A stretch of 47,714 bases of DNA, from NCBI GenBank assembly GCA_020050835.1, contig JAGVKB010000076.1:1-47714 (forward strand). The letters are read 5' to 3'. A model generated the notes under the pieces. The model saw only the letters and a program-made list of their open reading frames with translations. It had not been told where the DNA came from and ran no database searches. The DNA is from Candidatus Obscuribacterales bacterium (GTDB lineage Bacteria > Cyanobacteriota > Vampirovibrionia > Obscuribacterales > Obscuribacteraceae). This document shows positions 1 to 47,714 of this stretch, one piece after another. Within the stretch, counting starts at the first letter, position 1, and every line of letters starts with the position of its first letter. A program made the translations under genes and the position numbers.

Positions 1-247
1 CGCCGCCTTGAGAAGGACAGCCGCCGCCTTGAGCTGGATAGCCGCCGCCTTGAGCTGGATAGCCGCCGCCTTGAGCTGGATAGCCGCCGCCTTGAGCTGG
101 ATAGCCGCCGCCTTGGGAAGGATAGCCGCCGCCTTGGGAAGGATAGCCGCCGCCTTGGGAAGGATAGCCGCCGCTTTGAGGAGGATAGCCGCCGCTTTGA
201 GGAGGATAGTCGCCGCCTTGGGAAGGATAGCCGCCGCCTTGAGGAGC
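1..247 (-). repeat. 21-bp tandem repeat, about 12 units, encoding GGGYPxQ
   Basis: Consecutive 21-bp units read GCCGCCGCCTTG plus a variable five bases plus GATA on the plus strand. Four units share the variant AGCTG and four share GGAAG, which points to recent unit-by-unit duplication. The pitch keeps the reading frame, so the array is coding and not a CRISPR. Confidence 0.9.
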
Positions 248-496
248 TGTTGACTGTGGCTGTTGCGGGCGCCTGCCGGTCGGTTGGCTGATCGGCTTAC
301 CTTTTACACTTCCGGTGGGATTAGGACTGGGCGGTGGCGGCGGTGTCTGATTTGAGAGGTCCATCTTGGCTTGGGATGGATCGATCGCTTTCAACACCGG
401 TTTAAGCTGAGACGAGGCGGCAAGGGCATTGGGCGATCCAGCCACCCAAGCGATCGAAACGGCGAAAATCAGACTGGAGACTTTGAATCCTGGCAT
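1..496 (-). CDS. Secreted low-complexity protein with GGGYPxQ repeats (partial, C-terminus off window)
   Basis: The frame is open from an ATG at 496 down to the window edge, giving 165 codons without a stop. Residues 1 to about 26 form a signal peptide (basic start, then SSLIFAVSIAW, ending in ALA). A Pro-rich linker of about 55 residues follows, then at least twelve heptads of the form GGGYPxQ, where x is S, A or P. No enzyme domain is visible. Gly/Tyr/Pro/Gln heptads are typical of extended, flexible surface or matrix proteins, but that role is inference. Repeat DNA is nearly identical between units, so copy number may be unreliable in an assembly. The product family is not recognised. Confidence 0.7.
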   Translation of the reverse strand, partial: MPGFKVSSLIFAVSIAWVAGSPNALAASSQLKPVLKAIDPSQAKMDLSNQTPPPPPSPNPTGSVKGKPISQPTGRRPQQPQSTAPQGGGYPSQGGDYPPQSGGYPPQSGGYPSQGGGYPSQGGGYPSQGGGYPAQGGGYPAQGGGYPAQGGGYPAQGGGCPSQGG

Positions 497-577
497 TCCA
501 TCTAGCCCTGCTGGTCCTGATTCGATTTGTGCTCTACCGATCTATTCCCCGCAATACTTCTAATTAATTGGCAAGGC

Positions 578-1831
578 TCAAGTGTCGAGCAAATCTGATT
601 TAAACTCGTCTCCCACCCTCAGGCTGGCTTGCAAGTCCAGAATTTGGTCGACATGAACGGCTCTGACCATCTTTTCCGGAGAGAGCACGAGCTCCTGCAA
701 GAAATCCGAAACATCCGGATCGAGTTCTCTGAGAACTTCTCGACTCTCTTGCAAGGAAAATGCGGCGGCTGATTCCGCCCAATATTCGAACTTGCTCTGG
801 CGTCCATAACCCGAAATAAACAACCGGTCGAATACTTTGTTGCTCGGCACCAACTCAGAGGTACCTTCATAGCCCGCCGGCGCTGGAAAGAGTCGCTCGG
901 ATTGCTTTAGCCTCTTGTTGTACAGCTCCTCAATCCGGTCCTGAGATGCCTGTGAAAGGATGAACTCGAGCTGGTGTCCGTATTCGTGAGAAACGACCAG
1001 ATTCAAGCGTACCTCGCAATGCTGTTTCCATTGGGTTTGGACAGTCGCCAAAACGCCGAACCGTTTGATCAGCATCACCTCTTTCTCGAACTCTTCTCGG
1101 TCGAGGTTGACCTGCCCGGAGCGCACACCGGTTGCTCCGGCGGCTCCATGTTTGACGTTGCCTAGCGCGGCGTTCCCTTCGCTCTTTCGCACGATTTGTA
1201 ACAGCCCGCAAGCGGCCCACATCTTCAAACTATCGATTACATACTTCTTTTGCGGAGCATTGAGCGCGTCAAAGTTTTCGAAATAACGGAAGATCTCATT
1301 TTCTGAGTAGGTCTTATCTTTCTTGTGCATTGGGCGCTGGAATTCGCTATCCCAATTCTGACCTTTGCTGTTTCGTCCTTGAAAGAAAGTTGATAGCTGT
1401 GTGCTTTCGTCCAGTTTTCTCCGAGTCGTTCGCTTGGTGTGGTCTCGGATGTAGACTGCTCCGTCATCGTCGAACTCGCCGACGAGGTGATGTTCTTGGG
1501 TCGAGAGCCGACCGTTGATGACGTTGAGTGGCATGCCGTTATATTTTAAGCTGCCGGTCGGTCCGCTTCTTACGCCGGGCAGCTCAAGCTCCAGACCGGA
1601 AGTATCGATGCCACGGAAGATACAACCGCTAATTTCATCAATTGCTCGCGGAGCAGTCGCCATACCGAGCGGTCCGCTGGTCTCTTTCAAGACTCCATCT
1701 TCATAAAGGAAGCCGATCGGGCTTCCATCGAGATAAATCTTTCCATAGTCGACCACGAGCATCTGCCCGCCAATCTCAATGAATCCGCTCGGACCGTAAA
1801 TCTTGGGAGTTTCAACTGGGCTTTTGGTCAT
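578..1831 (-). CDS. Putative HExxH zinc metalloprotease with glycine-rich beta N-terminal region
   Basis: This 417-residue protein has no signal peptide. Residues 1-135 carry repeated short beta-type segments with GPSG, GPLG and GPTG turns, resembling a repeat or propeller-like region. Residues 275-360 hold the catalytic region: H282-E-Y-G-H286 is a gluzincin-type HExxH zinc site, and the later segment F-E-Y-W-A-E353-S-A-A-A-F is a good candidate for the third zinc ligand. The order HEYGHxxE, a mid-domain Tyr/Gly segment, then (E/Y)xxAE(S/A)xA(A/F) resembles the anthrax lethal factor/Pro-Pro endopeptidase (ATLF-like) fold. That match is by eye. Its start lies one base past the end of the transaldolase, so the two are almost certainly co-transcribed. 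The substrate is unknown. Confidence 0.75.
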   Translation of the reverse strand: MTKSPVETPKIYGPSGFIEIGGQMLVVDYGKIYLDGSPIGFLYEDGVLKETSGPLGMATAPRAIDEISGCIFRGIDTSGLELELPGVRSGPTGSLKYNGMPLNVINGRLSTQEHHLVGEFDDDGAVYIRDHTKRTTRRKLDESTQLSTFFQGRNSKGQNWDSEFQRPMHKKDKTYSENEIFRYFENFDALNAPQKKYVIDSLKMWAACGLLQIVRKSEGNAALGNVKHGAAGATGVRSGQVNLDREEFEKEVMLIKRFGVLATVQTQWKQHCEVRLNLVVSHEYGHQLEFILSQASQDRIEELYNKRLKQSERLFPAPAGYEGTSELVPSNKVFDRLFISGYGRQSKFEYWAESAAAFSLQESREVLRELDPDVSDFLQELVLSPEKMVRAVHVDQILDLQASLRVGDEFKSDLLDT

Positions 1832-1832
1832 T

Positions 1833-2489
1833 CTAGCCCTTGGCTGTTGCCATCGCTTTGTTCCAGTCTGACAGGAATTTCTCGATTCCCTGGTCGGTCA
1901 GCGGGTGTGAGACAAGTTGCTTGAACACTTTGTGCGGCATCGTCGCCACGTCAGCGCCGGCCAGGGCAGCTTTGGTGACGTGGGGGGGAGTTCTGATGCT
2001 AGCGGCGAGCACTTTAGTGTCCAGTCCATGCAGGTGGAACACTTCTACTATTTGTTCGATTAAGGCCATGCCATCTTCATTAATGTCGTCCAGTCGTCCA
2101 ATAAACGGGCTGACGAAATAAGCTCCGGCGCGTGCAGCAAGGATCGCCTGGTTGACTGAGAAGCAGAGTGTGACATTGACCTTGATGCCATCCCGGCTGA
2201 GGGCGCTGGTTGCTGTCAGACCGGCGGGCGTGAGCGGACACTTAACTACGACGTTTTCGGCCCAGGTGGCGATATCACGACCCTCTTTGATCATTCCTTC
2301 ACTTTCGGTCGAGACCACTTCGGCGCTGACCGGGCCGTTGACTATCTTGCAGATATCTTTTACTCTCCGCTTGAATTCTATGCCTTCCTTGGCGACTAAG
2401 GTCGGGTTGGTAGTTACGCCTGATAAAACTCCCCAGGCGGCGATCTCTGAAATTTCGTCAAGATTGGCTGTATCTAGAAACAATTGCAC
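1833..2489 (-). CDS. tal: Transaldolase, small fructose-6-phosphate aldolase type
   Basis: This is a 218-residue TIM-barrel aldolase of the short transaldolase/FSA class, which transfers dihydroxyacetone units between sugar phosphates in the non-oxidative pentose phosphate pathway. The start [10 protein letters not shown], then GVTTNPT and VVVKCP at 80-85 are family signatures; K83 should be the Schiff-base lysine. KVLAAS(I/F)(R/K)T near residue 160 is also conserved. Length agrees with the 210-220 residues usual for this subfamily. The start is GTG at 2489 with AGGAG eight bases upstream. It is the first gene of a two-gene minus-strand unit with the metalloprotease. Whether it acts as transaldolase or F6P aldolase cannot be settled here. 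Confidence 0.92.
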
Positions 2490-2607
2490 GGCTGAAACTC
2501 CTAAGCTAGGCGTAAATTTCGGTCAAAATTTGAATCGTTAATCAGTATATCTAATTGCGGACGGGGTAAGATGGACTCTGTACGCTTCTAAACAAAATGG
2601 GAATCCA

Positions 2608-4014
2608 TTGCGAAAAAGCCTGCAGAAACGCCCAGTCTACCCATTTTTCTGGCAGACACTTTTAACAATCCTGGCTGGGGTCTCAGCTGGGCTTGTGGCA
2701 CTTTTCATGCTCAGCAAGACTCATGGCGAGGCGCGCTCTCACTCCTTAATCGCCGGTACGGCTGGAAGACAAGCAGTAGCGGGTGTTCCGGGATTTCCTA
2801 GTCTGCCTTGTTTGCCCACTCTCAATGAGCGGATGAATCTCCTTGTCATGGGAGTCGACTCGAATGGTAAGGGCACTCTGCGATATCTGGGAACCAGGTC
2901 CGACTCGATGATGCTGGTGAGCATCGACCCGGCCCGGCGTAGGGTTGGTGTAGTGTCCATTCCAAGAGACAGTCGGGTCGAAATTGAAGGGCACGGAACC
3001 GATAAAATCAACTCGGCGCACGCTTTTGGCGGCCCGGAGCTATCCGTGTCCACCGTGCGCAATACATTTTTAGTTCAAATCGATCACTATGTTGTAATCG
3101 ATACTCAGGGTCTAAAGCGGTTGTTTGAGGCGCTGGGTCCGGTTCAAGTGCTGGTTGAAAAGCCGATGCATTATCGCGATCGAACGGCCGGATTGAATGT
3201 CGATCTCCAGCCGGGATTGCAAACGCTCGACCCGGTGCAGGCAGAGGAATATGTGCGGTATAGACATGACGCTCGGGGTGATATCGGTCGCATGGAGCGC
3301 CAGCAATGGTTTTTGCGGCAAGTCGCACATAAGTTGAAGGAGCCGCAGATCATTCTCAAGCTGCCTGAGCTGATTGCCTTCGCTCGAGACAATGTTGTGA
3401 CCGACATGACTGCTGACGACATGGTCAGAGCGTTGTCGTTCTTGAAGGATTTGGAGCCGACCCAAGTGGCAACCGCTACCATGCCGGGTGTTCCGCAGAT
3501 GATCGCCGGCGGAAGTTACTGGGTGCCTGATATGGAACAGAGCCGAAAGGTTCTGGATCGCTTGATCGGGACTGGATTACTGTCGGCAACCAGTTTCGAT
3601 GCTCCGGAGCAGCAAGCGGCAATCGTCGATGCTAGCACCACAGGTGATACCGCCGTCGTCAAGCCGATGACAGTTTCAATCAGATATCCCAAGGGTTTGG
3701 AGGAAACAGCGCAGAATGTCGCTCAAGTATTGACCGACAACGGTTATGTCGTGCGTTATCGCTGGCAGATTCCTGAAGCAGATTGCCAGCACGAGCAGAT
3801 CAATCAGAACAGCGAGCGTGCCGATGAGATTCAAACTGATACGCTGCGCAAAGCGCTTCCGGACATCAAGGAATGGCCGGTGGTCATTTCGATTGAAAGC
3901 CGTCCAGTGTCTGACTTTACCTTAACCATCTCGCCGTCTACGACAGTGTCGAGCGCCACGCAGGTGGTCTCTTCACCGGTCAATCATCACCTGGATCGCG
4001 CTCTGGCAAATTAA
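2608..4014 (+). CDS. LytR-CpsA-Psr (LCP) family cell-wall glycopolymer ligase
   Basis: This is a 468-residue type II membrane protein. A basic start and one transmembrane segment at about 14-34 place the rest outside the inner membrane. The LCP domain spans about 75-270: NLLVMGVDS, RSDSMML, SIPRDSRV, KINSAHAFGG, then R-Y-R-H-D near 213-217 and the GRMERQQWFL motif, which hold the arginines and aspartates that bind the polyprenyl pyrophosphate. Residues 340-440 look like a LytR_C-type domain. LCP enzymes transfer lipid-linked glycopolymers to peptidoglycan or other wall acceptors. The start is a TTG at 2608; the ATG at 2597 is out of frame. It diverges from the transaldolase gene across about 120 bp. 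Confidence 0.88.
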   Translation: MRKSLQKRPVYPFFWQTLLTILAGVSAGLVALFMLSKTHGEARSHSLIAGTAGRQAVAGVPGFPSLPCLPTLNERMNLLVMGVDSNGKGTLRYLGTRSDSMMLVSIDPARRRVGVVSIPRDSRVEIEGHGTDKINSAHAFGGPELSVSTVRNTFLVQIDHYVVIDTQGLKRLFEALGPVQVLVEKPMHYRDRTAGLNVDLQPGLQTLDPVQAEEYVRYRHDARGDIGRMERQQWFLRQVAHKLKEPQIILKLPELIAFARDNVVTDMTADDMVRALSFLKDLEPTQVATATMPGVPQMIAGGSYWVPDMEQSRKVLDRLIGTGLLSATSFDAPEQQAAIVDASTTGDTAVVKPMTVSIRYPKGLEETAQNVAQVLTDNGYVVRYRWQIPEADCQHEQINQNSERADEIQTDTLRKALPDIKEWPVVISIESRPVSDFTLTISPSTTVSSATQVVSSPVNHHLDRALAN

Positions 4015-4218
4015 CTCGATCAGCCGCCATCGCTAGGATTTCAGCGATCGAAATCGGTAAGAGTCTCAAATGCGAATTTAGAGTTAATCTAAATCGCCTT
4101 GTGATTCAACTTTTTCACTCCTAAAAGTCACCGGCTCTCAAGTTGAAGGTTAGACCAATCCGATCACCGGAATTGTCCGGAGACGGATGGTCCAAAGAGC
4201 AAGCGGGGTGGGTTGAAA

Positions 4219-4653
4219 ATGAGCCAAACTGAGAAGTCGCAAGCAAAAGGTTTGCAGGCTGAAAAGGTAAATGTGGCGGTCGGTACTACCAAGTTGCTGA
4301 GCTTGGACTATAAGACCGCTGCGATGTTGGCTTATCTCCCGCTGTGCGCGGTTAACCTGGTTTTCTCGATCATCTGGATTCGGACAGAGGAGAGCCGATT
4401 CTTGCGTTTTCATGCCCTGCAGAGCCTGGTTCTTACCGGGGTATTCATGGCGGTGGGAGCGGCCGTTTGGGGTCTGACAGTCTTCCTTCTGGCTGTCCCA
4501 TTTCTGGGATTCCTGAGCGCACTTGTCCAGCTCGTCTGGCTCGCTGCTACGGTCGTATACATATGGAAGAGCATCTCCGGCATGATTGATGCATATAACG
4601 GCAGGATGTCCCGGATTGAATACGTCGGCCAGATTGCCGAGCAATTGTTGTAA
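4219..4653 (+). CDS. Small multi-pass membrane protein, DUF4870/Tic20-like
   Basis: This 144-residue protein has an N-terminal polar stretch followed by three hydrophobic segments at roughly 35-58, 70-92 and 95-118. The pattern AAMLAYLPLCAVNLVFSIIW, then the short loop (E)SRFLRFHALQSL, then paired helices is characteristic of DUF4870/Tic20-like small membrane proteins. Their biochemical function is unknown. ATG 4219 is preferred over TTG 4213 because a purine-rich GGGGTGGG tract sits just upstream. It is downstream of the LCP gene on the same strand with a 200-bp gap, so it may have its own promoter. Confidence 0.8.
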   Translation: MSQTEKSQAKGLQAEKVNVAVGTTKLLSLDYKTAAMLAYLPLCAVNLVFSIIWIRTEESRFLRFHALQSLVLTGVFMAVGAAVWGLTVFLLAVPFLGFLSALVQLVWLAATVVYIWKSISGMIDAYNGRMSRIEYVGQIAEQLL

Positions 4654-4690
4654 GGGTATTGTTGAAAGCTTGCGATGCCGTCGATGGAAA

Positions 4691-4727
4691 TCAGCCGAAA
4701 TGCCCTCGAGTCTGGCATCTCGGCTGA
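4691..4727. terminator. Hairpin between convergent genes
   Basis: TCAGCCGAAATGCC (4691-4704) and GGCATCTCGGCTGA (4714-4727) form a 14-bp stem with one mismatch and a nine-base loop. It lies between the convergent membrane-protein and korB genes. There is no long U tract, so its strength as an intrinsic terminator is uncertain. Confidence 0.55.
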
Positions 4728-4769
4728 AAGGAAGTGCGCTCGGCCGCTTGGGAGGAAATCGGCCGTTGG

Positions 4770-5648
4770 CTAGATCATCTCTTCGATCAGTTCGGAGAAC
4801 AATTCCTTTTTCAGACCAAGCGGTTGCTTTACGAGTGGGCCGGCTTTGAAGGCTGGCTCGCCGTCTTCATAAGTGGGTTGATCGCTCTTATAGAGCACTC
4901 CCAGCGGAATCTTTTCGCCCCATTCGAAGGACTTCTGCAGCGACTTATCTGCGTCGGATGGATCCCAGCCTGTGTCTTCCAGTTTGTAAACGCGCTCTTT
5001 GAACCATGGATAGGTATTGATCTTATTGTAAGTCACGCAAGGACTGTACACATCGATCAGCGCGAATCCTTTGTGAGCGATGCCGCCGGCGATCAGATCG
5101 CCTAATTGCTTCTGCTCGCCGGAAAACCCGCGGGCGACGTAGGTGGCACCGGCTGTGATGGCAAGCGCCAGCGGATTGAGCGGCATCTCGCGATTGCCTT
5201 CAGGCGTCGATTTCGTGCGGTGTTCTTTGGTCGTGGTGGGCGAAGCCTGTCCGGTTGTCAGTCCGTAAATCTGATTGTCCATCACGACATAGGTGACGTC
5301 TAGATTACGGCGCATCGCATGAATGAAGTGACCGACACCGATTCCGTATCCGTCTCCATCACCACCGGTGATGACTACTTTGAGATCGGTGTTTGCCAGG
5401 TGCGCGCCGGTGGCAACTGCTACCGAGCGTCCGTGCAAGCTGTGAATTCCGTAGGCGTGAATGAAACCGGGCAGGTTGGACGAGCAGCCGATACCCGAGA
5501 CTACCAGGAGATCCTTCGGTTGAACTCCGCACTTAGCGGCGGCTTGCTGTACCGACTTCAAAACTCCGAAGTCGCCACAACCAGGGCACCAGTCGGGGTC
5601 GACCGGGCCTTTGAAGAGATCGATTGAAAGTTCTACAACAGTTGACAT
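4770..5648 (-). CDS. korB: 2-oxoacid:ferredoxin oxidoreductase, beta subunit
   Basis: This is a 292-residue thiamine-diphosphate-binding subunit. C21-P-G-C24 and C55 (GIGCSS), with C204 (SPCVTYN), supply the four cysteines of the [4Fe-4S] cluster found in the short two-subunit OFOR type. GDGDGYGIG at 96-104 plus the downstream NQIYGLTTGQ form the TPP/Mg2+ motif, and the SPT-TTKEH segment is also typical. The complex oxidatively decarboxylates a 2-oxoacid with CoA, passing electrons to ferredoxin. It follows the alpha subunit by 24 bp in one operon. The substrate, 2-oxoglutarate or pyruvate and others, is inferred from the subunit organisation and not proven. Confidence 0.93.
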   Translation of the reverse strand: MSTVVELSIDLFKGPVDPDWCPGCGDFGVLKSVQQAAAKCGVQPKDLLVVSGIGCSSNLPGFIHAYGIHSLHGRSVAVATGAHLANTDLKVVITGGDGDGYGIGVGHFIHAMRRNLDVTYVVMDNQIYGLTTGQASPTTTKEHRTKSTPEGNREMPLNPLALAITAGATYVARGFSGEQKQLGDLIAGGIAHKGFALIDVYSPCVTYNKINTYPWFKERVYKLEDTGWDPSDADKSLQKSFEWGEKIPLGVLYKSDQPTYEDGEPAFKAGPLVKQPLGLKKELFSELIEEMI

Positions 5649-5672
5649 TGCTTTATTCCTCTTCGTTAAAAC

Positions 5673-7706
5673 CTAAGCCTTCGACGCGGACTGTGCAGCT
5701 TCCTTTTTCGCTGCTGTTTCAGTCTGTTTGAAGGAGTAGGTCGCTCCGGTTTCGATGCCGATAATGATTTCGCCACAACTTTCGCCGCTGGTCTTGTCTA
5801 CAAGCTCAACCTTCCAAACCGGCTCTTTGTAAGTCTTGCTCGTTTCGCGGACAGCCTTGCCCGGACGAAGCTTTTCGGCGTAATGAGTTCTTAGATAGTG
5901 ATAGCTGAATTCGCGTGCTTCCGCCTCCGTCACTTCCAGGCAGGCGGTCTTGCCGGCCAGGATATTCTTGACGTGGGCGGCGACATAAGCCGGTTCGAGC
6001 GGCTCGCCGTCATACTTGGTGACATGACCGTCCATGGCGATGCCGGTTTCCATTCGCACATACTTCGCCATCTGGCTTGTGAAGTTGGCTTCGACCGATA
6101 TCTTCTTCTTGGACTTCGAAAGCGCTTCGGCCACTTCCTTGGCGTGGAACGGCACGATGTATTTCAAGTGAAGCTGATTGGCCTTAATGCCGTCTTTTGC
6201 CAAAAGCTCAATCGCTTCTCTGATCGCTCCGCCGCTCGATCCCCAGCCTACCAGCGTTACTTCGGCATCGGCCGGTCCTTCCAGCTTGGGCGCAGGTAGA
6301 TCTTTGGCCAGCAAGTCCATCTTGCGCATGCGCTTTTCCATCATCTTGCGACGGACGGCGGCGGCGGTGAACATATCTGATATAAGGATCGATTCCTCAT
6401 CGTGCTCGTCGGTAGCCGAAACGAAAAGCGTGTTGGCGGTTCCAGGAATGGTGCGAGGCGAAATGCCTGATTGCGTTAGAGCGAATCGCTTGAATTTGCC
6501 GTTCTCCGGATTCCATTCCTTGACCATCTCGCCGCGATCGATCTTGACGTCATGTTTGACTGAATCAGCATCGATCGTCTCCGGGTGTTCGGACAGCAGG
6601 AGGTCGGACATAATCATGACCGGCAGTTGATACTTTTCAGCCATGTTGAAAGCTTCGACCGTCGACCAGTAAGCATCCACGACATCGCCGGGCGCCACAA
6701 TCATGCGGGGAAACTCACCTTGCGATGCGCCCAGCACCTGGAATAGATCGGCTTGCTCGGTCTTGGTGGGCAATCCGGTGGACGGACCACCACGTTGCAC
6801 CTCGACACAGACAACCGGAACTTCCATGATGCCTGCCATTCCGATTGCTTCCGTCATCAAAGCGAAGCCACCGCCGGCAGTGCCGCACATCGAACGCACT
6901 CCGGCGATTCCTGCGCCGACTGCCATATTGATTACAGCCAGCTCGTCTTCGGCTTGCTTGACGCAGATACCTACTTGGTTGGCATGATTAGCCATCCAGT
7001 GCAGAATGGTCGAAGCGGGGGTCATCGGATAAGCGGAATAGAACTTGCAGCCGGCAGCAGCGGCGGCGATTGCAATCGCTTCATTGCCGGTGACGAACGG
7101 CCGTCTCTGGTGCGTAAACTCCCAGCCTTCGCGAATTGTCTTGCCCTTCGCTTTAGCGTATTCGTAGCCCGCCTTCAGCAAACCGACGTTCAAATCAATC
7201 ACCTTTTGACCCTTATGGTTGAAGGTGTCTGTTAAAACTCCGGCTGCTTCCTTGAAATCAATCTGAGCGAGATACATGACCGCGCCGACTGCAACGGTGT
7301 TTTGCATGATCGGCTGAATCGGTCCGAACTCCTTTACTACGTCGGCGGTAATTTCTGCCATCGGCAACGGGAGGATCTGCACGCCTTTGGCTACCAGCGA
7401 AGGATCGCATTTCAGGCGGTCGGCATTGAAGAGAATTACCCCGCCTTCCTGTACTTCACCGGCATGTCGCTCAAGCGTGTCCTGATTTAAGCCGATCAAG
7501 GCATCGAGACTGTCGCCGTGAGTATAAACTTTTTTCTCTCCGAGCCGCACTCTTAGCCAGATGTGTCCGCCCCGAATGATCGATTGGTAGCTGTTGTATG
7601 CATACACATGCAGACCGAGCCTACCGGCTGTTTTGGCAAGGGTGTCTCCGGATTTGTCAAGACCGTCTCCGGCAGCTCCACCTATTCCAATTGTGACTTC
7701 AAGCAT
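5673..7706 (-). CDS. korA: 2-oxoacid:ferredoxin oxidoreductase, fused gamma-alpha subunit
   Basis: This is a 677-residue subunit. Residues 1-190 are the gamma (CoA/dimer) domain, starting LEVTIGIGGAAGDG. Residues 205-400 are the pyrimidine-binding alpha domain, opening with GNEAIAIAAAAAGCKF and the diagnostic YPMTPAS motif. Residues 490-600 form the transketolase C-terminal domain. A C-terminal tail of about 60 residues is Lys/Glu-rich. The ATG at 7706 is chosen because GGGGGAGGAG lies just upstream; an in-frame TTG at 7727 would put this ribosome-binding site inside the gene. It forms an operon with korB and would supply reduced ferredoxin, perhaps to a ferredoxin-linked NDH-1 such as the one represented by the nearby nuoL and nuoM. 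Confidence 0.93.
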   Translation of the reverse strand: MLEVTIGIGGAAGDGLDKSGDTLAKTAGRLGLHVYAYNSYQSIIRGGHIWLRVRLGEKKVYTHGDSLDALIGLNQDTLERHAGEVQEGGVILFNADRLKCDPSLVAKGVQILPLPMAEITADVVKEFGPIQPIMQNTVAVGAVMYLAQIDFKEAAGVLTDTFNHKGQKVIDLNVGLLKAGYEYAKAKGKTIREGWEFTHQRRPFVTGNEAIAIAAAAAGCKFYSAYPMTPASTILHWMANHANQVGICVKQAEDELAVINMAVGAGIAGVRSMCGTAGGGFALMTEAIGMAGIMEVPVVCVEVQRGGPSTGLPTKTEQADLFQVLGASQGEFPRMIVAPGDVVDAYWSTVEAFNMAEKYQLPVMIMSDLLLSEHPETIDADSVKHDVKIDRGEMVKEWNPENGKFKRFALTQSGISPRTIPGTANTLFVSATDEHDEESILISDMFTAAAVRRKMMEKRMRKMDLLAKDLPAPKLEGPADAEVTLVGWGSSGGAIREAIELLAKDGIKANQLHLKYIVPFHAKEVAEALSKSKKKISVEANFTSQMAKYVRMETGIAMDGHVTKYDGEPLEPAYVAAHVKNILAGKTACLEVTEAEAREFSYHYLRTHYAEKLRPGKAVRETSKTYKEPVWKVELVDKTSGESCGEIIIGIETGATYSFKQTETAAKKEAAQSASKA

Positions 7707-8107
7707 TCTCAGTATCTCCTCCCCCAATTCACGGGGATTTAATCGGACCGATGGAGTCTTTATCCATCATGGTCCTGACCCAGCCGCCCCAGTGCCTACG
7801 GAACTGCTCTTGAATACAATAAGATATCACACGAGCCGGCTTGGACCACCGGCTGGCACGCAGATGTTGCGTTTACCGGCTTCGGGTAAGTATGCCGGTA
7901 GATAGCGCTCTGACGGTCAATCCGTATGGCCAGTCGGCAAGGCCCCGCTGTTCTTGCTGCAGCCCGCTCCGGCAACCGTCCAGCGGCGCCCGGAGGCAAA
8001 ATGGCGCACAGCTACCAAAGCCGCCCTACAAAAGTTCATAGAAATGCGGCGCAAGAAATGTTACTTGACGCTTGTTTACACGAGCGGCCCAGGAGCCGGC
8101 CAGCTGA
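7707..8107. other. 401-bp intergenic region upstream of korA
   Basis: No convincing gene was found: the short frames on both strands lack ribosome-binding sites and recognisable composition. It holds the korA ribosome-binding site and, at 7874-7900, a perfect 7-bp inverted repeat (TACCGGC/GCCGGTA) around a 13-base loop. A second 6-bp inverted repeat (AGCCGG/CCGGCT) lies near 7835-7856. The korAB promoter should be here, but no clear -35/-10 pair was seen. Confidence 0.5.
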
Positions 8108-8359
8108 CTACTCAGCCGGTTGTTCGTGAGATTCGTGGGAGCTGTGCTCTTCGATAGTCAGATCTTTGCCAGACATTGACCAGGTAAAGCCGACGGCTAC
8201 CAATCCAATCAAGGCCAGAACAACGACCAGCTTGAGCAAGAGATCTTGTGGGCTGGACTCCGGAATAACGCCGGCTGGAGTTGCATGACCGTGCTCCTCG
8301 CCTTCATGCCCGTTGCCCTGGTGCTGGTGTTCTGGCTTGTGTCCGTTTTTCTGAGTCAT
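8108..8359 (-). CDS. Small histidine-rich single-pass membrane protein
   Basis: This 83-residue protein has a His/Gly/Glu-rich N-terminus (six His within residues 1-26, with patterns such as HQHQGNGHEG), one hydrophobic segment at about 40-60 (LLLKLVVVLALIGLVAVGF), and a short His/Glu-rich tail (EEHSSHESHE). It starts 15 bp after the nuoL stop on the same strand, so it is probably translated from the same mRNA. His clusters on both sides of a membrane anchor suggest metal binding, but no family is recognised. A role as an accessory factor of the nuoL product is only a guess from position. Confidence 0.65.
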   Translation of the reverse strand: MTQKNGHKPEHQHQGNGHEGEEHGHATPAGVIPESSPQDLLLKLVVVLALIGLVAVGFTWSMSGKDLTIEEHSSHESHEQPAE

Positions 8360-8374
8360 GACCGAAAGGCTCCT

Positions 8375-10201
8375 TTAACCAAGTGGTCTGAGCAGGAAGT
8401 ACAACAATCCGAGCGCAGACACGCTGCCGAAGATTACCAGTGCGTACCACTGCCCCCGGCCATTTTCGGAGTAACGCAACATTTCGCCTGAGCCTACAGC
8501 CACAAAACTGGAGAGGTTGACCATGTTGTCGACAATAGTCATGTCGATCAGATTCCAAGCTGTGCGGAACAAGGGTAGCGCGAACTTTTGCGAGAACCAG
8601 ATATACGCTTCGTCGAAATACCACTTCTTCCATGAGAATTGATAAAGAAGCTTGAGGCTGTTTTGGCACCAGGTGTTCAAACCGAGATTATTGAGATAAA
8701 CCATGTACGCCAGCGCGATGCCACCCAGACCAAAGGCGGTGGAGATTAGCATGACAGTGGGATCTGCCGCCTCGAACTCCGGATGCGGGCCCCAGTGCAA
8801 GAACTGCGTAAAGACATTCGGCAATGGTGTCGGAGTGCCTCCAAAGATCTGGCTCCACATGCCGGGATTCATGCCCAGGTAACCCGATGCGATCGATGGA
8901 ATCACCAGGGCCAGCAGCGGTAAATTCATGACAGAGAGCGTCTCTTTGTGAGGCTTCTCCTTGCCACGGTACTTGCCTTCAAAGGTCAAAAAATATGCTC
9001 TGAACATATAGAAGGCGGTTAGACCGGCAGTAATAACCAGTCCCCAGGCTAATAGCTCGTGACCGGGACCGGCATATCTAAAGGCAGACGAGATGATGTC
9101 GTCTTTCGAGAAGAATCCGCTCATGCCAGGGAATCCGGAGATTGATAAGCAGCCGATCAGAAAACAAAAGGAGGTTATCGGCATATATTCTTTCAAGCCA
9201 CCCATATTACGCAGGTCCTGGTCGGGCGGAATAAGACGATCCATCAACGAAACCTCATTGAGTCTCTTCTTAAGGTCCCGGTCATGCGAGAAACAATGGT
9301 GCAGTCCGTGAATAACAGCTCCGCTGCAGAGGAAGAGCATCGCTTTGAAAAAGGCATGGTTGAAGAGGTGGAAGATGCCGCCGGTGTATGCACCGACGCC
9401 GAGCCCGCAAAACATGTAGCCGAGCTGGGAGACTGTCGACCAGGCCAGCACGCGCTTGATATCGAACTGAGTGAGGGCGATAGTGGCCGCGGCAAAGGCG
9501 GTGATGCATCCCACCCAGGCGACGATCGCCAATCCGGCTGAATCGGTCGTGCCTTGCGGGGTGAGCCAGATTGGATAAGCCCGCGCTATCAGGTACACGC
9601 CGGCCGCAACCATTGTGGCGGCGTGGATGAGAGCAGAGATCGGGGTCGGACCTTCCATCGCATCGGCAAGCCAGACATGCAGCGGTAGCTGGGCAGACTT
9701 TGCCATCGGACCCATCAGCATCCAAACTGAAATGGCGGTGAGCGAGGCGGCAGTCAAGCTGCCGTTGCTGGCTGCCCATTTGATCGCACCGACTAAATCG
9801 TAGCCGGCTTGATCCGAAAACATCAGAACCGGGTGTCCGTTCCAGAAACCATAAGTTGCCGAGAGGAACCAGAGGACTCCGACCAGGAAGCCGAAATCTC
9901 CAATTCTGTTTACAACGAACGCTTTCATACAAGCTTCGGCGGCGGTGTTCTTGTGCCACCAGAAACCGATCAGGAAATAACTGCAGACGCCGACGAGTTC
10001 CCAGAAGAAATAGCTCTCAAAAAGATTGGTCGATACAACCAGTCCCAGCATCGATCCTGTAAACAATGAAAGGTAGGAGTAGAACCTCGAATAACCAGTA
10101 TCTTCACGCATATAACCATGCGTATATACCTGCACTAGCAGGCTGATTGTCGTGACTACAATCAACATAATGGCCGCCAGGTGATCGACCATCACCCCCA
10201 T
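8375..10201 (-). CDS. nuoL: NADH dehydrogenase-like subunit 5 (NuoL/NdhF), main C-terminal part after an in-frame stop
   Basis: This is a 608-residue polytopic antiporter-type subunit of complex I. Signatures include DHLAAIMLIVVTT, YSRFYSYLSLF, FFWELVG with E68 equivalent to the TM5 proton-channel glutamate, AKSAQLPLHVWLADAMEGP, HAATMVAAGVYL, DIKRVLAWSTVSQLGYM and FNHAFFKAMLF. The C-terminus retains the long lateral-helix region ending in a final transmembrane segment. The frame continues upstream without any shift through SFNLS, a TAA at 10217-10219, and then the missing N-terminal 80 residues. ATG 10201 has no ribosome-binding site. It is therefore either re-initiated or read through, or nuoL is damaged or mis-sequenced. 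Confidence 0.9.
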   Translation of the reverse strand: MGVMVDHLAAIMLIVVTTISLLVQVYTHGYMREDTGYSRFYSYLSLFTGSMLGLVVSTNLFESYFFWELVGVCSYFLIGFWWHKNTAAEACMKAFVVNRIGDFGFLVGVLWFLSATYGFWNGHPVLMFSDQAGYDLVGAIKWAASNGSLTAASLTAISVWMLMGPMAKSAQLPLHVWLADAMEGPTPISALIHAATMVAAGVYLIARAYPIWLTPQGTTDSAGLAIVAWVGCITAFAAATIALTQFDIKRVLAWSTVSQLGYMFCGLGVGAYTGGIFHLFNHAFFKAMLFLCSGAVIHGLHHCFSHDRDLKKRLNEVSLMDRLIPPDQDLRNMGGLKEYMPITSFCFLIGCLSISGFPGMSGFFSKDDIISSAFRYAGPGHELLAWGLVITAGLTAFYMFRAYFLTFEGKYRGKEKPHKETLSVMNLPLLALVIPSIASGYLGMNPGMWSQIFGGTPTPLPNVFTQFLHWGPHPEFEAADPTVMLISTAFGLGGIALAYMVYLNNLGLNTWCQNSLKLLYQFSWKKWYFDEAYIWFSQKFALPLFRTAWNLIDMTIVDNMVNLSSFVAVGSGEMLRYSENGRGQWYALVIFGSVSALGLLYFLLRPLG

Positions 10202-10216
10202 CGAAAGGTTGAAGCT

Positions 10217-10459
10217 TTACGACTGAAACCAGTCCCAGTTGAACTGTACAGTCCCGATTGCAGGGTTTTGCCGCAGCCCCTCCAGGATTAACAGAGAGTG
10301 AACGAATCCGTAGAAAACCGCTCCGACCGACAGCAGCATTGACAAGGTCTTGCTGAATCGCGCTCCCAGAATAATCAAGGCGCCTGCGATAAACGGTGCA
10401 GCAACGATCAACGGTGACATTGCGATAATCGCATTCGTCGTTTCGGCGGATAAGTTCAA
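10217..10459 (-). CDS. nuoL: NuoL N-terminal fragment, ended by in-frame TAA
   Basis: This 80-residue piece carries the first two transmembrane helices of NuoL (APFIAGALIILGA and TLSMLLSVGAVFYGFVHSLLI) and the FNWDWFQS segment that normally precedes the third helix. The start is a TTG at 10459 with GGAG upstream (CTGGAGAACCAGCC). The TAA at 10217-10219 is in the same frame as the main NuoL part, 15 bases before its ATG. Read through, the product would be 693 residues plus the recoded position, a normal NdhF/NuoL length. A single-base substitution rather than an indel would explain it. Confidence 0.75.
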   Translation of the reverse strand: MNLSAETTNAIIAMSPLIVAAPFIAGALIILGARFSKTLSMLLSVGAVFYGFVHSLLILEGLRQNPAIGTVQFNWDWFQS

Positions 10460-10706
10460 GGCTGGTTCTCCAGGGCAGCGGCATAGACCGCATGGTAAGT
10501 TCGACGCTTAAACAATATACAAGGACGGCGGTGCTCTGTGATGGGCTAGTTAGTCACGATAAGCGGAAATCCTTATGCCGACAGTTCTAAAAATATTCTT
10601 CGTTTCAATAAAACTTCAATTACCGGTAGCTTCCAGGTCTAAATTGAAATACTAAAGTGGCATTACAATGTGTCTTTCAGGACTTACCGATTTTTGGAGT
10701 TAACCC

Positions 10707-12293
10707 GTGGATCCACAGCATCTCTTGACTATTTTGCTGCTCATCCCATTGGCCGGAATTCTCTTTATCGTCTTTCTGCCGGAGCAGTGGTCGAGGAATA
10801 CATCGATCGTTCTGGCCGGCTTGATGGTTTTAGTCAGCGCTGTTGTCGGTAAAAACATTCACCCTGACAATCTCGAGATGCAGCTGGTTGAGAAGATGAC
10901 TTGGATCAGCTGGCCATTGCCGGTCGAATATCACGTTGGAGTAGATGGATTTAGCTTCTGCCTGGTGATGCTGACCAGTATCGTCACGTTGCTTGCAATC
11001 ATCGCCAGTGAAAGTATTGGAAAGACAAGGTCGAGGCTTTACTACAGCATGGTGATGTTGCTGACCGCTTCAATCACCGGAGTGTTCATCTCCCTAGATC
11101 TAGTGCAGTTTTTCGTGCTCTACGAGTTAGAGCTGATTCCCATGTATTTCTTGATCGCTATCTGGGGGGGACCGAGACGCGATTATGCCGCCATGAAGTT
11201 CCTGATTTACACTTTCTTTGGTGGCATCTTCATGTTGGGCGGACTACTCTATCTTTATTATCAACTCGGGCTCTCCGGTGCTCAGTATCAGACCTTTGAT
11301 ATGGTCAAGCTGTCGACCTTCAGCCCGATCTTGACGCCTGGCGTACAGTTGATCGGCTGTCTGGCCTTCATGATTGCATTCCTGATCAAGCTGCCGTCTT
11401 TCCCGTTCCATACTTGGCTGCCAGACGCTCACGTCGAAGCGCCTACTCCGATTTCAATGATTCTGGCCGGCTTGCTTCTCAAGATGGGCTCTTACGGTCT
11501 GGTCAGAATCTGTATGGGCTTCTTTCCGGATGCGCTTGCAGTCCTGGGTGTACCGCTCATGATTTTGGGCGCTTTCAATATTGTCTGGGCGGCGATCGCC
11601 TGCTTGGTTCAAGATGATATGAAACGAGTGATCGCCTTTTCGAGCGTGAGCCATATGGGCTTTGTCACACTCGGGCTCGGCTCATTGTCGGCGGCCGGTC
11701 TGAACGGGGCAATTTTCCAGATGATCAGCCACGGCTTCATCTCTGCGCTTTTGTTCTTTATGGTTGGAACTGTCTATGATCGCTGCCATACCCGTCAAAT
11801 AGCCGAACTCGGCGGCGGTCTGGCCAAGCAGATGCCGGCTATTTTCTATTTCTGGATGTTGGCTGCTCTGGCTAACTTGGGGCTGCCGGCTTTGTCCGGA
11901 TTCGTGGCCGAAGCGGTCGTCTTTTACGGCACCTTCACGTCGCCGATTGCCGCATCGGTTCACGTAATGCCGGTGCCATTTGCTATTACGCAAGCCGATT
12001 TCGTCCATGGCGCGATCGTGCTGGCGGCTACCGGGGTGATTTTGAGCGCAGGCTATATGCTTTGGCTATTGAAGCGCCTCTTTTACGGTCCGGAGCTGCC
12101 GAAATGGTCCGGGCATTTGAGCGACATGAAGCCTTACGAGATGGTGGTGGCAGCATCCTTTTCGGTCTTCATCATCGGCTTGGGCATTTATCCGCTGGCG
12201 ATCACAAGTCAATACACGCCGCTGGCCGATCGCATGGCTAAGGATACGGCTGCGAAAGTTACCGTCAGTATGCGTCCTCAGCAATTCGAGTAA
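10707..12293 (+). CDS. nuoM: NADH dehydrogenase-like subunit 4 (NuoM/NdhD)
   Basis: This is a 528-residue polytopic proton-pumping subunit of complex I. YE140LELIPMYFLIAIWGG contains the conserved TM5 glutamate. FLIK228LPSFPFHTWLPDAHVEAPT contains the TM7 lysine and the classical TWLPDAHxEAP motif. DDMKRVIAFSSVSHMGFV and SHGFISALLFFMVG complete the antiporter core. Length matches NuoM/NdhD (500-530). The start is GTG 10707 with GGAG eight bases upstream. It is divergent from nuoL across about 250 bp. No other complex I genes lie nearby, an arrangement reminiscent of the scattered ndhF/ndhD genes of cyanobacteria. Whether the partner is a NADH- or ferredoxin-linked NDH-1 cannot be told. Confidence 0.95.
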   Translation: MDPQHLLTILLLIPLAGILFIVFLPEQWSRNTSIVLAGLMVLVSAVVGKNIHPDNLEMQLVEKMTWISWPLPVEYHVGVDGFSFCLVMLTSIVTLLAIIASESIGKTRSRLYYSMVMLLTASITGVFISLDLVQFFVLYELELIPMYFLIAIWGGPRRDYAAMKFLIYTFFGGIFMLGGLLYLYYQLGLSGAQYQTFDMVKLSTFSPILTPGVQLIGCLAFMIAFLIKLPSFPFHTWLPDAHVEAPTPISMILAGLLLKMGSYGLVRICMGFFPDALAVLGVPLMILGAFNIVWAAIACLVQDDMKRVIAFSSVSHMGFVTLGLGSLSAAGLNGAIFQMISHGFISALLFFMVGTVYDRCHTRQIAELGGGLAKQMPAIFYFWMLAALANLGLPALSGFVAEAVVFYGTFTSPIAASVHVMPVPFAITQADFVHGAIVLAATGVILSAGYMLWLLKRLFYGPELPKWSGHLSDMKPYEMVVAASFSVFIIGLGIYPLAITSQYTPLADRMAKDTAAKVTVSMRPQQFE

Positions 12294-12487
12294 ATCTCGC
12301 AATTGAGAGCACCGGGCATTCCTGTCATGGCGTTCTAGCCACTGCCTGTAGTGCGCTAGCACAAAGTAGAGCGGTAACTTTTGAGATTTGTTCTGGCCGC
12401 CGAAGCAACTAAGACCGGGACCAAGCAGCGGCGGCCGATAAAGCGTTGAGTGGACTCTGGCAGCACAAGTCGCTTAATAAGCTGGCA

Positions 12488-13462
12488 CTAACGACTAGGA
12501 ACCACTGGCACTGGCATTGGTAAAGTACCGTTCGATGCTGGTTGAGAGGTGCTGTCATAAATGATTTCGGGAGTCGGCTCGGTTTTGGCAGCCGGCTGTT
12601 TCGTTCTCGTCATCACTCGTCCGGAGATAGCGCTGGAGACCATGCGACCAATACTGTCGACCAACTCGGCCGCCGTGTTGGCATCGTAATACTTGCCGCC
12701 CGATTTCTCGGCGATGCAATTGAGTTGAGCTTTTGCATCCCTTTCTCGTTTCAACCCGAGACTGACTATCTCGATTTTGATGTTGACTCCCAGCGCTCGC
12801 AATCTGGCGATGTACTCGCAGGGGTCGCCGCCGCATGTCTCCGCGCCGTCCGAGATCAAAATGACCGTCTTTGGCCCTTGCACCCTTCTTAGATCGCGCT
12901 CCGCTTGCATGAGCGCATACGTCAGCGGTGTCAGTCCGAAAGGGCGGAGCTGGCGTACCTGTTCGACGATCGACCGCCGGTTGCCGCTGCCGATTGGCAC
13001 CAAAAGTGCTGATTGTTGGCAATCAATCTCTGGGCTGCCGGAGTACGACTGACCAAATACTCTTAAGCCAAGATTGACATCCGGAGGGATTCTGGCCAGA
13101 GCAATTTCGAGGACTCGTTTGGCCGAAGTCATCTTGGGCTCGCGCTCGCCGCCTCCCAATGTCTCCTTCATGCTGTAGGAAGCGTCAATCAAGATCAAAA
13201 TGTTGAGCGGACCGCCTTCCTGATCGACCCCTCCCTGAATTAGCCCACCTTGAGCCCCAGCTTGCATCGCAGTCGGTTGGGTATGAGAGTAGAGCGGGGA
13301 TGGACCTTGAGCCAGCATCCCCTTGAAGGCGTCCCGTTTCGTTTGTGATCCGCAATTGCAGGACGAGGCATTAGCCGAAAGCGGGGTCGTCGATAACGCC
13401 AATGCCAATAGCCCGGCTACCAAACTGGTAGACAGAGCACGCGCGTATGTCGTCTTTCTCAT
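12488..13462 (-). CDS. Secreted von Willebrand factor A (VWA) domain protein
   Basis: This 324-residue protein has a signal peptide (about 1-33, ending LSANAS) followed by a Cys-containing CNCG segment. A VWA domain spans 86-290. The metal-ion-dependent adhesion site is intact: D93-A-S95-Y-S97, T178 in GLTPLT, and D205 in ILISDGAET. Paired cysteines near 210-215 suggest an oxidised exported protein. A short Pro-rich tail follows. VWA domains with a complete MIDAS bind protein partners through a divalent metal. It lies 47 bp downstream of the CAP-domain gene on the same strand and is probably co-expressed. The partner is unknown. Confidence 0.87.
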   Translation of the reverse strand: MRKTTYARALSTSLVAGLLALALSTTPLSANASSCNCGSQTKRDAFKGMLAQGPSPLYSHTQPTAMQAGAQGGLIQGGVDQEGGPLNILILIDASYSMKETLGGGEREPKMTSAKRVLEIALARIPPDVNLGLRVFGQSYSGSPEIDCQQSALLVPIGSGNRRSIVEQVRQLRPFGLTPLTYALMQAERDLRRVQGPKTVILISDGAETCGGDPCEYIARLRALGVNIKIEIVSLGLKRERDAKAQLNCIAEKSGGKYYDANTAAELVDSIGRMVSSAISGRVMTRTKQPAAKTEPTPEIIYDSTSQPASNGTLPMPVPVVPSR

Positions 13463-13509
13463 CAGGTTTACTGCTCTTGCTCCGCATTGTCCGGCGCTCT
13501 AATTAAATT

Positions 13510-15294
13510 CTACGATCCGGGAGCAGATGGCGCATCAGGCAGTTCCACTCCTTCAACCTCTTTTTTGATTACTTTGGCCGATTTCTTGCGAGCTTTCTTG
13601 TCGGACTTCCTTTCTTCCTCGATCTGCTCGGAAGAAATCGCTTGCTCTGTTCGGACTGTAATCGTTCTTCGACTAATCGGCACCGGATGTGAGGAATCTC
13701 CGGTGGCTGCCCAGACAGTCAGGTAGTACAACCCTTCTTTGCCCTGATGGCTGACCGGCACAGTTCCGGAGAACATCGAGCCGGTAACCTTGATGCCTCC
13801 TTTCACCGGAACGTCAGCCGCTGCTTTCGGCTCGGTGTTGGTGGGAGACATGGCGATTAACGGCGCTGCCAGTGCAACCGGAGGCATAAATATCCCACCG
13901 GCGATGGCAGCAATCACTCCGGTTGTTTTTAGAATGGCGATTAACTTCTCACGGTCGTGTTCGGCCTTGGAAGCAAATGCGATGTAGTCTAGCGGTGGGA
14001 AGTATGGCATCGCTTCAGTTTGCTGCACTTCTTCCGGAGCGCCGTCCTGGCCGGCAGCAGCTGGGATTCCACCTTCCCAGGCGATCGTCACCTTCTGAAA
14101 TTTGTATGGTTCCAGGAGCACACCTTTTACTTCGATCTTTTGTCCAACTTGAATCTCGTTCGGGATCGGATGCATGTTGGCGTGTTTGGTCACGATTTCA
14201 GCGCAACAGATCGCTCGGTCCTTCTGACTGGCAAGACTTAGGCTGAAAGCGAAATGAGTGGCATCCGGTGAAAATAGCGCATCGCGATCGTCCTGGTGGC
14301 TTTTCAAAAGCTCGATGGACCGTGCCACGAGCGCCCTGTTTAACTTCTGACCGTCGGCGCCGCCGATACTTACCAAACTTTCCGACAAGGCGTCGTTGCC
14401 GCCGGCTTTCGTGTAGCGAGCGTCCGGATTGAGACCTGATTGATCCAGATGGGAAACAGTGTCGCGCCGGCAGAGATCGTCAATGAGCGTGGAGGCCACC
14501 CGATGCGACAGATCGTCCCACTCGAGCTGGGTAAGACCGTTTTGCTGGCGTTCTTGATTCACCAGCTCCAGGGCGAAACGCTCGAGCTGCTCGCGCGGCG
14601 CTGGTTGCTGAAAGAATGGCTGGCGCCAGGTCTCAAGCGTCCTGGAATCAATTCCGGACTGAAGGTTGCCTGCTTGAGTAGGAAGGGAAGGAGGTGTCTG
14701 GGCTGGCTCAAGCTCGAAATGCGGTACACGTAAATTGGCAGCTCCCGATCGTCGATCAGGGTCCACCGCCGGGCCGAGCAGCGTATCCTGCAACCTTTGG
14801 CTGCGTTCGGACAAGGAGAGATGCCCAAAGCTCTGGTGGTAAATCGCCTGCTCCAGCTCGCTTAGTCTTTGGGAGATAGGTAGATTCGCTCGGGGCGCGC
14901 CGAAGGTGATTGTTTCCAGCTGGCCGACCACGGGATAACTCTCTTGCCCGCCTGGTGCAATAACTTGTCCAGCATTCTTTACGGCTGATGAGCTTTTGGG
15001 TTCCGGTGAGGGCGGCGGCAGCGCCGGTGCAATCTTGGCCTGCTGCATCTGCAAATGAGGCAGCGGCGGTTTCTTGGCAGTGTTAGTGAGTGGCGGTTTC
15101 TTGGCAGTGTCGGTCAAAGAGGGTTTCTTGGCAGTGTTGGTCAAAGGTGGTTTCTTTACGGTGTCGGTCTGAGTCGGTTTATTCGCCGGAACGGCCAACG
15201 CGGGTGGCAGCCAGACCGGCGGACAAACGAGCGAAACTGCCAGGCAAGTGGCTATCGGGGATAGACGAATTTTGTCTGGTCGTAACTTAATCAC
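13510..15294 (-). CDS. Secreted CAP (SCP/PR1-like) domain protein with Lys-Pro repeats
   Basis: This 594-residue protein has a long signal peptide ending PPALA near 35. Residues 45-80 hold four nine-residue repeats of the KKPPLTNTA type. A Pro-rich region follows, then a CAP/SCP-like domain at about 235-370, beginning with the canonical pattern (L)ELVNQERQQNGLTQLEWDD and continuing with SHLDQSGLNPDARY and LSESLVSIGG. The C-terminal third has one hydrophobic segment near 455-480 (VIAAIAGGIFMPPVALAAP), a beta region and a very Lys-rich stretch. The start is GTG 15294 with GGAG upstream. CAP proteins are extracellular with varied roles; the function is not assignable. Confidence 0.83.
   Translation of the reverse strand: MIKLRPDKIRLSPIATCLAVSLVCPPVWLPPALAVPANKPTQTDTVKKPPLTNTAKKPSLTDTAKKPPLTNTAKKPPLPHLQMQQAKIAPALPPPSPEPKSSSAVKNAGQVIAPGGQESYPVVGQLETITFGAPRANLPISQRLSELEQAIYHQSFGHLSLSERSQRLQDTLLGPAVDPDRRSGAANLRVPHFELEPAQTPPSLPTQAGNLQSGIDSRTLETWRQPFFQQPAPREQLERFALELVNQERQQNGLTQLEWDDLSHRVASTLIDDLCRRDTVSHLDQSGLNPDARYTKAGGNDALSESLVSIGGADGQKLNRALVARSIELLKSHQDDRDALFSPDATHFAFSLSLASQKDRAICCAEIVTKHANMHPIPNEIQVGQKIEVKGVLLEPYKFQKVTIAWEGGIPAAAGQDGAPEEVQQTEAMPYFPPLDYIAFASKAEHDREKLIAILKTTGVIAAIAGGIFMPPVALAAPLIAMSPTNTEPKAAADVPVKGGIKVTGSMFSGTVPVSHQGKEGLYYLTVWAATGDSSHPVPISRRTITVRTEQAISSEQIEEERKSDKKARKKSAKVIKKEVEGVELPDAPSAPGS
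15065..15172 (-). repeat. Four 27-bp tandem repeats within the CAP-protein gene
   Basis: Units at 15065-15091, 15092-15118, 15119-15145 and 15146-15172 share GGTTTCTTGGCAGTG (the last diverged) and encode KKPPLTNTA-type nonapeptides. The 27-bp pitch preserves frame. Confidence 0.85.
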
Positions 15295-15379
15295 CCAGTG
15301 ACTGCTCCAAGCGGTGGGCCTTCCCTACTCTATTGTGAACATAAAACTATGCTGAGGACAACTTTCTTCCGATCGTGTA

Positions 15380-16216
15380 TTAGTCGACTGTGCGGATACC
15401 CGCGATCGCTCCCTGGCGGCCTGTTTTGCCGGCTGATTGCCGGTGGGAATAGAATAGTTCGGGATTGCAGGCAGTACAAAATGAGCTGACATCTACTGCT
15501 GCCACACCGGCTTCGAGCAGCTGCATGGCATTGATTGCTTTGAGATCCGGATGCGGCTTGCCTTGCTCGAATGAAATCAGTCCCTCCGCATTGCTTACTG
15601 AGACGGCTAACCTGTCGGCGACCTCTGCTTCGACCGGATAACAACAGGGTCCGATCGCTGGTCCGACAGCCGCTACCATGTTGGATGCGCTCGAGCCAAG
15701 CACTTGATTGAGCAGGCTTACGCCTTTGGTTGCGATACCACCGGCAGTGCCTTTCCAGCCGGCGTGCAGGACACAGACAGCTGAGAGCTCTCGCTCGAAG
15801 ATAATGATTGGAACGCAATCCGCGTAATGCAGAAGGATTGGTGTGTCGGGTGTAACGGTGGCGACTCCGTCGATATCCGGTGCGCTCTCAGGCTCGGAGA
15901 CCCAGGCTATCCGAGTTGAATGGACTTGGCCTGGAACAATCAGACGGTTGAAATTGAGCGAGAGCGCGCTGCACAGCTTGGAACGGTTGACGGAGGCATC
16001 CTGTCTGGACTCATCTGTTGCCCAATGACGTCCAAGGTTGAACCACTGCAGCGGATCGGCGCTTTTGCCGCCCAACCTGGTGGTAAAGGCATGGGTAAGA
16101 GCTTTTGATTCAGACAAGAGCGGCGATGTCAAAAGGCTGAGTCCGAATATCTCTTTCAATGGCCAGGCGTTTTTCTGGAGCGCCCCATTTTGCAACTCGG
16201 AAGTGGTCTGACTCAA
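15380..16216 (-). CDS. pgeF: Peptidoglycan editing factor PgeF / YfiH-LACC1 family protein
   Basis: This is a 278-residue single-domain protein of the multicopper-polyphenol-oxidase-like YfiH family. The catalytic metal triad is visible: H99 in PGQVHST, C134 in HYADCVP and H151 in LHAGWKGT. GPAIGPCCYPVE near 196-207 and the final CTACNP...YSHR(Q/R)xxGKTGRQG are signature blocks. Family members hydrolyse or phosphorolyse purine nucleosides, and E. coli YfiH removes misincorporated L-Ser from wall precursors. Its ATG overlaps the stop of the upstream SDR gene by four bases, so translation is probably coupled. Confidence 0.93.
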   Translation of the reverse strand: MSQTTSELQNGALQKNAWPLKEIFGLSLLTSPLLSESKALTHAFTTRLGGKSADPLQWFNLGRHWATDESRQDASVNRSKLCSALSLNFNRLIVPGQVHSTRIAWVSEPESAPDIDGVATVTPDTPILLHYADCVPIIIFERELSAVCVLHAGWKGTAGGIATKGVSLLNQVLGSSASNMVAAVGPAIGPCCYPVEAEVADRLAVSVSNAEGLISFEQGKPHPDLKAINAMQLLEAGVAAVDVSSFCTACNPELFYSHRQSAGKTGRQGAIAGIRTVD

Positions 16217-17031
16217 TGTAACGATAGTCCTCCGCAGATATTGATTGCCTGTCCGGTGATGCCACGCGCTGATTCGGAACAGAGATAGACTACCAGGCCT
16301 GCCACTTCTGCGGGGTCGATAAAACGCAACTGCGGACTGGAGAGTTGGGCAATCTCCTTTGCCTGAGAGGGCTCTTGCTCAGTCAGGTTCAAGTAACTAG
16401 GATCTTCCAATTGAGCATTTGCCATCTTTGTATCTACCCAGCCCGGACAAACCGCATTGACGGTGACGCCCTGTCGGGCTACTTCAAGCGCTAGTGCTTG
16501 AGTCAAGCCGATCATCGCAAACTTTGATGCGGAATAAGCGGCCCCGAAAGCTTCGGCTACCTTCCCTGATATGGAGGAGATATTCACGATCCGCCCCCAG
16601 CTGCGATCGCACATTCCTTTTATAGTATGCCGGCAGGTAATCAAGGCAGAAGTCAGGTTGGTATCCATTACCTCATGCCAGGTTGCCAGGCTGTGATCGC
16701 TTACGGGCTCCGTGCGGTAAATTCCCGCATTGTTGACAACGATGTCGATCTTGCCAAGCTTTGAATTGACTTCATTTACGAAGTCAACGATCGCCTTTTC
16801 TTTCTTGACGTCTACTGTCTGATAGAGACAGCTGGAATGAAGCTTTTCAATCTCTTCCTGCAACGAAGCCAGCTCGTGTAAGGTTCTTGAACAAGCAGCG
16901 ATAGTCGCTCCGTTCTTTGCTAAAGACAATGCAATTTGCCGGCCGATACCGCGACCGGCTCCGGTTACCAGCGCGACCTTTCCGGTCAACTGGCAGAGGT
17001 TGTCGTCCGGGGTTGGGAGTTTGAAGGTCAT
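16213..17031 (-). CDS. Short-chain dehydrogenase/reductase, FabG-like
   Basis: This is a classical SDR of 272 residues from ATG 17031, or 286 if the GTG at 17073 is used. GKVALVTGAGRGIG is the NAD(P) glycine motif, NNAG follows the fourth strand, SSISGK supplies the catalytic Ser, and YSASK supplies the Tyr and Lys. The PGWVDTKM loop and GQAINICGG end resemble 3-oxoacyl-ACP reductases and 3-hydroxybutyrate-type dehydrogenases. I chose the ATG because the region before it is unconserved in SDRs and GAGG precedes it. It has a 4-bp overlap with pgeF downstream. The substrate cannot be read from sequence. Confidence 0.88.
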   Translation of the reverse strand: MTFKLPTPDDNLCQLTGKVALVTGAGRGIGRQIALSLAKNGATIAACSRTLHELASLQEEIEKLHSSCLYQTVDVKKEKAIVDFVNEVNSKLGKIDIVVNNAGIYRTEPVSDHSLATWHEVMDTNLTSALITCRHTIKGMCDRSWGRIVNISSISGKVAEAFGAAYSASKFAMIGLTQALALEVARQGVTVNAVCPGWVDTKMANAQLEDPSYLNLTEQEPSQAKEIAQLSSPQLRFIDPAEVAGLVVYLCSESARGITGQAINICGGLSLH

Positions 17032-17234
17032 GCTGTTATCCGCCTCTTGACTGCTGCGAGCTTTCTTAGCCACTCTTTATACAACTTGCCGGGAACATCG
17101 GTTCGATCTCGGAGTCTTATTTTCCAGGAAGGCGCGAAGCCTCCTGAAAGTGTTGATAGTTTAGTTCCAAAGTCGGCGCGATGGAAATCGCGTTGCGGCG
17201 GGTGTTTTCGTAACCTTTTGCGGAGTGGATACCG

Positions 17235-18464
17235 GTGATGCATATGATTTCCCACAAGAGTTTTTCCAAAAAGACCAGGGCTTTTGCGTTAGCCGTGGCA
17301 ATCAGTCAATCCTTGTGCCTGACACCATGGCCGGTGCAGGCTGCTGACAGCGCGATTCGAGTGGCTGGACAGGAGATCTTCACAATCACCAGCTCAGCTG
17401 GGGGCTTATCTCCCGAACAGCGTTCTGAAGCGATTCAGCGCAACATCGACAATTCATTGGTAGCGGCCAAGGATAAAACTCCGGCTGCCGTCAATATTGT
17501 CTATGTAAAGGGAGTGCCGGTGGTGACATTGGGTGGATTCCAGGTCGTGACCGTAGATTCCGAGAGCGCCAGGAAGTCTGGCACCACGCCTTCCTTGCTG
17601 GCTCAAAGTTGGGCCGATAGTTTGAGGAGGGTCCTGGTCGATAGTGCTTCGATCGACAGTTATGTCGCGCAGCTAACCGGTGATTTTGCCAAGTCGGCAC
17701 CGCCGGTGGCGTCACTTCCGCCTGCTGCCGTTCCGAATTATCCGCAAGCGCCGATCGGGGCATACCCGGCTGACTACTCGACTTACCGCGGACAAATGCA
17801 ACCGCCGGTTCAGCAAGGGCAGCCCCAGTATCGAGGAAGAGTGGCTTATATCCCGGCTGGAATGACGATGCAGGTTATATTGAGAACGTCGATCTCTACT
17901 CAGGCTTCCAGACCAGGTGATCTGGTGGAAGGACAAATTGATCAGCCGATCGTCTTAAATGACATCACAATCCCAGCTGGCTCGAGAGTAATCGGAACGA
18001 TTACCTCTTCTGATCCAGGCAGGCGGCTCGGCCGCTCTGGTGATCTGGCCATTAAATTCAATCGTTTGCGCACGCCTGACGGCAGTGAAACGCCGATTTC
18101 AGCGCATATCGTCGGTGAGATCGGCGATTACAAGCAGATTGGCAGCGATCAAAGCGGAGCCGTCAAAGGCGAAGGAATGGGCACCAAGGTCGGACAGCTC
18201 GCATTGCGGGGCGCGATCGGAGCTGGGACCGGCGCGGCACTTGGCACCGCAATTGGTGCAATAGCCGGTCGCTCTGGCCGTGCAACCGGCCGAGGAGCCT
18301 GGTCTGGGGCAGCGATCGGCGGTGGATTAGGCGCAGCTGACAGTCTGCTGCTGCGCAAAGGAAAGGATGTAAACATTCGCTCCGGCTCGATGATTCAATT
18401 ACAACTTGATGCTCCGGCTCAAGTTTCATACTCCGGTGTCCCCCCTTACACCGGAGCCTTCTAG
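17235..18464 (+). CDS. Exported protein with VirB10/TrbI-like beta domain and glycine zipper
   Basis: This 409-residue protein has a signal peptide ending PVQAA near 37. Residues 40-85 (IRVAGQEIFTITSS then SPEQRSEAIQRNI) resemble the periplasmic N-terminal piece found in some cyanobacterial MscS-type proteins. A Pro/Gln/Tyr linker leads to a beta domain at about 205-300: IPAGMTMQVILRTSIS, PGDLVEGQI and IPAGSRVIGTI, a pattern like the outer-membrane channel domain of VirB10/TrbI. Residues 315-375 form a glycine zipper (GAIGAGTGAALGTAIGAIAG). GGAG lies upstream of GTG 17235; ATG 17238 is an alternative. It converges on a gene with the same architecture. The relation to T4SS is inference. Confidence 0.8.
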   Translation: MMHMISHKSFSKKTRAFALAVAISQSLCLTPWPVQAADSAIRVAGQEIFTITSSAGGLSPEQRSEAIQRNIDNSLVAAKDKTPAAVNIVYVKGVPVVTLGGFQVVTVDSESARKSGTTPSLLAQSWADSLRRVLVDSASIDSYVAQLTGDFAKSAPPVASLPPAAVPNYPQAPIGAYPADYSTYRGQMQPPVQQGQPQYRGRVAYIPAGMTMQVILRTSISTQASRPGDLVEGQIDQPIVLNDITIPAGSRVIGTITSSDPGRRLGRSGDLAIKFNRLRTPDGSETPISAHIVGEIGDYKQIGSDQSGAVKGEGMGTKVGQLALRGAIGAGTGAALGTAIGAIAGRSGRATGRGAWSGAAIGGGLGAADSLLLRKGKDVNIRSGSMIQLQLDAPAQVSYSGVPPYTGAF

Positions 18465-18488
18465 GGGTAATTCGCCCCTGCTAGCGCA

Positions 18489-18520
18489 ACGAAGACGGAC
18501 GGCTAACCGTCCGTCTTCGT
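18489..18520. terminator. Perfect 14-bp hairpin between convergent genes
   Basis: ACGAAGACGGACGG (18489-18502) pairs perfectly with CCGTCCGTCTTCGT (18507-18520) around the loop CTAA. It is 25 bp past the stop of the plus-strand gene and before the stop of the minus-strand gene. No long U tract is present on either side, but the position and stability suit a bidirectional terminator. Confidence 0.75.
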
Positions 18521-18609
18521 GTTTGTGAGAGCCGGGCAGCAAGCTGAGCAGCGCGCTCAGGCATTTCTCCGGGGTGCTACCACCGACCAGCGCCAGTTCT
18601 TGAAACTGG

Positions 18610-20076
18610 TTAGTTACTTGGCAGTGGCTCTTCGGTTCTTTCGGCTTTCTTGGCCTTTTTCTTGCCGCGTTTGTCGCCGGACAGGATTTGCCCGCGCACC
18701 TTAGCCGAAGAGTTAGGCATGAGTTGAGCATCGGTGGCCGGCTCGCCGGTGAATTCTTGCTGGAATTCGACCAGGAATTCGTCCCCAGGCTTGACTATCG
18801 CTTCTTGACCTTTGACGGTCGTATCCTCAATCAGCCAGCTGCCGGGAATGCCGGAGAGGAAGCCCCAGGCAAATCCCTTCAGTCTGCGGTGACGCACATT
18901 GAGACCGACCGGTTTCATCATGGCGAAGGATGGACAGGCGGCGCCCATGATTCCAAGCGCTACCGGCATCGCCCCGAAGCTGAAGGCTCCGGCCGGTGCC
19001 AGCGCTGCGTTTAAGCCGATCCTCACCGCTTTGTACTTGAGTTGCTGCGACCAGGGCCCGGTCACTTGTCCGTTGTGGTTGACCCCCAGCTCACGGCCTT
19101 CACCCTTGTTCTTCACTACGCGCGCAGTGCGAGCTGGCATTGCTACTAACGGCAGGTGTTCCCCTCTCTCGTTGGTGATTTCGTCGAAGGCTATTCCCAG
19201 CGCTCCGGAGTTGCGATACCAGCGCTCTGGACTGACCAGCGAGTGCAGTGTAGTTCTGGCCTTCAAGACGTAATTGATATGACCTGATACCGGCGAGCCT
19301 TTCTGTGCCACCAGTCGCTCACCGATTTTGAGGTCGTATTTCAAGCGCGCCTGAATCGGGTCGTTCAATTTGGCAGTCTTGCTGTTAATCTCGGAGGTGA
19401 TCACTACCGGAAACTGGGCTCCGGTCTTTACTTTCGTGCCGCCCTCGACGGTAGGCAATTCTTTGTACTCGATAGTGGCAGTCGTCTCTTGCTGCTCGTC
19501 ATTGTCTATGACGATCGGTGCACCTTTAGTGGTGGCATACTGCGGATTGAGAAAGCCGAGCACGCTGTCCGGTGCGAGCTTCACTGCAGCCGTAGTTTGA
19601 TTGAAAGTTGCGCCTGCCGGCGGAGTTTCGGGCGCTGCCTGCGCCGGGCTTTCCCCTCTCAGCGCTATGCCGGTCGGCGCAGAATTCTCCGCCGCCGGCG
19701 TCGATTGCGGCTCGACGTTGACCATGGCAAAATTCGCAGCTGGTTGTTCTGCTGGTTTCTCAGTGTTGGCTGTGGAGGCGGCTGGCACTGTATCTGGTGC
19801 ATCGGCGTCGGTTTGTACGGGGGTGGTATCTTTTGGCACCGCGGCTACCGGGTCAACTGCGCTGCCAGTGGTGCCTGGTTCTGACAAGCTCTGCGCCAGC
19901 TCTTTGATTGGCAGCTTGTGAGGCAGGGCGATACTCTTGTTCATCAACACCGGGTGCTTCTGCGTCTTGGCCGCAAAGACCGGTTCGCAGTATTGCCCGA
20001 TTGCCAGTTGAGTCATGCAGGAAAGCAGAATACCTCGCAGCATCAATGAATGACGTGAGGATGTCTTAGTACTCAT
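18610..20076 (-). CDS. Exported protein with VirB10-like beta domain, Lys-rich tail
   Basis: This 488-residue protein has a signal peptide ending PVFAA near 36. A low-complexity Ala/Pro/Thr linker covers 60-160. The domain at about 215-320 reads GAQFPVVITSEINSKTAKLND, QKGSPVSGHI and GALGIAFDEI, matching the opposed gene at 17235 in spacing. A hydrophobic, Gly/Ala-rich stretch near 355-385 (NAALAPAGAFSFGAMPVALG) follows, and then a beta segment KPGDEFLVEFQQEF. The last 20 residues are Lys-rich. This looks like a divergent paralogue of the 17235 product. The biological role is unknown. Confidence 0.78.
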   Translation of the reverse strand: MSTKTSSRHSLMLRGILLSCMTQLAIGQYCEPVFAAKTQKHPVLMNKSIALPHKLPIKELAQSLSEPGTTGSAVDPVAAVPKDTTPVQTDADAPDTVPAASTANTEKPAEQPAANFAMVNVEPQSTPAAENSAPTGIALRGESPAQAAPETPPAGATFNQTTAAVKLAPDSVLGFLNPQYATTKGAPIVIDNDEQQETTATIEYKELPTVEGGTKVKTGAQFPVVITSEINSKTAKLNDPIQARLKYDLKIGERLVAQKGSPVSGHINYVLKARTTLHSLVSPERWYRNSGALGIAFDEITNERGEHLPLVAMPARTARVVKNKGEGRELGVNHNGQVTGPWSQQLKYKAVRIGLNAALAPAGAFSFGAMPVALGIMGAACPSFAMMKPVGLNVRHRRLKGFAWGFLSGIPGSWLIEDTTVKGQEAIVKPGDEFLVEFQQEFTGEPATDAQLMPNSSAKVRGQILSGDKRGKKKAKKAERTEEPLPSN

Positions 20077-20191
20077 GGCGATGCCCCCGGTGCTGATGAG
20101 AATCAGTCAGTATATGCGTATGCGGACTAGTTGTACATCCAGGTGCGTGCCTGGAGCGACGCTTGACTTGCAAAGTTAACCTCATGACGTC

Positions 20192-23092
20192 CTAATAGCC
20201 CGGCCCGAGCAGCTGAAATGCTGCCCAGGTTCTTGGCGATGGATTCTTGGAGATGGAGATCAATTGGGCTTTACGCAAGGACTGAGCTTCGTTGAGCCCT
20301 TTTTCCTTTCCGCGATAGAAGTCGACCAGCTGATTGGTTCTTTGCAAGTCTGGCTCGACCCAGAGGCTCATCATGACATTGCGTACGCCGGCGTAGCTGA
20401 GGCCCCGGCTGAAAACCTTGATGGCAGTCCCCTGGAGGTCTTTTGAGTTGACGGTCGTACCGCTCCAGACAACTAAGTCGGAGGGAAGATTCAGTCCGAA
20501 GAGTCTGTCGGCCGTGACTTTGTTTTTTTCATCATCCTTGTTGGACAAATTCGGCAAAATCGCTTGCTGAGGGTTCAACTCGCTGAGTGCAACTTTGCTG
20601 GAAAAGTGCAGTACCGTCCGTCCTTTTGCCTGTTCTTGCAGATTGTTGATTTCAGCTTCTTTGCCGACCAGATTGGTTACGAGGTCCGGCTGAAACAGGC
20701 TGGCGATCTGGTTGGTTTCATAGTTATTGCCGTTAGCACTCGGTGAGGCGGCGTCCGGAGCCATTACAACGCTCATGTCATGCGAGTACGGCGGCGGGCT
20801 GTCAAGAAAGACTCCCATCGAGGATGACAGAGTCAAGGTGTGGTGCTCGATCAGATACTTGCCGGACCGGTCTACCAGCGCTCCAAACGGCAAGTTGTAC
20901 AGCACTCCGTCCGGCAGCACCACTACTGTTTGATCCGGATTGTCGGGAAGCACTTCACGCACCGCTTCCGGCAGCAATTCTTGATAAAGTTGTTGCAGCG
21001 TTCTGCGCTCCACTTGCGCATCCGGCTTGGCCGATGCTAACAGGGACGAGACTTGCGGTTGCAATTCGGCCCGGCCGACTGCCAGCTTGGTGGCATTGAG
21101 CCTGCCGCTCTGGTCGATCGTAAAGACTATCGTTGAATGTGGTCCGACTAAATAGTCGATCGCTACTGCATGATTGGATTGAATCCCCTTCGCGATGTCC
21201 TGGTAGGTGATCGACACCGGTGCTATCAACCTGGCCAGCGCTCTGTTGGTCGATGCTAGTTGCTTGAAGCGGACCAGCCAATTCTGCCAATCTTTCAGCA
21301 GCTTGTCCGGCGACGTATTGGTTTCGGCCGCATGTAAATGGGCGCGTTGATTGACCAGGTCGTTGAAGATATCGCGATCGTAGGGTTTGACTTCGCCACC
21401 GTGTCTGAGCCAATCATTAATAAAGGATTCCTCCTTCAACTGTTCGGCGGCGATTAGGGCCGGCTCGTATTGATCTTGTGATACCAAAAGCGATACTAGT
21501 TGTTGGCCAAGGTCTTCGCGCGGGGTCGGGAAGCCAAGCCGTTCGGGCGAGGCAAACCAGCCGGCTTGCGGCGAGCGGAAATAGGACAAGGCGCTATTCA
21601 AGGATTCCTTGGCTTGAGGTTGTTGACCGAGCGCCAATTGAAGAGTGGCGAGATTGGTGTAATCGCGCCACAAGGCCGTGTCGTCGTTAATCTTCTCGCT
21701 GACTGTAATTCCTGCTCTCAAATATTTGTCCGCTTCGGGCGGATCCTGAAGATTCAGGCAAACTTCACCGAGAGCCGCATAAACTCGACCTTCCATTAAC
21801 AAGTCTTTCTTCTTCTTCAAGTAAGGGAAGCAAGCCAGCAAATGCGCTTTGGCATTGCGGTTGTCGTTGTTTCGAGATTCAGCCGCGGCTAGATTCTGCA
21901 GCATTACCATCGCGAAATAGTCTTGCTTGGGTTGCACCATCGAAACCGCTTCCAGCGCTTGAGTGATTAGTTGGACTGCTCTTGGATAGTGACCATCGAG
22001 CGCTTCGATGCAGCCGAATGTGTTCAAGACTTGAGCTTGTTCGATCGGCGTTCCCTTGGCTTTCAAAGACTTGAGGGCTATCTCCATTACCGCCTTGGCC
22101 GGAAGCAGGTCGCCGCTGCCGGCGAGCGTATGGGCGTAACCGGCTTGTAGTCTGGCGATTGCCAGTTCATTGGCCGATTTCAAATAGAGGAGCTCTTCAT
22201 AACTCTTGCGCGCATTGGAGTATTCACCGAGATTGTATTGGGTGATCGCCAGCGCAGCCAGGGCTGCTGGCACCAGCGCTTTGTCCTTAGTTTCGCGGGC
22301 CAGCTCCAAGGCTTTGTTTGCTTCTTCCTGAGCGGCAACCAGCCAACCCAGCTCGCGCATCATGCCGCTCAAGGCGACACGTGTTTTGACTGATTCCTCG
22401 ACGTTGCCGGCTTGCTCGTAATAAGAGCAAGCTCCTTGATAGAAGCGAATCGCTTCCTTGATTTTCATCATCTTGACCAAAACCATGCCGGAAATGGTCA
22501 TTACTTTTGCCGCTTCCGGTGCATCGTTCATGCCGAACTGGGTAAACGACTTCAAGGCCTGATCAAGCTGATTGGCTGCCCATACCGGATTGTCCATCAT
22601 GAAGTAAGCTTGTGCTAAAGCCACTCTGGCTTTGCCGAGCGATTTCTTGTCGCCGGATTCCGACAGCATTTCGATTGCGTTCTCGCCGAGCTCCTTGGCC
22701 TTGGTGGCCTGCCCGCGCATCAGATATATTTCGCACATGAGCGTCAGCGCACGGCCTTGCCCGTCTGCATACTTCATTTCAAGCGACATGCCATAGGCTT
22801 CTTGTGTCTTAGACAGCGCCTTGTCGGCTTCATGCCTCTCCATGTACTTCCGTGCATCAGCTTCGAGCTGATGCACCCTGTCAATGGTCTCCGGCGTTTG
22901 CGGAATCTCCGGAGCCGCCGGAATGGGGATTTGGGTTGCCGGTTGATCAGCCGCAAAAGTGGCTATCCTGGCGTTTCCAATTAGAAGCGCCAGCGATAGA
23001 AAAGCGATGCTCAATTTCCGAGGAGATAACCAGATGTGACTCTTCAAAATGGACCTTCCGTAATTTCTGTGGGAATCGGCTTCACCGTTCAT
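20192..23092 (-). CDS. Exported TPR protein with degenerate CHAT domain
   Basis: This is a 966-residue protein. After a basic start, a hydrophobic segment at 26-48 is a signal peptide or anchor. Residues 70-530 are many tetratricopeptide repeats (for example ALAQAYFMMDNPVWAANQLDQ). Residues 640-966 form a CHAT (caspase-HetF-associated) fold: ILPDGVLYNLPFGALVD-like strand-loop, the ADRLFGLNLPSDLVVWSG segment, AGVRNVMMSLW and FYRGKEKGLNEAQSLRKAQ. The catalytic histidine motif (LHFATHG) is replaced by LHFSSKV, with Lys at about 833. The cysteine motif (LSACxT) is replaced by WSGTTV, with Thr at about 879. A protease function is therefore unlikely; a scaffold role is inferred. Confidence 0.88.
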   Translation of the reverse strand: MNGEADSHRNYGRSILKSHIWLSPRKLSIAFLSLALLIGNARIATFAADQPATQIPIPAAPEIPQTPETIDRVHQLEADARKYMERHEADKALSKTQEAYGMSLEMKYADGQGRALTLMCEIYLMRGQATKAKELGENAIEMLSESGDKKSLGKARVALAQAYFMMDNPVWAANQLDQALKSFTQFGMNDAPEAAKVMTISGMVLVKMMKIKEAIRFYQGACSYYEQAGNVEESVKTRVALSGMMRELGWLVAAQEEANKALELARETKDKALVPAALAALAITQYNLGEYSNARKSYEELLYLKSANELAIARLQAGYAHTLAGSGDLLPAKAVMEIALKSLKAKGTPIEQAQVLNTFGCIEALDGHYPRAVQLITQALEAVSMVQPKQDYFAMVMLQNLAAAESRNNDNRNAKAHLLACFPYLKKKKDLLMEGRVYAALGEVCLNLQDPPEADKYLRAGITVSEKINDDTALWRDYTNLATLQLALGQQPQAKESLNSALSYFRSPQAGWFASPERLGFPTPREDLGQQLVSLLVSQDQYEPALIAAEQLKEESFINDWLRHGGEVKPYDRDIFNDLVNQRAHLHAAETNTSPDKLLKDWQNWLVRFKQLASTNRALARLIAPVSITYQDIAKGIQSNHAVAIDYLVGPHSTIVFTIDQSGRLNATKLAVGRAELQPQVSSLLASAKPDAQVERRTLQQLYQELLPEAVREVLPDNPDQTVVVLPDGVLYNLPFGALVDRSGKYLIEHHTLTLSSSMGVFLDSPPPYSHDMSVVMAPDAASPSANGNNYETNQIASLFQPDLVTNLVGKEAEINNLQEQAKGRTVLHFSSKVALSELNPQQAILPNLSNKDDEKNKVTADRLFGLNLPSDLVVWSGTTVNSKDLQGTAIKVFSRGLSYAGVRNVMMSLWVEPDLQRTNQLVDFYRGKEKGLNEAQSLRKAQLISISKNPSPRTWAAFQLLGPGY

Positions 23093-23356
23093 GCCGTGCG
23101 AATGCTTTAGTTCAGCAATCTATTCACTGAGGCTAACAATTAAGAACGGGATTGAAAGCGACCCCGGGCATACGACATCTCGTCCACCAATTTTCTCTAC
23201 TCAAGTGGCAGAGTTCAACCAATATGGGCAAATTATAAGGTTGCTAAGGTCCTGAAGCCGGGGCGGATCGTTGTCAATTGCTGAGCCTGTAGAGCGATGA
23301 AGGTACCTGAGCGGGGGCAACTTAGACTTATTAAATAGAGGGCGAGCGAACAGGGA

Positions 23357-23362
23357 TATAAT
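23357..23362 (+). promoter_or_regulatory. Perfect TATAAT -10 element in the 325-bp gap 23093-23417
   Basis: TATAAT lies 56 bp before the ATG of the glycine-zipper gene. No good -35 is present at 16-18 bp. The remainder of 23093-23417, between divergent genes, shows no supportable gene. It contains the ribosome-binding site TTGAGGAG just before 23418 and a short self-complementary stretch CAGCTTCTGAAGCTG near 23370. Confidence 0.45.
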
Positions 23363-23417
23363 TTCAGCAGCTTCTGAAGCTGAAAGTATGCTCAACCAAG
23401 CCGATTGAGGAGAATTC

Positions 23418-23894
23418 ATGACAACTTCCGTAAGTAAGACATTGCTTGCATCGCTTACCTTCATTGCAATCGCCGGCCCAGCTCCGAGCATTGCCTCGGA
23501 CACAACCTTGAGCGGCCACGCCTCCAAGACGACTGCCAAAACGAGCGCTGTCAAGCGGTATTTCTCAGAGCATCCGAAAGTTCGTGGTGCCACCATTGGT
23601 GCCGGAGTCGGTACTGCCGCCGGGGCAGTTACCGGGTTGATCAGCGGCAAAGGCATTATGCGTGGAGCGGCAATCGGTGCCGGTACCGGAGCGGGAGTCG
23701 GGGCGATCGCTGCGAGCAAGACCATGAAGAGCCACCCGGTAGTTAAGGACACGGCGGTCGGCACGATTGCCGGACTCGGATTCGGAATGGCTGCCAGCAA
23801 AGGGCACGGCACTGCCAAAACTTCCGTCAAGGCGGCGGCAGTTGGCGGAGCGCTCGGCCTGGGGTTGGGACTGCTGAAAGATAAAGTAAAGTAA
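23418..23894 (+). CDS. Secreted glycine-zipper protein
   Basis: This 158-residue protein has a signal peptide (TSVSKTLLASLTFIAIAG, ending SIAS). The remainder is built from GxxxG zipper repeats: ATIGAGVGTAAGAVTG at about 58-73, GAAIGAGTGAGVGAIAA, AVGTIAGLGFGMAAS and AVGGALGLGLGLL. Such repeats pack helices in membranes and occur in outer-membrane-associated lipoproteins and pore-forming proteins. The start ATG has a strong AGGAG ribosome-binding site five bases upstream, which favours this gene over a longer open frame on the other strand. It sits four bases before glpD, so the two share a transcript. The function is not known. Confidence 0.78.
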   Translation: MTTSVSKTLLASLTFIAIAGPAPSIASDTTLSGHASKTTAKTSAVKRYFSEHPKVRGATIGAGVGTAAGAVTGLISGKGIMRGAAIGAGTGAGVGAIAASKTMKSHPVVKDTAVGTIAGLGFGMAASKGHGTAKTSVKAAAVGGALGLGLGLLKDKVK

Positions 23895-23898
23895 CAGC

Positions 23899-25563
23899 AT
23901 GAAAACCCGCGCTCAGTCTTTGCAGATTGCTTCTACCCGAAAGTTCGATCTGGCGGTAGTCGGCGGCGGCATAGCCGGGGCGGGAGTAGCTCAAGATGCC
24001 GCTTCCCGCGGACTTTCCGTGATAGTGGTGGAAAAGGAGGATTTCGCCTCCGGCACCTCCAGCAAGACGACCAAGCTTATCCACGGTGGGCTCAGGTATC
24101 TCGAGCAGTTTCATTTCAAGCTGACCCGGGAGCTATGTCAGGAGCGCGGCTTGCTTGAGCAGCTCGCACCGCACCTGGTCAGGGATTTCAGCTTCATCAT
24201 GCCGCTGGTCAAGGACAGCCCGTTTTTCTCGCTAAAGGCCGAGATTGGTTTGACTTTGTACGACCTGCTGTCTTGGTCGGTATCCGGCGCTCGTCACCAT
24301 CGCCGGTTGTCGCAAAAGGAGGTGCTGGATTCCGTTCCGGCCTTGAATCCTCAGGTCTTTTCCGGCGGACTGAGATTTCACGATTGCATTACTGACGATT
24401 CCCGCATGGTGCTGGAGGTGATCAAGTCAGCTTGCAACGAGGGTGCGCTGGCCATTAATTATATGGAGGTCCAGGGCTTCGAGCAGACTGAAGGCCAAGT
24501 GCGTGCACTCAAATGCCGCGATCGTTACTCCGGGCAGGAGTTGACTATCAGTGCAAAGGCGTGCGTGAACGCCACCGGTGTCTGGTCGGATCAACTGTAT
24601 GAAATGCTCGAACCGGCTTGGAAAAGTCATGTGCAACCTTCCAAGGGCATTCACATCATCGTTCCAGCTTCTGCTTTTGAAACAAACACCGCCTTGTTCT
24701 TGCCCACTTCCGACGGGCGTTACGTATTCGTCGTTCCCTGGCAGCGAGCGCTGATGGTTGGAACGACCGACAGGCCGTATACCGGTTCGCTTGAAAGGCC
24801 GCTGCCGGATCGAGATGAGATTGATTACTTGCTTAAGGTGATCAATGGTTTTACCGAGACTCACCGCTTGAATCGCAGCGACATCATCGGCTCGTTCGCC
24901 GGCTTGAGACCGCTCGTTCAGTCGGAAACAGCCAGCGCCGATACCAACAGCCTGTCGCGCGAGCACGTCATTTTCGAAGGTCCCGGCGGCGTAGTCGGAC
25001 TCAATGGCGGCAAGCTGACCAATTACCGGCTGATGGCCGGTCAAGTCCTGGAGCTCGTGGCCAAGCGCCTGCCCGGCGTGGAGCTAAAAGGATCTCGGAC
25101 GAAGAGGTTGATGCTGGGCGGTTTCAAGGATAAATCAGATTTCCTGGCGCAGACTGCGGCTATCTCTGCCAAAGCGCGCAGGCTTTCAATCGAACCGGCC
25201 ACGCTCGATCATCTGATCGCCAGCTACGGATCGGAAGCGGCGTTGATAGTGGACATCGTCGAGGCTGACTCGACATTGAATCAGCGAGTTTGTCCAGACT
25301 TTCCGCCAATTATGGCCGAGGTGCCATTTTGTGTGACCAACGAAATGGCGGTGTCTCTTGAAGACCTTCTGATGCGCCGGTTGAGATTGGGAATCCTTCA
25401 CCAGCGGCAGTGCTTGGAAGCAGCTCCGAAGGTCGCCGCCTTGATGGGTCAGACTCTAGGGTGGGACAATCCGCGCGTTTCGTATGAGCTGGCGGGGCTG
25501 GAGCGCAGTCTCAAAGAGCATATGGATCTGGTCGCTGACTTGAGCGCCAGCCAATCGCCGTAG
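23899..25563 (+). CDS. glpD: Glycerol-3-phosphate dehydrogenase, FAD-dependent
   Basis: This 554-residue flavoprotein oxidises sn-glycerol-3-phosphate to dihydroxyacetone phosphate and gives electrons to the quinone pool. FDLAVVGGGIAGAGVA (about 17-32) is the ADP-binding FAD motif. SGTSSKTTKLIHGGLRYL (50-68) is the GlpD signature, and PSKGIHIIVP, VPWQRALMVGTTDRPY and the GPGGVVGLNGGKLTNYR segment are also conserved. The C-terminal 130 residues form the usual helical DAO_C domain. Length is typical. No glpF or glpK accompanies it, only the upstream glycine-zipper gene; the substrate may come from lipid turnover. Confidence 0.95.
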   Translation: MKTRAQSLQIASTRKFDLAVVGGGIAGAGVAQDAASRGLSVIVVEKEDFASGTSSKTTKLIHGGLRYLEQFHFKLTRELCQERGLLEQLAPHLVRDFSFIMPLVKDSPFFSLKAEIGLTLYDLLSWSVSGARHHRRLSQKEVLDSVPALNPQVFSGGLRFHDCITDDSRMVLEVIKSACNEGALAINYMEVQGFEQTEGQVRALKCRDRYSGQELTISAKACVNATGVWSDQLYEMLEPAWKSHVQPSKGIHIIVPASAFETNTALFLPTSDGRYVFVVPWQRALMVGTTDRPYTGSLERPLPDRDEIDYLLKVINGFTETHRLNRSDIIGSFAGLRPLVQSETASADTNSLSREHVIFEGPGGVVGLNGGKLTNYRLMAGQVLELVAKRLPGVELKGSRTKRLMLGGFKDKSDFLAQTAAISAKARRLSIEPATLDHLIASYGSEAALIVDIVEADSTLNQRVCPDFPPIMAEVPFCVTNEMAVSLEDLLMRRLRLGILHQRQCLEAAPKVAALMGQTLGWDNPRVSYELAGLERSLKEHMDLVADLSASQSP

Positions 25564-25651
25564 CCAATCACCGCCATCATCCGTAGCCCGACCGCTTAAG
25601 CGCTAGGGTGAAGCTGCTTAGACCTTTTGGCTGCCAGTATGTGCGGTGCGA

Positions 25652-26593
25652 TCAGCTTTGGAGCTGTTTTTGCCACCATTTGTGTGTGCGTTGCAGCCCA
25701 TCGTCCAACTGCACCTTAGCTTTCCAACCCAGCTGCGATAACGCCTTTGCCGGATTTCCAACATATCTCATCACTTCCAGCGGCCGGTATGGCAACTTTC
25801 CGAGACCGAGCTCGCCTTTGAAACCGCAGATGTTGGCTACTTTACCGGCTAGGTCTTTTACCTGGTACGCCTGCCCGGAGCAGATGTTGAAGATCTGTCC
25901 GGCTAAGTCTCGATGATCCAAGCAAGCAATGAGGGCGCTTACCACGTCGTCGATGAAAACGAAGTCGCGAGTTTGCTCGCCTGCGGTCAGCTGAGGCGAA
26001 ATATTATTCATGTACGACTCGAATAGATACGGCAACAGCAGCTTTCTCTGTCCTGGTCCATAGGCGACAGTCGGTCTGACGATCATGACCGGCAGCTCGA
26101 AACTTCGCCATGCCGACAACAAGAACTGGGTGGCTGAAATTTTGGCCGCCGAATAGGAGGATACGGCTGAAGTCGGCTGAGCCTCGTCGAAGGGAACCGG
26201 TCCGGCTCCATATTCCTCAGCGCTCCCGACGTGCACTATCAGTGGTGTATTGCACTGGATGGCCGCAGCCGAGAGATTAACAGCTCCACCAAGGGTTACC
26301 TGCGCTTGCGCCAAGATGTTGGCTGCGGACCGTTCGGCGCTTACCAAGGCTGCGAGATTGAACACCACTTCCGGTTGAAACTCAAAGAGCAATCTGGCCA
26401 TCTCGACCCGGTCGGTCACATCGAGTGTTGTCCAGGTGATCGCCTGCTGGCTGGACAGACGGTAGGTGCAATTGTCGAGCCGGCGCGAAGTAGCGCAAAC
26501 AGAGGCTCCGTCAGCGGCCAGCTGGTTTACCAGTTGCTGTCCGATGAAGCCACCAGCGCCGGTGACAAGCACTCGCTTGCCGGTGCCGCCCAT
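25652..26593 (-). CDS. NAD-dependent sugar-nucleotide epimerase/dehydratase (extended SDR)
   Basis: This is a 313-residue extended SDR. VLVTGAGGFIGQQLV is the Rossmann NAD motif, VFNLAALVS follows, VGSAEEYG supplies the catalytic Ser, and SSYSAAK supplies the YxxxK pair. RPTVAYGPGQ and TRDFVFIDDVV are nucleotide-sugar signatures. ATG 26593 overlaps the rfbF stop in a TAATG arrangement, so translational coupling is likely; the open frame also extends to a TTG at 26608. Because it follows a glucose-1-phosphate cytidylyltransferase, a CDP-sugar substrate is plausible, but the exact reaction (reduction, epimerisation or dehydration) cannot be read. Confidence 0.87.
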   Translation of the reverse strand: MGGTGKRVLVTGAGGFIGQQLVNQLAADGASVCATSRRLDNCTYRLSSQQAITWTTLDVTDRVEMARLLFEFQPEVVFNLAALVSAERSAANILAQAQVTLGGAVNLSAAAIQCNTPLIVHVGSAEEYGAGPVPFDEAQPTSAVSSYSAAKISATQFLLSAWRSFELPVMIVRPTVAYGPGQRKLLLPYLFESYMNNISPQLTAGEQTRDFVFIDDVVSALIACLDHRDLAGQIFNICSGQAYQVKDLAGKVANICGFKGELGLGKLPYRPLEVMRYVGNPAKALSQLGWKAKVQLDDGLQRTHKWWQKQLQS

Positions 26594-27381
26594 TACCAGA
26601 CAACCCAAGGCGGCTGCCCTGATTGCCAGAGCTGTGTCAGCTGCACAAGATCGCGCATGGTATCAACGCATTGCCAGAACCCTCTGTGGTCGTAGGACAT
26701 CAGTTGACCCGCGGCTGCGACCTTAGGCAGAACGTCCCGTTCGAAGTTGCAGGAAGAGTCAGCGCTGGCAAAGGAGAAAATTCTGGGGTCGAATACGAAG
26801 TATCCGCCGTTGATCGATCCGGAGCTTACGCTCGGTTTTTCGCTGAACTCTTCTACCAAGCCACTTTTAATGCATAACTCACCAAAGCGAGAGGGGGGAG
26901 AGACGCCGGTAACCGTGCCGATTTTGCCGTGCGACCGGTGGAATTTCACCAGTTCGGTGATGTTTATGTCGGAGACTCCATCGCCATACGTCATCAGCAC
27001 CAATTCACAATCGGCGGCATAACGTTCAACCTGTTTGATGCGGCTGCCGGTTTCATTATTCAATCCGGTGTTGGCAAGAGTGACAGACCAACCGTATTCC
27101 TCGCGCTGGTCGTGGCAGACTATTTTTTCACGCTGTCCGAGTGTGATCGTAAAATCACCGGCTATATAGTCGAAATTTAAGAAGTAACCCTTGATCACTT
27201 CGCCTTTATAACCCAGGCAGATTACAAAGTCGTCAAAACCGTGATGAGCGTAGGTTTTCATGATGTGCCAGAGTAGCGGCCTTCCGCCAACCTCTACCAT
27301 TGGCTTCGGCCGATATTCGGTCTCCTCTCGAAGTCTCATGCCTTGCCCGCCGGCCAGAATGATTACCTTACTTTTTGGCAT
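26593..27381 (-). CDS. rfbF: Glucose-1-phosphate cytidylyltransferase
   Basis: This is a 262-residue nucleotidyltransferase of the RfbF type, which makes CDP-glucose from CTP and glucose-1-phosphate. Signatures are VIILAGGQGMRLREETEYRP, the KPMVEVGGRPLLWHIMK block, YGDGVSDIN with the metal-binding Asp, and the DHRGFWQCVDTMRDL end that is specific to this family. The family's usual length is about 257. Its first 14 bases overlap the GT2 gene and it is followed at once by the epimerase. CDP-glucose feeds 3,6-dideoxyhexose or related surface-sugar synthesis, although no clear CDP-glucose 4,6-dehydratase is present here. Confidence 0.93.
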   Translation of the reverse strand: MPKSKVIILAGGQGMRLREETEYRPKPMVEVGGRPLLWHIMKTYAHHGFDDFVICLGYKGEVIKGYFLNFDYIAGDFTITLGQREKIVCHDQREEYGWSVTLANTGLNNETGSRIKQVERYAADCELVLMTYGDGVSDINITELVKFHRSHGKIGTVTGVSPPSRFGELCIKSGLVEEFSEKPSVSSGSINGGYFVFDPRIFSFASADSSCNFERDVLPKVAAAGQLMSYDHRGFWQCVDTMRDLVQLTQLWQSGQPPWVVW

Positions 27382-28069
27382 TCTTAAAATTCCACATATT
27401 TTTAAGGAACTCCGAAAGCGTCTCTAATCGAACATTTGATGAGCCAGCCTTGCGCCGTCTGAAGACTACCGGCACCTCCTTGACTGAAAGTCCAAGGCGG
27501 GCGGCTTGAATCATTATCTCAGCATCGATGAACCAATCGGTTGCCGTCAGATTCAGCCGCTCGTAGGCCGCTCGTTTGAGTACCTTCGGTTTGCCGTTGA
27601 TGTCAGCGCTTATCCGTCCGAACATGATTGAAAACAGCGTATTGAAAATCGACGAGACAAACAAGCGTTGAATACCGTCTTCGCGGCCGGTGCGTTTCGC
27701 TTTGACTAAATCGTAGGAAGTAGACAGTGAGGTTGAAAAAATCTTTGCGACGTCAGCTGACTCAATCTGTTCGTCCCCATCAAAAATTCCCACTGTCGCT
27801 CCACGCGCTGCAGACAATCCGGCCAGGAGACCGCCACCGTAGCCCTGGTTCTCTTCCAGGTTTACCAGTGAAATCTCGCTGAACTCATTTGCCAGTCGAC
27901 GAGCGATCTCAGGGGTGTTGTCCTGCGGGCCGTTTAACACCAGCACCAGCTCGAACGGCCGGCCGGAAAGTTCTTGCTTGAAAGCTGCCATCAAGTTACG
28001 CGTAAGAGGCTCGACGTTCTTCTCTTCGTTGTAAAGCGTGATAACTGCTGAGAATGCCGCATCTTCCAC
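27368..28069 (-). CDS. Family 2 glycosyltransferase
   Basis: This 233-residue GT-A glycosyltransferase begins SAVITLYNEEKNVEPL, the classic nucleotide-sugar binding strand. LVLNGPQDNTPEIARRLA and NQGYGGGLLAGLSAARG follow, and then GIFDGDEQ as the DxD-like metal site. The region WFIDAEIMIQAARLGLSVKEVPVVFRRRKAGSS is the dolichyl-phosphate mannosyltransferase-like C-terminal motif. No transmembrane tail is present, so it is cytoplasmic or peripheral. The GTG start at 28069 has only a weak ribosome-binding site. It overlaps rfbF by 14 bp and is probably the second or first gene of this sugar operon. Confidence 0.9.
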   Translation of the reverse strand: MEDAAFSAVITLYNEEKNVEPLTRNLMAAFKQELSGRPFELVLVLNGPQDNTPEIARRLANEFSEISLVNLEENQGYGGGLLAGLSAARGATVGIFDGDEQIESADVAKIFSTSLSTSYDLVKAKRTGREDGIQRLFVSSIFNTLFSIMFGRISADINGKPKVLKRAAYERLNLTATDWFIDAEIMIQAARLGLSVKEVPVVFRRRKAGSSNVRLETLSEFLKNMWNFKNAKK

Positions 28070-28207
28070 GTTCTTGAAGCTCTTTGGTTAAGTCTGTAAG
28101 GAGGAAATGACCAGGATTCAGGGCACCTAATCTATTACTAAATGCCCGGTAGGCAGCGCAACAAATCAAGGATGATCACAGGTTAAACCGAGCGGAACGG
28201 CTTGCAT

Positions 28208-29302
28208 TTATCGGTCATCGCCAGAGGCGGACGCAAGATTGCCTCCGGTTGCTCGTTTCTTCAGGCGCTCTTTCATGTTATCCAGCGTCTGGCGGTTTAG
28301 ACTTGAAAAGGCGGTCCAGCTGTTCTTGTTGTGCCAGCGAATGACAGGCTCCGGCAATCCGGACTGCTCGAACCATTCTTGTAAGCAATCACGTGAAACA
28401 TAGAAAGCCACCGGAGTAACGAGGTGGTCAAAGACGATGTGATAAATCTCCACGAAATCGAAATCAGCAATGTATGACAAGTATTCCTGGTAGTAAAGAT
28501 GCGGCAGGAAGCGGTGTCTTTCCGTCAGCCGCTGCCAGGGGCGAGCTACTAGCTTGGCCCAGAGATAGACCGGGCTGGCCAGCGCTGCCGATAACACCAG
28601 GAGCACTTTCGGCGGCAACTTTGAAGTAATCGCCTTTCGAAACGGATTGACCAGGTAGATCAGCCACCAGTTGTTCTCCTGACCGTAGACCCAAACCGCG
28701 ATGGAGCCATCACTCTTAAGTTTGCTGGCGATAGACAGGAAGCCCTCCTTTGGTTTGTCCAAGTGGTGCAGCACACCAACCGAAAATGCAAAATCGAAAA
28801 TCGGCTCGAACGGTAAATTAGCGATGTCAGCTTGAATTACGTGAACATTTGGTTCGTGCCCGACATGCCGATAAGCGATATCGACTGCTTCGCCGATGTC
28901 TACCGCAAAGACCGCGCGCGCCTTGCTCGCGCTGACGATGCGGGCGTGACGCCCTTTTCCGCAGCCACCTTCAAAGACCAGCTTGTTCTGGAAAAATTCG
29001 GCATCGACCGGAAAGATCCAATCTAAGAATTGCTTTTTGTAGCGTTCGTCCAGGCGAGGAAATACCTTCCAAGCGATGGCAAAGTTGCGACCGGTGTGAA
29101 GATCGGTCGAGCTGCTCAACTTCTCCAGCACCATGCGGGGCACTCCCCGCACAATCGGGTATTCTTGCTCACAAGATGAGCATTTGAGACTACCGGATAT
29201 GATCTCTTGCTTCTGGACGAAGTGGTATTCATAGCCTGGACAAAGCGATAGTGTTGACCGGCAATTGGTGCAAACAAGGTAATCGACGAGCTGCACTTTC
29301 AT
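28208..29302 (-). CDS. Class I SAM methyltransferase with N-terminal zinc ribbon
   Basis: This is a 364-residue protein. The first 55 residues are a Trm112-like ribbon with C11-x2-C14 and C41-x2-C44, ending in YPIVRGVPRM, a usual lead-in to SAM methyltransferases of surface-sugar clusters. The Rossmann domain follows: VFEGGCGKGRHA is motif I, FAVDIGEAVD is motif II, and FDFAFSVGVLHHLDKPKEGF covers motifs IV and V. The C-terminal 150 residues are hydrophobic and helical, perhaps membrane-associated. It is separated by 138 bp from the GT2 gene on the same strand, so it may head the glycosylation operon. The acceptor is unknown. Confidence 0.88.
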   Translation of the reverse strand: MKVQLVDYLVCTNCRSTLSLCPGYEYHFVQKQEIISGSLKCSSCEQEYPIVRGVPRMVLEKLSSSTDLHTGRNFAIAWKVFPRLDERYKKQFLDWIFPVDAEFFQNKLVFEGGCGKGRHARIVSASKARAVFAVDIGEAVDIAYRHVGHEPNVHVIQADIANLPFEPIFDFAFSVGVLHHLDKPKEGFLSIASKLKSDGSIAVWVYGQENNWWLIYLVNPFRKAITSKLPPKVLLVLSAALASPVYLWAKLVARPWQRLTERHRFLPHLYYQEYLSYIADFDFVEIYHIVFDHLVTPVAFYVSRDCLQEWFEQSGLPEPVIRWHNKNSWTAFSSLNRQTLDNMKERLKKRATGGNLASASGDDR

Positions 29303-29363
29303 AACTTAGAATCATAGCTCAATAACGCCTGACTCGTGGCAGTGCGCTCCCTGCAAAAAGACG

Positions 29364-30407
29364 ATGAAAACAGAAGACCAATTGCAGTTTCAAGTATTGC
29401 TGACCGGCCCGATCCCGGCAGAACATCTGGCTTGCCTGGCGGCAAAAGCTGGGTTGACTCATCTGCGACCGGGCTTTTCAGGGTCTGAGCCGGCACTCCT
29501 TGATGCGCTGGTCGGATGCGACGCGGTAGTCTCCTTTTTGAGTGAGAGACTTTCGGGCTATGTGATTGAAATGTCTCCCAGATTGAAGGTAATCGCCAAT
29601 GTAGCAGTCGGCTATGACAATATCGATCTAGAGGCTGCAAGCAGAAAAGGCGTTCTGGTGACAAATACGCCCGGAGTGTTGGATGAAACGACTGCCGATC
29701 TCGCTTTCGGTTTATTGATAGCCTGCGCGCGCCGAATCGTGGAAGCGGACAGCTTCGTGCGAAACGGTCAGTGGTCGGGTTGGTTGCCCGATTTAATGCT
29801 CGGTGTAGATATTCACGCCAAGACGCTGGGGATAGTCGGATTCGGCAGAATTGGCCGGGCGGTAGCAAGACGAGCGCTCGGTTTTGGTATGAAGGTGCAA
29901 TACGTCGCCAAAAGGGAAGGGGAACGAAAGCTTACGCCGGAGCTGGCCGGTTGCAAAAGCACTACGCTTCACGAACTGCTCGCATCGTCCGATTTTGTCA
30001 GTTTGCATTGCCCTCTTGCCAAGGATACCTTTCATTTGATCGGGCAGGCGGAGCTGTCCGTGATTAAGCACGGTGCCATTCTGGTCAATACCTCCCGTGG
30101 TGCTGTTGTTGACCAGATGGCCTTGCTTGCGGCGTTGGAATCGGGGCGATTAGGCGGGGCTGGACTTGACGTTTTCGAAGAAGAGCCTGCTGTTCCTGCT
30201 AAGCTCATAGAGCGAAAGAATGTAGTCCTTACGCCGCATATTGGCTCGGCTTCAGTCGAAACCAGGGCTAAGATGGCCGAATTGGCGGTCAATGGTTTAT
30301 TGACAGCGATTGACGGCAGGCTGCCATCAAATGCGGTGAACCCGGAAGTATGGCCACAATTCGTCAATCGCTTGGCGATTGTAGGGAGAAGTAATGGCAG
30401 TAAGTGA
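29364..30407 (+). CDS. D-isomer specific 2-hydroxyacid dehydrogenase (glyoxylate/hydroxypyruvate reductase-like)
   Basis: This is a 347-residue NAD(P)-dependent enzyme that reduces a 2-oxoacid to the D-2-hydroxyacid. IANVAVGYDNIDLEAA is the substrate-domain motif, LGIVGFGRIGRAVARRA is the Rossmann glycine motif, NTSRGAVVD contains the catalytic Arg, DVFEEEP has the catalytic Glu, and TPHIGSAS has the catalytic His. Similarity by eye is greatest to glyoxylate/hydroxypyruvate reductases. It starts 61 bp from the divergent methyltransferase gene, and its end overlaps the next gene by 14 bp. Confidence 0.93.
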   Translation: MKTEDQLQFQVLLTGPIPAEHLACLAAKAGLTHLRPGFSGSEPALLDALVGCDAVVSFLSERLSGYVIEMSPRLKVIANVAVGYDNIDLEAASRKGVLVTNTPGVLDETTADLAFGLLIACARRIVEADSFVRNGQWSGWLPDLMLGVDIHAKTLGIVGFGRIGRAVARRALGFGMKVQYVAKREGERKLTPELAGCKSTTLHELLASSDFVSLHCPLAKDTFHLIGQAELSVIKHGAILVNTSRGAVVDQMALLAALESGRLGGAGLDVFEEEPAVPAKLIERKNVVLTPHIGSASVETRAKMAELAVNGLLTAIDGRLPSNAVNPEVWPQFVNRLAIVGRSNGSK

Positions 30408-31671
30408 GCGGACCAGACGATTGTGGTGGATGGCTTATGCCGCCCTGATGATCTGTTGGTCACTCAATGCTTACGGTTTGGTCTTCTCGTGGCTTAAGGA
30501 AGGTACATTGTTTGCTCGCAAGCTCGACGGCAAACCGTGTGTCTTAGACTTCGTTCTGTACTACGAAGCGGCGCAGCTCGGCACCGCTGCACGTAACAGT
30601 GGGGTAAACATCTATGACCCCAAGGTCCAGACGGAAGCGGTGGCACGCTTGACTGCACCGGTGGTGCCGGAATTGCCCTTTTTTATGCAATATCCGCCGT
30701 TGTTCTTTGCGCTTTGTGTCCCTTTTGCCTTCTTTCCGCTGGTCTGGTCCTGGCTGCTCTGGTCGATAGCGGGAGTGACCAGCCTTTTGATATCAATCTG
30801 GGCTTTATCGGGCAGGCACCGCCAGCGATGCGGACTCTTGATCGCCGCCTCGGCTGCGCTGGCGAGTTATCCCGTCTGGTTGACGGTCGAGCTGGGGCAG
30901 ACCAGCCTGTTTCTTGTCGCTAGCCTGAGCATGTTTTGGTTGCTATTAAAGGAAAAACGTTACTTCGAAGCCGGTCTGGCAAGCTTCTTGTTGATGGTGA
31001 AGGTGCAGTACCTTCCCTTTTTATTGCTGGCGGCCCTCGTGCTCGGCCGGCTTCGATTCGCGGCCGGAGCTCTTGTTGCACTGGTTTGCGCGGTGTTGGT
31101 TTCAGTGCTGGTGCTAGGCTGGGAAAATTGTATGGAGTGGCCGCGGGTCATTTTTCATGCGGAGACAACCGCGCAGTTTGGCGGAGTCAGTCCCGAGCAT
31201 CAGCAGAATATTCGCGGCATCCTGACGCTTTTATTTAGAGCCGATACCAGCGGCGGTCGAACAACAGCGTTGCTGTCGTTTGCGCTGGCTTGCCTGGCAG
31301 TGGCGTATCTTTGGACAAAACCATATGCAGTTTTGTGCACCAGAACTGTCTGGGCGTTTCAGATCTGCGCGACTGTCACGCTGCTGACCATGCTGGTTTT
31401 CAGTCTGCATACTCATATTCAGGACTACAGTCTGCTGGTAATTCCAGCTCTCTGGCTTTGGAAAGCGACAGACGATCCAATCCTTGTAAACCGCCGTCAA
31501 AGTAAGATACTTCGCAGCCTTATTCTGGCCTTTCCCGTCTTGAGCTGGATCTTCTATCTGTTGCGCTTCGTGCCCGCTCATTCGTTGCAGCCGTTTGCCA
31601 TGTTCGCGTTAGCGCTTCTGCTGCGACTGCTCGTGGTATTTTGGGTTCCGAGCAAGCGGTCGACGGCTTGA
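30394..31671 (+). CDS. GT87-like polytopic membrane glycosyltransferase
   Basis: This 425-residue protein has about ten hydrophobic segments. Early features are LDFVLYYEAAQLG, where the Asp in a D-x3-YY motif suits the GT-C superfamily, and IYDPKVQ followed by FFMQYPPLFFALCVPFAF, which matches the DUF2029/GT87 family that transfers sugar from polyprenyl phosphate carriers. LASFLLMVKVQYLPFLLLAAL is another characteristic region. The start ATG has GGAGAAG upstream, inside the end of the dehydrogenase gene. The stop is 10 bp from the convergent lgt stop. The sugar acceptor is not known. Confidence 0.85.
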   Translation: MAVSERTRRLWWMAYAALMICWSLNAYGLVFSWLKEGTLFARKLDGKPCVLDFVLYYEAAQLGTAARNSGVNIYDPKVQTEAVARLTAPVVPELPFFMQYPPLFFALCVPFAFFPLVWSWLLWSIAGVTSLLISIWALSGRHRQRCGLLIAASAALASYPVWLTVELGQTSLFLVASLSMFWLLLKEKRYFEAGLASFLLMVKVQYLPFLLLAALVLGRLRFAAGALVALVCAVLVSVLVLGWENCMEWPRVIFHAETTAQFGGVSPEHQQNIRGILTLLFRADTSGGRTTALLSFALACLAVAYLWTKPYAVLCTRTVWAFQICATVTLLTMLVFSLHTHIQDYSLLVIPALWLWKATDDPILVNRRQSKILRSLILAFPVLSWIFYLLRFVPAHSLQPFAMFALALLLRLLVVFWVPSKRSTA

Positions 31672-31681
31672 AGGTTTGCGT

Positions 31682-32488
31682 TTAAGTCTTGAGCTTGTCT
31701 GGTGCCGGGCTTTTTTTTGTAATCAGGAGAGCGGCGGCGCAAAATGCCAAAAGAAGGCAGGTGGCGCTTACCAAAATCGGCGCCGGATACCCAAAAAGCA
31801 AGATGCTGTCGACTCGAAGCATCTCAATCAAAAGCCTGCCGGTTGAATAGCTGGCCAGATAGACGACAAAGGTTAGTCCTGGAAAGCGGCGAAGCTTGTC
31901 GGCCAGCAAGAAGTACAGGACGGAGAAGATTGTCAGATCCCAGAGCGATTCATAAAGAAAGGTTGGGTGGAAAAAGTCGTAATTGAGATATGCTTCCGGG
32001 CGACTCTCCGGTGGGATGTACAGTTTGATTGGAAATTCCGGTGGTACCGGACGCCCGAAGGCCTCCGAGTTGAAGAAATTTCCCCAGCGGCCCAGAGCTT
32101 GCCCGAGCGGCAGTACAATGCCGCCGATATCCAGGTAGGTAAGGATAGGCATCCTATGCAGTTTTAAGTAGAGAAAAGCTGCCAGGACGCCGCCGATGAT
32201 TCCACCGTGGATGGAGCCACCGCCTTTCCAGGTAGCTAGAATATCTTCCGGATGCGAAACAAATGAGCTCCAGCTCAAGGCCACGAAGTAAAGACGTGCT
32301 CCCAGTACTCCGCCGATAAAGCTTACCAGCGCGGCATTAATGCACCTTTCCGAGTCGAGACCCCACCGCTTCGCGACGCGTGAGGCAAAGAAGGTTGCCG
32401 ACAGAAAGCCGAGCGCAATCATCACCCCGTACCAGCGGACCGTCAACGGACCAAGTTGAAACAGAATCGCTCCCGGTGATGCAAACAT
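31682..32488 (-). CDS. lgt: Prolipoprotein diacylglyceryl transferase
   Basis: This is a polytopic inner-membrane enzyme that moves diacylglycerol from phosphatidylglycerol onto the lipobox cysteine of prolipoproteins. Signatures visible are FQLGPLTVRWYGVMIALGF at the start, GARLYFV, GGGSIHGGIIGG (the HGG catalytic block), GQALGRWGNFFNSEAFG (the Lgt signature with Arg and Asn), and HPTFLYESLWDL. I prefer ATG 32488, giving 268 residues, over the TTG at 32590, because the family begins just before FxxGP and the extra 34 residues are basic and unconserved. Lgt shows that this organism makes lipoproteins. Confidence 0.93.
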   Translation of the reverse strand: MFASPGAILFQLGPLTVRWYGVMIALGFLSATFFASRVAKRWGLDSERCINAALVSFIGGVLGARLYFVALSWSSFVSHPEDILATWKGGGSIHGGIIGGVLAAFLYLKLHRMPILTYLDIGGIVLPLGQALGRWGNFFNSEAFGRPVPPEFPIKLYIPPESRPEAYLNYDFFHPTFLYESLWDLTIFSVLYFLLADKLRRFPGLTFVVYLASYSTGRLLIEMLRVDSILLFGYPAPILVSATCLLLAFCAAALLITKKSPAPDKLKT

Positions 32489-32596
32489 GATTAGTCGAAA
32501 GAGTAACCTTTCGGGAAAGCTGAGCTTCCCGCTTCGGCGCCAAGCAATAAGCCAGTATAGCCGAGCAATCGATCCAAAGACGAGTGCCAAGCCCTA

Positions 32597-32639
32597 AACT
32601 TGCCAGCCGAACCGCTGGCCGGCTATCGGCTGGCAAGTT
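32597..32639 (-). terminator. 14-bp hairpin after the small exported-protein gene
   Basis: AACTTGCCAGCCGA (32597-32610) and TCGGCTGGCAAGTT (32626-32639) form a perfect stem with a 15-base loop. It lies 46 bp beyond the stop of the 94-residue protein gene and ahead of lgt. The minus-strand transcript continues with TTTAGG, so the U tract is short. Confidence 0.6.
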
Positions 32640-32685
32640 GATAATAGTTTCAGGTGAGGAAGCGACCGCGCTTTGCCTTTTGTCG

Positions 32686-32970
32686 TTACGGGGCAGGTTG
32701 AGCTGGCTTGTTTTGGGCCTTTCTGTCCTCTTCGTCCCGGTTGGAGGGAAGATTGGGGTCATGATACTCGTCATGAGGATCGCTGCCATGAGGGTTAGGA
32801 CCACGCGGATTGCCGCCATAAGGTCCCGGTGCGTACGGATCATAAGGTAAATCGGCTATCAAGGTGACGGCTTGTGCCGACGCAGGAAAGTCAGAGGATA
32901 CCGTTTGATTCTTTAGAACCGGTGCTGACAAAAGTGCCGACGCGACAATCAGCGGAACTATGACGTTCAC
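32686..32970 (-). CDS. Small secreted Pro/Asp/His-rich protein
   Basis: This 94-residue product has an N-terminal hydrophobic signal (MNVIVPLIVASALLSAPVL). It is followed by a low-complexity region rich in Pro, Gly, Asn, Asp and His (for example YDPYAPGPYGGNPRGPNP), then a charged tail. The GTG start at 32970 is preceded by GGAGGA seven bases upstream, a nearly ideal ribosome-binding site, which supports a real gene in spite of its low complexity. It diverges from radA. No family is recognised; it probably acts outside the inner membrane. Confidence 0.62.
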   Translation of the reverse strand: MNVIVPLIVASALLSAPVLKNQTVSSDFPASAQAVTLIADLPYDPYAPGPYGGNPRGPNPHGSDPHDEYHDPNLPSNRDEEDRKAQNKPAQPAP

Positions 32971-33069
32971 AAGTTGGTCCTCCGTACTGCTTATACCAGG
33001 CGCTTACGTTAGAGCTCCGATTGCCTCGTAGTCAAGTTAAAATAGGAAAGTTTTTCGAGGGTAAATCGC

Positions 33070-34521
33070 ATGGCTCGCAGTAAATCGCGCTGGATCTGTC
33101 AGGAGTGTGGCTTCCAGACCTCCCGGTCGCTTGGGCGTTGCACCGAGTGCAATAGCTGGAACTCGATGGTCGAGGAGCTGATTCAAGACGAGCCGTCCTC
33201 ACCGCGCGCGCGCGGGCAGTTCAAGGCCAGCGCCGCCAGCAGCGGTCCGCAGCCGTTGAATGCGGTGGCGATTACACATGAAAGCAGGATCGCCACCGGA
33301 TTATGTGGCGTGGACGATGTCCTCGGCGGCGGGTTGGTGCCGGGCTCGGTCGTCTTGCTGGCCGGTGATCCGGGCATCGGAAAGTCGACTCTGCTCTTGC
33401 AGCTTTGCGAAATGATGTCGCAATCCGGTTCGGTCATGTACGTATCCGGCGAGGAGTCGGCGCAGCAAGTCAGTTTGAGAGCAAAGCGGTTGGGAATAAC
33501 AAGCGGACAAATTCTGGTGGATTCCGAGCAGAATGTGCGAGCGGTCGAGAGCCGAATTGCAGAAAGTGGCGCGCATGTGGTAATCGTCGATAGCATTCAA
33601 TCGGTTTATCATCCCGAGCTTTCTTCGGTTCCCGGCTCCGTCAGCCAAGTTCGCGAGAGTGCAGGCATTCTCGCTACAACGGCAAAGGCCAACAATGTCG
33701 CCACTATTTTGGTCGGGCATGTCACCAAGGATGGTTCAATCGCCGGACCGCGAGTGCTCGAGCATATGGTCGATGTAGTGCTGCAGTTCGAAGGCGAGCG
33801 GTCTCGGCAGCTGAGAGTTCTGCGTGCCGTCAAAAATCGTTATGGCTCGACGCAGGAGATCGGTGTTTTCACCATGACTGAAAGCGGTTTGGCGGAAGTG
33901 GATAATCCAAGCGCGCTGTTTCTGGGCGATCGTCTGGGCAAGCTCGACTACGAAAAGGCACCATCGGGGACGGCGGTTATTGCCGGCGGTGACGGCACCA
34001 AAGCGCTGCTGCTGGAAGTGCAGGCGCTGGTCGGACCGACGCCTTTTCCCGGTCCGCGCCGTGTGGCCAACGGCTGGGATTCCAATCGCCTGCTCCAGAT
34101 ACTGGCTGTGCTCGAACGGCGGGTCGGCCTTCAACTGTCCCGCTTTGACGTGTACGTCAACATCGTAGGCGGCTTCGATTTCAGCGACCCGGCCGGTGAT
34201 ATGGGGGTGGCGGTGGCCGTGGCGACTTCATTTTTGGACAGATCGGTCGATCCCCGCTTGATCTGCCTGGGAGAGATCGGGCTAACTGGAGAGGTACGCC
34301 CGGTCGCTGGCTTGGAGCGGCAAGTGAAGGAGGCGGCCCGACTCGGCTTCAGACGAGCGCTCGTGCCTAAGTGTAATCTTCCTCTTTCGGCCAAGATCGA
34401 TCAGATAGAAGTAATCGGCATTGAATACCTGGTGGAGGCCCTTACAGTGGTCATGCCGGGTGAGAAGTTCACGTCCGGACAGCCCCGAGAAGCAAGAGTG
34501 TCTACAACTGTCAGCCAGTGA
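33070..34521 (+). CDS. radA: DNA repair protein RadA
   Basis: This is a 483-residue branch-migration ATPase of recombination. A C4 zinc finger (C10, C13, C24, C27) opens the protein. GDPGIGKST near 99-107 is Walker A, VSGEES follows, VVIVDSIQ is Walker B, and KNRYGSTQEIGVF is the RadA-specific KNRFG-type motif. The Lon-like C-terminal domain contains DPAGDMGVAVAVATS and GEIGLTGEVRPV. Length is normal (E. coli 460). The stop overlaps the GTG start of uvrC by four bases, giving translational coupling of two repair genes. Confidence 0.96.
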   Translation: MARSKSRWICQECGFQTSRSLGRCTECNSWNSMVEELIQDEPSSPRARGQFKASAASSGPQPLNAVAITHESRIATGLCGVDDVLGGGLVPGSVVLLAGDPGIGKSTLLLQLCEMMSQSGSVMYVSGEESAQQVSLRAKRLGITSGQILVDSEQNVRAVESRIAESGAHVVIVDSIQSVYHPELSSVPGSVSQVRESAGILATTAKANNVATILVGHVTKDGSIAGPRVLEHMVDVVLQFEGERSRQLRVLRAVKNRYGSTQEIGVFTMTESGLAEVDNPSALFLGDRLGKLDYEKAPSGTAVIAGGDGTKALLLEVQALVGPTPFPGPRRVANGWDSNRLLQILAVLERRVGLQLSRFDVYVNIVGGFDFSDPAGDMGVAVAVATSFLDRSVDPRLICLGEIGLTGEVRPVAGLERQVKEAARLGFRRALVPKCNLPLSAKIDQIEVIGIEYLVEALTVVMPGEKFTSGQPREARVSTTVSQ

Positions 34522-36386
34522 AAGCTTATCAACTCTCCGATGAATTACAGAGATTGCTCGCATCGCTGCCCGATGCGCCAGGTGTCTATTTCTTCAAGGA
34601 TGCTGGCGGCGACACAATTTACATCGGCAAGGCCCTCTCGTTGAAGTCTCGAGTCAGGTCTTACTGGAACACTAACTCCTGGCGGGAGCGGCCGAAACTG
34701 GCGGTGATGATGCCGAGGGTGGAGAGCCTGGATACGATCATCACCAATTCCGAAAAGGAGGCGCTCCTTTTGGAAGCGACGCTTGTGCGCAAGCATATGC
34801 CCAGGTACAACGTCGCGCTGAAAGACGACAAACGATATCCCTGGCTTGCCATCACATATGGTGAGAGTTTCCCGCGGCTGATCATGGTGCGCGACCCGGT
34901 TAAGTTTCGCAAGGACAAAAGCAAGGCCAAGGTTTTTGGACCGTACGTGGAAGCCGGCGTGATGTGGCAGACTGTCAGAGCGTTGCGGAAAGTCTTCCCG
35001 ATGAGACAAAGGCGCAAACCGCTCTTCAAAGATCGACCATGCATGAACTTTCACATCGGCCTCTGTCTCGGTCCCTGCCAAAAGCTCGTCGAAGAAAGCG
35101 TCTATGACAAGATGGTGCATCAGGTAGAGCTGTTTCTTTCCGGCCATCAAAATGAAGTTGTCCGCGAGCTCAAAAAGGATATGGAGGACGCTTCCGAGCG
35201 GTTGGACTTCGAGCAGGCGGCTAAGATTCGCGATCGCCTTTATGGATTGGAGCGAATTATCGAGCGGCAACAAGTGTTCTTCGACGATCAGTCCATCAAC
35301 TATGACGTGGTGGCCGAGGGGCATACTGATCGACTGTGTTGCATCTGCCTGCTGCGTATTCGCGAAGGAAAGTTGGTTTCATCCGAGGCATTTCACTTCC
35401 CGCTGATAGAAAAAACTGGATATCAGGAGGCATATCAATCCTTTGCCGATCAGTATTATGCTGATTGCGAGTCCGTCAACATTCCTTCCGAAGTGGTAAT
35501 TCAACACAGCTTGGAGGACATGGACGTATTGTGTGACCTACTGTCTTCGCGCGCGGGCAGGCAGGTTAAGGTGTTGGTGCCGCAGCGCGGCAAGAAGGTA
35601 AGTCTGATGGCGATGGCGCAAAAGAATGTGGCGCAGTCTTTGGACAAGCAGCTGCTGAGCCAAACACAGGAAGATCAAAAGGCGCTTGCCACCCTGGTCA
35701 AGCTTCAAGAGGAGCTCAAGCTCAACAAGCCGCCGCGCCGAATCGAATGCTTTGATATATCCAATATTCAAGGAACGGATAACGTGTCGAGCCTGGTCGT
35801 TTTCGAGAATGCCCAGCCCAAAAGAGCTGACTATCGCCACTTCAAGATCAAGAGCGTAGAAGGTCAAGCCGATGATTTCGCCTCGATGGAGGAGACGGTC
35901 CATCGCCGCTATCGCCGCGTTCTAGACGAGGACCGGGCGATGCCTGACCTGATTATTATTGATGGTGGCAAAGGGCAGCTCAATGCAGCTCTATCGGCGC
36001 TGTCGGCCCTCGGGATAGAAGACCAGGCCATTATCGGACTGGCCAAGAAACAGGAAGAAGTTTTTCTGCCGAACAAGCGCGAGCCTATTTTACTGCCCCG
36101 TCGCAGCGAATCTTTGTTTCTTTTGCAAAGGGTCCGGGATGAAGCTCACCGCTTTGCAGTTACCTTTCACCGCAAGCTTAGAGCCAAGCGCTCGATTCTC
36201 TCCGAGCTTGATAAGCTTTCCGGAGTAGGCGCCGCGCGCAGAAAGATTCTGCTTGACCATTTCGGATCGTTCGACCGCATCAAAGCAGCGACGCTGGATG
36301 AACTTAAATCTGTTCCTGGAATTCCGGCCCAGTTGGGGCAATCAATATATAATGCACTTTCCGGAGAAGGTAAGAGCGATTCCTGA
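34518..36386 (+). CDS. uvrC: UvrABC excinuclease subunit C
   Basis: This 622-residue protein makes the two incisions of nucleotide excision repair. Residues 15-95 are the GIY-YIG nuclease domain (PGVYFFKDAGGDTIYIGKA). Residues 180-210 hold the Cys pattern CxNFHIGLCLGPC, and the UVR helical hairpin lies near 205-245. The RNase H-like endonuclease domain covers 390-540 with RRIECFDISNIQG, PDLIIIDGGKGQL and DEAHRFAVTFHR. The final 65 residues are the tandem helix-hairpin-helix (LSGVGAARRKILLDHFGS). The start codon GTG is within the radA stop. All parts look intact. Confidence 0.97.
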   Translation: MKAYQLSDELQRLLASLPDAPGVYFFKDAGGDTIYIGKALSLKSRVRSYWNTNSWRERPKLAVMMPRVESLDTIITNSEKEALLLEATLVRKHMPRYNVALKDDKRYPWLAITYGESFPRLIMVRDPVKFRKDKSKAKVFGPYVEAGVMWQTVRALRKVFPMRQRRKPLFKDRPCMNFHIGLCLGPCQKLVEESVYDKMVHQVELFLSGHQNEVVRELKKDMEDASERLDFEQAAKIRDRLYGLERIIERQQVFFDDQSINYDVVAEGHTDRLCCICLLRIREGKLVSSEAFHFPLIEKTGYQEAYQSFADQYYADCESVNIPSEVVIQHSLEDMDVLCDLLSSRAGRQVKVLVPQRGKKVSLMAMAQKNVAQSLDKQLLSQTQEDQKALATLVKLQEELKLNKPPRRIECFDISNIQGTDNVSSLVVFENAQPKRADYRHFKIKSVEGQADDFASMEETVHRRYRRVLDEDRAMPDLIIIDGGKGQLNAALSALSALGIEDQAIIGLAKKQEEVFLPNKREPILLPRRSESLFLLQRVRDEAHRFAVTFHRKLRAKRSILSELDKLSGVGAARRKILLDHFGSFDRIKAATLDELKSVPGIPAQLGQSIYNALSGEGKSDS

Positions 36387-36393
36387 GGCTTCT

Positions 36394-36501
36394 ATGATCG
36401 AGTTCTTTCGGCGCCATTACAAGGTGATTATCTGGATAATGATAGCCAGTTTTCTGGTGACTCTTATACCGTCTGTCATCTTTATGATTCCTGGGCAGTA
36501 A
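36394..36501 (+). CDS. 35-residue single-pass membrane protein
   Basis: A short frame begins ATG with TGAGG five bases upstream, eight bases after the uvrC stop, and stops one base before the GTG of the next gene. The product starts MIEFFRRHYKVIIWIMIASF and continues as one membrane helix, ending MIPGQ. A basic FFRRHYK followed by a hydrophobic segment resembles the N-terminal anchor of SurA/PpiD-type chaperones, without the rest of the protein. Its exact fit between two genes argues for translation. The function is unknown. Confidence 0.55.
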   Translation: MIEFFRRHYKVIIWIMIASFLVTLIPSVIFMIPGQ

Positions 36502-36502
36502 T

Positions 36503-39055
36503 GTGTTGGCCGGCGCGAAAGTGCGAGCGGTCGATGTCAGGCGGACCGTCGATTTCTCATTAGCTTTCCTGCTCTATGTCCTATTGGCGCTCGCTGTCGA
36601 TTCTCCGTTTCTGTTTTTCAACCAGAGTCTCTATCTGGCTGATATCACTTACAATATCGAGCCGGCTGCCCGGTATATGCGAGCGGTGTGGCTTCAGACC
36701 GGAGCCGTGCCGCTCTGGAATCCAGACGTATTATGTGGTGCTCCGCAATGGCAGCTGATCTGGCCGTTGTTCTATCTGCCTGGGCAATTCTTTCTATTTG
36801 CACCGTTTCCGCTAGCGACCGGCATGTTCCTGCTGTTTCACCAAGTTGCCGCTGGATTGGCTGGTTTCGTCTGGCAGTATCGCAATCAGGAGATTGATTG
36901 GCAGCCGTTGCGCTGGTTTCCGCCGCTCTTGTTCGGACTGGTCTTCATGCTGTCCGGCTACATGGCCGGCAGTACTATTAACCTGAGCTTGTTTGCTTGC
37001 GCGGCCTGGCTACCAGCTGCGCTTCTAGCGATCGACAGTCTGACGGTCAAACCGCGCCTGTGGTGCGTAGCGCTGCTGGGCTGCTTGATCGGACTGCAGA
37101 TAACAGCCGGCCGACCGGAGATTTTTCTATGTTCGTTTTTGTTGTATCTTGCTTATGCGGTCTTCAGAATTCTGCGCTTGCGACCGTCGGTGCACGGCGT
37201 CATAACGATTGCAGGGTCTTTCGTCTTGGCGACTGTGCTTGGACTTCTTTTGTCGGCAGTCGATCTTTATCCGCTGGCTGAGCTTGCCGGCCAAGCACCG
37301 CCGGTCGGCAAGCTCCTTACCCTTGGAATGAACTATTGGAGCGCCGGCTGGTTTGACTTTCTGGGGCTGGCGCTGAGCCAGCCGGTGGGACCGCTTGCGA
37401 TGACCTCTTACAATTTTTATCCCAGCTATCCAGGCAGCAGCCAATATCTGACCAGCATGTATGTTGGTCCACCGGTGCTAACTTTGGCGATTTGCGGACT
37501 GGCTGACAGAGGTTGGAATCAACGCTGGTTCTGGTTGGCAATCCTGGTTCTTTTCACGGCGCTGAGCGCCGGAGAGTTTGGTCCGATTCTGACTTACGTT
37601 CATCAAGCTGTCCCGGACCAGATGGCCTTTCGCTTTCCAATCAAGCTTTCCATTTTTGTCATCTTGGCCTTGGCCGCGTCGGCCGCAGCCGGCGCACGGG
37701 TCTTGCTCGATGGCGGCGTCAATCGAATGGTTCTGCTGTCCGTGGGAGCGCTCTGGTTTGTCTCTGTTGTCGTTGGGTTGATTCCATTGATGCTCAGCGA
37801 CCCAAGTTTTCTGGGACTATTGCCAGGCAGCCAGTCAGAGCTGTCGACGCCTGGTCCCTGGCGCTTGACGAGAGCGAGCCGATTATCGGTCGAGCTAGCT
37901 CTTGCCGGATTGGCCGGGATACTTACTTGTTTGACTTTCTTTCCGTCCATTAGAAGGATAGGAAGCAAGCATCTCTCGGTGGCGGTTCTGGGTATGCTGT
38001 CAGGCGTCTTGCTGATTGTCAATGCCACCAATCATCTCTGGAACACGGTAGATGGCTCGTTTTTCGAATCCAAGTCAGCGCTTGCAGAGCGTCTGCGCAA
38101 GGATGCAAGCGTGTTTCAGGGACAGTTTCGCGTCATGTCCTTGTTCGGCGAGTCCGACCTGGTGCCGCCGGTGGTGCGCGAATTGTCAGCCGCTAAGATC
38201 GATCCGGCCTTTATGCAATATGCTCGAATCGTGCTAATGCCTAATTGCAGTATCGGCAGCGGCATCATCTTAAGTAATGGTGTGTCGACCGTTCCGTCAT
38301 GGCAGAGCTATTTCTTAGCGACCGGCCTATTGCCGAGATCGTCTCTCAGAACCGGTTCTTCTCATCCTGCTGGTGATTCGGATTTGCCGTTGTTGCGCTA
38401 TTGCCAGGCGAGCAGCACGCGCTACCTGTTGACCTCAGCCGCTCGGCGGACTGACAGCGGCGCTTTTGGTGATGGTCAGCTGGCCGAGCCGCTGCCCTAC
38501 TTGGATGGCAAATTGTTCAAGTTGGTAGAGGAGGATGCGCAGCTCAACTTGAGGATTTATCGCATTGATGAGCTTCGACCGCGCGTTTCGCTGATGAGCA
38601 GATTCCAGGCGGTAGGCAGTCGAATTGAGGCTCTCACTTTAATCAATCGGTGTGACGGTTCCGGATACGATCCGCTGCATGAGATTCTGATCTCTCCTTT
38701 ACGCCGGCAAAAGCTCGGAGTTGAATCAATCACGGCTGACACTCAAGCCGGTACGGTCAAGCTCACCGCCGACAGCGCCGACCGTCTATGCTTGTCTGCA
38801 GAGGTCAACCGTCCGGCATTCGTTGTTTTGACCGACAGCTACAACCCAGGCTGGAAGGCTTACGACAATGGCAAACCGGCAGAGGTTTATCAGGCCGATG
38901 GATTGTTCATGGCTGTCTATGTCGAGCCAGGGCGGCACGAGATTTTACTTGTTTTCAAACCTGATTCTCTGGCGTTTGGCGGCTTGCTCAGTCAAGCCGG
39001 CTTGCTTTTGACTGTTCTTTTGCTTTCGACGGCAGCGTTCAAGAAGCTGAGATGA
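36503..39055 (+). CDS. YfhO-like large membrane protein (GT-C superfamily)
   Basis: This is an 850-residue protein with a dozen or more membrane segments over about 1-520, then a soluble C-terminal region and a last membrane helix near 825-845. The early loop YNIEPAARYMRAVWLQTGAVPLW with DVLCGAP matches the first extracytoplasmic loop of YfhO proteins. Near 765-805 the motif LTDSYNPGWKAYDNGKP and the following EPGRHEILLVFKP is the canonical YfhO end. Members of this family are linked to glycosylation of wall or lipid polymers. The GTG start follows the 35-residue gene by one base, so it belongs to the radA-uvrC transcript. Confidence 0.87.
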   Translation: MLAGAKVRAVDVRRTVDFSLAFLLYVLLALAVDSPFLFFNQSLYLADITYNIEPAARYMRAVWLQTGAVPLWNPDVLCGAPQWQLIWPLFYLPGQFFLFAPFPLATGMFLLFHQVAAGLAGFVWQYRNQEIDWQPLRWFPPLLFGLVFMLSGYMAGSTINLSLFACAAWLPAALLAIDSLTVKPRLWCVALLGCLIGLQITAGRPEIFLCSFLLYLAYAVFRILRLRPSVHGVITIAGSFVLATVLGLLLSAVDLYPLAELAGQAPPVGKLLTLGMNYWSAGWFDFLGLALSQPVGPLAMTSYNFYPSYPGSSQYLTSMYVGPPVLTLAICGLADRGWNQRWFWLAILVLFTALSAGEFGPILTYVHQAVPDQMAFRFPIKLSIFVILALAASAAAGARVLLDGGVNRMVLLSVGALWFVSVVVGLIPLMLSDPSFLGLLPGSQSELSTPGPWRLTRASRLSVELALAGLAGILTCLTFFPSIRRIGSKHLSVAVLGMLSGVLLIVNATNHLWNTVDGSFFESKSALAERLRKDASVFQGQFRVMSLFGESDLVPPVVRELSAAKIDPAFMQYARIVLMPNCSIGSGIILSNGVSTVPSWQSYFLATGLLPRSSLRTGSSHPAGDSDLPLLRYCQASSTRYLLTSAARRTDSGAFGDGQLAEPLPYLDGKLFKLVEEDAQLNLRIYRIDELRPRVSLMSRFQAVGSRIEALTLINRCDGSGYDPLHEILISPLRRQKLGVESITADTQAGTVKLTADSADRLCLSAEVNRPAFVVLTDSYNPGWKAYDNGKPAEVYQADGLFMAVYVEPGRHEILLVFKPDSLAFGGLLSQAGLLLTVLLLSTAAFKKLR

Positions 39056-39072
39056 ACTGACCGTACTAATTT

Positions 39073-39102
39073 TTGTCAAAGCTCGAAAAATCAGACTACA
39101 AT
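39073..39102 (+). promoter_or_regulatory. Sigma70-like promoter with duplicated -10
   Basis: TTGTCA (39073-39078), an 18-bp spacer and TACAAT (39097-39102) lie 48 bp before the ATG at 39151. An 11-bp unit, ATCAGACTACA, occurs twice in tandem (39090-39100 and 39101-39111), so a second TACAAT sits at 39108-39113. Confidence 0.55.
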
Positions 39103-39150
39103 CAGACTACAATGTATAGAGTTCGGAACCATCTGAATAATGTGAAATAG

Positions 39151-39564
39151 ATGAGTTTCGCTCCTGACCCCGAGGGTATTTCAGGACTTGAAGACGCGAG
39201 CCTGATGAGTGAACCAGACATGAGCGACAGACCGATTCCACGCGAAGAAGCGATCAAGCTTGAAGCGGAGAGCTATCGCGAGCGATTTAAGCATCGCATG
39301 CTCGAGAATCAAAGCCGCAAAGATAAAGCGCACGAGGTTTTGCAGCAACGCGAGGAGGAGCGGCTTCGGCAGGCGCAGTCATATCTATTGGATTTGAATG
39401 GTAGAGCCAGCTTCAGGGACAGCGTAAGAACCCGAGCGCAACAGGAGAAGGACGCTCAGGCTGAGCTCTTGAGGAGACAAGGAGAGCTCTATCGTCAGAA
39501 GCTCAGGCGTTATCTGCGTCCTGAGGATTTAGATGGGCTCGAGGCTGACCCCGATCCGGCTTAA
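39151..39564 (+). CDS. Charged coiled-coil protein, function unknown
   Basis: This 137-residue soluble protein is very rich in Glu, Arg, Lys and Gln. Residues 32-120 should form a continuous helical coiled coil (for example EAESYRERFKHRMLENQSRK and QQREEERLRQAQ). The last dozen residues are acidic. There is no signal peptide and no recognised domain. The stop is six bases from the ATG of rarA, so the two genes form a transcription unit driven by the promoter at 39073. Association with RarA or with replication is only suggested by position. Confidence 0.75.
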   Translation: MSFAPDPEGISGLEDASLMSEPDMSDRPIPREEAIKLEAESYRERFKHRMLENQSRKDKAHEVLQQREEERLRQAQSYLLDLNGRASFRDSVRTRAQQEKDAQAELLRRQGELYRQKLRRYLRPEDLDGLEADPDPA

Positions 39565-39570
39565 GACGTG

Positions 39571-40854
39571 ATGACTCATTCTAAATCGACACAAGCTCCG
39601 CTGGCGGACCGGATGCGCCCCCGCTCCCTAGACGAGTTCGTGGGGCAACAGAAATTGTTGGCCGATGGCGGAGTCTTGCGGCAGATGATCGACAGCGATC
39701 AGTTGTACTCGTTTATTCTCTGGGGACCGCCCGGTGTCGGCAAGACCACCCTGGCTCGGATCATCGCCCAGCAAACTAACAGTAAGTGGATGTCATTTTC
39801 GGCTGTTACCTCCGGCATTAAGGAAATTAAGGCGGTAATGGCTGAAGCGGAAGCGTTTATGAACTTCGAAGGGCGCCGGACCATTCTCTTCGTAGATGAG
39901 ATTCATCGCTTCAACCGGGCCCAACAGGATGCTTTTCTTCCTTATGTCGAGGCCGGCACCATCGCTCTGGTTGGTGCCACCACTGAGAATCCCTCCTTCG
40001 AGATCAACTCCGCTCTATTATCCAGGCTCAAGGTCTTTGTACTGGAAGAGCTGACAGCTGATGATCTGTTGTCCATCTTGAGGCGGGCGCTACTGGAAAG
40101 TGAGCGCGGATTGGGCGATGAGGGATTCTCGGCCGATGACTCTCTGCTCCGCTTCTTAGCGACCTATGCCTCGGGTGATGCTCGCACCGCGCTCAACAGC
40201 CTGGAGCTGGCGGTCATGCTTGCTAAGCGCCAGGGGAAAAGGCAGCTGTCCGAAAAGGAGATCAGAGCGGCGGTCCAGCAAGCCGTGCTCAAGTACGACA
40301 AAAGCGGAGAGAATCATTTCAATCTGATTTCGGCTCTGCACAAGTCCATTCGGAATTCTGATGTTGATGCCAGCATCTATTGGCTCGCGCGCATGCTGGA
40401 AGCTGGGGAGGATCCGCTTTATATCGCCAGGCGTCTGGTGCGTTTCGCTTCCGAGGACGTTGGAATGGCAGCGCCGCAGGCGCTTTCGCAAGCAGTTTCA
40501 GCGATGCAAGCGGTCTCTTTGATCGGCATGCCGGAAGGAAAGCTGGCGCTTACGCAAGCCGTGGTTTATCTTGCCTATGCACCGAAGTCTAATGCGGTCT
40601 ACATGGCATACAGCAGTGCCGCCAGCGATGCCCTCAACACAATTCAGCACCCAGTGCCGCTGCACCTGCGCAATGCGCCGACCTCCTTGATGAAAGATCT
40701 TGGCTATGCCAAGGGTTACAAGTATGCCCACGATTACGAGGAAGGAAAGGCAAAAATGAAATGCCTGCCGGAGGAGTTGTCTGGCAAGAGCTACTATAAC
40801 CCGACCAAGCGAGGGTTTGAAGCCAAGCTCGGTGCGGAGCGCTTACCGGACTGA
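39571..40854 (+). CDS. rarA: Replication-associated recombination protein A (RarA/MgsA)
   Basis: This is a 427-residue AAA+ ATPase acting at stalled replication forks. [17 protein letters not shown] is the family start, GPPGVGKTT is Walker [20 protein letters not shown] is Walker B with the RarA-specific continuation, and [18 protein letters not shown] is the sensor 1/arginine finger region. The C-terminal tetramerisation region includes [20 protein letters not shown] and [14 protein letters not shown]. Length and motifs are complete. GTG 39568 is an alternative start one codon upstream. Confidence 0.96.
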
Positions 40855-40859
40855 AGCTT

Positions 40860-41465
40860 TCAAGGCTTCCAGAATTGCCACCATTTTCTGGCTCTGAGTG
40901 CTGCCAATTCTGTGCGCGTATCGGCGAGCATTTCGGCAAGCCTGGCGTTCTCTTCCTCGTTGACGCGCAGAAGCTCGTCTAAATAGTCGCAATCTACTTT
41001 TACTTTGGAAAGAGCGGTCAGAAGATCGCGGCGCTCCAACTGAGACGCTTCGATGTCCAGCTCGAGCGATTTGAGTCGCTTGATTTCTTCCTCCAGCTCG
41101 GGAATTCTCTCGAGCGCGAAGGCTTGAGCAACCATTATCTGCTTGAGCGTGGAATTCTGCTCAGTGAATTCCTGGAGCTTTTGAAGAACGGCGATCAGGC
41201 GCTTTTGCAAGTAGGTACTCTCATGGTTGGCTCGTACTACTGCTTCCTGCTCTCGCAGTCGCTGCACGGCCTCCATGACTTGCCGGCGGAGTCGTTGCTC
41301 TTTGGCGCGATTGACTCGGACATCCTCGCCGTCAGCCACCATCTCTGATGCCCACTTAAAGAGATCTTCGAGCCCTTCCAAGGCGATCGAACTTTCGTGA
41401 TTAGTAGGGTTTCCAGGACCGGGATTAACGTCCCGTTTCATTGCTGAGATCTTGTGAGCTTGCAC
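40860..41465 (-). CDS. Coiled-coil protein ending in WWQFWKP
   Basis: This 201-residue soluble protein has a polar N-terminus. Helical coiled coils cover about 45-185, with hydrophobic heptads such as LRRQVMEAVQRLREQEAVV and LEEEIKRLKSLELDIEASQ. It ends in the unusual aromatic WWQFWKP, a short sequence seen at the end of some glycan-cluster coiled-coil proteins. GTG 41465 is preferred: GGAAAGGGGG lies upstream and a good promoter sits 24 bp before it; ATG 41441 is the alternative. The frame extends further up, but with no supporting signals. It converges with rarA across five bases. Confidence 0.75.
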   Translation of the reverse strand: MQAHKISAMKRDVNPGPGNPTNHESSIALEGLEDLFKWASEMVADGEDVRVNRAKEQRLRRQVMEAVQRLREQEAVVRANHESTYLQKRLIAVLQKLQEFTEQNSTLKQIMVAQAFALERIPELEEEIKRLKSLELDIEASQLERRDLLTALSKVKVDCDYLDELLRVNEEENARLAEMLADTRTELAALRARKWWQFWKP

Positions 41466-41488
41466 GTAAGCCCCCTTTCCAGCAACAT

Positions 41489-41517
41489 ATAATAAAGCTA
41501 TAGATCGATTTGTACAA
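41489..41517 (-). promoter_or_regulatory. Sigma70-like promoter for the coiled-coil gene
   Basis: On the minus strand TTGTAC (41512-41517), a 17-bp spacer and TATTAT (41489-41494) form a good promoter. Transcription would start near 41482 and give a leader of about 17 bases before GTG 41465. Confidence 0.65.
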
Positions 41518-41782
41518 ACATTTTTTTGCCACCACCGGCGAAGATTTCTATAAGGAGCCCGAAACGATCTGGCAGTAATGGTTTCGGGTCGAATCAAAGA
41601 ATTGGCTCAGATCGGCTGGCATTAATCAGTCAGCCGGCTAAGCTTCCGCCCGAGTCCATTGGGAAAAACCGGGGGGGGTTGCGTATTACCACCCAAGACA
41701 GCGGCAAAGTGACCGGCTAGTCTACCCTTGCGCCGACTTATCTTTCGGTAAGCGCAGCGTCCGGAGTTCGGCAAGAGAAGTA
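41518..41782. other. Divergent intergenic region upstream of the secretion-like cluster
   Basis: Together with the promoter and leader to its left this makes a 317-bp gap. It holds a run of eight G (41671-41678) and no supportable gene. A plus-strand promoter for the cluster that begins at 41783 is expected here, but no clear -35/-10 pair was recognised; AGAG precedes the ATG. Confidence 0.45.
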
Positions 41783-42511
41783 ATGACCAGACAAAAGACC
41801 ACCGACCAGAACAGTTACCGCAACCAGAATTTGATTGCCGGGATTGGCCTGGCTTTCGTTTTGGCTGCTTGGCCCGGCTCTTCCGGGCAGGCTCAAGGCA
41901 CCCAGTCGCTTCGCAATCCGCTGATTCCGGGTGTGCCAGGCGCCGGCCCGATGGAGCCGGCTCAAGAAGGCATGCCGCCTCCGCCCGGCGACGGCGATAC
42001 ACCTTTGCCAGTTACGCCCGGTGATCAGGGCTCACCGCTGCCACCGCCGTCTGCAGTTGCCGTTCCGGCGACCAGCCCGCTCGATAAGAGCGAAGTCAAT
42101 GCAGCGGTAGCACCATATTTGACGCCACCGCCGTCTGCTGCCGGCCAGGATCCCGGCACGTTGCCTGGTACGCTCAGCGGTTATAAGCCGCCGGCGCTCA
42201 TGACTGACGTGCAACCGGGTGGCGGGCTGGCAGGCGATGCCGCTGTCCATAAATGGGACGGGCAGACCACGCGAGACTATGGACTTCGCCGTCCGCGCGG
42301 CTCTCAAGCGACTGATTTCGGCCGACCGCTGGACCAGGTTTCGGTAGTTCGAACTAACAAGACTGAAGACGGCCCGCGACCTGTCGGGCCAAATGGTGCG
42401 CCGACTCAGCCGAGTATGGCCGGCGCTCAACAAACTTCCGACCGTTATGGCGCAAGGACTTTGTACAAAGGTGCAAACCTGCGTCCTGTCATGACTATTG
42501 CTCCTTATTAA
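41783..42511 (+). CDS. Secreted Pro/Gly-rich protein, LRNPLIPG type (paralogue 1)
   Basis: This 242-residue protein has a signal peptide (NLIAGIGLAFVLAAWPGSS) with predicted cleavage GQA/QG near 37. The mature start TQSLRNPLIPG is shared with the next gene (STLRDPLIPG). A Pro-rich linker covers 50-150. The C-terminal region has HKWDGQTTRDYGLRRP, SQATDFGRP and the end YKGANLRPVMTIAPY, again mirrored in the neighbour. There is no known domain and no catalytic motif. As the first gene of a run ending in VirB2- and VirB6-like genes, it may be an exported structural part of the same apparatus; that is inference. Confidence 0.75.
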   Translation: MTRQKTTDQNSYRNQNLIAGIGLAFVLAAWPGSSGQAQGTQSLRNPLIPGVPGAGPMEPAQEGMPPPPGDGDTPLPVTPGDQGSPLPPPSAVAVPATSPLDKSEVNAAVAPYLTPPPSAAGQDPGTLPGTLSGYKPPALMTDVQPGGGLAGDAAVHKWDGQTTRDYGLRRPRGSQATDFGRPLDQVSVVRTNKTEDGPRPVGPNGAPTQPSMAGAQQTSDRYGARTLYKGANLRPVMTIAPY

Positions 42512-42539
42512 CCCAGGCTTCCAGGAGGCCAAGTAAATC

Positions 42540-43508
42540 ATGTTGACCAAGATAATCACCAGGGTAGCGATCGGCTTAGCGGTCACAGCGGGAGTGTGGC
42601 ACTGCGCAGGCTGTCAATCCGCCAACGCTCAAGGGTCGAGCACGCTGCGCGATCCGCTCATACCTGGGGCTATCAGCTCCGCGCCGTTCTTCCCGTCAGC
42701 TGAAGGTCGACCGCCGGCTCCCGGCAGCGGACCGACGCCGGCACCGGTTATTCCCGGACAGGGTGGACCGCCGACGCTGTTGCCGTGGATACCGGCTGTG
42801 CCTTCCAATCAGATCGATATCGGCTCGAGCGGTATCCCTTTGCCGTTTGGTCCACCTGTGTCGATGCCTCCTGGTGTGCTCGGTCCATTGATGACGCCGT
42901 TCGTGCCGGCGCCGCCGTCAACCCCTGGGATGGACCCAGGTATCCTGACGGTGCCACCCTATGCTCAGACATTCAATCCTTCAACCTTGGCTCCGGTCTC
43001 TCCGTTGGGAGGAATTCCCGGGACCGGCGGTTACAACACCACTATTCCGACTGTCCGCCGCGGCGGACAGGAGACTCACCAGTGGGAGTTGCGGGGACGT
43101 AACAGCTCGCTAATAGGCGGCTTGGGCGACGGCAGTCAAGACCAAGTCAGTCGCCTGGGTCCGTACACCGGTTGGGGTCTGCCGTTTGGCGTGCCGACCG
43201 GCAACGGACTGCGTAACAACTCTATCGACCTCGGCGGCGGCATGCGTTTTGGCGGCGGTGAAGGAACTCCAATTTCCACCGGCTCAAGCTTGCAAGATTT
43301 CGGCGATAGCGCCACCCGCTACAGCCCGATTCAAGGACTGGGCGCCCAGCAATCCTACGAGTACGGTCAAGGCTGGCGCCGAATTCCGATGTACAGCAGT
43401 AAGTCGACTGATTTCGGCTTCCCCTACAAGCAGTTCAACGGGGCCAACATCGGCAACCAGAAAACCGGTCAGCGTTTGAATCCAACCGCCGTGATCACCA
43501 ACTTCTAG
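42540..43508 (+). CDS. Secreted Pro/Gly-rich protein, LRDPLIPG type (paralogue 2)
   Basis: This 322-residue protein has a signal peptide ending ANA/QG near 31; the CAGC stretch before it could also be read as a lipobox (HCAGC), so lipoprotein status should be considered. The mature region opens SSTLRDPLIPG. A Pro-rich region covers 45-150, and then ETHQWELRGRNSS, a Gly-rich stretch, STDFGFPYKQFNGAN and the end LNPTAVITNF. The order of motifs is the same as in the gene 28 bp upstream. An ATG start follows AGGAGGCC by nine bases. The function is unknown. Confidence 0.75.
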   Translation: MLTKIITRVAIGLAVTAGVWHCAGCQSANAQGSSTLRDPLIPGAISSAPFFPSAEGRPPAPGSGPTPAPVIPGQGGPPTLLPWIPAVPSNQIDIGSSGIPLPFGPPVSMPPGVLGPLMTPFVPAPPSTPGMDPGILTVPPYAQTFNPSTLAPVSPLGGIPGTGGYNTTIPTVRRGGQETHQWELRGRNSSLIGGLGDGSQDQVSRLGPYTGWGLPFGVPTGNGLRNNSIDLGGGMRFGGGEGTPISTGSSLQDFGDSATRYSPIQGLGAQQSYEYGQGWRRIPMYSSKSTDFGFPYKQFNGANIGNQKTGQRLNPTAVITNF

Positions 43509-43516
43509 CCGGCCAG

Positions 43517-43549
43517 GGGGGATCCTCCCATTCTAGTGGGAATTCCCCC
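43517..43549 (+). terminator. Imperfect hairpin after paralogue 2
   Basis: GGGGGA (43517-43522) pairs with TCCCCC (43544-43549), and an inner TCCCA/TGGGA stem encloses TTCTAG. It lies nine bases after the stop and is followed by CTTTCCT. It may act as an attenuator or processing site within the cluster and not as a full terminator. Confidence 0.5.
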
Positions 43550-43622
43550 GCTTTCCTCCAGCAGGCGCTTCTCGTAAGATTCCAGCATCGCTCCATCCCC
43601 AGGCAAAATCGAAGCCACAAAT

Positions 43623-44399
43623 ATGAAAACCCTCCTTCCCAATTCGAATCAGACAGCACGAGCGCTAGCGTTAGCCGCTACGCTTCTGTTGGCTGTAAGC
43701 GGTGTCGGACAAGCGGCTAAGGCTCAGGGCTTCGCCAACGGACAGTCTAACTTCTATCTGCCGGCCGGTTCGGAGCAAGATTCGATGTTGCCACCAGAAG
43801 TGGTGCCGCTCGATCCGGTAGCCGCCAACAAGCTGATGGAAAGCCAAGCGCAATCCAGAGCGGCCAATATAGATATTCCCGATCTGCAATCGGCGCCCGG
43901 CATGGTCACGATGGATCAGCCCGGAGCCGGCATGCAAACCGCTCAAGATGCACGCAAGGCCGCCTTTAATCAGCTGATGGGGCAGAATCAAGTCGCTCCG
44001 ATCAATCGCTCTTATCAGGCGCAGATGCCTGGCGGTCAGATGGGACCTGGATTTCCTGGCGCTCCCGGCGCCGGCAATCCAAACTTCCCGTATCAGCCGC
44101 AAATGGCCAATAACTATCCCGGACCGCAAGGACCCGGTGGACAGACCGGTCAATCCGGCTGGGTTGCCCCTGGGCAAGGTGGACAACAGACGCTTTCCGG
44201 TGGTGTTAAGTATGCCCAACAGAAACGTGATATTCGCCGGGCCGGCTTATCGAACGCCGTAAGCGCAGTAGCTGGTTTGGGGACAGGTTTGTTCCTCGGC
44301 TCGCTGGTTTCGCGGTCGTATTACTCGAACCCGGTCGGGCTCGGGATGCTGGGGCTAGGAATGACGGGATTTGGTACAAGAAACGGATTCAGGTTCTAG
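43623..44399 (+). CDS. Exported Gln/Gly/Pro-rich protein with C-terminal glycine zipper
   Basis: This 258-residue protein has a signal peptide (ALALAATLLLAVSGVG) ending AKA/QG near 35. The middle is rich in Gln, Gly, Pro and Asn, for example GFPGAPGAGNPNFPYQP. The tail from about 200 has a basic KYAQQKRDIRRAGLSNAV leading to a hydrophobic Gly-rich segment AVAGLGTGLFLGSLV, and then SYYSNPVGLGMLGLGM. That tail could insert in a membrane. It shares the AxAQG cleavage site with its neighbours. No homologous family is recognised. Confidence 0.72.
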   Translation: MKTLLPNSNQTARALALAATLLLAVSGVGQAAKAQGFANGQSNFYLPAGSEQDSMLPPEVVPLDPVAANKLMESQAQSRAANIDIPDLQSAPGMVTMDQPGAGMQTAQDARKAAFNQLMGQNQVAPINRSYQAQMPGGQMGPGFPGAPGAGNPNFPYQPQMANNYPGPQGPGGQTGQSGWVAPGQGGQQTLSGGVKYAQQKRDIRRAGLSNAVSAVAGLGTGLFLGSLVSRSYYSNPVGLGMLGLGMTGFGTRNGFRF

Positions 44400-44403
44400 A
44401 AAT

Positions 44404-45129
44404 ATGAAAGTTGTCGTTCTAGCTCTAATAACCACCGTCACCGCCAGCGTTTATGCGGTGCAGGGCGCCCATGCCGAAGGTGGAAGCGCACGATTCTCCT
44501 ACGCTCCCAATATATGGAAGGTGGAAGGGGTGCGCGTGCCGACTATTCAAGAAGCTCCGCACGCAGTCAAGAGCGGTGCGGTGCCCCACGGTCCGAGCTT
44601 CCTCGGTTTGTCTCCACATATGCTCACCAAGCCGGCGCCGGTACAGCAACCGGTAATGCCGCAAGCGCAAGCGCAAACTCAAGTCGCTGCCAGACCGACA
44701 TACACTCGTGCCGTGCCGCAGATTGCCGTTCCCAATACGCAATACAAAAACGAGTTCGGCAAGGCCGGCAGTTTGACGCCGCCGGTAGTGGCGAGTGCTC
44801 CGACTTCGGCTCCGCCTCTGCCTCTGCCGCAATCGGCAGGCCAAGCGCAGTCGCTGCCGCCGATGTCACAGCAAGCTCAACCGGCTAAGGCCAACTACCC
44901 AGCCAAGCCGCTCGTAGCTCACAATCGGACGTCTTCTTCCAGAAACGCTCACGGTGTGCTCAGCCATCGCAAGACTCCCAACAGTCTGGTGGCCGATGCC
45001 GGCAAGCGGATCGACAGTTATGGCAACAACGGTTACGTTCCAGGTTCATTTCTCCCTGCCGCTTACACCGGCGATGGTTCAACTACTCAGACCGATGTTC
45101 ATGGTCGAGTCGTGAGCCGAAAAAGATAA
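44404..45129 (+). CDS. Secreted Pro/Gln-rich protein
   Basis: This is a 241-residue protein from ATG 44404, which is five bases after the previous stop; the frame is open upstream inside the previous gene but that part lacks signal-peptide character. A short signal peptide ends AHA/EGG near 24. ARFSYAPNIWKVEGVRVPTIQ follows, then low-complexity Pro/Gln/Ala repeats (QAQAQTQVAA) to about 190 and a basic C-terminal region with SYGNNGYVPGSFLPAAYTG. It is the fourth exported protein of the cluster. The function is not recognised. Confidence 0.7.
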   Translation: MKVVVLALITTVTASVYAVQGAHAEGGSARFSYAPNIWKVEGVRVPTIQEAPHAVKSGAVPHGPSFLGLSPHMLTKPAPVQQPVMPQAQAQTQVAARPTYTRAVPQIAVPNTQYKNEFGKAGSLTPPVVASAPTSAPPLPLPQSAGQAQSLPPMSQQAQPAKANYPAKPLVAHNRTSSSRNAHGVLSHRKTPNSLVADAGKRIDSYGNNGYVPGSFLPAAYTGDGSTTQTDVHGRVVSRKR

Positions 45130-45203
45130 GGCATCACTTCGTTTCTCAACTAATTGGCGCAAGGTCAATAGATCTCTAAACTGACAACCCTAGGAGGTTA
45201 ATC

Positions 45204-45635
45204 ATGGTAACCAGCATCCAATCAACCAGCAAGAAGATTATTTCTTCTCGCGCTTTCAAGGTTGCCTGTCGCGTGGGATTTCTCCTGGCTCCACAACTGG
45301 TCCTTATGGCCATCGGTGTTTACGATCAAGTAGCACATGCCCAAGGGCTAGTGGGAGCTCCAGTAGACCCCCGCTATGGGCAATCAAATGAAGTAGGTCA
45401 GATGGCCGACTTCGGATATGACACCGCTCGTGACATATCTCGTGTTGTGACCGCACTTTCGACAATTCCGTCCTCGATGGCGGGAATGAAGATCGCTTTC
45501 GGTCAGCGTGACGGCGGCGAATCCGCCATGAACGTAGCCAAAGGACTCGGAATCGGATTCGGCGGACCGACAGCGGTTCACTTGATCGGAACGTTCGCCA
45601 TCAACAACTTCGGCGGACTCGGTGGCGGTCTATAA
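45204..45635 (+). CDS. VirB2/TrbC-like pilin candidate
   Basis: This 143-residue protein has a long signal peptide (about 1-47: basic start, FKVACRVGFLLAPQLVLMAIGVY, ending AHA/QG). The mature part of about 96 residues has a helix DTARDISRVVTALSTIPSSMAGMKIAFG and a second hydrophobic helix, ESAMNVAKGLGIGFGG then PTAVHLIGTF, separated by a short polar loop QRDGG. Two helices with a small polar loop and a long signal sequence are the plan of VirB2 pilins of type IV secretion. The ribosome-binding site AGGAGGT is unusually strong, and a hairpin follows, as for an abundant product. Homology is not proven. Confidence 0.6.
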   Translation: MVTSIQSTSKKIISSRAFKVACRVGFLLAPQLVLMAIGVYDQVAHAQGLVGAPVDPRYGQSNEVGQMADFGYDTARDISRVVTALSTIPSSMAGMKIAFGQRDGGESAMNVAKGLGIGFGGPTAVHLIGTFAINNFGGLGGGL

Positions 45636-45650
45636 CCCGCTTTCCTCTTT

Positions 45651-45677
45651 CGGGCCGGTATCTCTGATACCGGCCCG
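45651..45677 (+). terminator. Perfect 12-bp hairpin after the pilin-like gene
   Basis: CGGGCCGGTATC (45651-45662) and GATACCGGCCCG (45666-45677) form a stem with a TCT loop, 15 bases after the stop. A second small G5/C6 inverted repeat follows at about 45687-45702. There is no clear U tract, but the structure would stabilise or terminate the pilin message. Confidence 0.65.
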
Positions 45678-45886
45678 AATCCTTCAGGGGGAATTTCCCC
45701 CCTCAAGTCGAACGCTCCCGCGCCAGTCAGCAGCGCAGCAAGACTTCAAAAAACTTTCGCCGCGATTGTAGAGAGAGCAAACGCCAGACGAAAGAGATGC
45801 TACCCACCTCGTAAAGTTGGAATAAAAAAGTGTTAGCCGACACAATCCAGTTTATTCAATTTCTCCATCGGCTTCTGTGCGTTCAG

Positions 45887-47714
45887 ATGGATAGTTTGAC
45901 GCGCTTGCACTCACTTGCTACTGGCAAAAATGATTTGAGAAAGACTGCCTCAGTAAGGGCCGGTCGAGCTTTTTGCGTACTGTTTCTGCTTTTGGCTCCA
46001 ATTCTTTTCTTCGCCGGTGCGGCGCTTGCTCAAACCGAGCCACCCCAGCAGAAGGCCGGCGACACGCTGCCGATTGGAGCAAGTGATCTCGGCTTTGGGG
46101 ACGACCTTTCTCCGAAGGCTGAACGTACCGACCCGACCTCCAAGTATTACACCGATTCCCGCGCCGATACTAACCTGGTAACACAGGAAGCCGAACAGAA
46201 CAAGAATGGCGTTACCGAGATTGTCACCGATATGTTGAAAGGACAGCTCGGCGAATACAATGATGTCTATTGGGGGCAGCACCAGTTCTGGTCGGATGAT
46301 ATCGTAAGCAACCTCTTCTCGAACATCGGGCAGCTGATTGGAAAATGGTTGACTGAATTCATCGACGGCTGGGTCGCTGATACAGTTCAGTTCCTGACAG
46401 CCTTCCTCCGGATTTTCGTGCTCAATCCCAACATCGCCGTCAACGGGCTTAACGGTAACGGGCAAGATGACATTTCGCCTTACATCCGTCAGACCGCCGA
46501 CATAATGTATGGCATTGCAGTCGACCTCCTGCTTTTGCTCTTCGTCCTTTGTATCTGGAAGTATTGGGCTGAAGCCTCCTGGCGGGGCGGCGGCAACTTA
46601 ATGGGCGCCGTCGGTAGACTGATCTTTACGGCCGGACTGCTTTTGGCCTGGCCGACTATTTATGCTTTTGAGATTCAAATCACCAATGAGATGATCAAGG
46701 CGATTTACTTCAACTCGGCCGATCAGGTCGTGATGTTGGATGCGGCGATGGCTGCTGCAGTGAAAGGCGGCTTGATGGCCACAGCCGGTGGATTGGCCCA
46801 TGCCTTTGCGCCGGTTATATTCTCAGTTGCAGGCGGAGCGCTCGGCGGCGGCGCCGGCGGTCTGGTTCTGGGCACCGTCGGTGATATCGTTTCGTTTGCC
46901 GGTTTGATGATTTACACGACGCTGGGTGTCGTGCTGATTACCGAGCTCGTCTACTTCCTGGTTCTCAAGGCGATTCAGACGGCCCTCTTGGTTGCCCAAT
47001 ACATGTTCGCGCCTATCTTTATAGTGTTTTTCGCCACCCCGGACACCGAGTCGGTGACGTCCGGTTTTGTCAAGGCGTTCGTCGAAGTCAGTCTCTGGAA
47101 TTTCGTCTGGATTGGACTGCTCAAGATCATGGTGATCGTGCTTTACTCGGACTTCAATCCCTGGGGCAAGATTATCATGGCGGTAGGTATCCTACAGATT
47201 ATGATTCAAGTGCCGGGTTTCCTGTCTCGTGCTCAAATCAGTCCGATGTCCGACTTCATTTCGGCGGGTTTGATCTCTGGCAGCGTTCTCAATGGCTTCA
47301 AGACGCTGGGAATGGCTGCTACCAAACGTACCTCTCAGCTTTTCGATTACATGTTCAATCAGCAATATGCTGCCCGCGGCTTGACGCAATCGCAAGGAGC
47401 GGAGATGACAACCCTGCCCACTCAAGCGGCAGATCCCAAACTGCTCAATCAAATTCGGGCGGCGGCGGTCGGAAAGTCTCTCGATGGCCGGCCTGATACC
47501 GGTCCCGGCAGACCGCCGGCGGCTCGCGGCGACGGCGCGCATTCGCTTGCAGCTCCTGGTTTAACCGGTCTTGCCGGTCAGCAACCGGAGACGGAACAAC
47601 AGCGACAAGCGCGAGCCGAGCAGGAGCGGCAACAAAAGGCACAGCAATATGCAGCAGTGTTAGCGGCGGCCAGAGCCGGAACCGGATTGCCGCCCGGCAC
47701 GCAGCCGGTCGCCG
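45887..47714 (+). CDS. VirB6/TrbL-like polytopic T4SS protein (partial, runs off window)
   Basis: The frame is open from ATG 45887 to the right edge, giving 609 codons without a stop. Residues 20-49 are a signal peptide or first helix (AFCVLFLLLAPILFFAGAALA/QT). A polar periplasmic stretch runs to about 145. Then come about seven membrane helices between 150 and 460, among them MYGIAVDLLLLLFVLCIWKYW, GRLIFTAGLLLAWPTIYAF, a long Gly-rich turn GGALGGGAGGLVLG, and ALLVAQYMFAPIFIVFFATP. The tail is soluble, rich in Gln/Arg/Pro. The layout fits the TrbL/VirB6 inner-membrane channel component of type IV secretion. No ribosome-binding site is clear. Confidence 0.65.
   Translation, partial: MDSLTRLHSLATGKNDLRKTASVRAGRAFCVLFLLLAPILFFAGAALAQTEPPQQKAGDTLPIGASDLGFGDDLSPKAERTDPTSKYYTDSRADTNLVTQEAEQNKNGVTEIVTDMLKGQLGEYNDVYWGQHQFWSDDIVSNLFSNIGQLIGKWLTEFIDGWVADTVQFLTAFLRIFVLNPNIAVNGLNGNGQDDISPYIRQTADIMYGIAVDLLLLLFVLCIWKYWAEASWRGGGNLMGAVGRLIFTAGLLLAWPTIYAFEIQITNEMIKAIYFNSADQVVMLDAAMAAAVKGGLMATAGGLAHAFAPVIFSVAGGALGGGAGGLVLGTVGDIVSFAGLMIYTTLGVVLITELVYFLVLKAIQTALLVAQYMFAPIFIVFFATPDTESVTSGFVKAFVEVSLWNFVWIGLLKIMVIVLYSDFNPWGKIIMAVGILQIMIQVPGFLSRAQISPMSDFISAGLISGSVLNGFKTLGMAATKRTSQLFDYMFNQQYAARGLTQSQGAEMTTLPTQAADPKLLNQIRAAAVGKSLDGRPDTGPGRPPAARGDGAHSLAAPGLTGLAGQQPETEQQRQARAEQERQQKAQQYAAVLAAARAGTGLPPGTQPVA

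Follow-up and report, generated by a model that had tools for sequence, protein, structure and literature searches.

The nuoL locus of an Obscuribacterales draft genome

The window analyzed here, 47,714 nt in length, is an entire contig of a 7.0 Mb draft genome that is most closely related, among named genomes, to Candidatus Obscuribacterales MAGs (Melainabacteria/Cyanobacteriota). The draft comprises 154 contigs and is ~96% complete, with an estimated contamination of 4.1%. On the minus strand, positions 8375..10459 hold nuoL, the gene for an NdhF/ND5-type antiporter-like subunit of complex I, with one in-frame stop inside it. The frame opens at a TTG at 10459, with a GGAG 8 nt before it, and closes at a TAA at 8377-8375, reading as 80 codons, a stop, and 613 further codons. 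The internal stop, a TAA at codon 81 (10217..10219, minus strand), lies in the sequence AACTGGGACTGGTTTCAGTCG TAA AGCTTCAACCTTTCG ATG GGG GTG, which is translated in a single frame as FNWDWFQS * SFNLSMGVM. A sequence-only reading had proposed that this TAA splits nuoL without a frameshift, and the frame is indeed the same on both sides. The 693 residues assigned there to the joined protein hold as a count of sense codons (80 + 613), but the frame spans 694 positions once the stop is counted.

The upstream piece (10220..10459, minus strand; 80 codons from the TTG) contains predicted membrane helices 1 (residues 11-29) and 2 (residues 41-59). A third helix is predicted at residues 94-112, so that the stop at codon 81 falls in the loop that joins the second helix to the third. 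Downstream, an open frame of 608 amino acids runs from an ATG at 10201 (8375..10201, minus strand) and covers most of Proton_antipo_N, where its match begins at profile position 11, and almost the whole of Proton_antipo_M. By itself, this piece scores 551.6 bits against NCBIfam TIGR01974, for which the cut-off is 407.5. No Shine-Dalgarno-like stretch was found in the 15 nt preceding ATG 10201 (AGCTTCAACCTTTCG), as had been noted from the letters alone, and no Rfam matches were found in the window.

Read through the stop, the protein aligns to chain F of PDB 6HUM, a cyanobacterial NdhF, over residues 18-688. Because relatives carry both pieces as one protein of ~670-710 amino acids and the read-through protein aligns to 6HUM in this way, the two pieces are one gene with one in-frame stop and no frameshift. 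Its product belongs to the NuoL/NdhF/ND5 family, the distal antiporter-like subunit of complex I (PF00662 and PF00361; TIGR01974), by its two domains, the family cut-off and the 6HUM alignment, but the uninterrupted frame of ~600-700 amino acids expected of the family is broken here by the TAA at codon 81, which its relatives lack. The protein also carries a charged insertion of ~16 residues relative to 6HUM, around RLNEVSLMDRLIPPDQ (window ~9211-9258, minus strand; residues ~315-330 of the 608-residue piece), and most relatives' matches break near there.

The stop is found in one of 53 genomes of the order

All 33 aligned relatives have an unbroken, collinear nuoL over both pieces (in one, L051, the start is cut by a contig end), and none of the 33 has a stop at the same column. 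The residue there is Ser, Ala, Asp, Thr, Gln, Gly or Met in relatives, mostly Ser or Ala. In the nearest relative, which is 74-76% identical (76% when the downstream piece is compared), the codon is CAA (Gln) and differs from TAA by one base. The sequence-only reading was to be refuted if the upstream 80 residues were missing from every related genome; they are present in the aligned relatives, and we therefore rejected the idea that the family naturally lacks this N-terminal region.

We also used the read-through protein to search 53 genomes of the order and found a stop inside nuoL in one, the present genome; the other stops encountered lay at the gene's own end, where the match ran past it. 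Thus, as is the case for young nonsense alleles, the orthologues are intact and carry a sense codon at the site, both in the 33 relatives and in the survey of the order, and no other split nuoL was found in either set. A search of the literature returned no report of a nuoL stop in the Obscuribacterales group.

TAA is read as a stop in this genome

An open frame on either side of a single TAA is also what would be seen if this organism read TAA as a sense codon. As a sample for a genome-wide survey of nonsense codons we took two large domain families, ABC_tran and Response_reg, and found no internal stops in 40 and 142 matches, respectively (182 matches; ~20,000 codons of the same genome). At the 47 places in the draft genome that match tRNAs, ARAGORN found none with a TTA, CTA or TCA anticodon. 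Finally, the 32 family-supported genes end in TGA (14/32), TAG (12/32) or TAA (6/32), bearing out the claim that TAA serves other genes as an ordinary stop; nuoL itself is among the six, and its end coincides with the ends in relatives. The genome uses the standard code, and reassignment, refuted as far as the domain survey, the tRNA set and the terminal codons test it, is to our minds highly improbable.

The remaining complex I genes are intact

The nuoM gene (10707..12293, plus strand) is intact and divergent from nuoL, an order conserved in the relatives checked. On other contigs of the same genome, nuoA, B, C, D, H, I, J and K (contig C103) and nuoN (contig C42) are uninterrupted. The remaining complex I subunits tested (nuoA-D, H-K, M and N) are thus all present in the genome and, to judge from these genes, complex I as a whole does not appear to be in the course of being lost.

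No second NuoL was found in the genome. The next match, on contig C62, is a member of a hydrogenase-4-like cluster and does not qualify by sequence as a substitute. Besides nuoL, the antiporter-like genes comprise nuoM, nuoN and those for the HyfB- and HyfF-like subunits on C62; we rejected replacement by a second NuoL accordingly. The C62 cluster (L130, G000:C62:31000-50000, positions 3583-10977, minus strand) is itself a second complex-I-like cluster of the hydrogenase-4 type, with fused ferredoxin/NuoB, NuoC/D, HyfF-, HyfE-, NuoH- and HyfB-like genes.

On the same strand as nuoL, 15 nt past its real stop, lies a gene for an 83-residue, His-rich, one-helix protein (8108..8359, minus strand). 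It has one hydrophobic stretch and no Pfam match, and tblastn places relatives of it immediately behind nuoL at 14 or more Obscuribacterales loci; it may be a small uncharacterised protein with a link to complex I. Also close downstream of nuoL are genes for the beta and alpha subunits of a 2-oxoacid:ferredoxin oxidoreductase (4770-5648 and 5673-7727, minus strand), and elsewhere in the window a 966-residue protein combines TPRs with a CHAT domain (caspase-like protease; 20192-23092, minus strand).

The sequence on both sides of the stop is unrelaxed

Counting substitutions for dN/dS was uninformative for nuoL, since even the comparison with the nearest relative is saturated at synonymous sites, and we therefore counted changes at columns that are invariant in relatives. 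None is altered here, either upstream (0/6) or downstream (0/215) of the stop; the same test on the nearest relative found 1 altered column upstream and 11 downstream. If the gene has been decaying freely, 0/221 altered columns limits amino-acid change since the stop arose to at most ~1.3% per codon, and any loss of nuoL must therefore be very recent. Judged by these columns, the stop either arose very recently, does not exist in the organism, or leaves function in place, and the unrelaxed sequence is equally compatible with each.

A possible recent nonsense allele and its alternatives

We give about even chances to a recent single-base nonsense allele, present in one Obscuribacterales lineage or strain, in a nuoL that is otherwise intact. 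The simplest single-base substitution would turn CAA into TAA, exchanging Gln for a stop. Translation from TTG 10459 should then halt after 80 residues, and the 613 remaining codons would be left with no usable start. Cells with the TAA allele would be expected to lack most of the NuoL pumping arm, so that the enzyme would be impaired with its other subunits present. That the organism truly carries this TAA, and that NuoL is lost through it, we infer. Several points count against such a null allele: losing a core subunit of respiration should come at a cost, the base might be a consensus error, and the unrelaxed sequence suits an artefact or a retained function equally well.

A consensus or strain-mixture error is a close rival to a real nonsense allele. 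It is possible, although we think it less probable, that the organism's nuoL is whole and that the assembler took up a base-call or low-coverage error, or the allele of a minority strain. A fragmented draft with some contamination, one changed base in a gene that is otherwise sound at all 221 invariant columns, and a TAA common to no relative would all fit such an error, and interrupted genes in deposited genomes have often turned out to be sequencing errors, as one such genome, that of M. smegmatis, illustrates, in which they account for a significant proportion of the interrupted genes (PMC1852416). The survey of ~20,000 ABC-transporter and response-regulator codons points the other way, its lack of any internal stop indicating that nonsense errors are uncommon in this assembly; the upper 95% bound on their rate is ~1.5e-4 per codon, although at that bound the chance of one nonsense error in nuoL would still be up to ~10%. 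The case resembles the interrupted coding sequences and young nonsense pseudogenes described previously (PMC1852416, PMC2277376) in its single-base break, intact halves and restriction to one genome, and nothing in nuoL is distinctive by comparison.

The alternative that NuoL is functional despite the stop, through low-level readthrough of TAA or through termination and reinitiation at ATG 10201, as a full-length or two-piece protein, strikes us as unlikely. The unrelaxed sequence would be expected of a working gene, the break falls in a loop such that each piece might in principle retain its topology, and the ATG lies 15 nt past the stop; it is set against this that the ATG has no ribosome-binding site, that no suppressor tRNA was found, and that TAA terminates elsewhere and at nuoL's own end. 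In-frame stops under purifying selection in bacteria have been taken as possible cases of readthrough (PMC7918605), and the nuoL stop resembles them in being internal and flanked by conserved sequence. In that survey, however, TGA rather than TAA is named as the leaky codon and many cases were deemed tolerated for short times, whereas the nuoL codon is TAA and the break, common to no relative, occurs in one genome only, too few to show persistence under selection. That the NuoL of this lineage is a two-piece protein or a product of low-level readthrough, its interruption in the helix 2-3 loop being tolerated or even regulatory, is more doubtful still, and nothing positive supports readthrough or reinitiation yielding a working split NuoL.

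Among the options raised from the sequence alone, a sequencing or population variant and a recent null mutation are thus favored, while a functional split NuoL and stop-codon readthrough gained no positive support. The weights that we give the four readings, reassignment included, are matters of judgement and do not come from a computation. We conclude that this is an ordinary young broken copy of nuoL or a sequencing slip, with no new genetic mechanism.

For this MAG, an annotation would present nuoL as two genes or as a pseudogene, and a single unverified base is no ground for inferring that complex I has ceased to function. Should the base prove both real and common, the lineage would have lost a proton-pumping subunit very recently, from a complex I that is otherwise conserved.

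Follow-up and report, generated by a model that had tools for sequence, protein, structure and literature searches.

Obscuribacterales are non-photosynthetic relatives of the cyanobacteria, and the DNA considered here (the window) is a stretch of 47,714 nucleotides from a member of this order, a Candidatus Obscuribacterales bacterium (assembly GCA_020050835.1, contig JAGVKB010000076.1). It carries a gene whose product, containing ...TVLHFSSKVALSELN... and ...DLVVWSGTTVNSKD..., joins a signal-like N-terminus and a TPR array to a CHAT domain in which the two catalytic residues of active CHAT proteases are replaced; we refer to it as the pseudo-CHAT protein (Table 1). The codons for both replaced positions lie within 20192-20640. 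The gene order kept at this locus is a divergent glpD, the pseudo-CHAT gene and, downstream of it, a gene for an exported protein, termed the partner below. Between glpD and the pseudo-CHAT gene, the window also holds a gene for a small glycine-zipper protein (23418-23894, +), and similar-sized open reading frames sit at that position in many relatives; this gene was left out of the locus counts since the gene caller kept a longer antisense reading frame over it. An exported CAP-domain protein (13510-15294, −) is matched near the pseudo-CHAT gene in 22 of 42 loci.

Table 1. Coordinates of the locus features in the window, with the basis for each
Feature	Coordinates	Strand	Basis
Convergent gene; second exported protein, distant relative of the partner	17235..18464	+	27/42 loci; hhalign
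Partner gene; signal-like N-terminus and VirB10-CTD-like domain (about residues 210-446)	18610..20076	−	Synteny, fold search
Pseudo-CHAT TPR protein, 966 aa	20192..23092	−	ORF call, Pfam; orthologue searches
Signal-peptide-like hydrophobic segment, about residues 26-47	22952..23017	−	Sequence, similar segment in orthologues; predicted
TPR array, about residues 67-507	21572..22894	−	Pfam TPR_12 and TPR_MalT; helical pairs in model
CHAT domain, residues 697-963	20204..21004	−	PF12770, model, fold search
Codon for Lys833, position of the catalytic His	20594..20596	−	Alignments
Codon for Thr879, position of the catalytic Cys	20456..20458	−	Alignments; Ser/Thr in 38/39 aligned orthologues
Lys884-Asp885, kept in the family (31/39, 36/39), not kept in active CHATs	20438..20443	−	Alignments
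glpD, divergent glycerol-3-phosphate dehydrogenase gene, syntenic anchor	23899..25563	+	39/42 loci; NCBIfam

Domain architecture and predicted fold

The window protein is clearly a member of the CHAT domain family, both by profile and by its caspase/separase-like fold. The match to PF12770 scores 119.3 bits against a cut-off of 24 (E 2.8e-34) and, running from position 2 to position 288 of 289, covers nearly the full profile. At E up to 0.01, Pfam returns CHAT and TPR families only, and neither a Peptidase C14 (p20) domain nor an anti-sigma domain is found. Pfam and the AlphaFold2 model agree on the CHAT domain and the TPR array that the first-pass annotation had described; the model has a mean pLDDT of 84.9, and its first 60 residues are disordered. 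Foldseek ranks DdvA (8rw5, 8rot) first (E 1.6e-14), with separase and Csx29 (TPR-CHAT) also among the best matches. Structural superposition with VIA-align gives Z 27.0 for Csx29 (560 aligned, rmsd 9.4), Z 26.0 for the separase protease domain 5fby (ctSPD; 309 aligned, rmsd 3.1), Z 19.6 for DdvA (600 residues aligned, rmsd 6.6) and Z 16.7 for gingipain R, and in this overlay, of the kind suggested by the first-pass annotation, the fold of the window protein, as modelled, is that of the proteases. A profile-based sequence search of solved structures returned matches to the TPR region and no CHAT proteins.

The likeness to DdvA raises the possibility of a sensor, in which the exported TPR-CHAT protein would bind a ligand or stress signal and relay it, as the extracytoplasmic part of DdvA may do. 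DdvA is a transmembrane anti-sigma factor with the same TPR-CHAT arrangement, and one report describes it as the anti-sigma factor of the ECF sigma factor DdvS (PMC4374960). The rank of DdvA among the Foldseek matches and the length of the aligned region speak for such a role; on the other side, DdvA keeps the dyad motifs (LATHG and AAC) that the window protein does not have, and Pfam shows no anti-sigma domain in the latter; this reading is improbable.

The pseudo-CHAT protein is likely to be exported, since nearly all orthologues begin with an N-terminal hydrophobic stretch. This stretch passes a hydropathy cut of 1.6 over 15 residues in 33 of 42 orthologues and reaches 1.45-1.57 in seven further ones, while the two clear failures (L097 and L095) both begin at a contig end. 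The signal peptide proposed in the first-pass annotation is thus matched by a hydrophobic segment in all orthologues but the two cut by contig ends, and export itself stands as a prediction.

Loss of the catalytic dyad across the family

In an alignment to two CHAT paralogues from the same genome, which carry the motifs VIHLATHG...LSACQT and VVHFAGHA...LSACQT, Lys833 falls on the catalytic His and Thr879 on the catalytic Cys. The residue numbers given in the first-pass annotation are correct, and by its residues the window protein does not belong among the active CHAT proteases: both catalytic residues are missing. Its only cysteines (residues 120, 222, 361, 421 and 445) all lie in the TPR part, leaving none in the CHAT part.

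The same loss runs through the family. Among 46 distinct CHAT sequences of the family, position 833 is His in none and position 879 is Cys in one (L038), whereas 47 of 48 other CHATs have both residues and the remaining one has Gln and Cys; the missing dyad of the window copy is thus not a chance finding. The 48 comparison sequences were 20 paralogues from the order and class and the 28 top matches to the pseudo-CHAT profile in a 292-genome sample of the phylum, a choice that should favour look-alikes. Duplicated, truncated or split loci (L003, L135, L048, L102, L039, L040, L087, L126, L146) were omitted from the dyad counts, as were identical rows and rows shorter than 150 residues, with L049 retained. 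Two of the omitted loci, L048 and L146, have His and Cys in the alignment; a third, L087, also lacks the dyad when read through its stop (LHLATQ, SGTT). The L087 orthologue (2540-3052, +) has this in-frame stop just ahead of the active-site region, as a sequencing error or a true break.

What replaces the dyad is not fixed. Of the 39 aligned orthologues, 16 have Lys at position 833 and the others have Pro, Ser, Asn, Arg, Asp, Ala, Tyr or Gly there; at position 879, Thr and Ser occur in 19 each, and the remaining orthologue has Ala. The 46 distinct sequences have Lys at 833 in 21 cases (Pro, Ser, Asn, Arg, Ala, Asp, Tyr, Gly or Gln in the other 25) and Ser or Thr at 879 in 44. Conservation in homologues, which the first-pass annotation had proposed as a check, therefore holds for the Thr position as Ser/Thr and fails for Lys833, which, present in just 21 of 46, would not itself be functional across the family. 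One orthologue from the order's second family, L038 (549-3785, +), has Lys at the His position together with a Cys, either kept or regained, at the Cys position (LSKCS), and may represent a half-way state; in its relative L049 the two positions are Lys and Ser.

Could the replacements themselves form a new active site, with Lys833 and Ser/Thr879 acting as a Ser/Thr-Lys dyad? Position 879 is indeed nearly always Ser or Thr, and Lys is paired with one of them in 20 of 46 sequences (18 with Ser, 2 with Thr). However, a family-wide Lys-based site is unlikely because 25 of 46 lack the Lys, and in the TPR-CHAT protein Csx29 the change of Cys627 to Ala or Ser is reported to abolish cutting (PMC9729208). 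That Cys-to-Ser result both makes a re-invented site very unlikely and, given Ser/Thr at the Cys position here, argues that the CHAT domain is inert.

We also looked for the two findings that the first-pass annotation had named as evidence against it, another His/Cys pair and homologues with intact residues, and found neither. No Cys is conserved anywhere in the CHAT part of the family, 11 of 39 orthologues having none there at all, and no counted orthologue has the intact pair. A second Cys/His active site was rejected on these grounds: the conserved His residues (His587, His751 and His829) have no Cys partner, and His829 is the first His of LHFATHG/IHLATHG, present in active CHATs too. The family does conserve Trp876 (26/39), Gly888 (37/39) and Arg896 (34/39) as well as the Lys-Asp pair of Table 1, all of which lie near the former active site in the linear sequence; the active paralogues share Gly888.

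Constraint and phylogeny bear on whether the gene is simply decaying in one genome. Orthologues were found by profile search in 50 of 53 Obscuribacterales genomes, with identities of up to 69% in most relatives by protein search; the family is missing from G001, from G065 (70% complete) and from G068 (64% complete), the last showing the paralogue only. Scanning GTDB contigs with a single protein gave no match, while an alignment query gave 42 loci, including one in Candidatus Obscuribacter phosphatis. The 292-genome phylum sample yielded no full-length orthologue from beyond the order; matches from outside it lay mostly in the CHAT end, the highest reaching 168.6 bits compared with 1408.5 for the window protein. 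In a tree of 94 rows made by a quick method, with the two active-site stretches omitted, a branch with an SH-aLRT of 100 separates the family from all other rows, and the tree requires two losses of the His (in the family clade and in L159) and two changes at the Cys. The CHAT L159, which comes from another family of the phylum, has Gln at the catalytic His position, keeps the Cys and sits on a long branch.

Simple Nei-Gojobori counts on 12 close pairs give a dN/dS of 0.015-0.058 in eight, with saturation in the remaining four, and judged from these ratios the family is under purifying selection. Across 78 genome pairs from 13 genomes, mean CHAT identity is 48% for the pseudo-CHAT protein vs 53% for the active paralogue, the pseudo form being the less identical in 64 pairs; it appears to evolve slightly faster than the active paralogue, yet clearly under constraint. 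Decay of a single copy could account for the missing residues, and one relative (L087, genome G073) does have an in-frame stop in the gene. Against this, the gene is open in nearly all relatives, dN/dS is far below 1 and the dyad loss is family-wide; the orthologues, purifying selection and the tree together rule out single-copy decay, to which we give a negligible probability. The first-pass reading of the protein as a pseudoprotease is, on these sequence comparisons, well supported: the dyad is absent family-wide, the CHAT part has no Cys, and Cys mutants of Csx29 are inactive.

A conserved VirB10-like neighbour

The partner is present at 34 of 42 loci and is the next gene in 34 of the 37 with enough sequence, another gene intervening at one of the 34 (L110). 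Five loci end before the partner position (L078, L082, L102, L103, L115), and the two genes also adjoin in the order's second family (G037:C288, G036:C36). The partner is not strictly required, because three loci have a pseudo-CHAT gene without it there (L086, L088, L101) and a genome-wide match to the partner is lacking in G027; conversely, G001 has partner-like proteins and no pseudo-CHAT gene. The gap between the two genes often exceeds 100 bp (115 bp in the window), so a single transcript for both is not certain.

The partner has a start resembling a signal peptide, a stretch of low complexity and, at its C-terminus, a part that is about 70% identical over most of the order. Its model is weak overall (mean pLDDT 58.5), but all 21 Foldseek matches of its confident beta core, at E up to 0.001, are chains of VirB10 kind from type IV secretion core complexes. 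In VIA-align, 14 VirB10, CagY, TrwE and ComB10 entries score Z 8.1-11.3 (the best with 122 aligned and rmsd 2.9), against 3.7 for the first other row, and the core is predicted to have the fold of the VirB10 C-terminal domain. Unlike known VirB10 systems, the partner has no Pfam family, including TrbI (PF03743), at E up to 0.01, and the VirB9 (CagX) and VirB4 families have no match in the window genome, whose assembly is 95.7% complete; across the order, weak matches to TrbI are frequent. The locus looks like an orphan VirB10-like system and not a type IV secretion system, and a literature search on orphan VirB10 in cyanobacteria returned nothing to the point. The convergent gene's protein aligns with the partner in hhalign (probability 83, E 8.8e-6), and further, more distant copies of the VirB10-like domain are seen elsewhere in the order.

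A proposed binding role and its nearest parallels

We think it probable that the pseudo-CHAT protein is a non-proteolytic, exported binding scaffold that works with the orphan VirB10-like envelope protein. Binding rather than cutting is the most likely activity because the dead form is kept beside the VirB10-like gene in nearly every relative sampled. In the sequence of events that we envision, an exported TPR-CHAT protein would have lost its catalytic His in an ancestor of the Obscuribacterales, and the Cys would then have been lost nearly everywhere, while the caspase-like fold and the TPR superhelix were retained. Exported to the cell envelope, the protein would bind other proteins through its TPR array and inert CHAT domain, most likely among them the exported product of the gene just downstream, and together the two would make up an assembly in the envelope, with the CHAT fold serving as a docking or conformational-switch module and not as a cutter. 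The scaffold role named by the first-pass annotation is thus plausible, and the conserved neighbour with its VirB10-like fold is the new evidence for it. A bolder version is tentative and somewhat doubtful: the caspase-fold pseudoprotease and its orphan VirB10-like neighbour may together build an undescribed, order-wide assembly of the envelope or outer membrane that operates apart from type IV secretion, with the dead CHAT domain as a structural gate or dock.

A further reading is that of a decoy or regulator of an active protease, as cFLIP is for caspase-8. By analogy, the dead CHAT domain might compete for substrates with an intact CHAT paralogue or inhibit it, and paralogues with an intact dyad do exist in the window genome (L001, L002) and in many relatives. 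They sit on other contigs in the window genome, however, and in genomes such as G002, G012, G013, G014 and G030 no second CHAT match appeared among the candidates scored (at most 16 per genome). On balance, we regard a decoy or regulatory role as unlikely.

The binding scaffold that we favour can be set beside several known systems. Csx29, of the type III-E CRISPR Craspase, has a TPR array followed by a CHAT domain like the window protein, but it is reported to have the His-Cys dyad and to cut Csx30 (PMC9729208). The window protein has no such dyad, and its N-terminus is signal-like. A Craspase subunit would be expected to partner Cas7-11; the genes conserved around the pseudo-CHAT gene are glpD and that for the VirB10-like protein. 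Separase likewise carries a CHAT-like caspase fold after a helical repeat, but it is an active eukaryotic protease.

Among caspase-fold proteases, pseudo-forms have been described for the orthocaspases, and these are the nearest known concept. The cyanobacterial pseudo-orthocaspases are conserved caspase-fold proteins of photosynthetic bacteria that have a p20 (orthocaspase) domain with Tyr-Ser in place of His-Cys, according to PMC6426788, which mentions neither CHAT nor HetF; deletion of one orthocaspase, SyOC, is reported to have raised tolerance of oxidative stress (PMC7889975). In contrast, the family described here has a CHAT domain, no fixed replacement pair (Tyr-Ser in one of 46 sequences, Lys-Thr in the window copy) and a non-photosynthetic host order. 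A literature search, with most subscription papers and preprints outside its scope, gave no report of a whole orthologous CHAT family without the dyad.

For the biology of this order, these findings mean that a CHAT fold can persist without its dyad across a whole bacterial order, that the Lys-Cys orthologue from the second family may preserve a half-way state of dyad loss, and that the conserved VirB10-like neighbour gives a specific partner to test in a lineage that has seen little experimental work.
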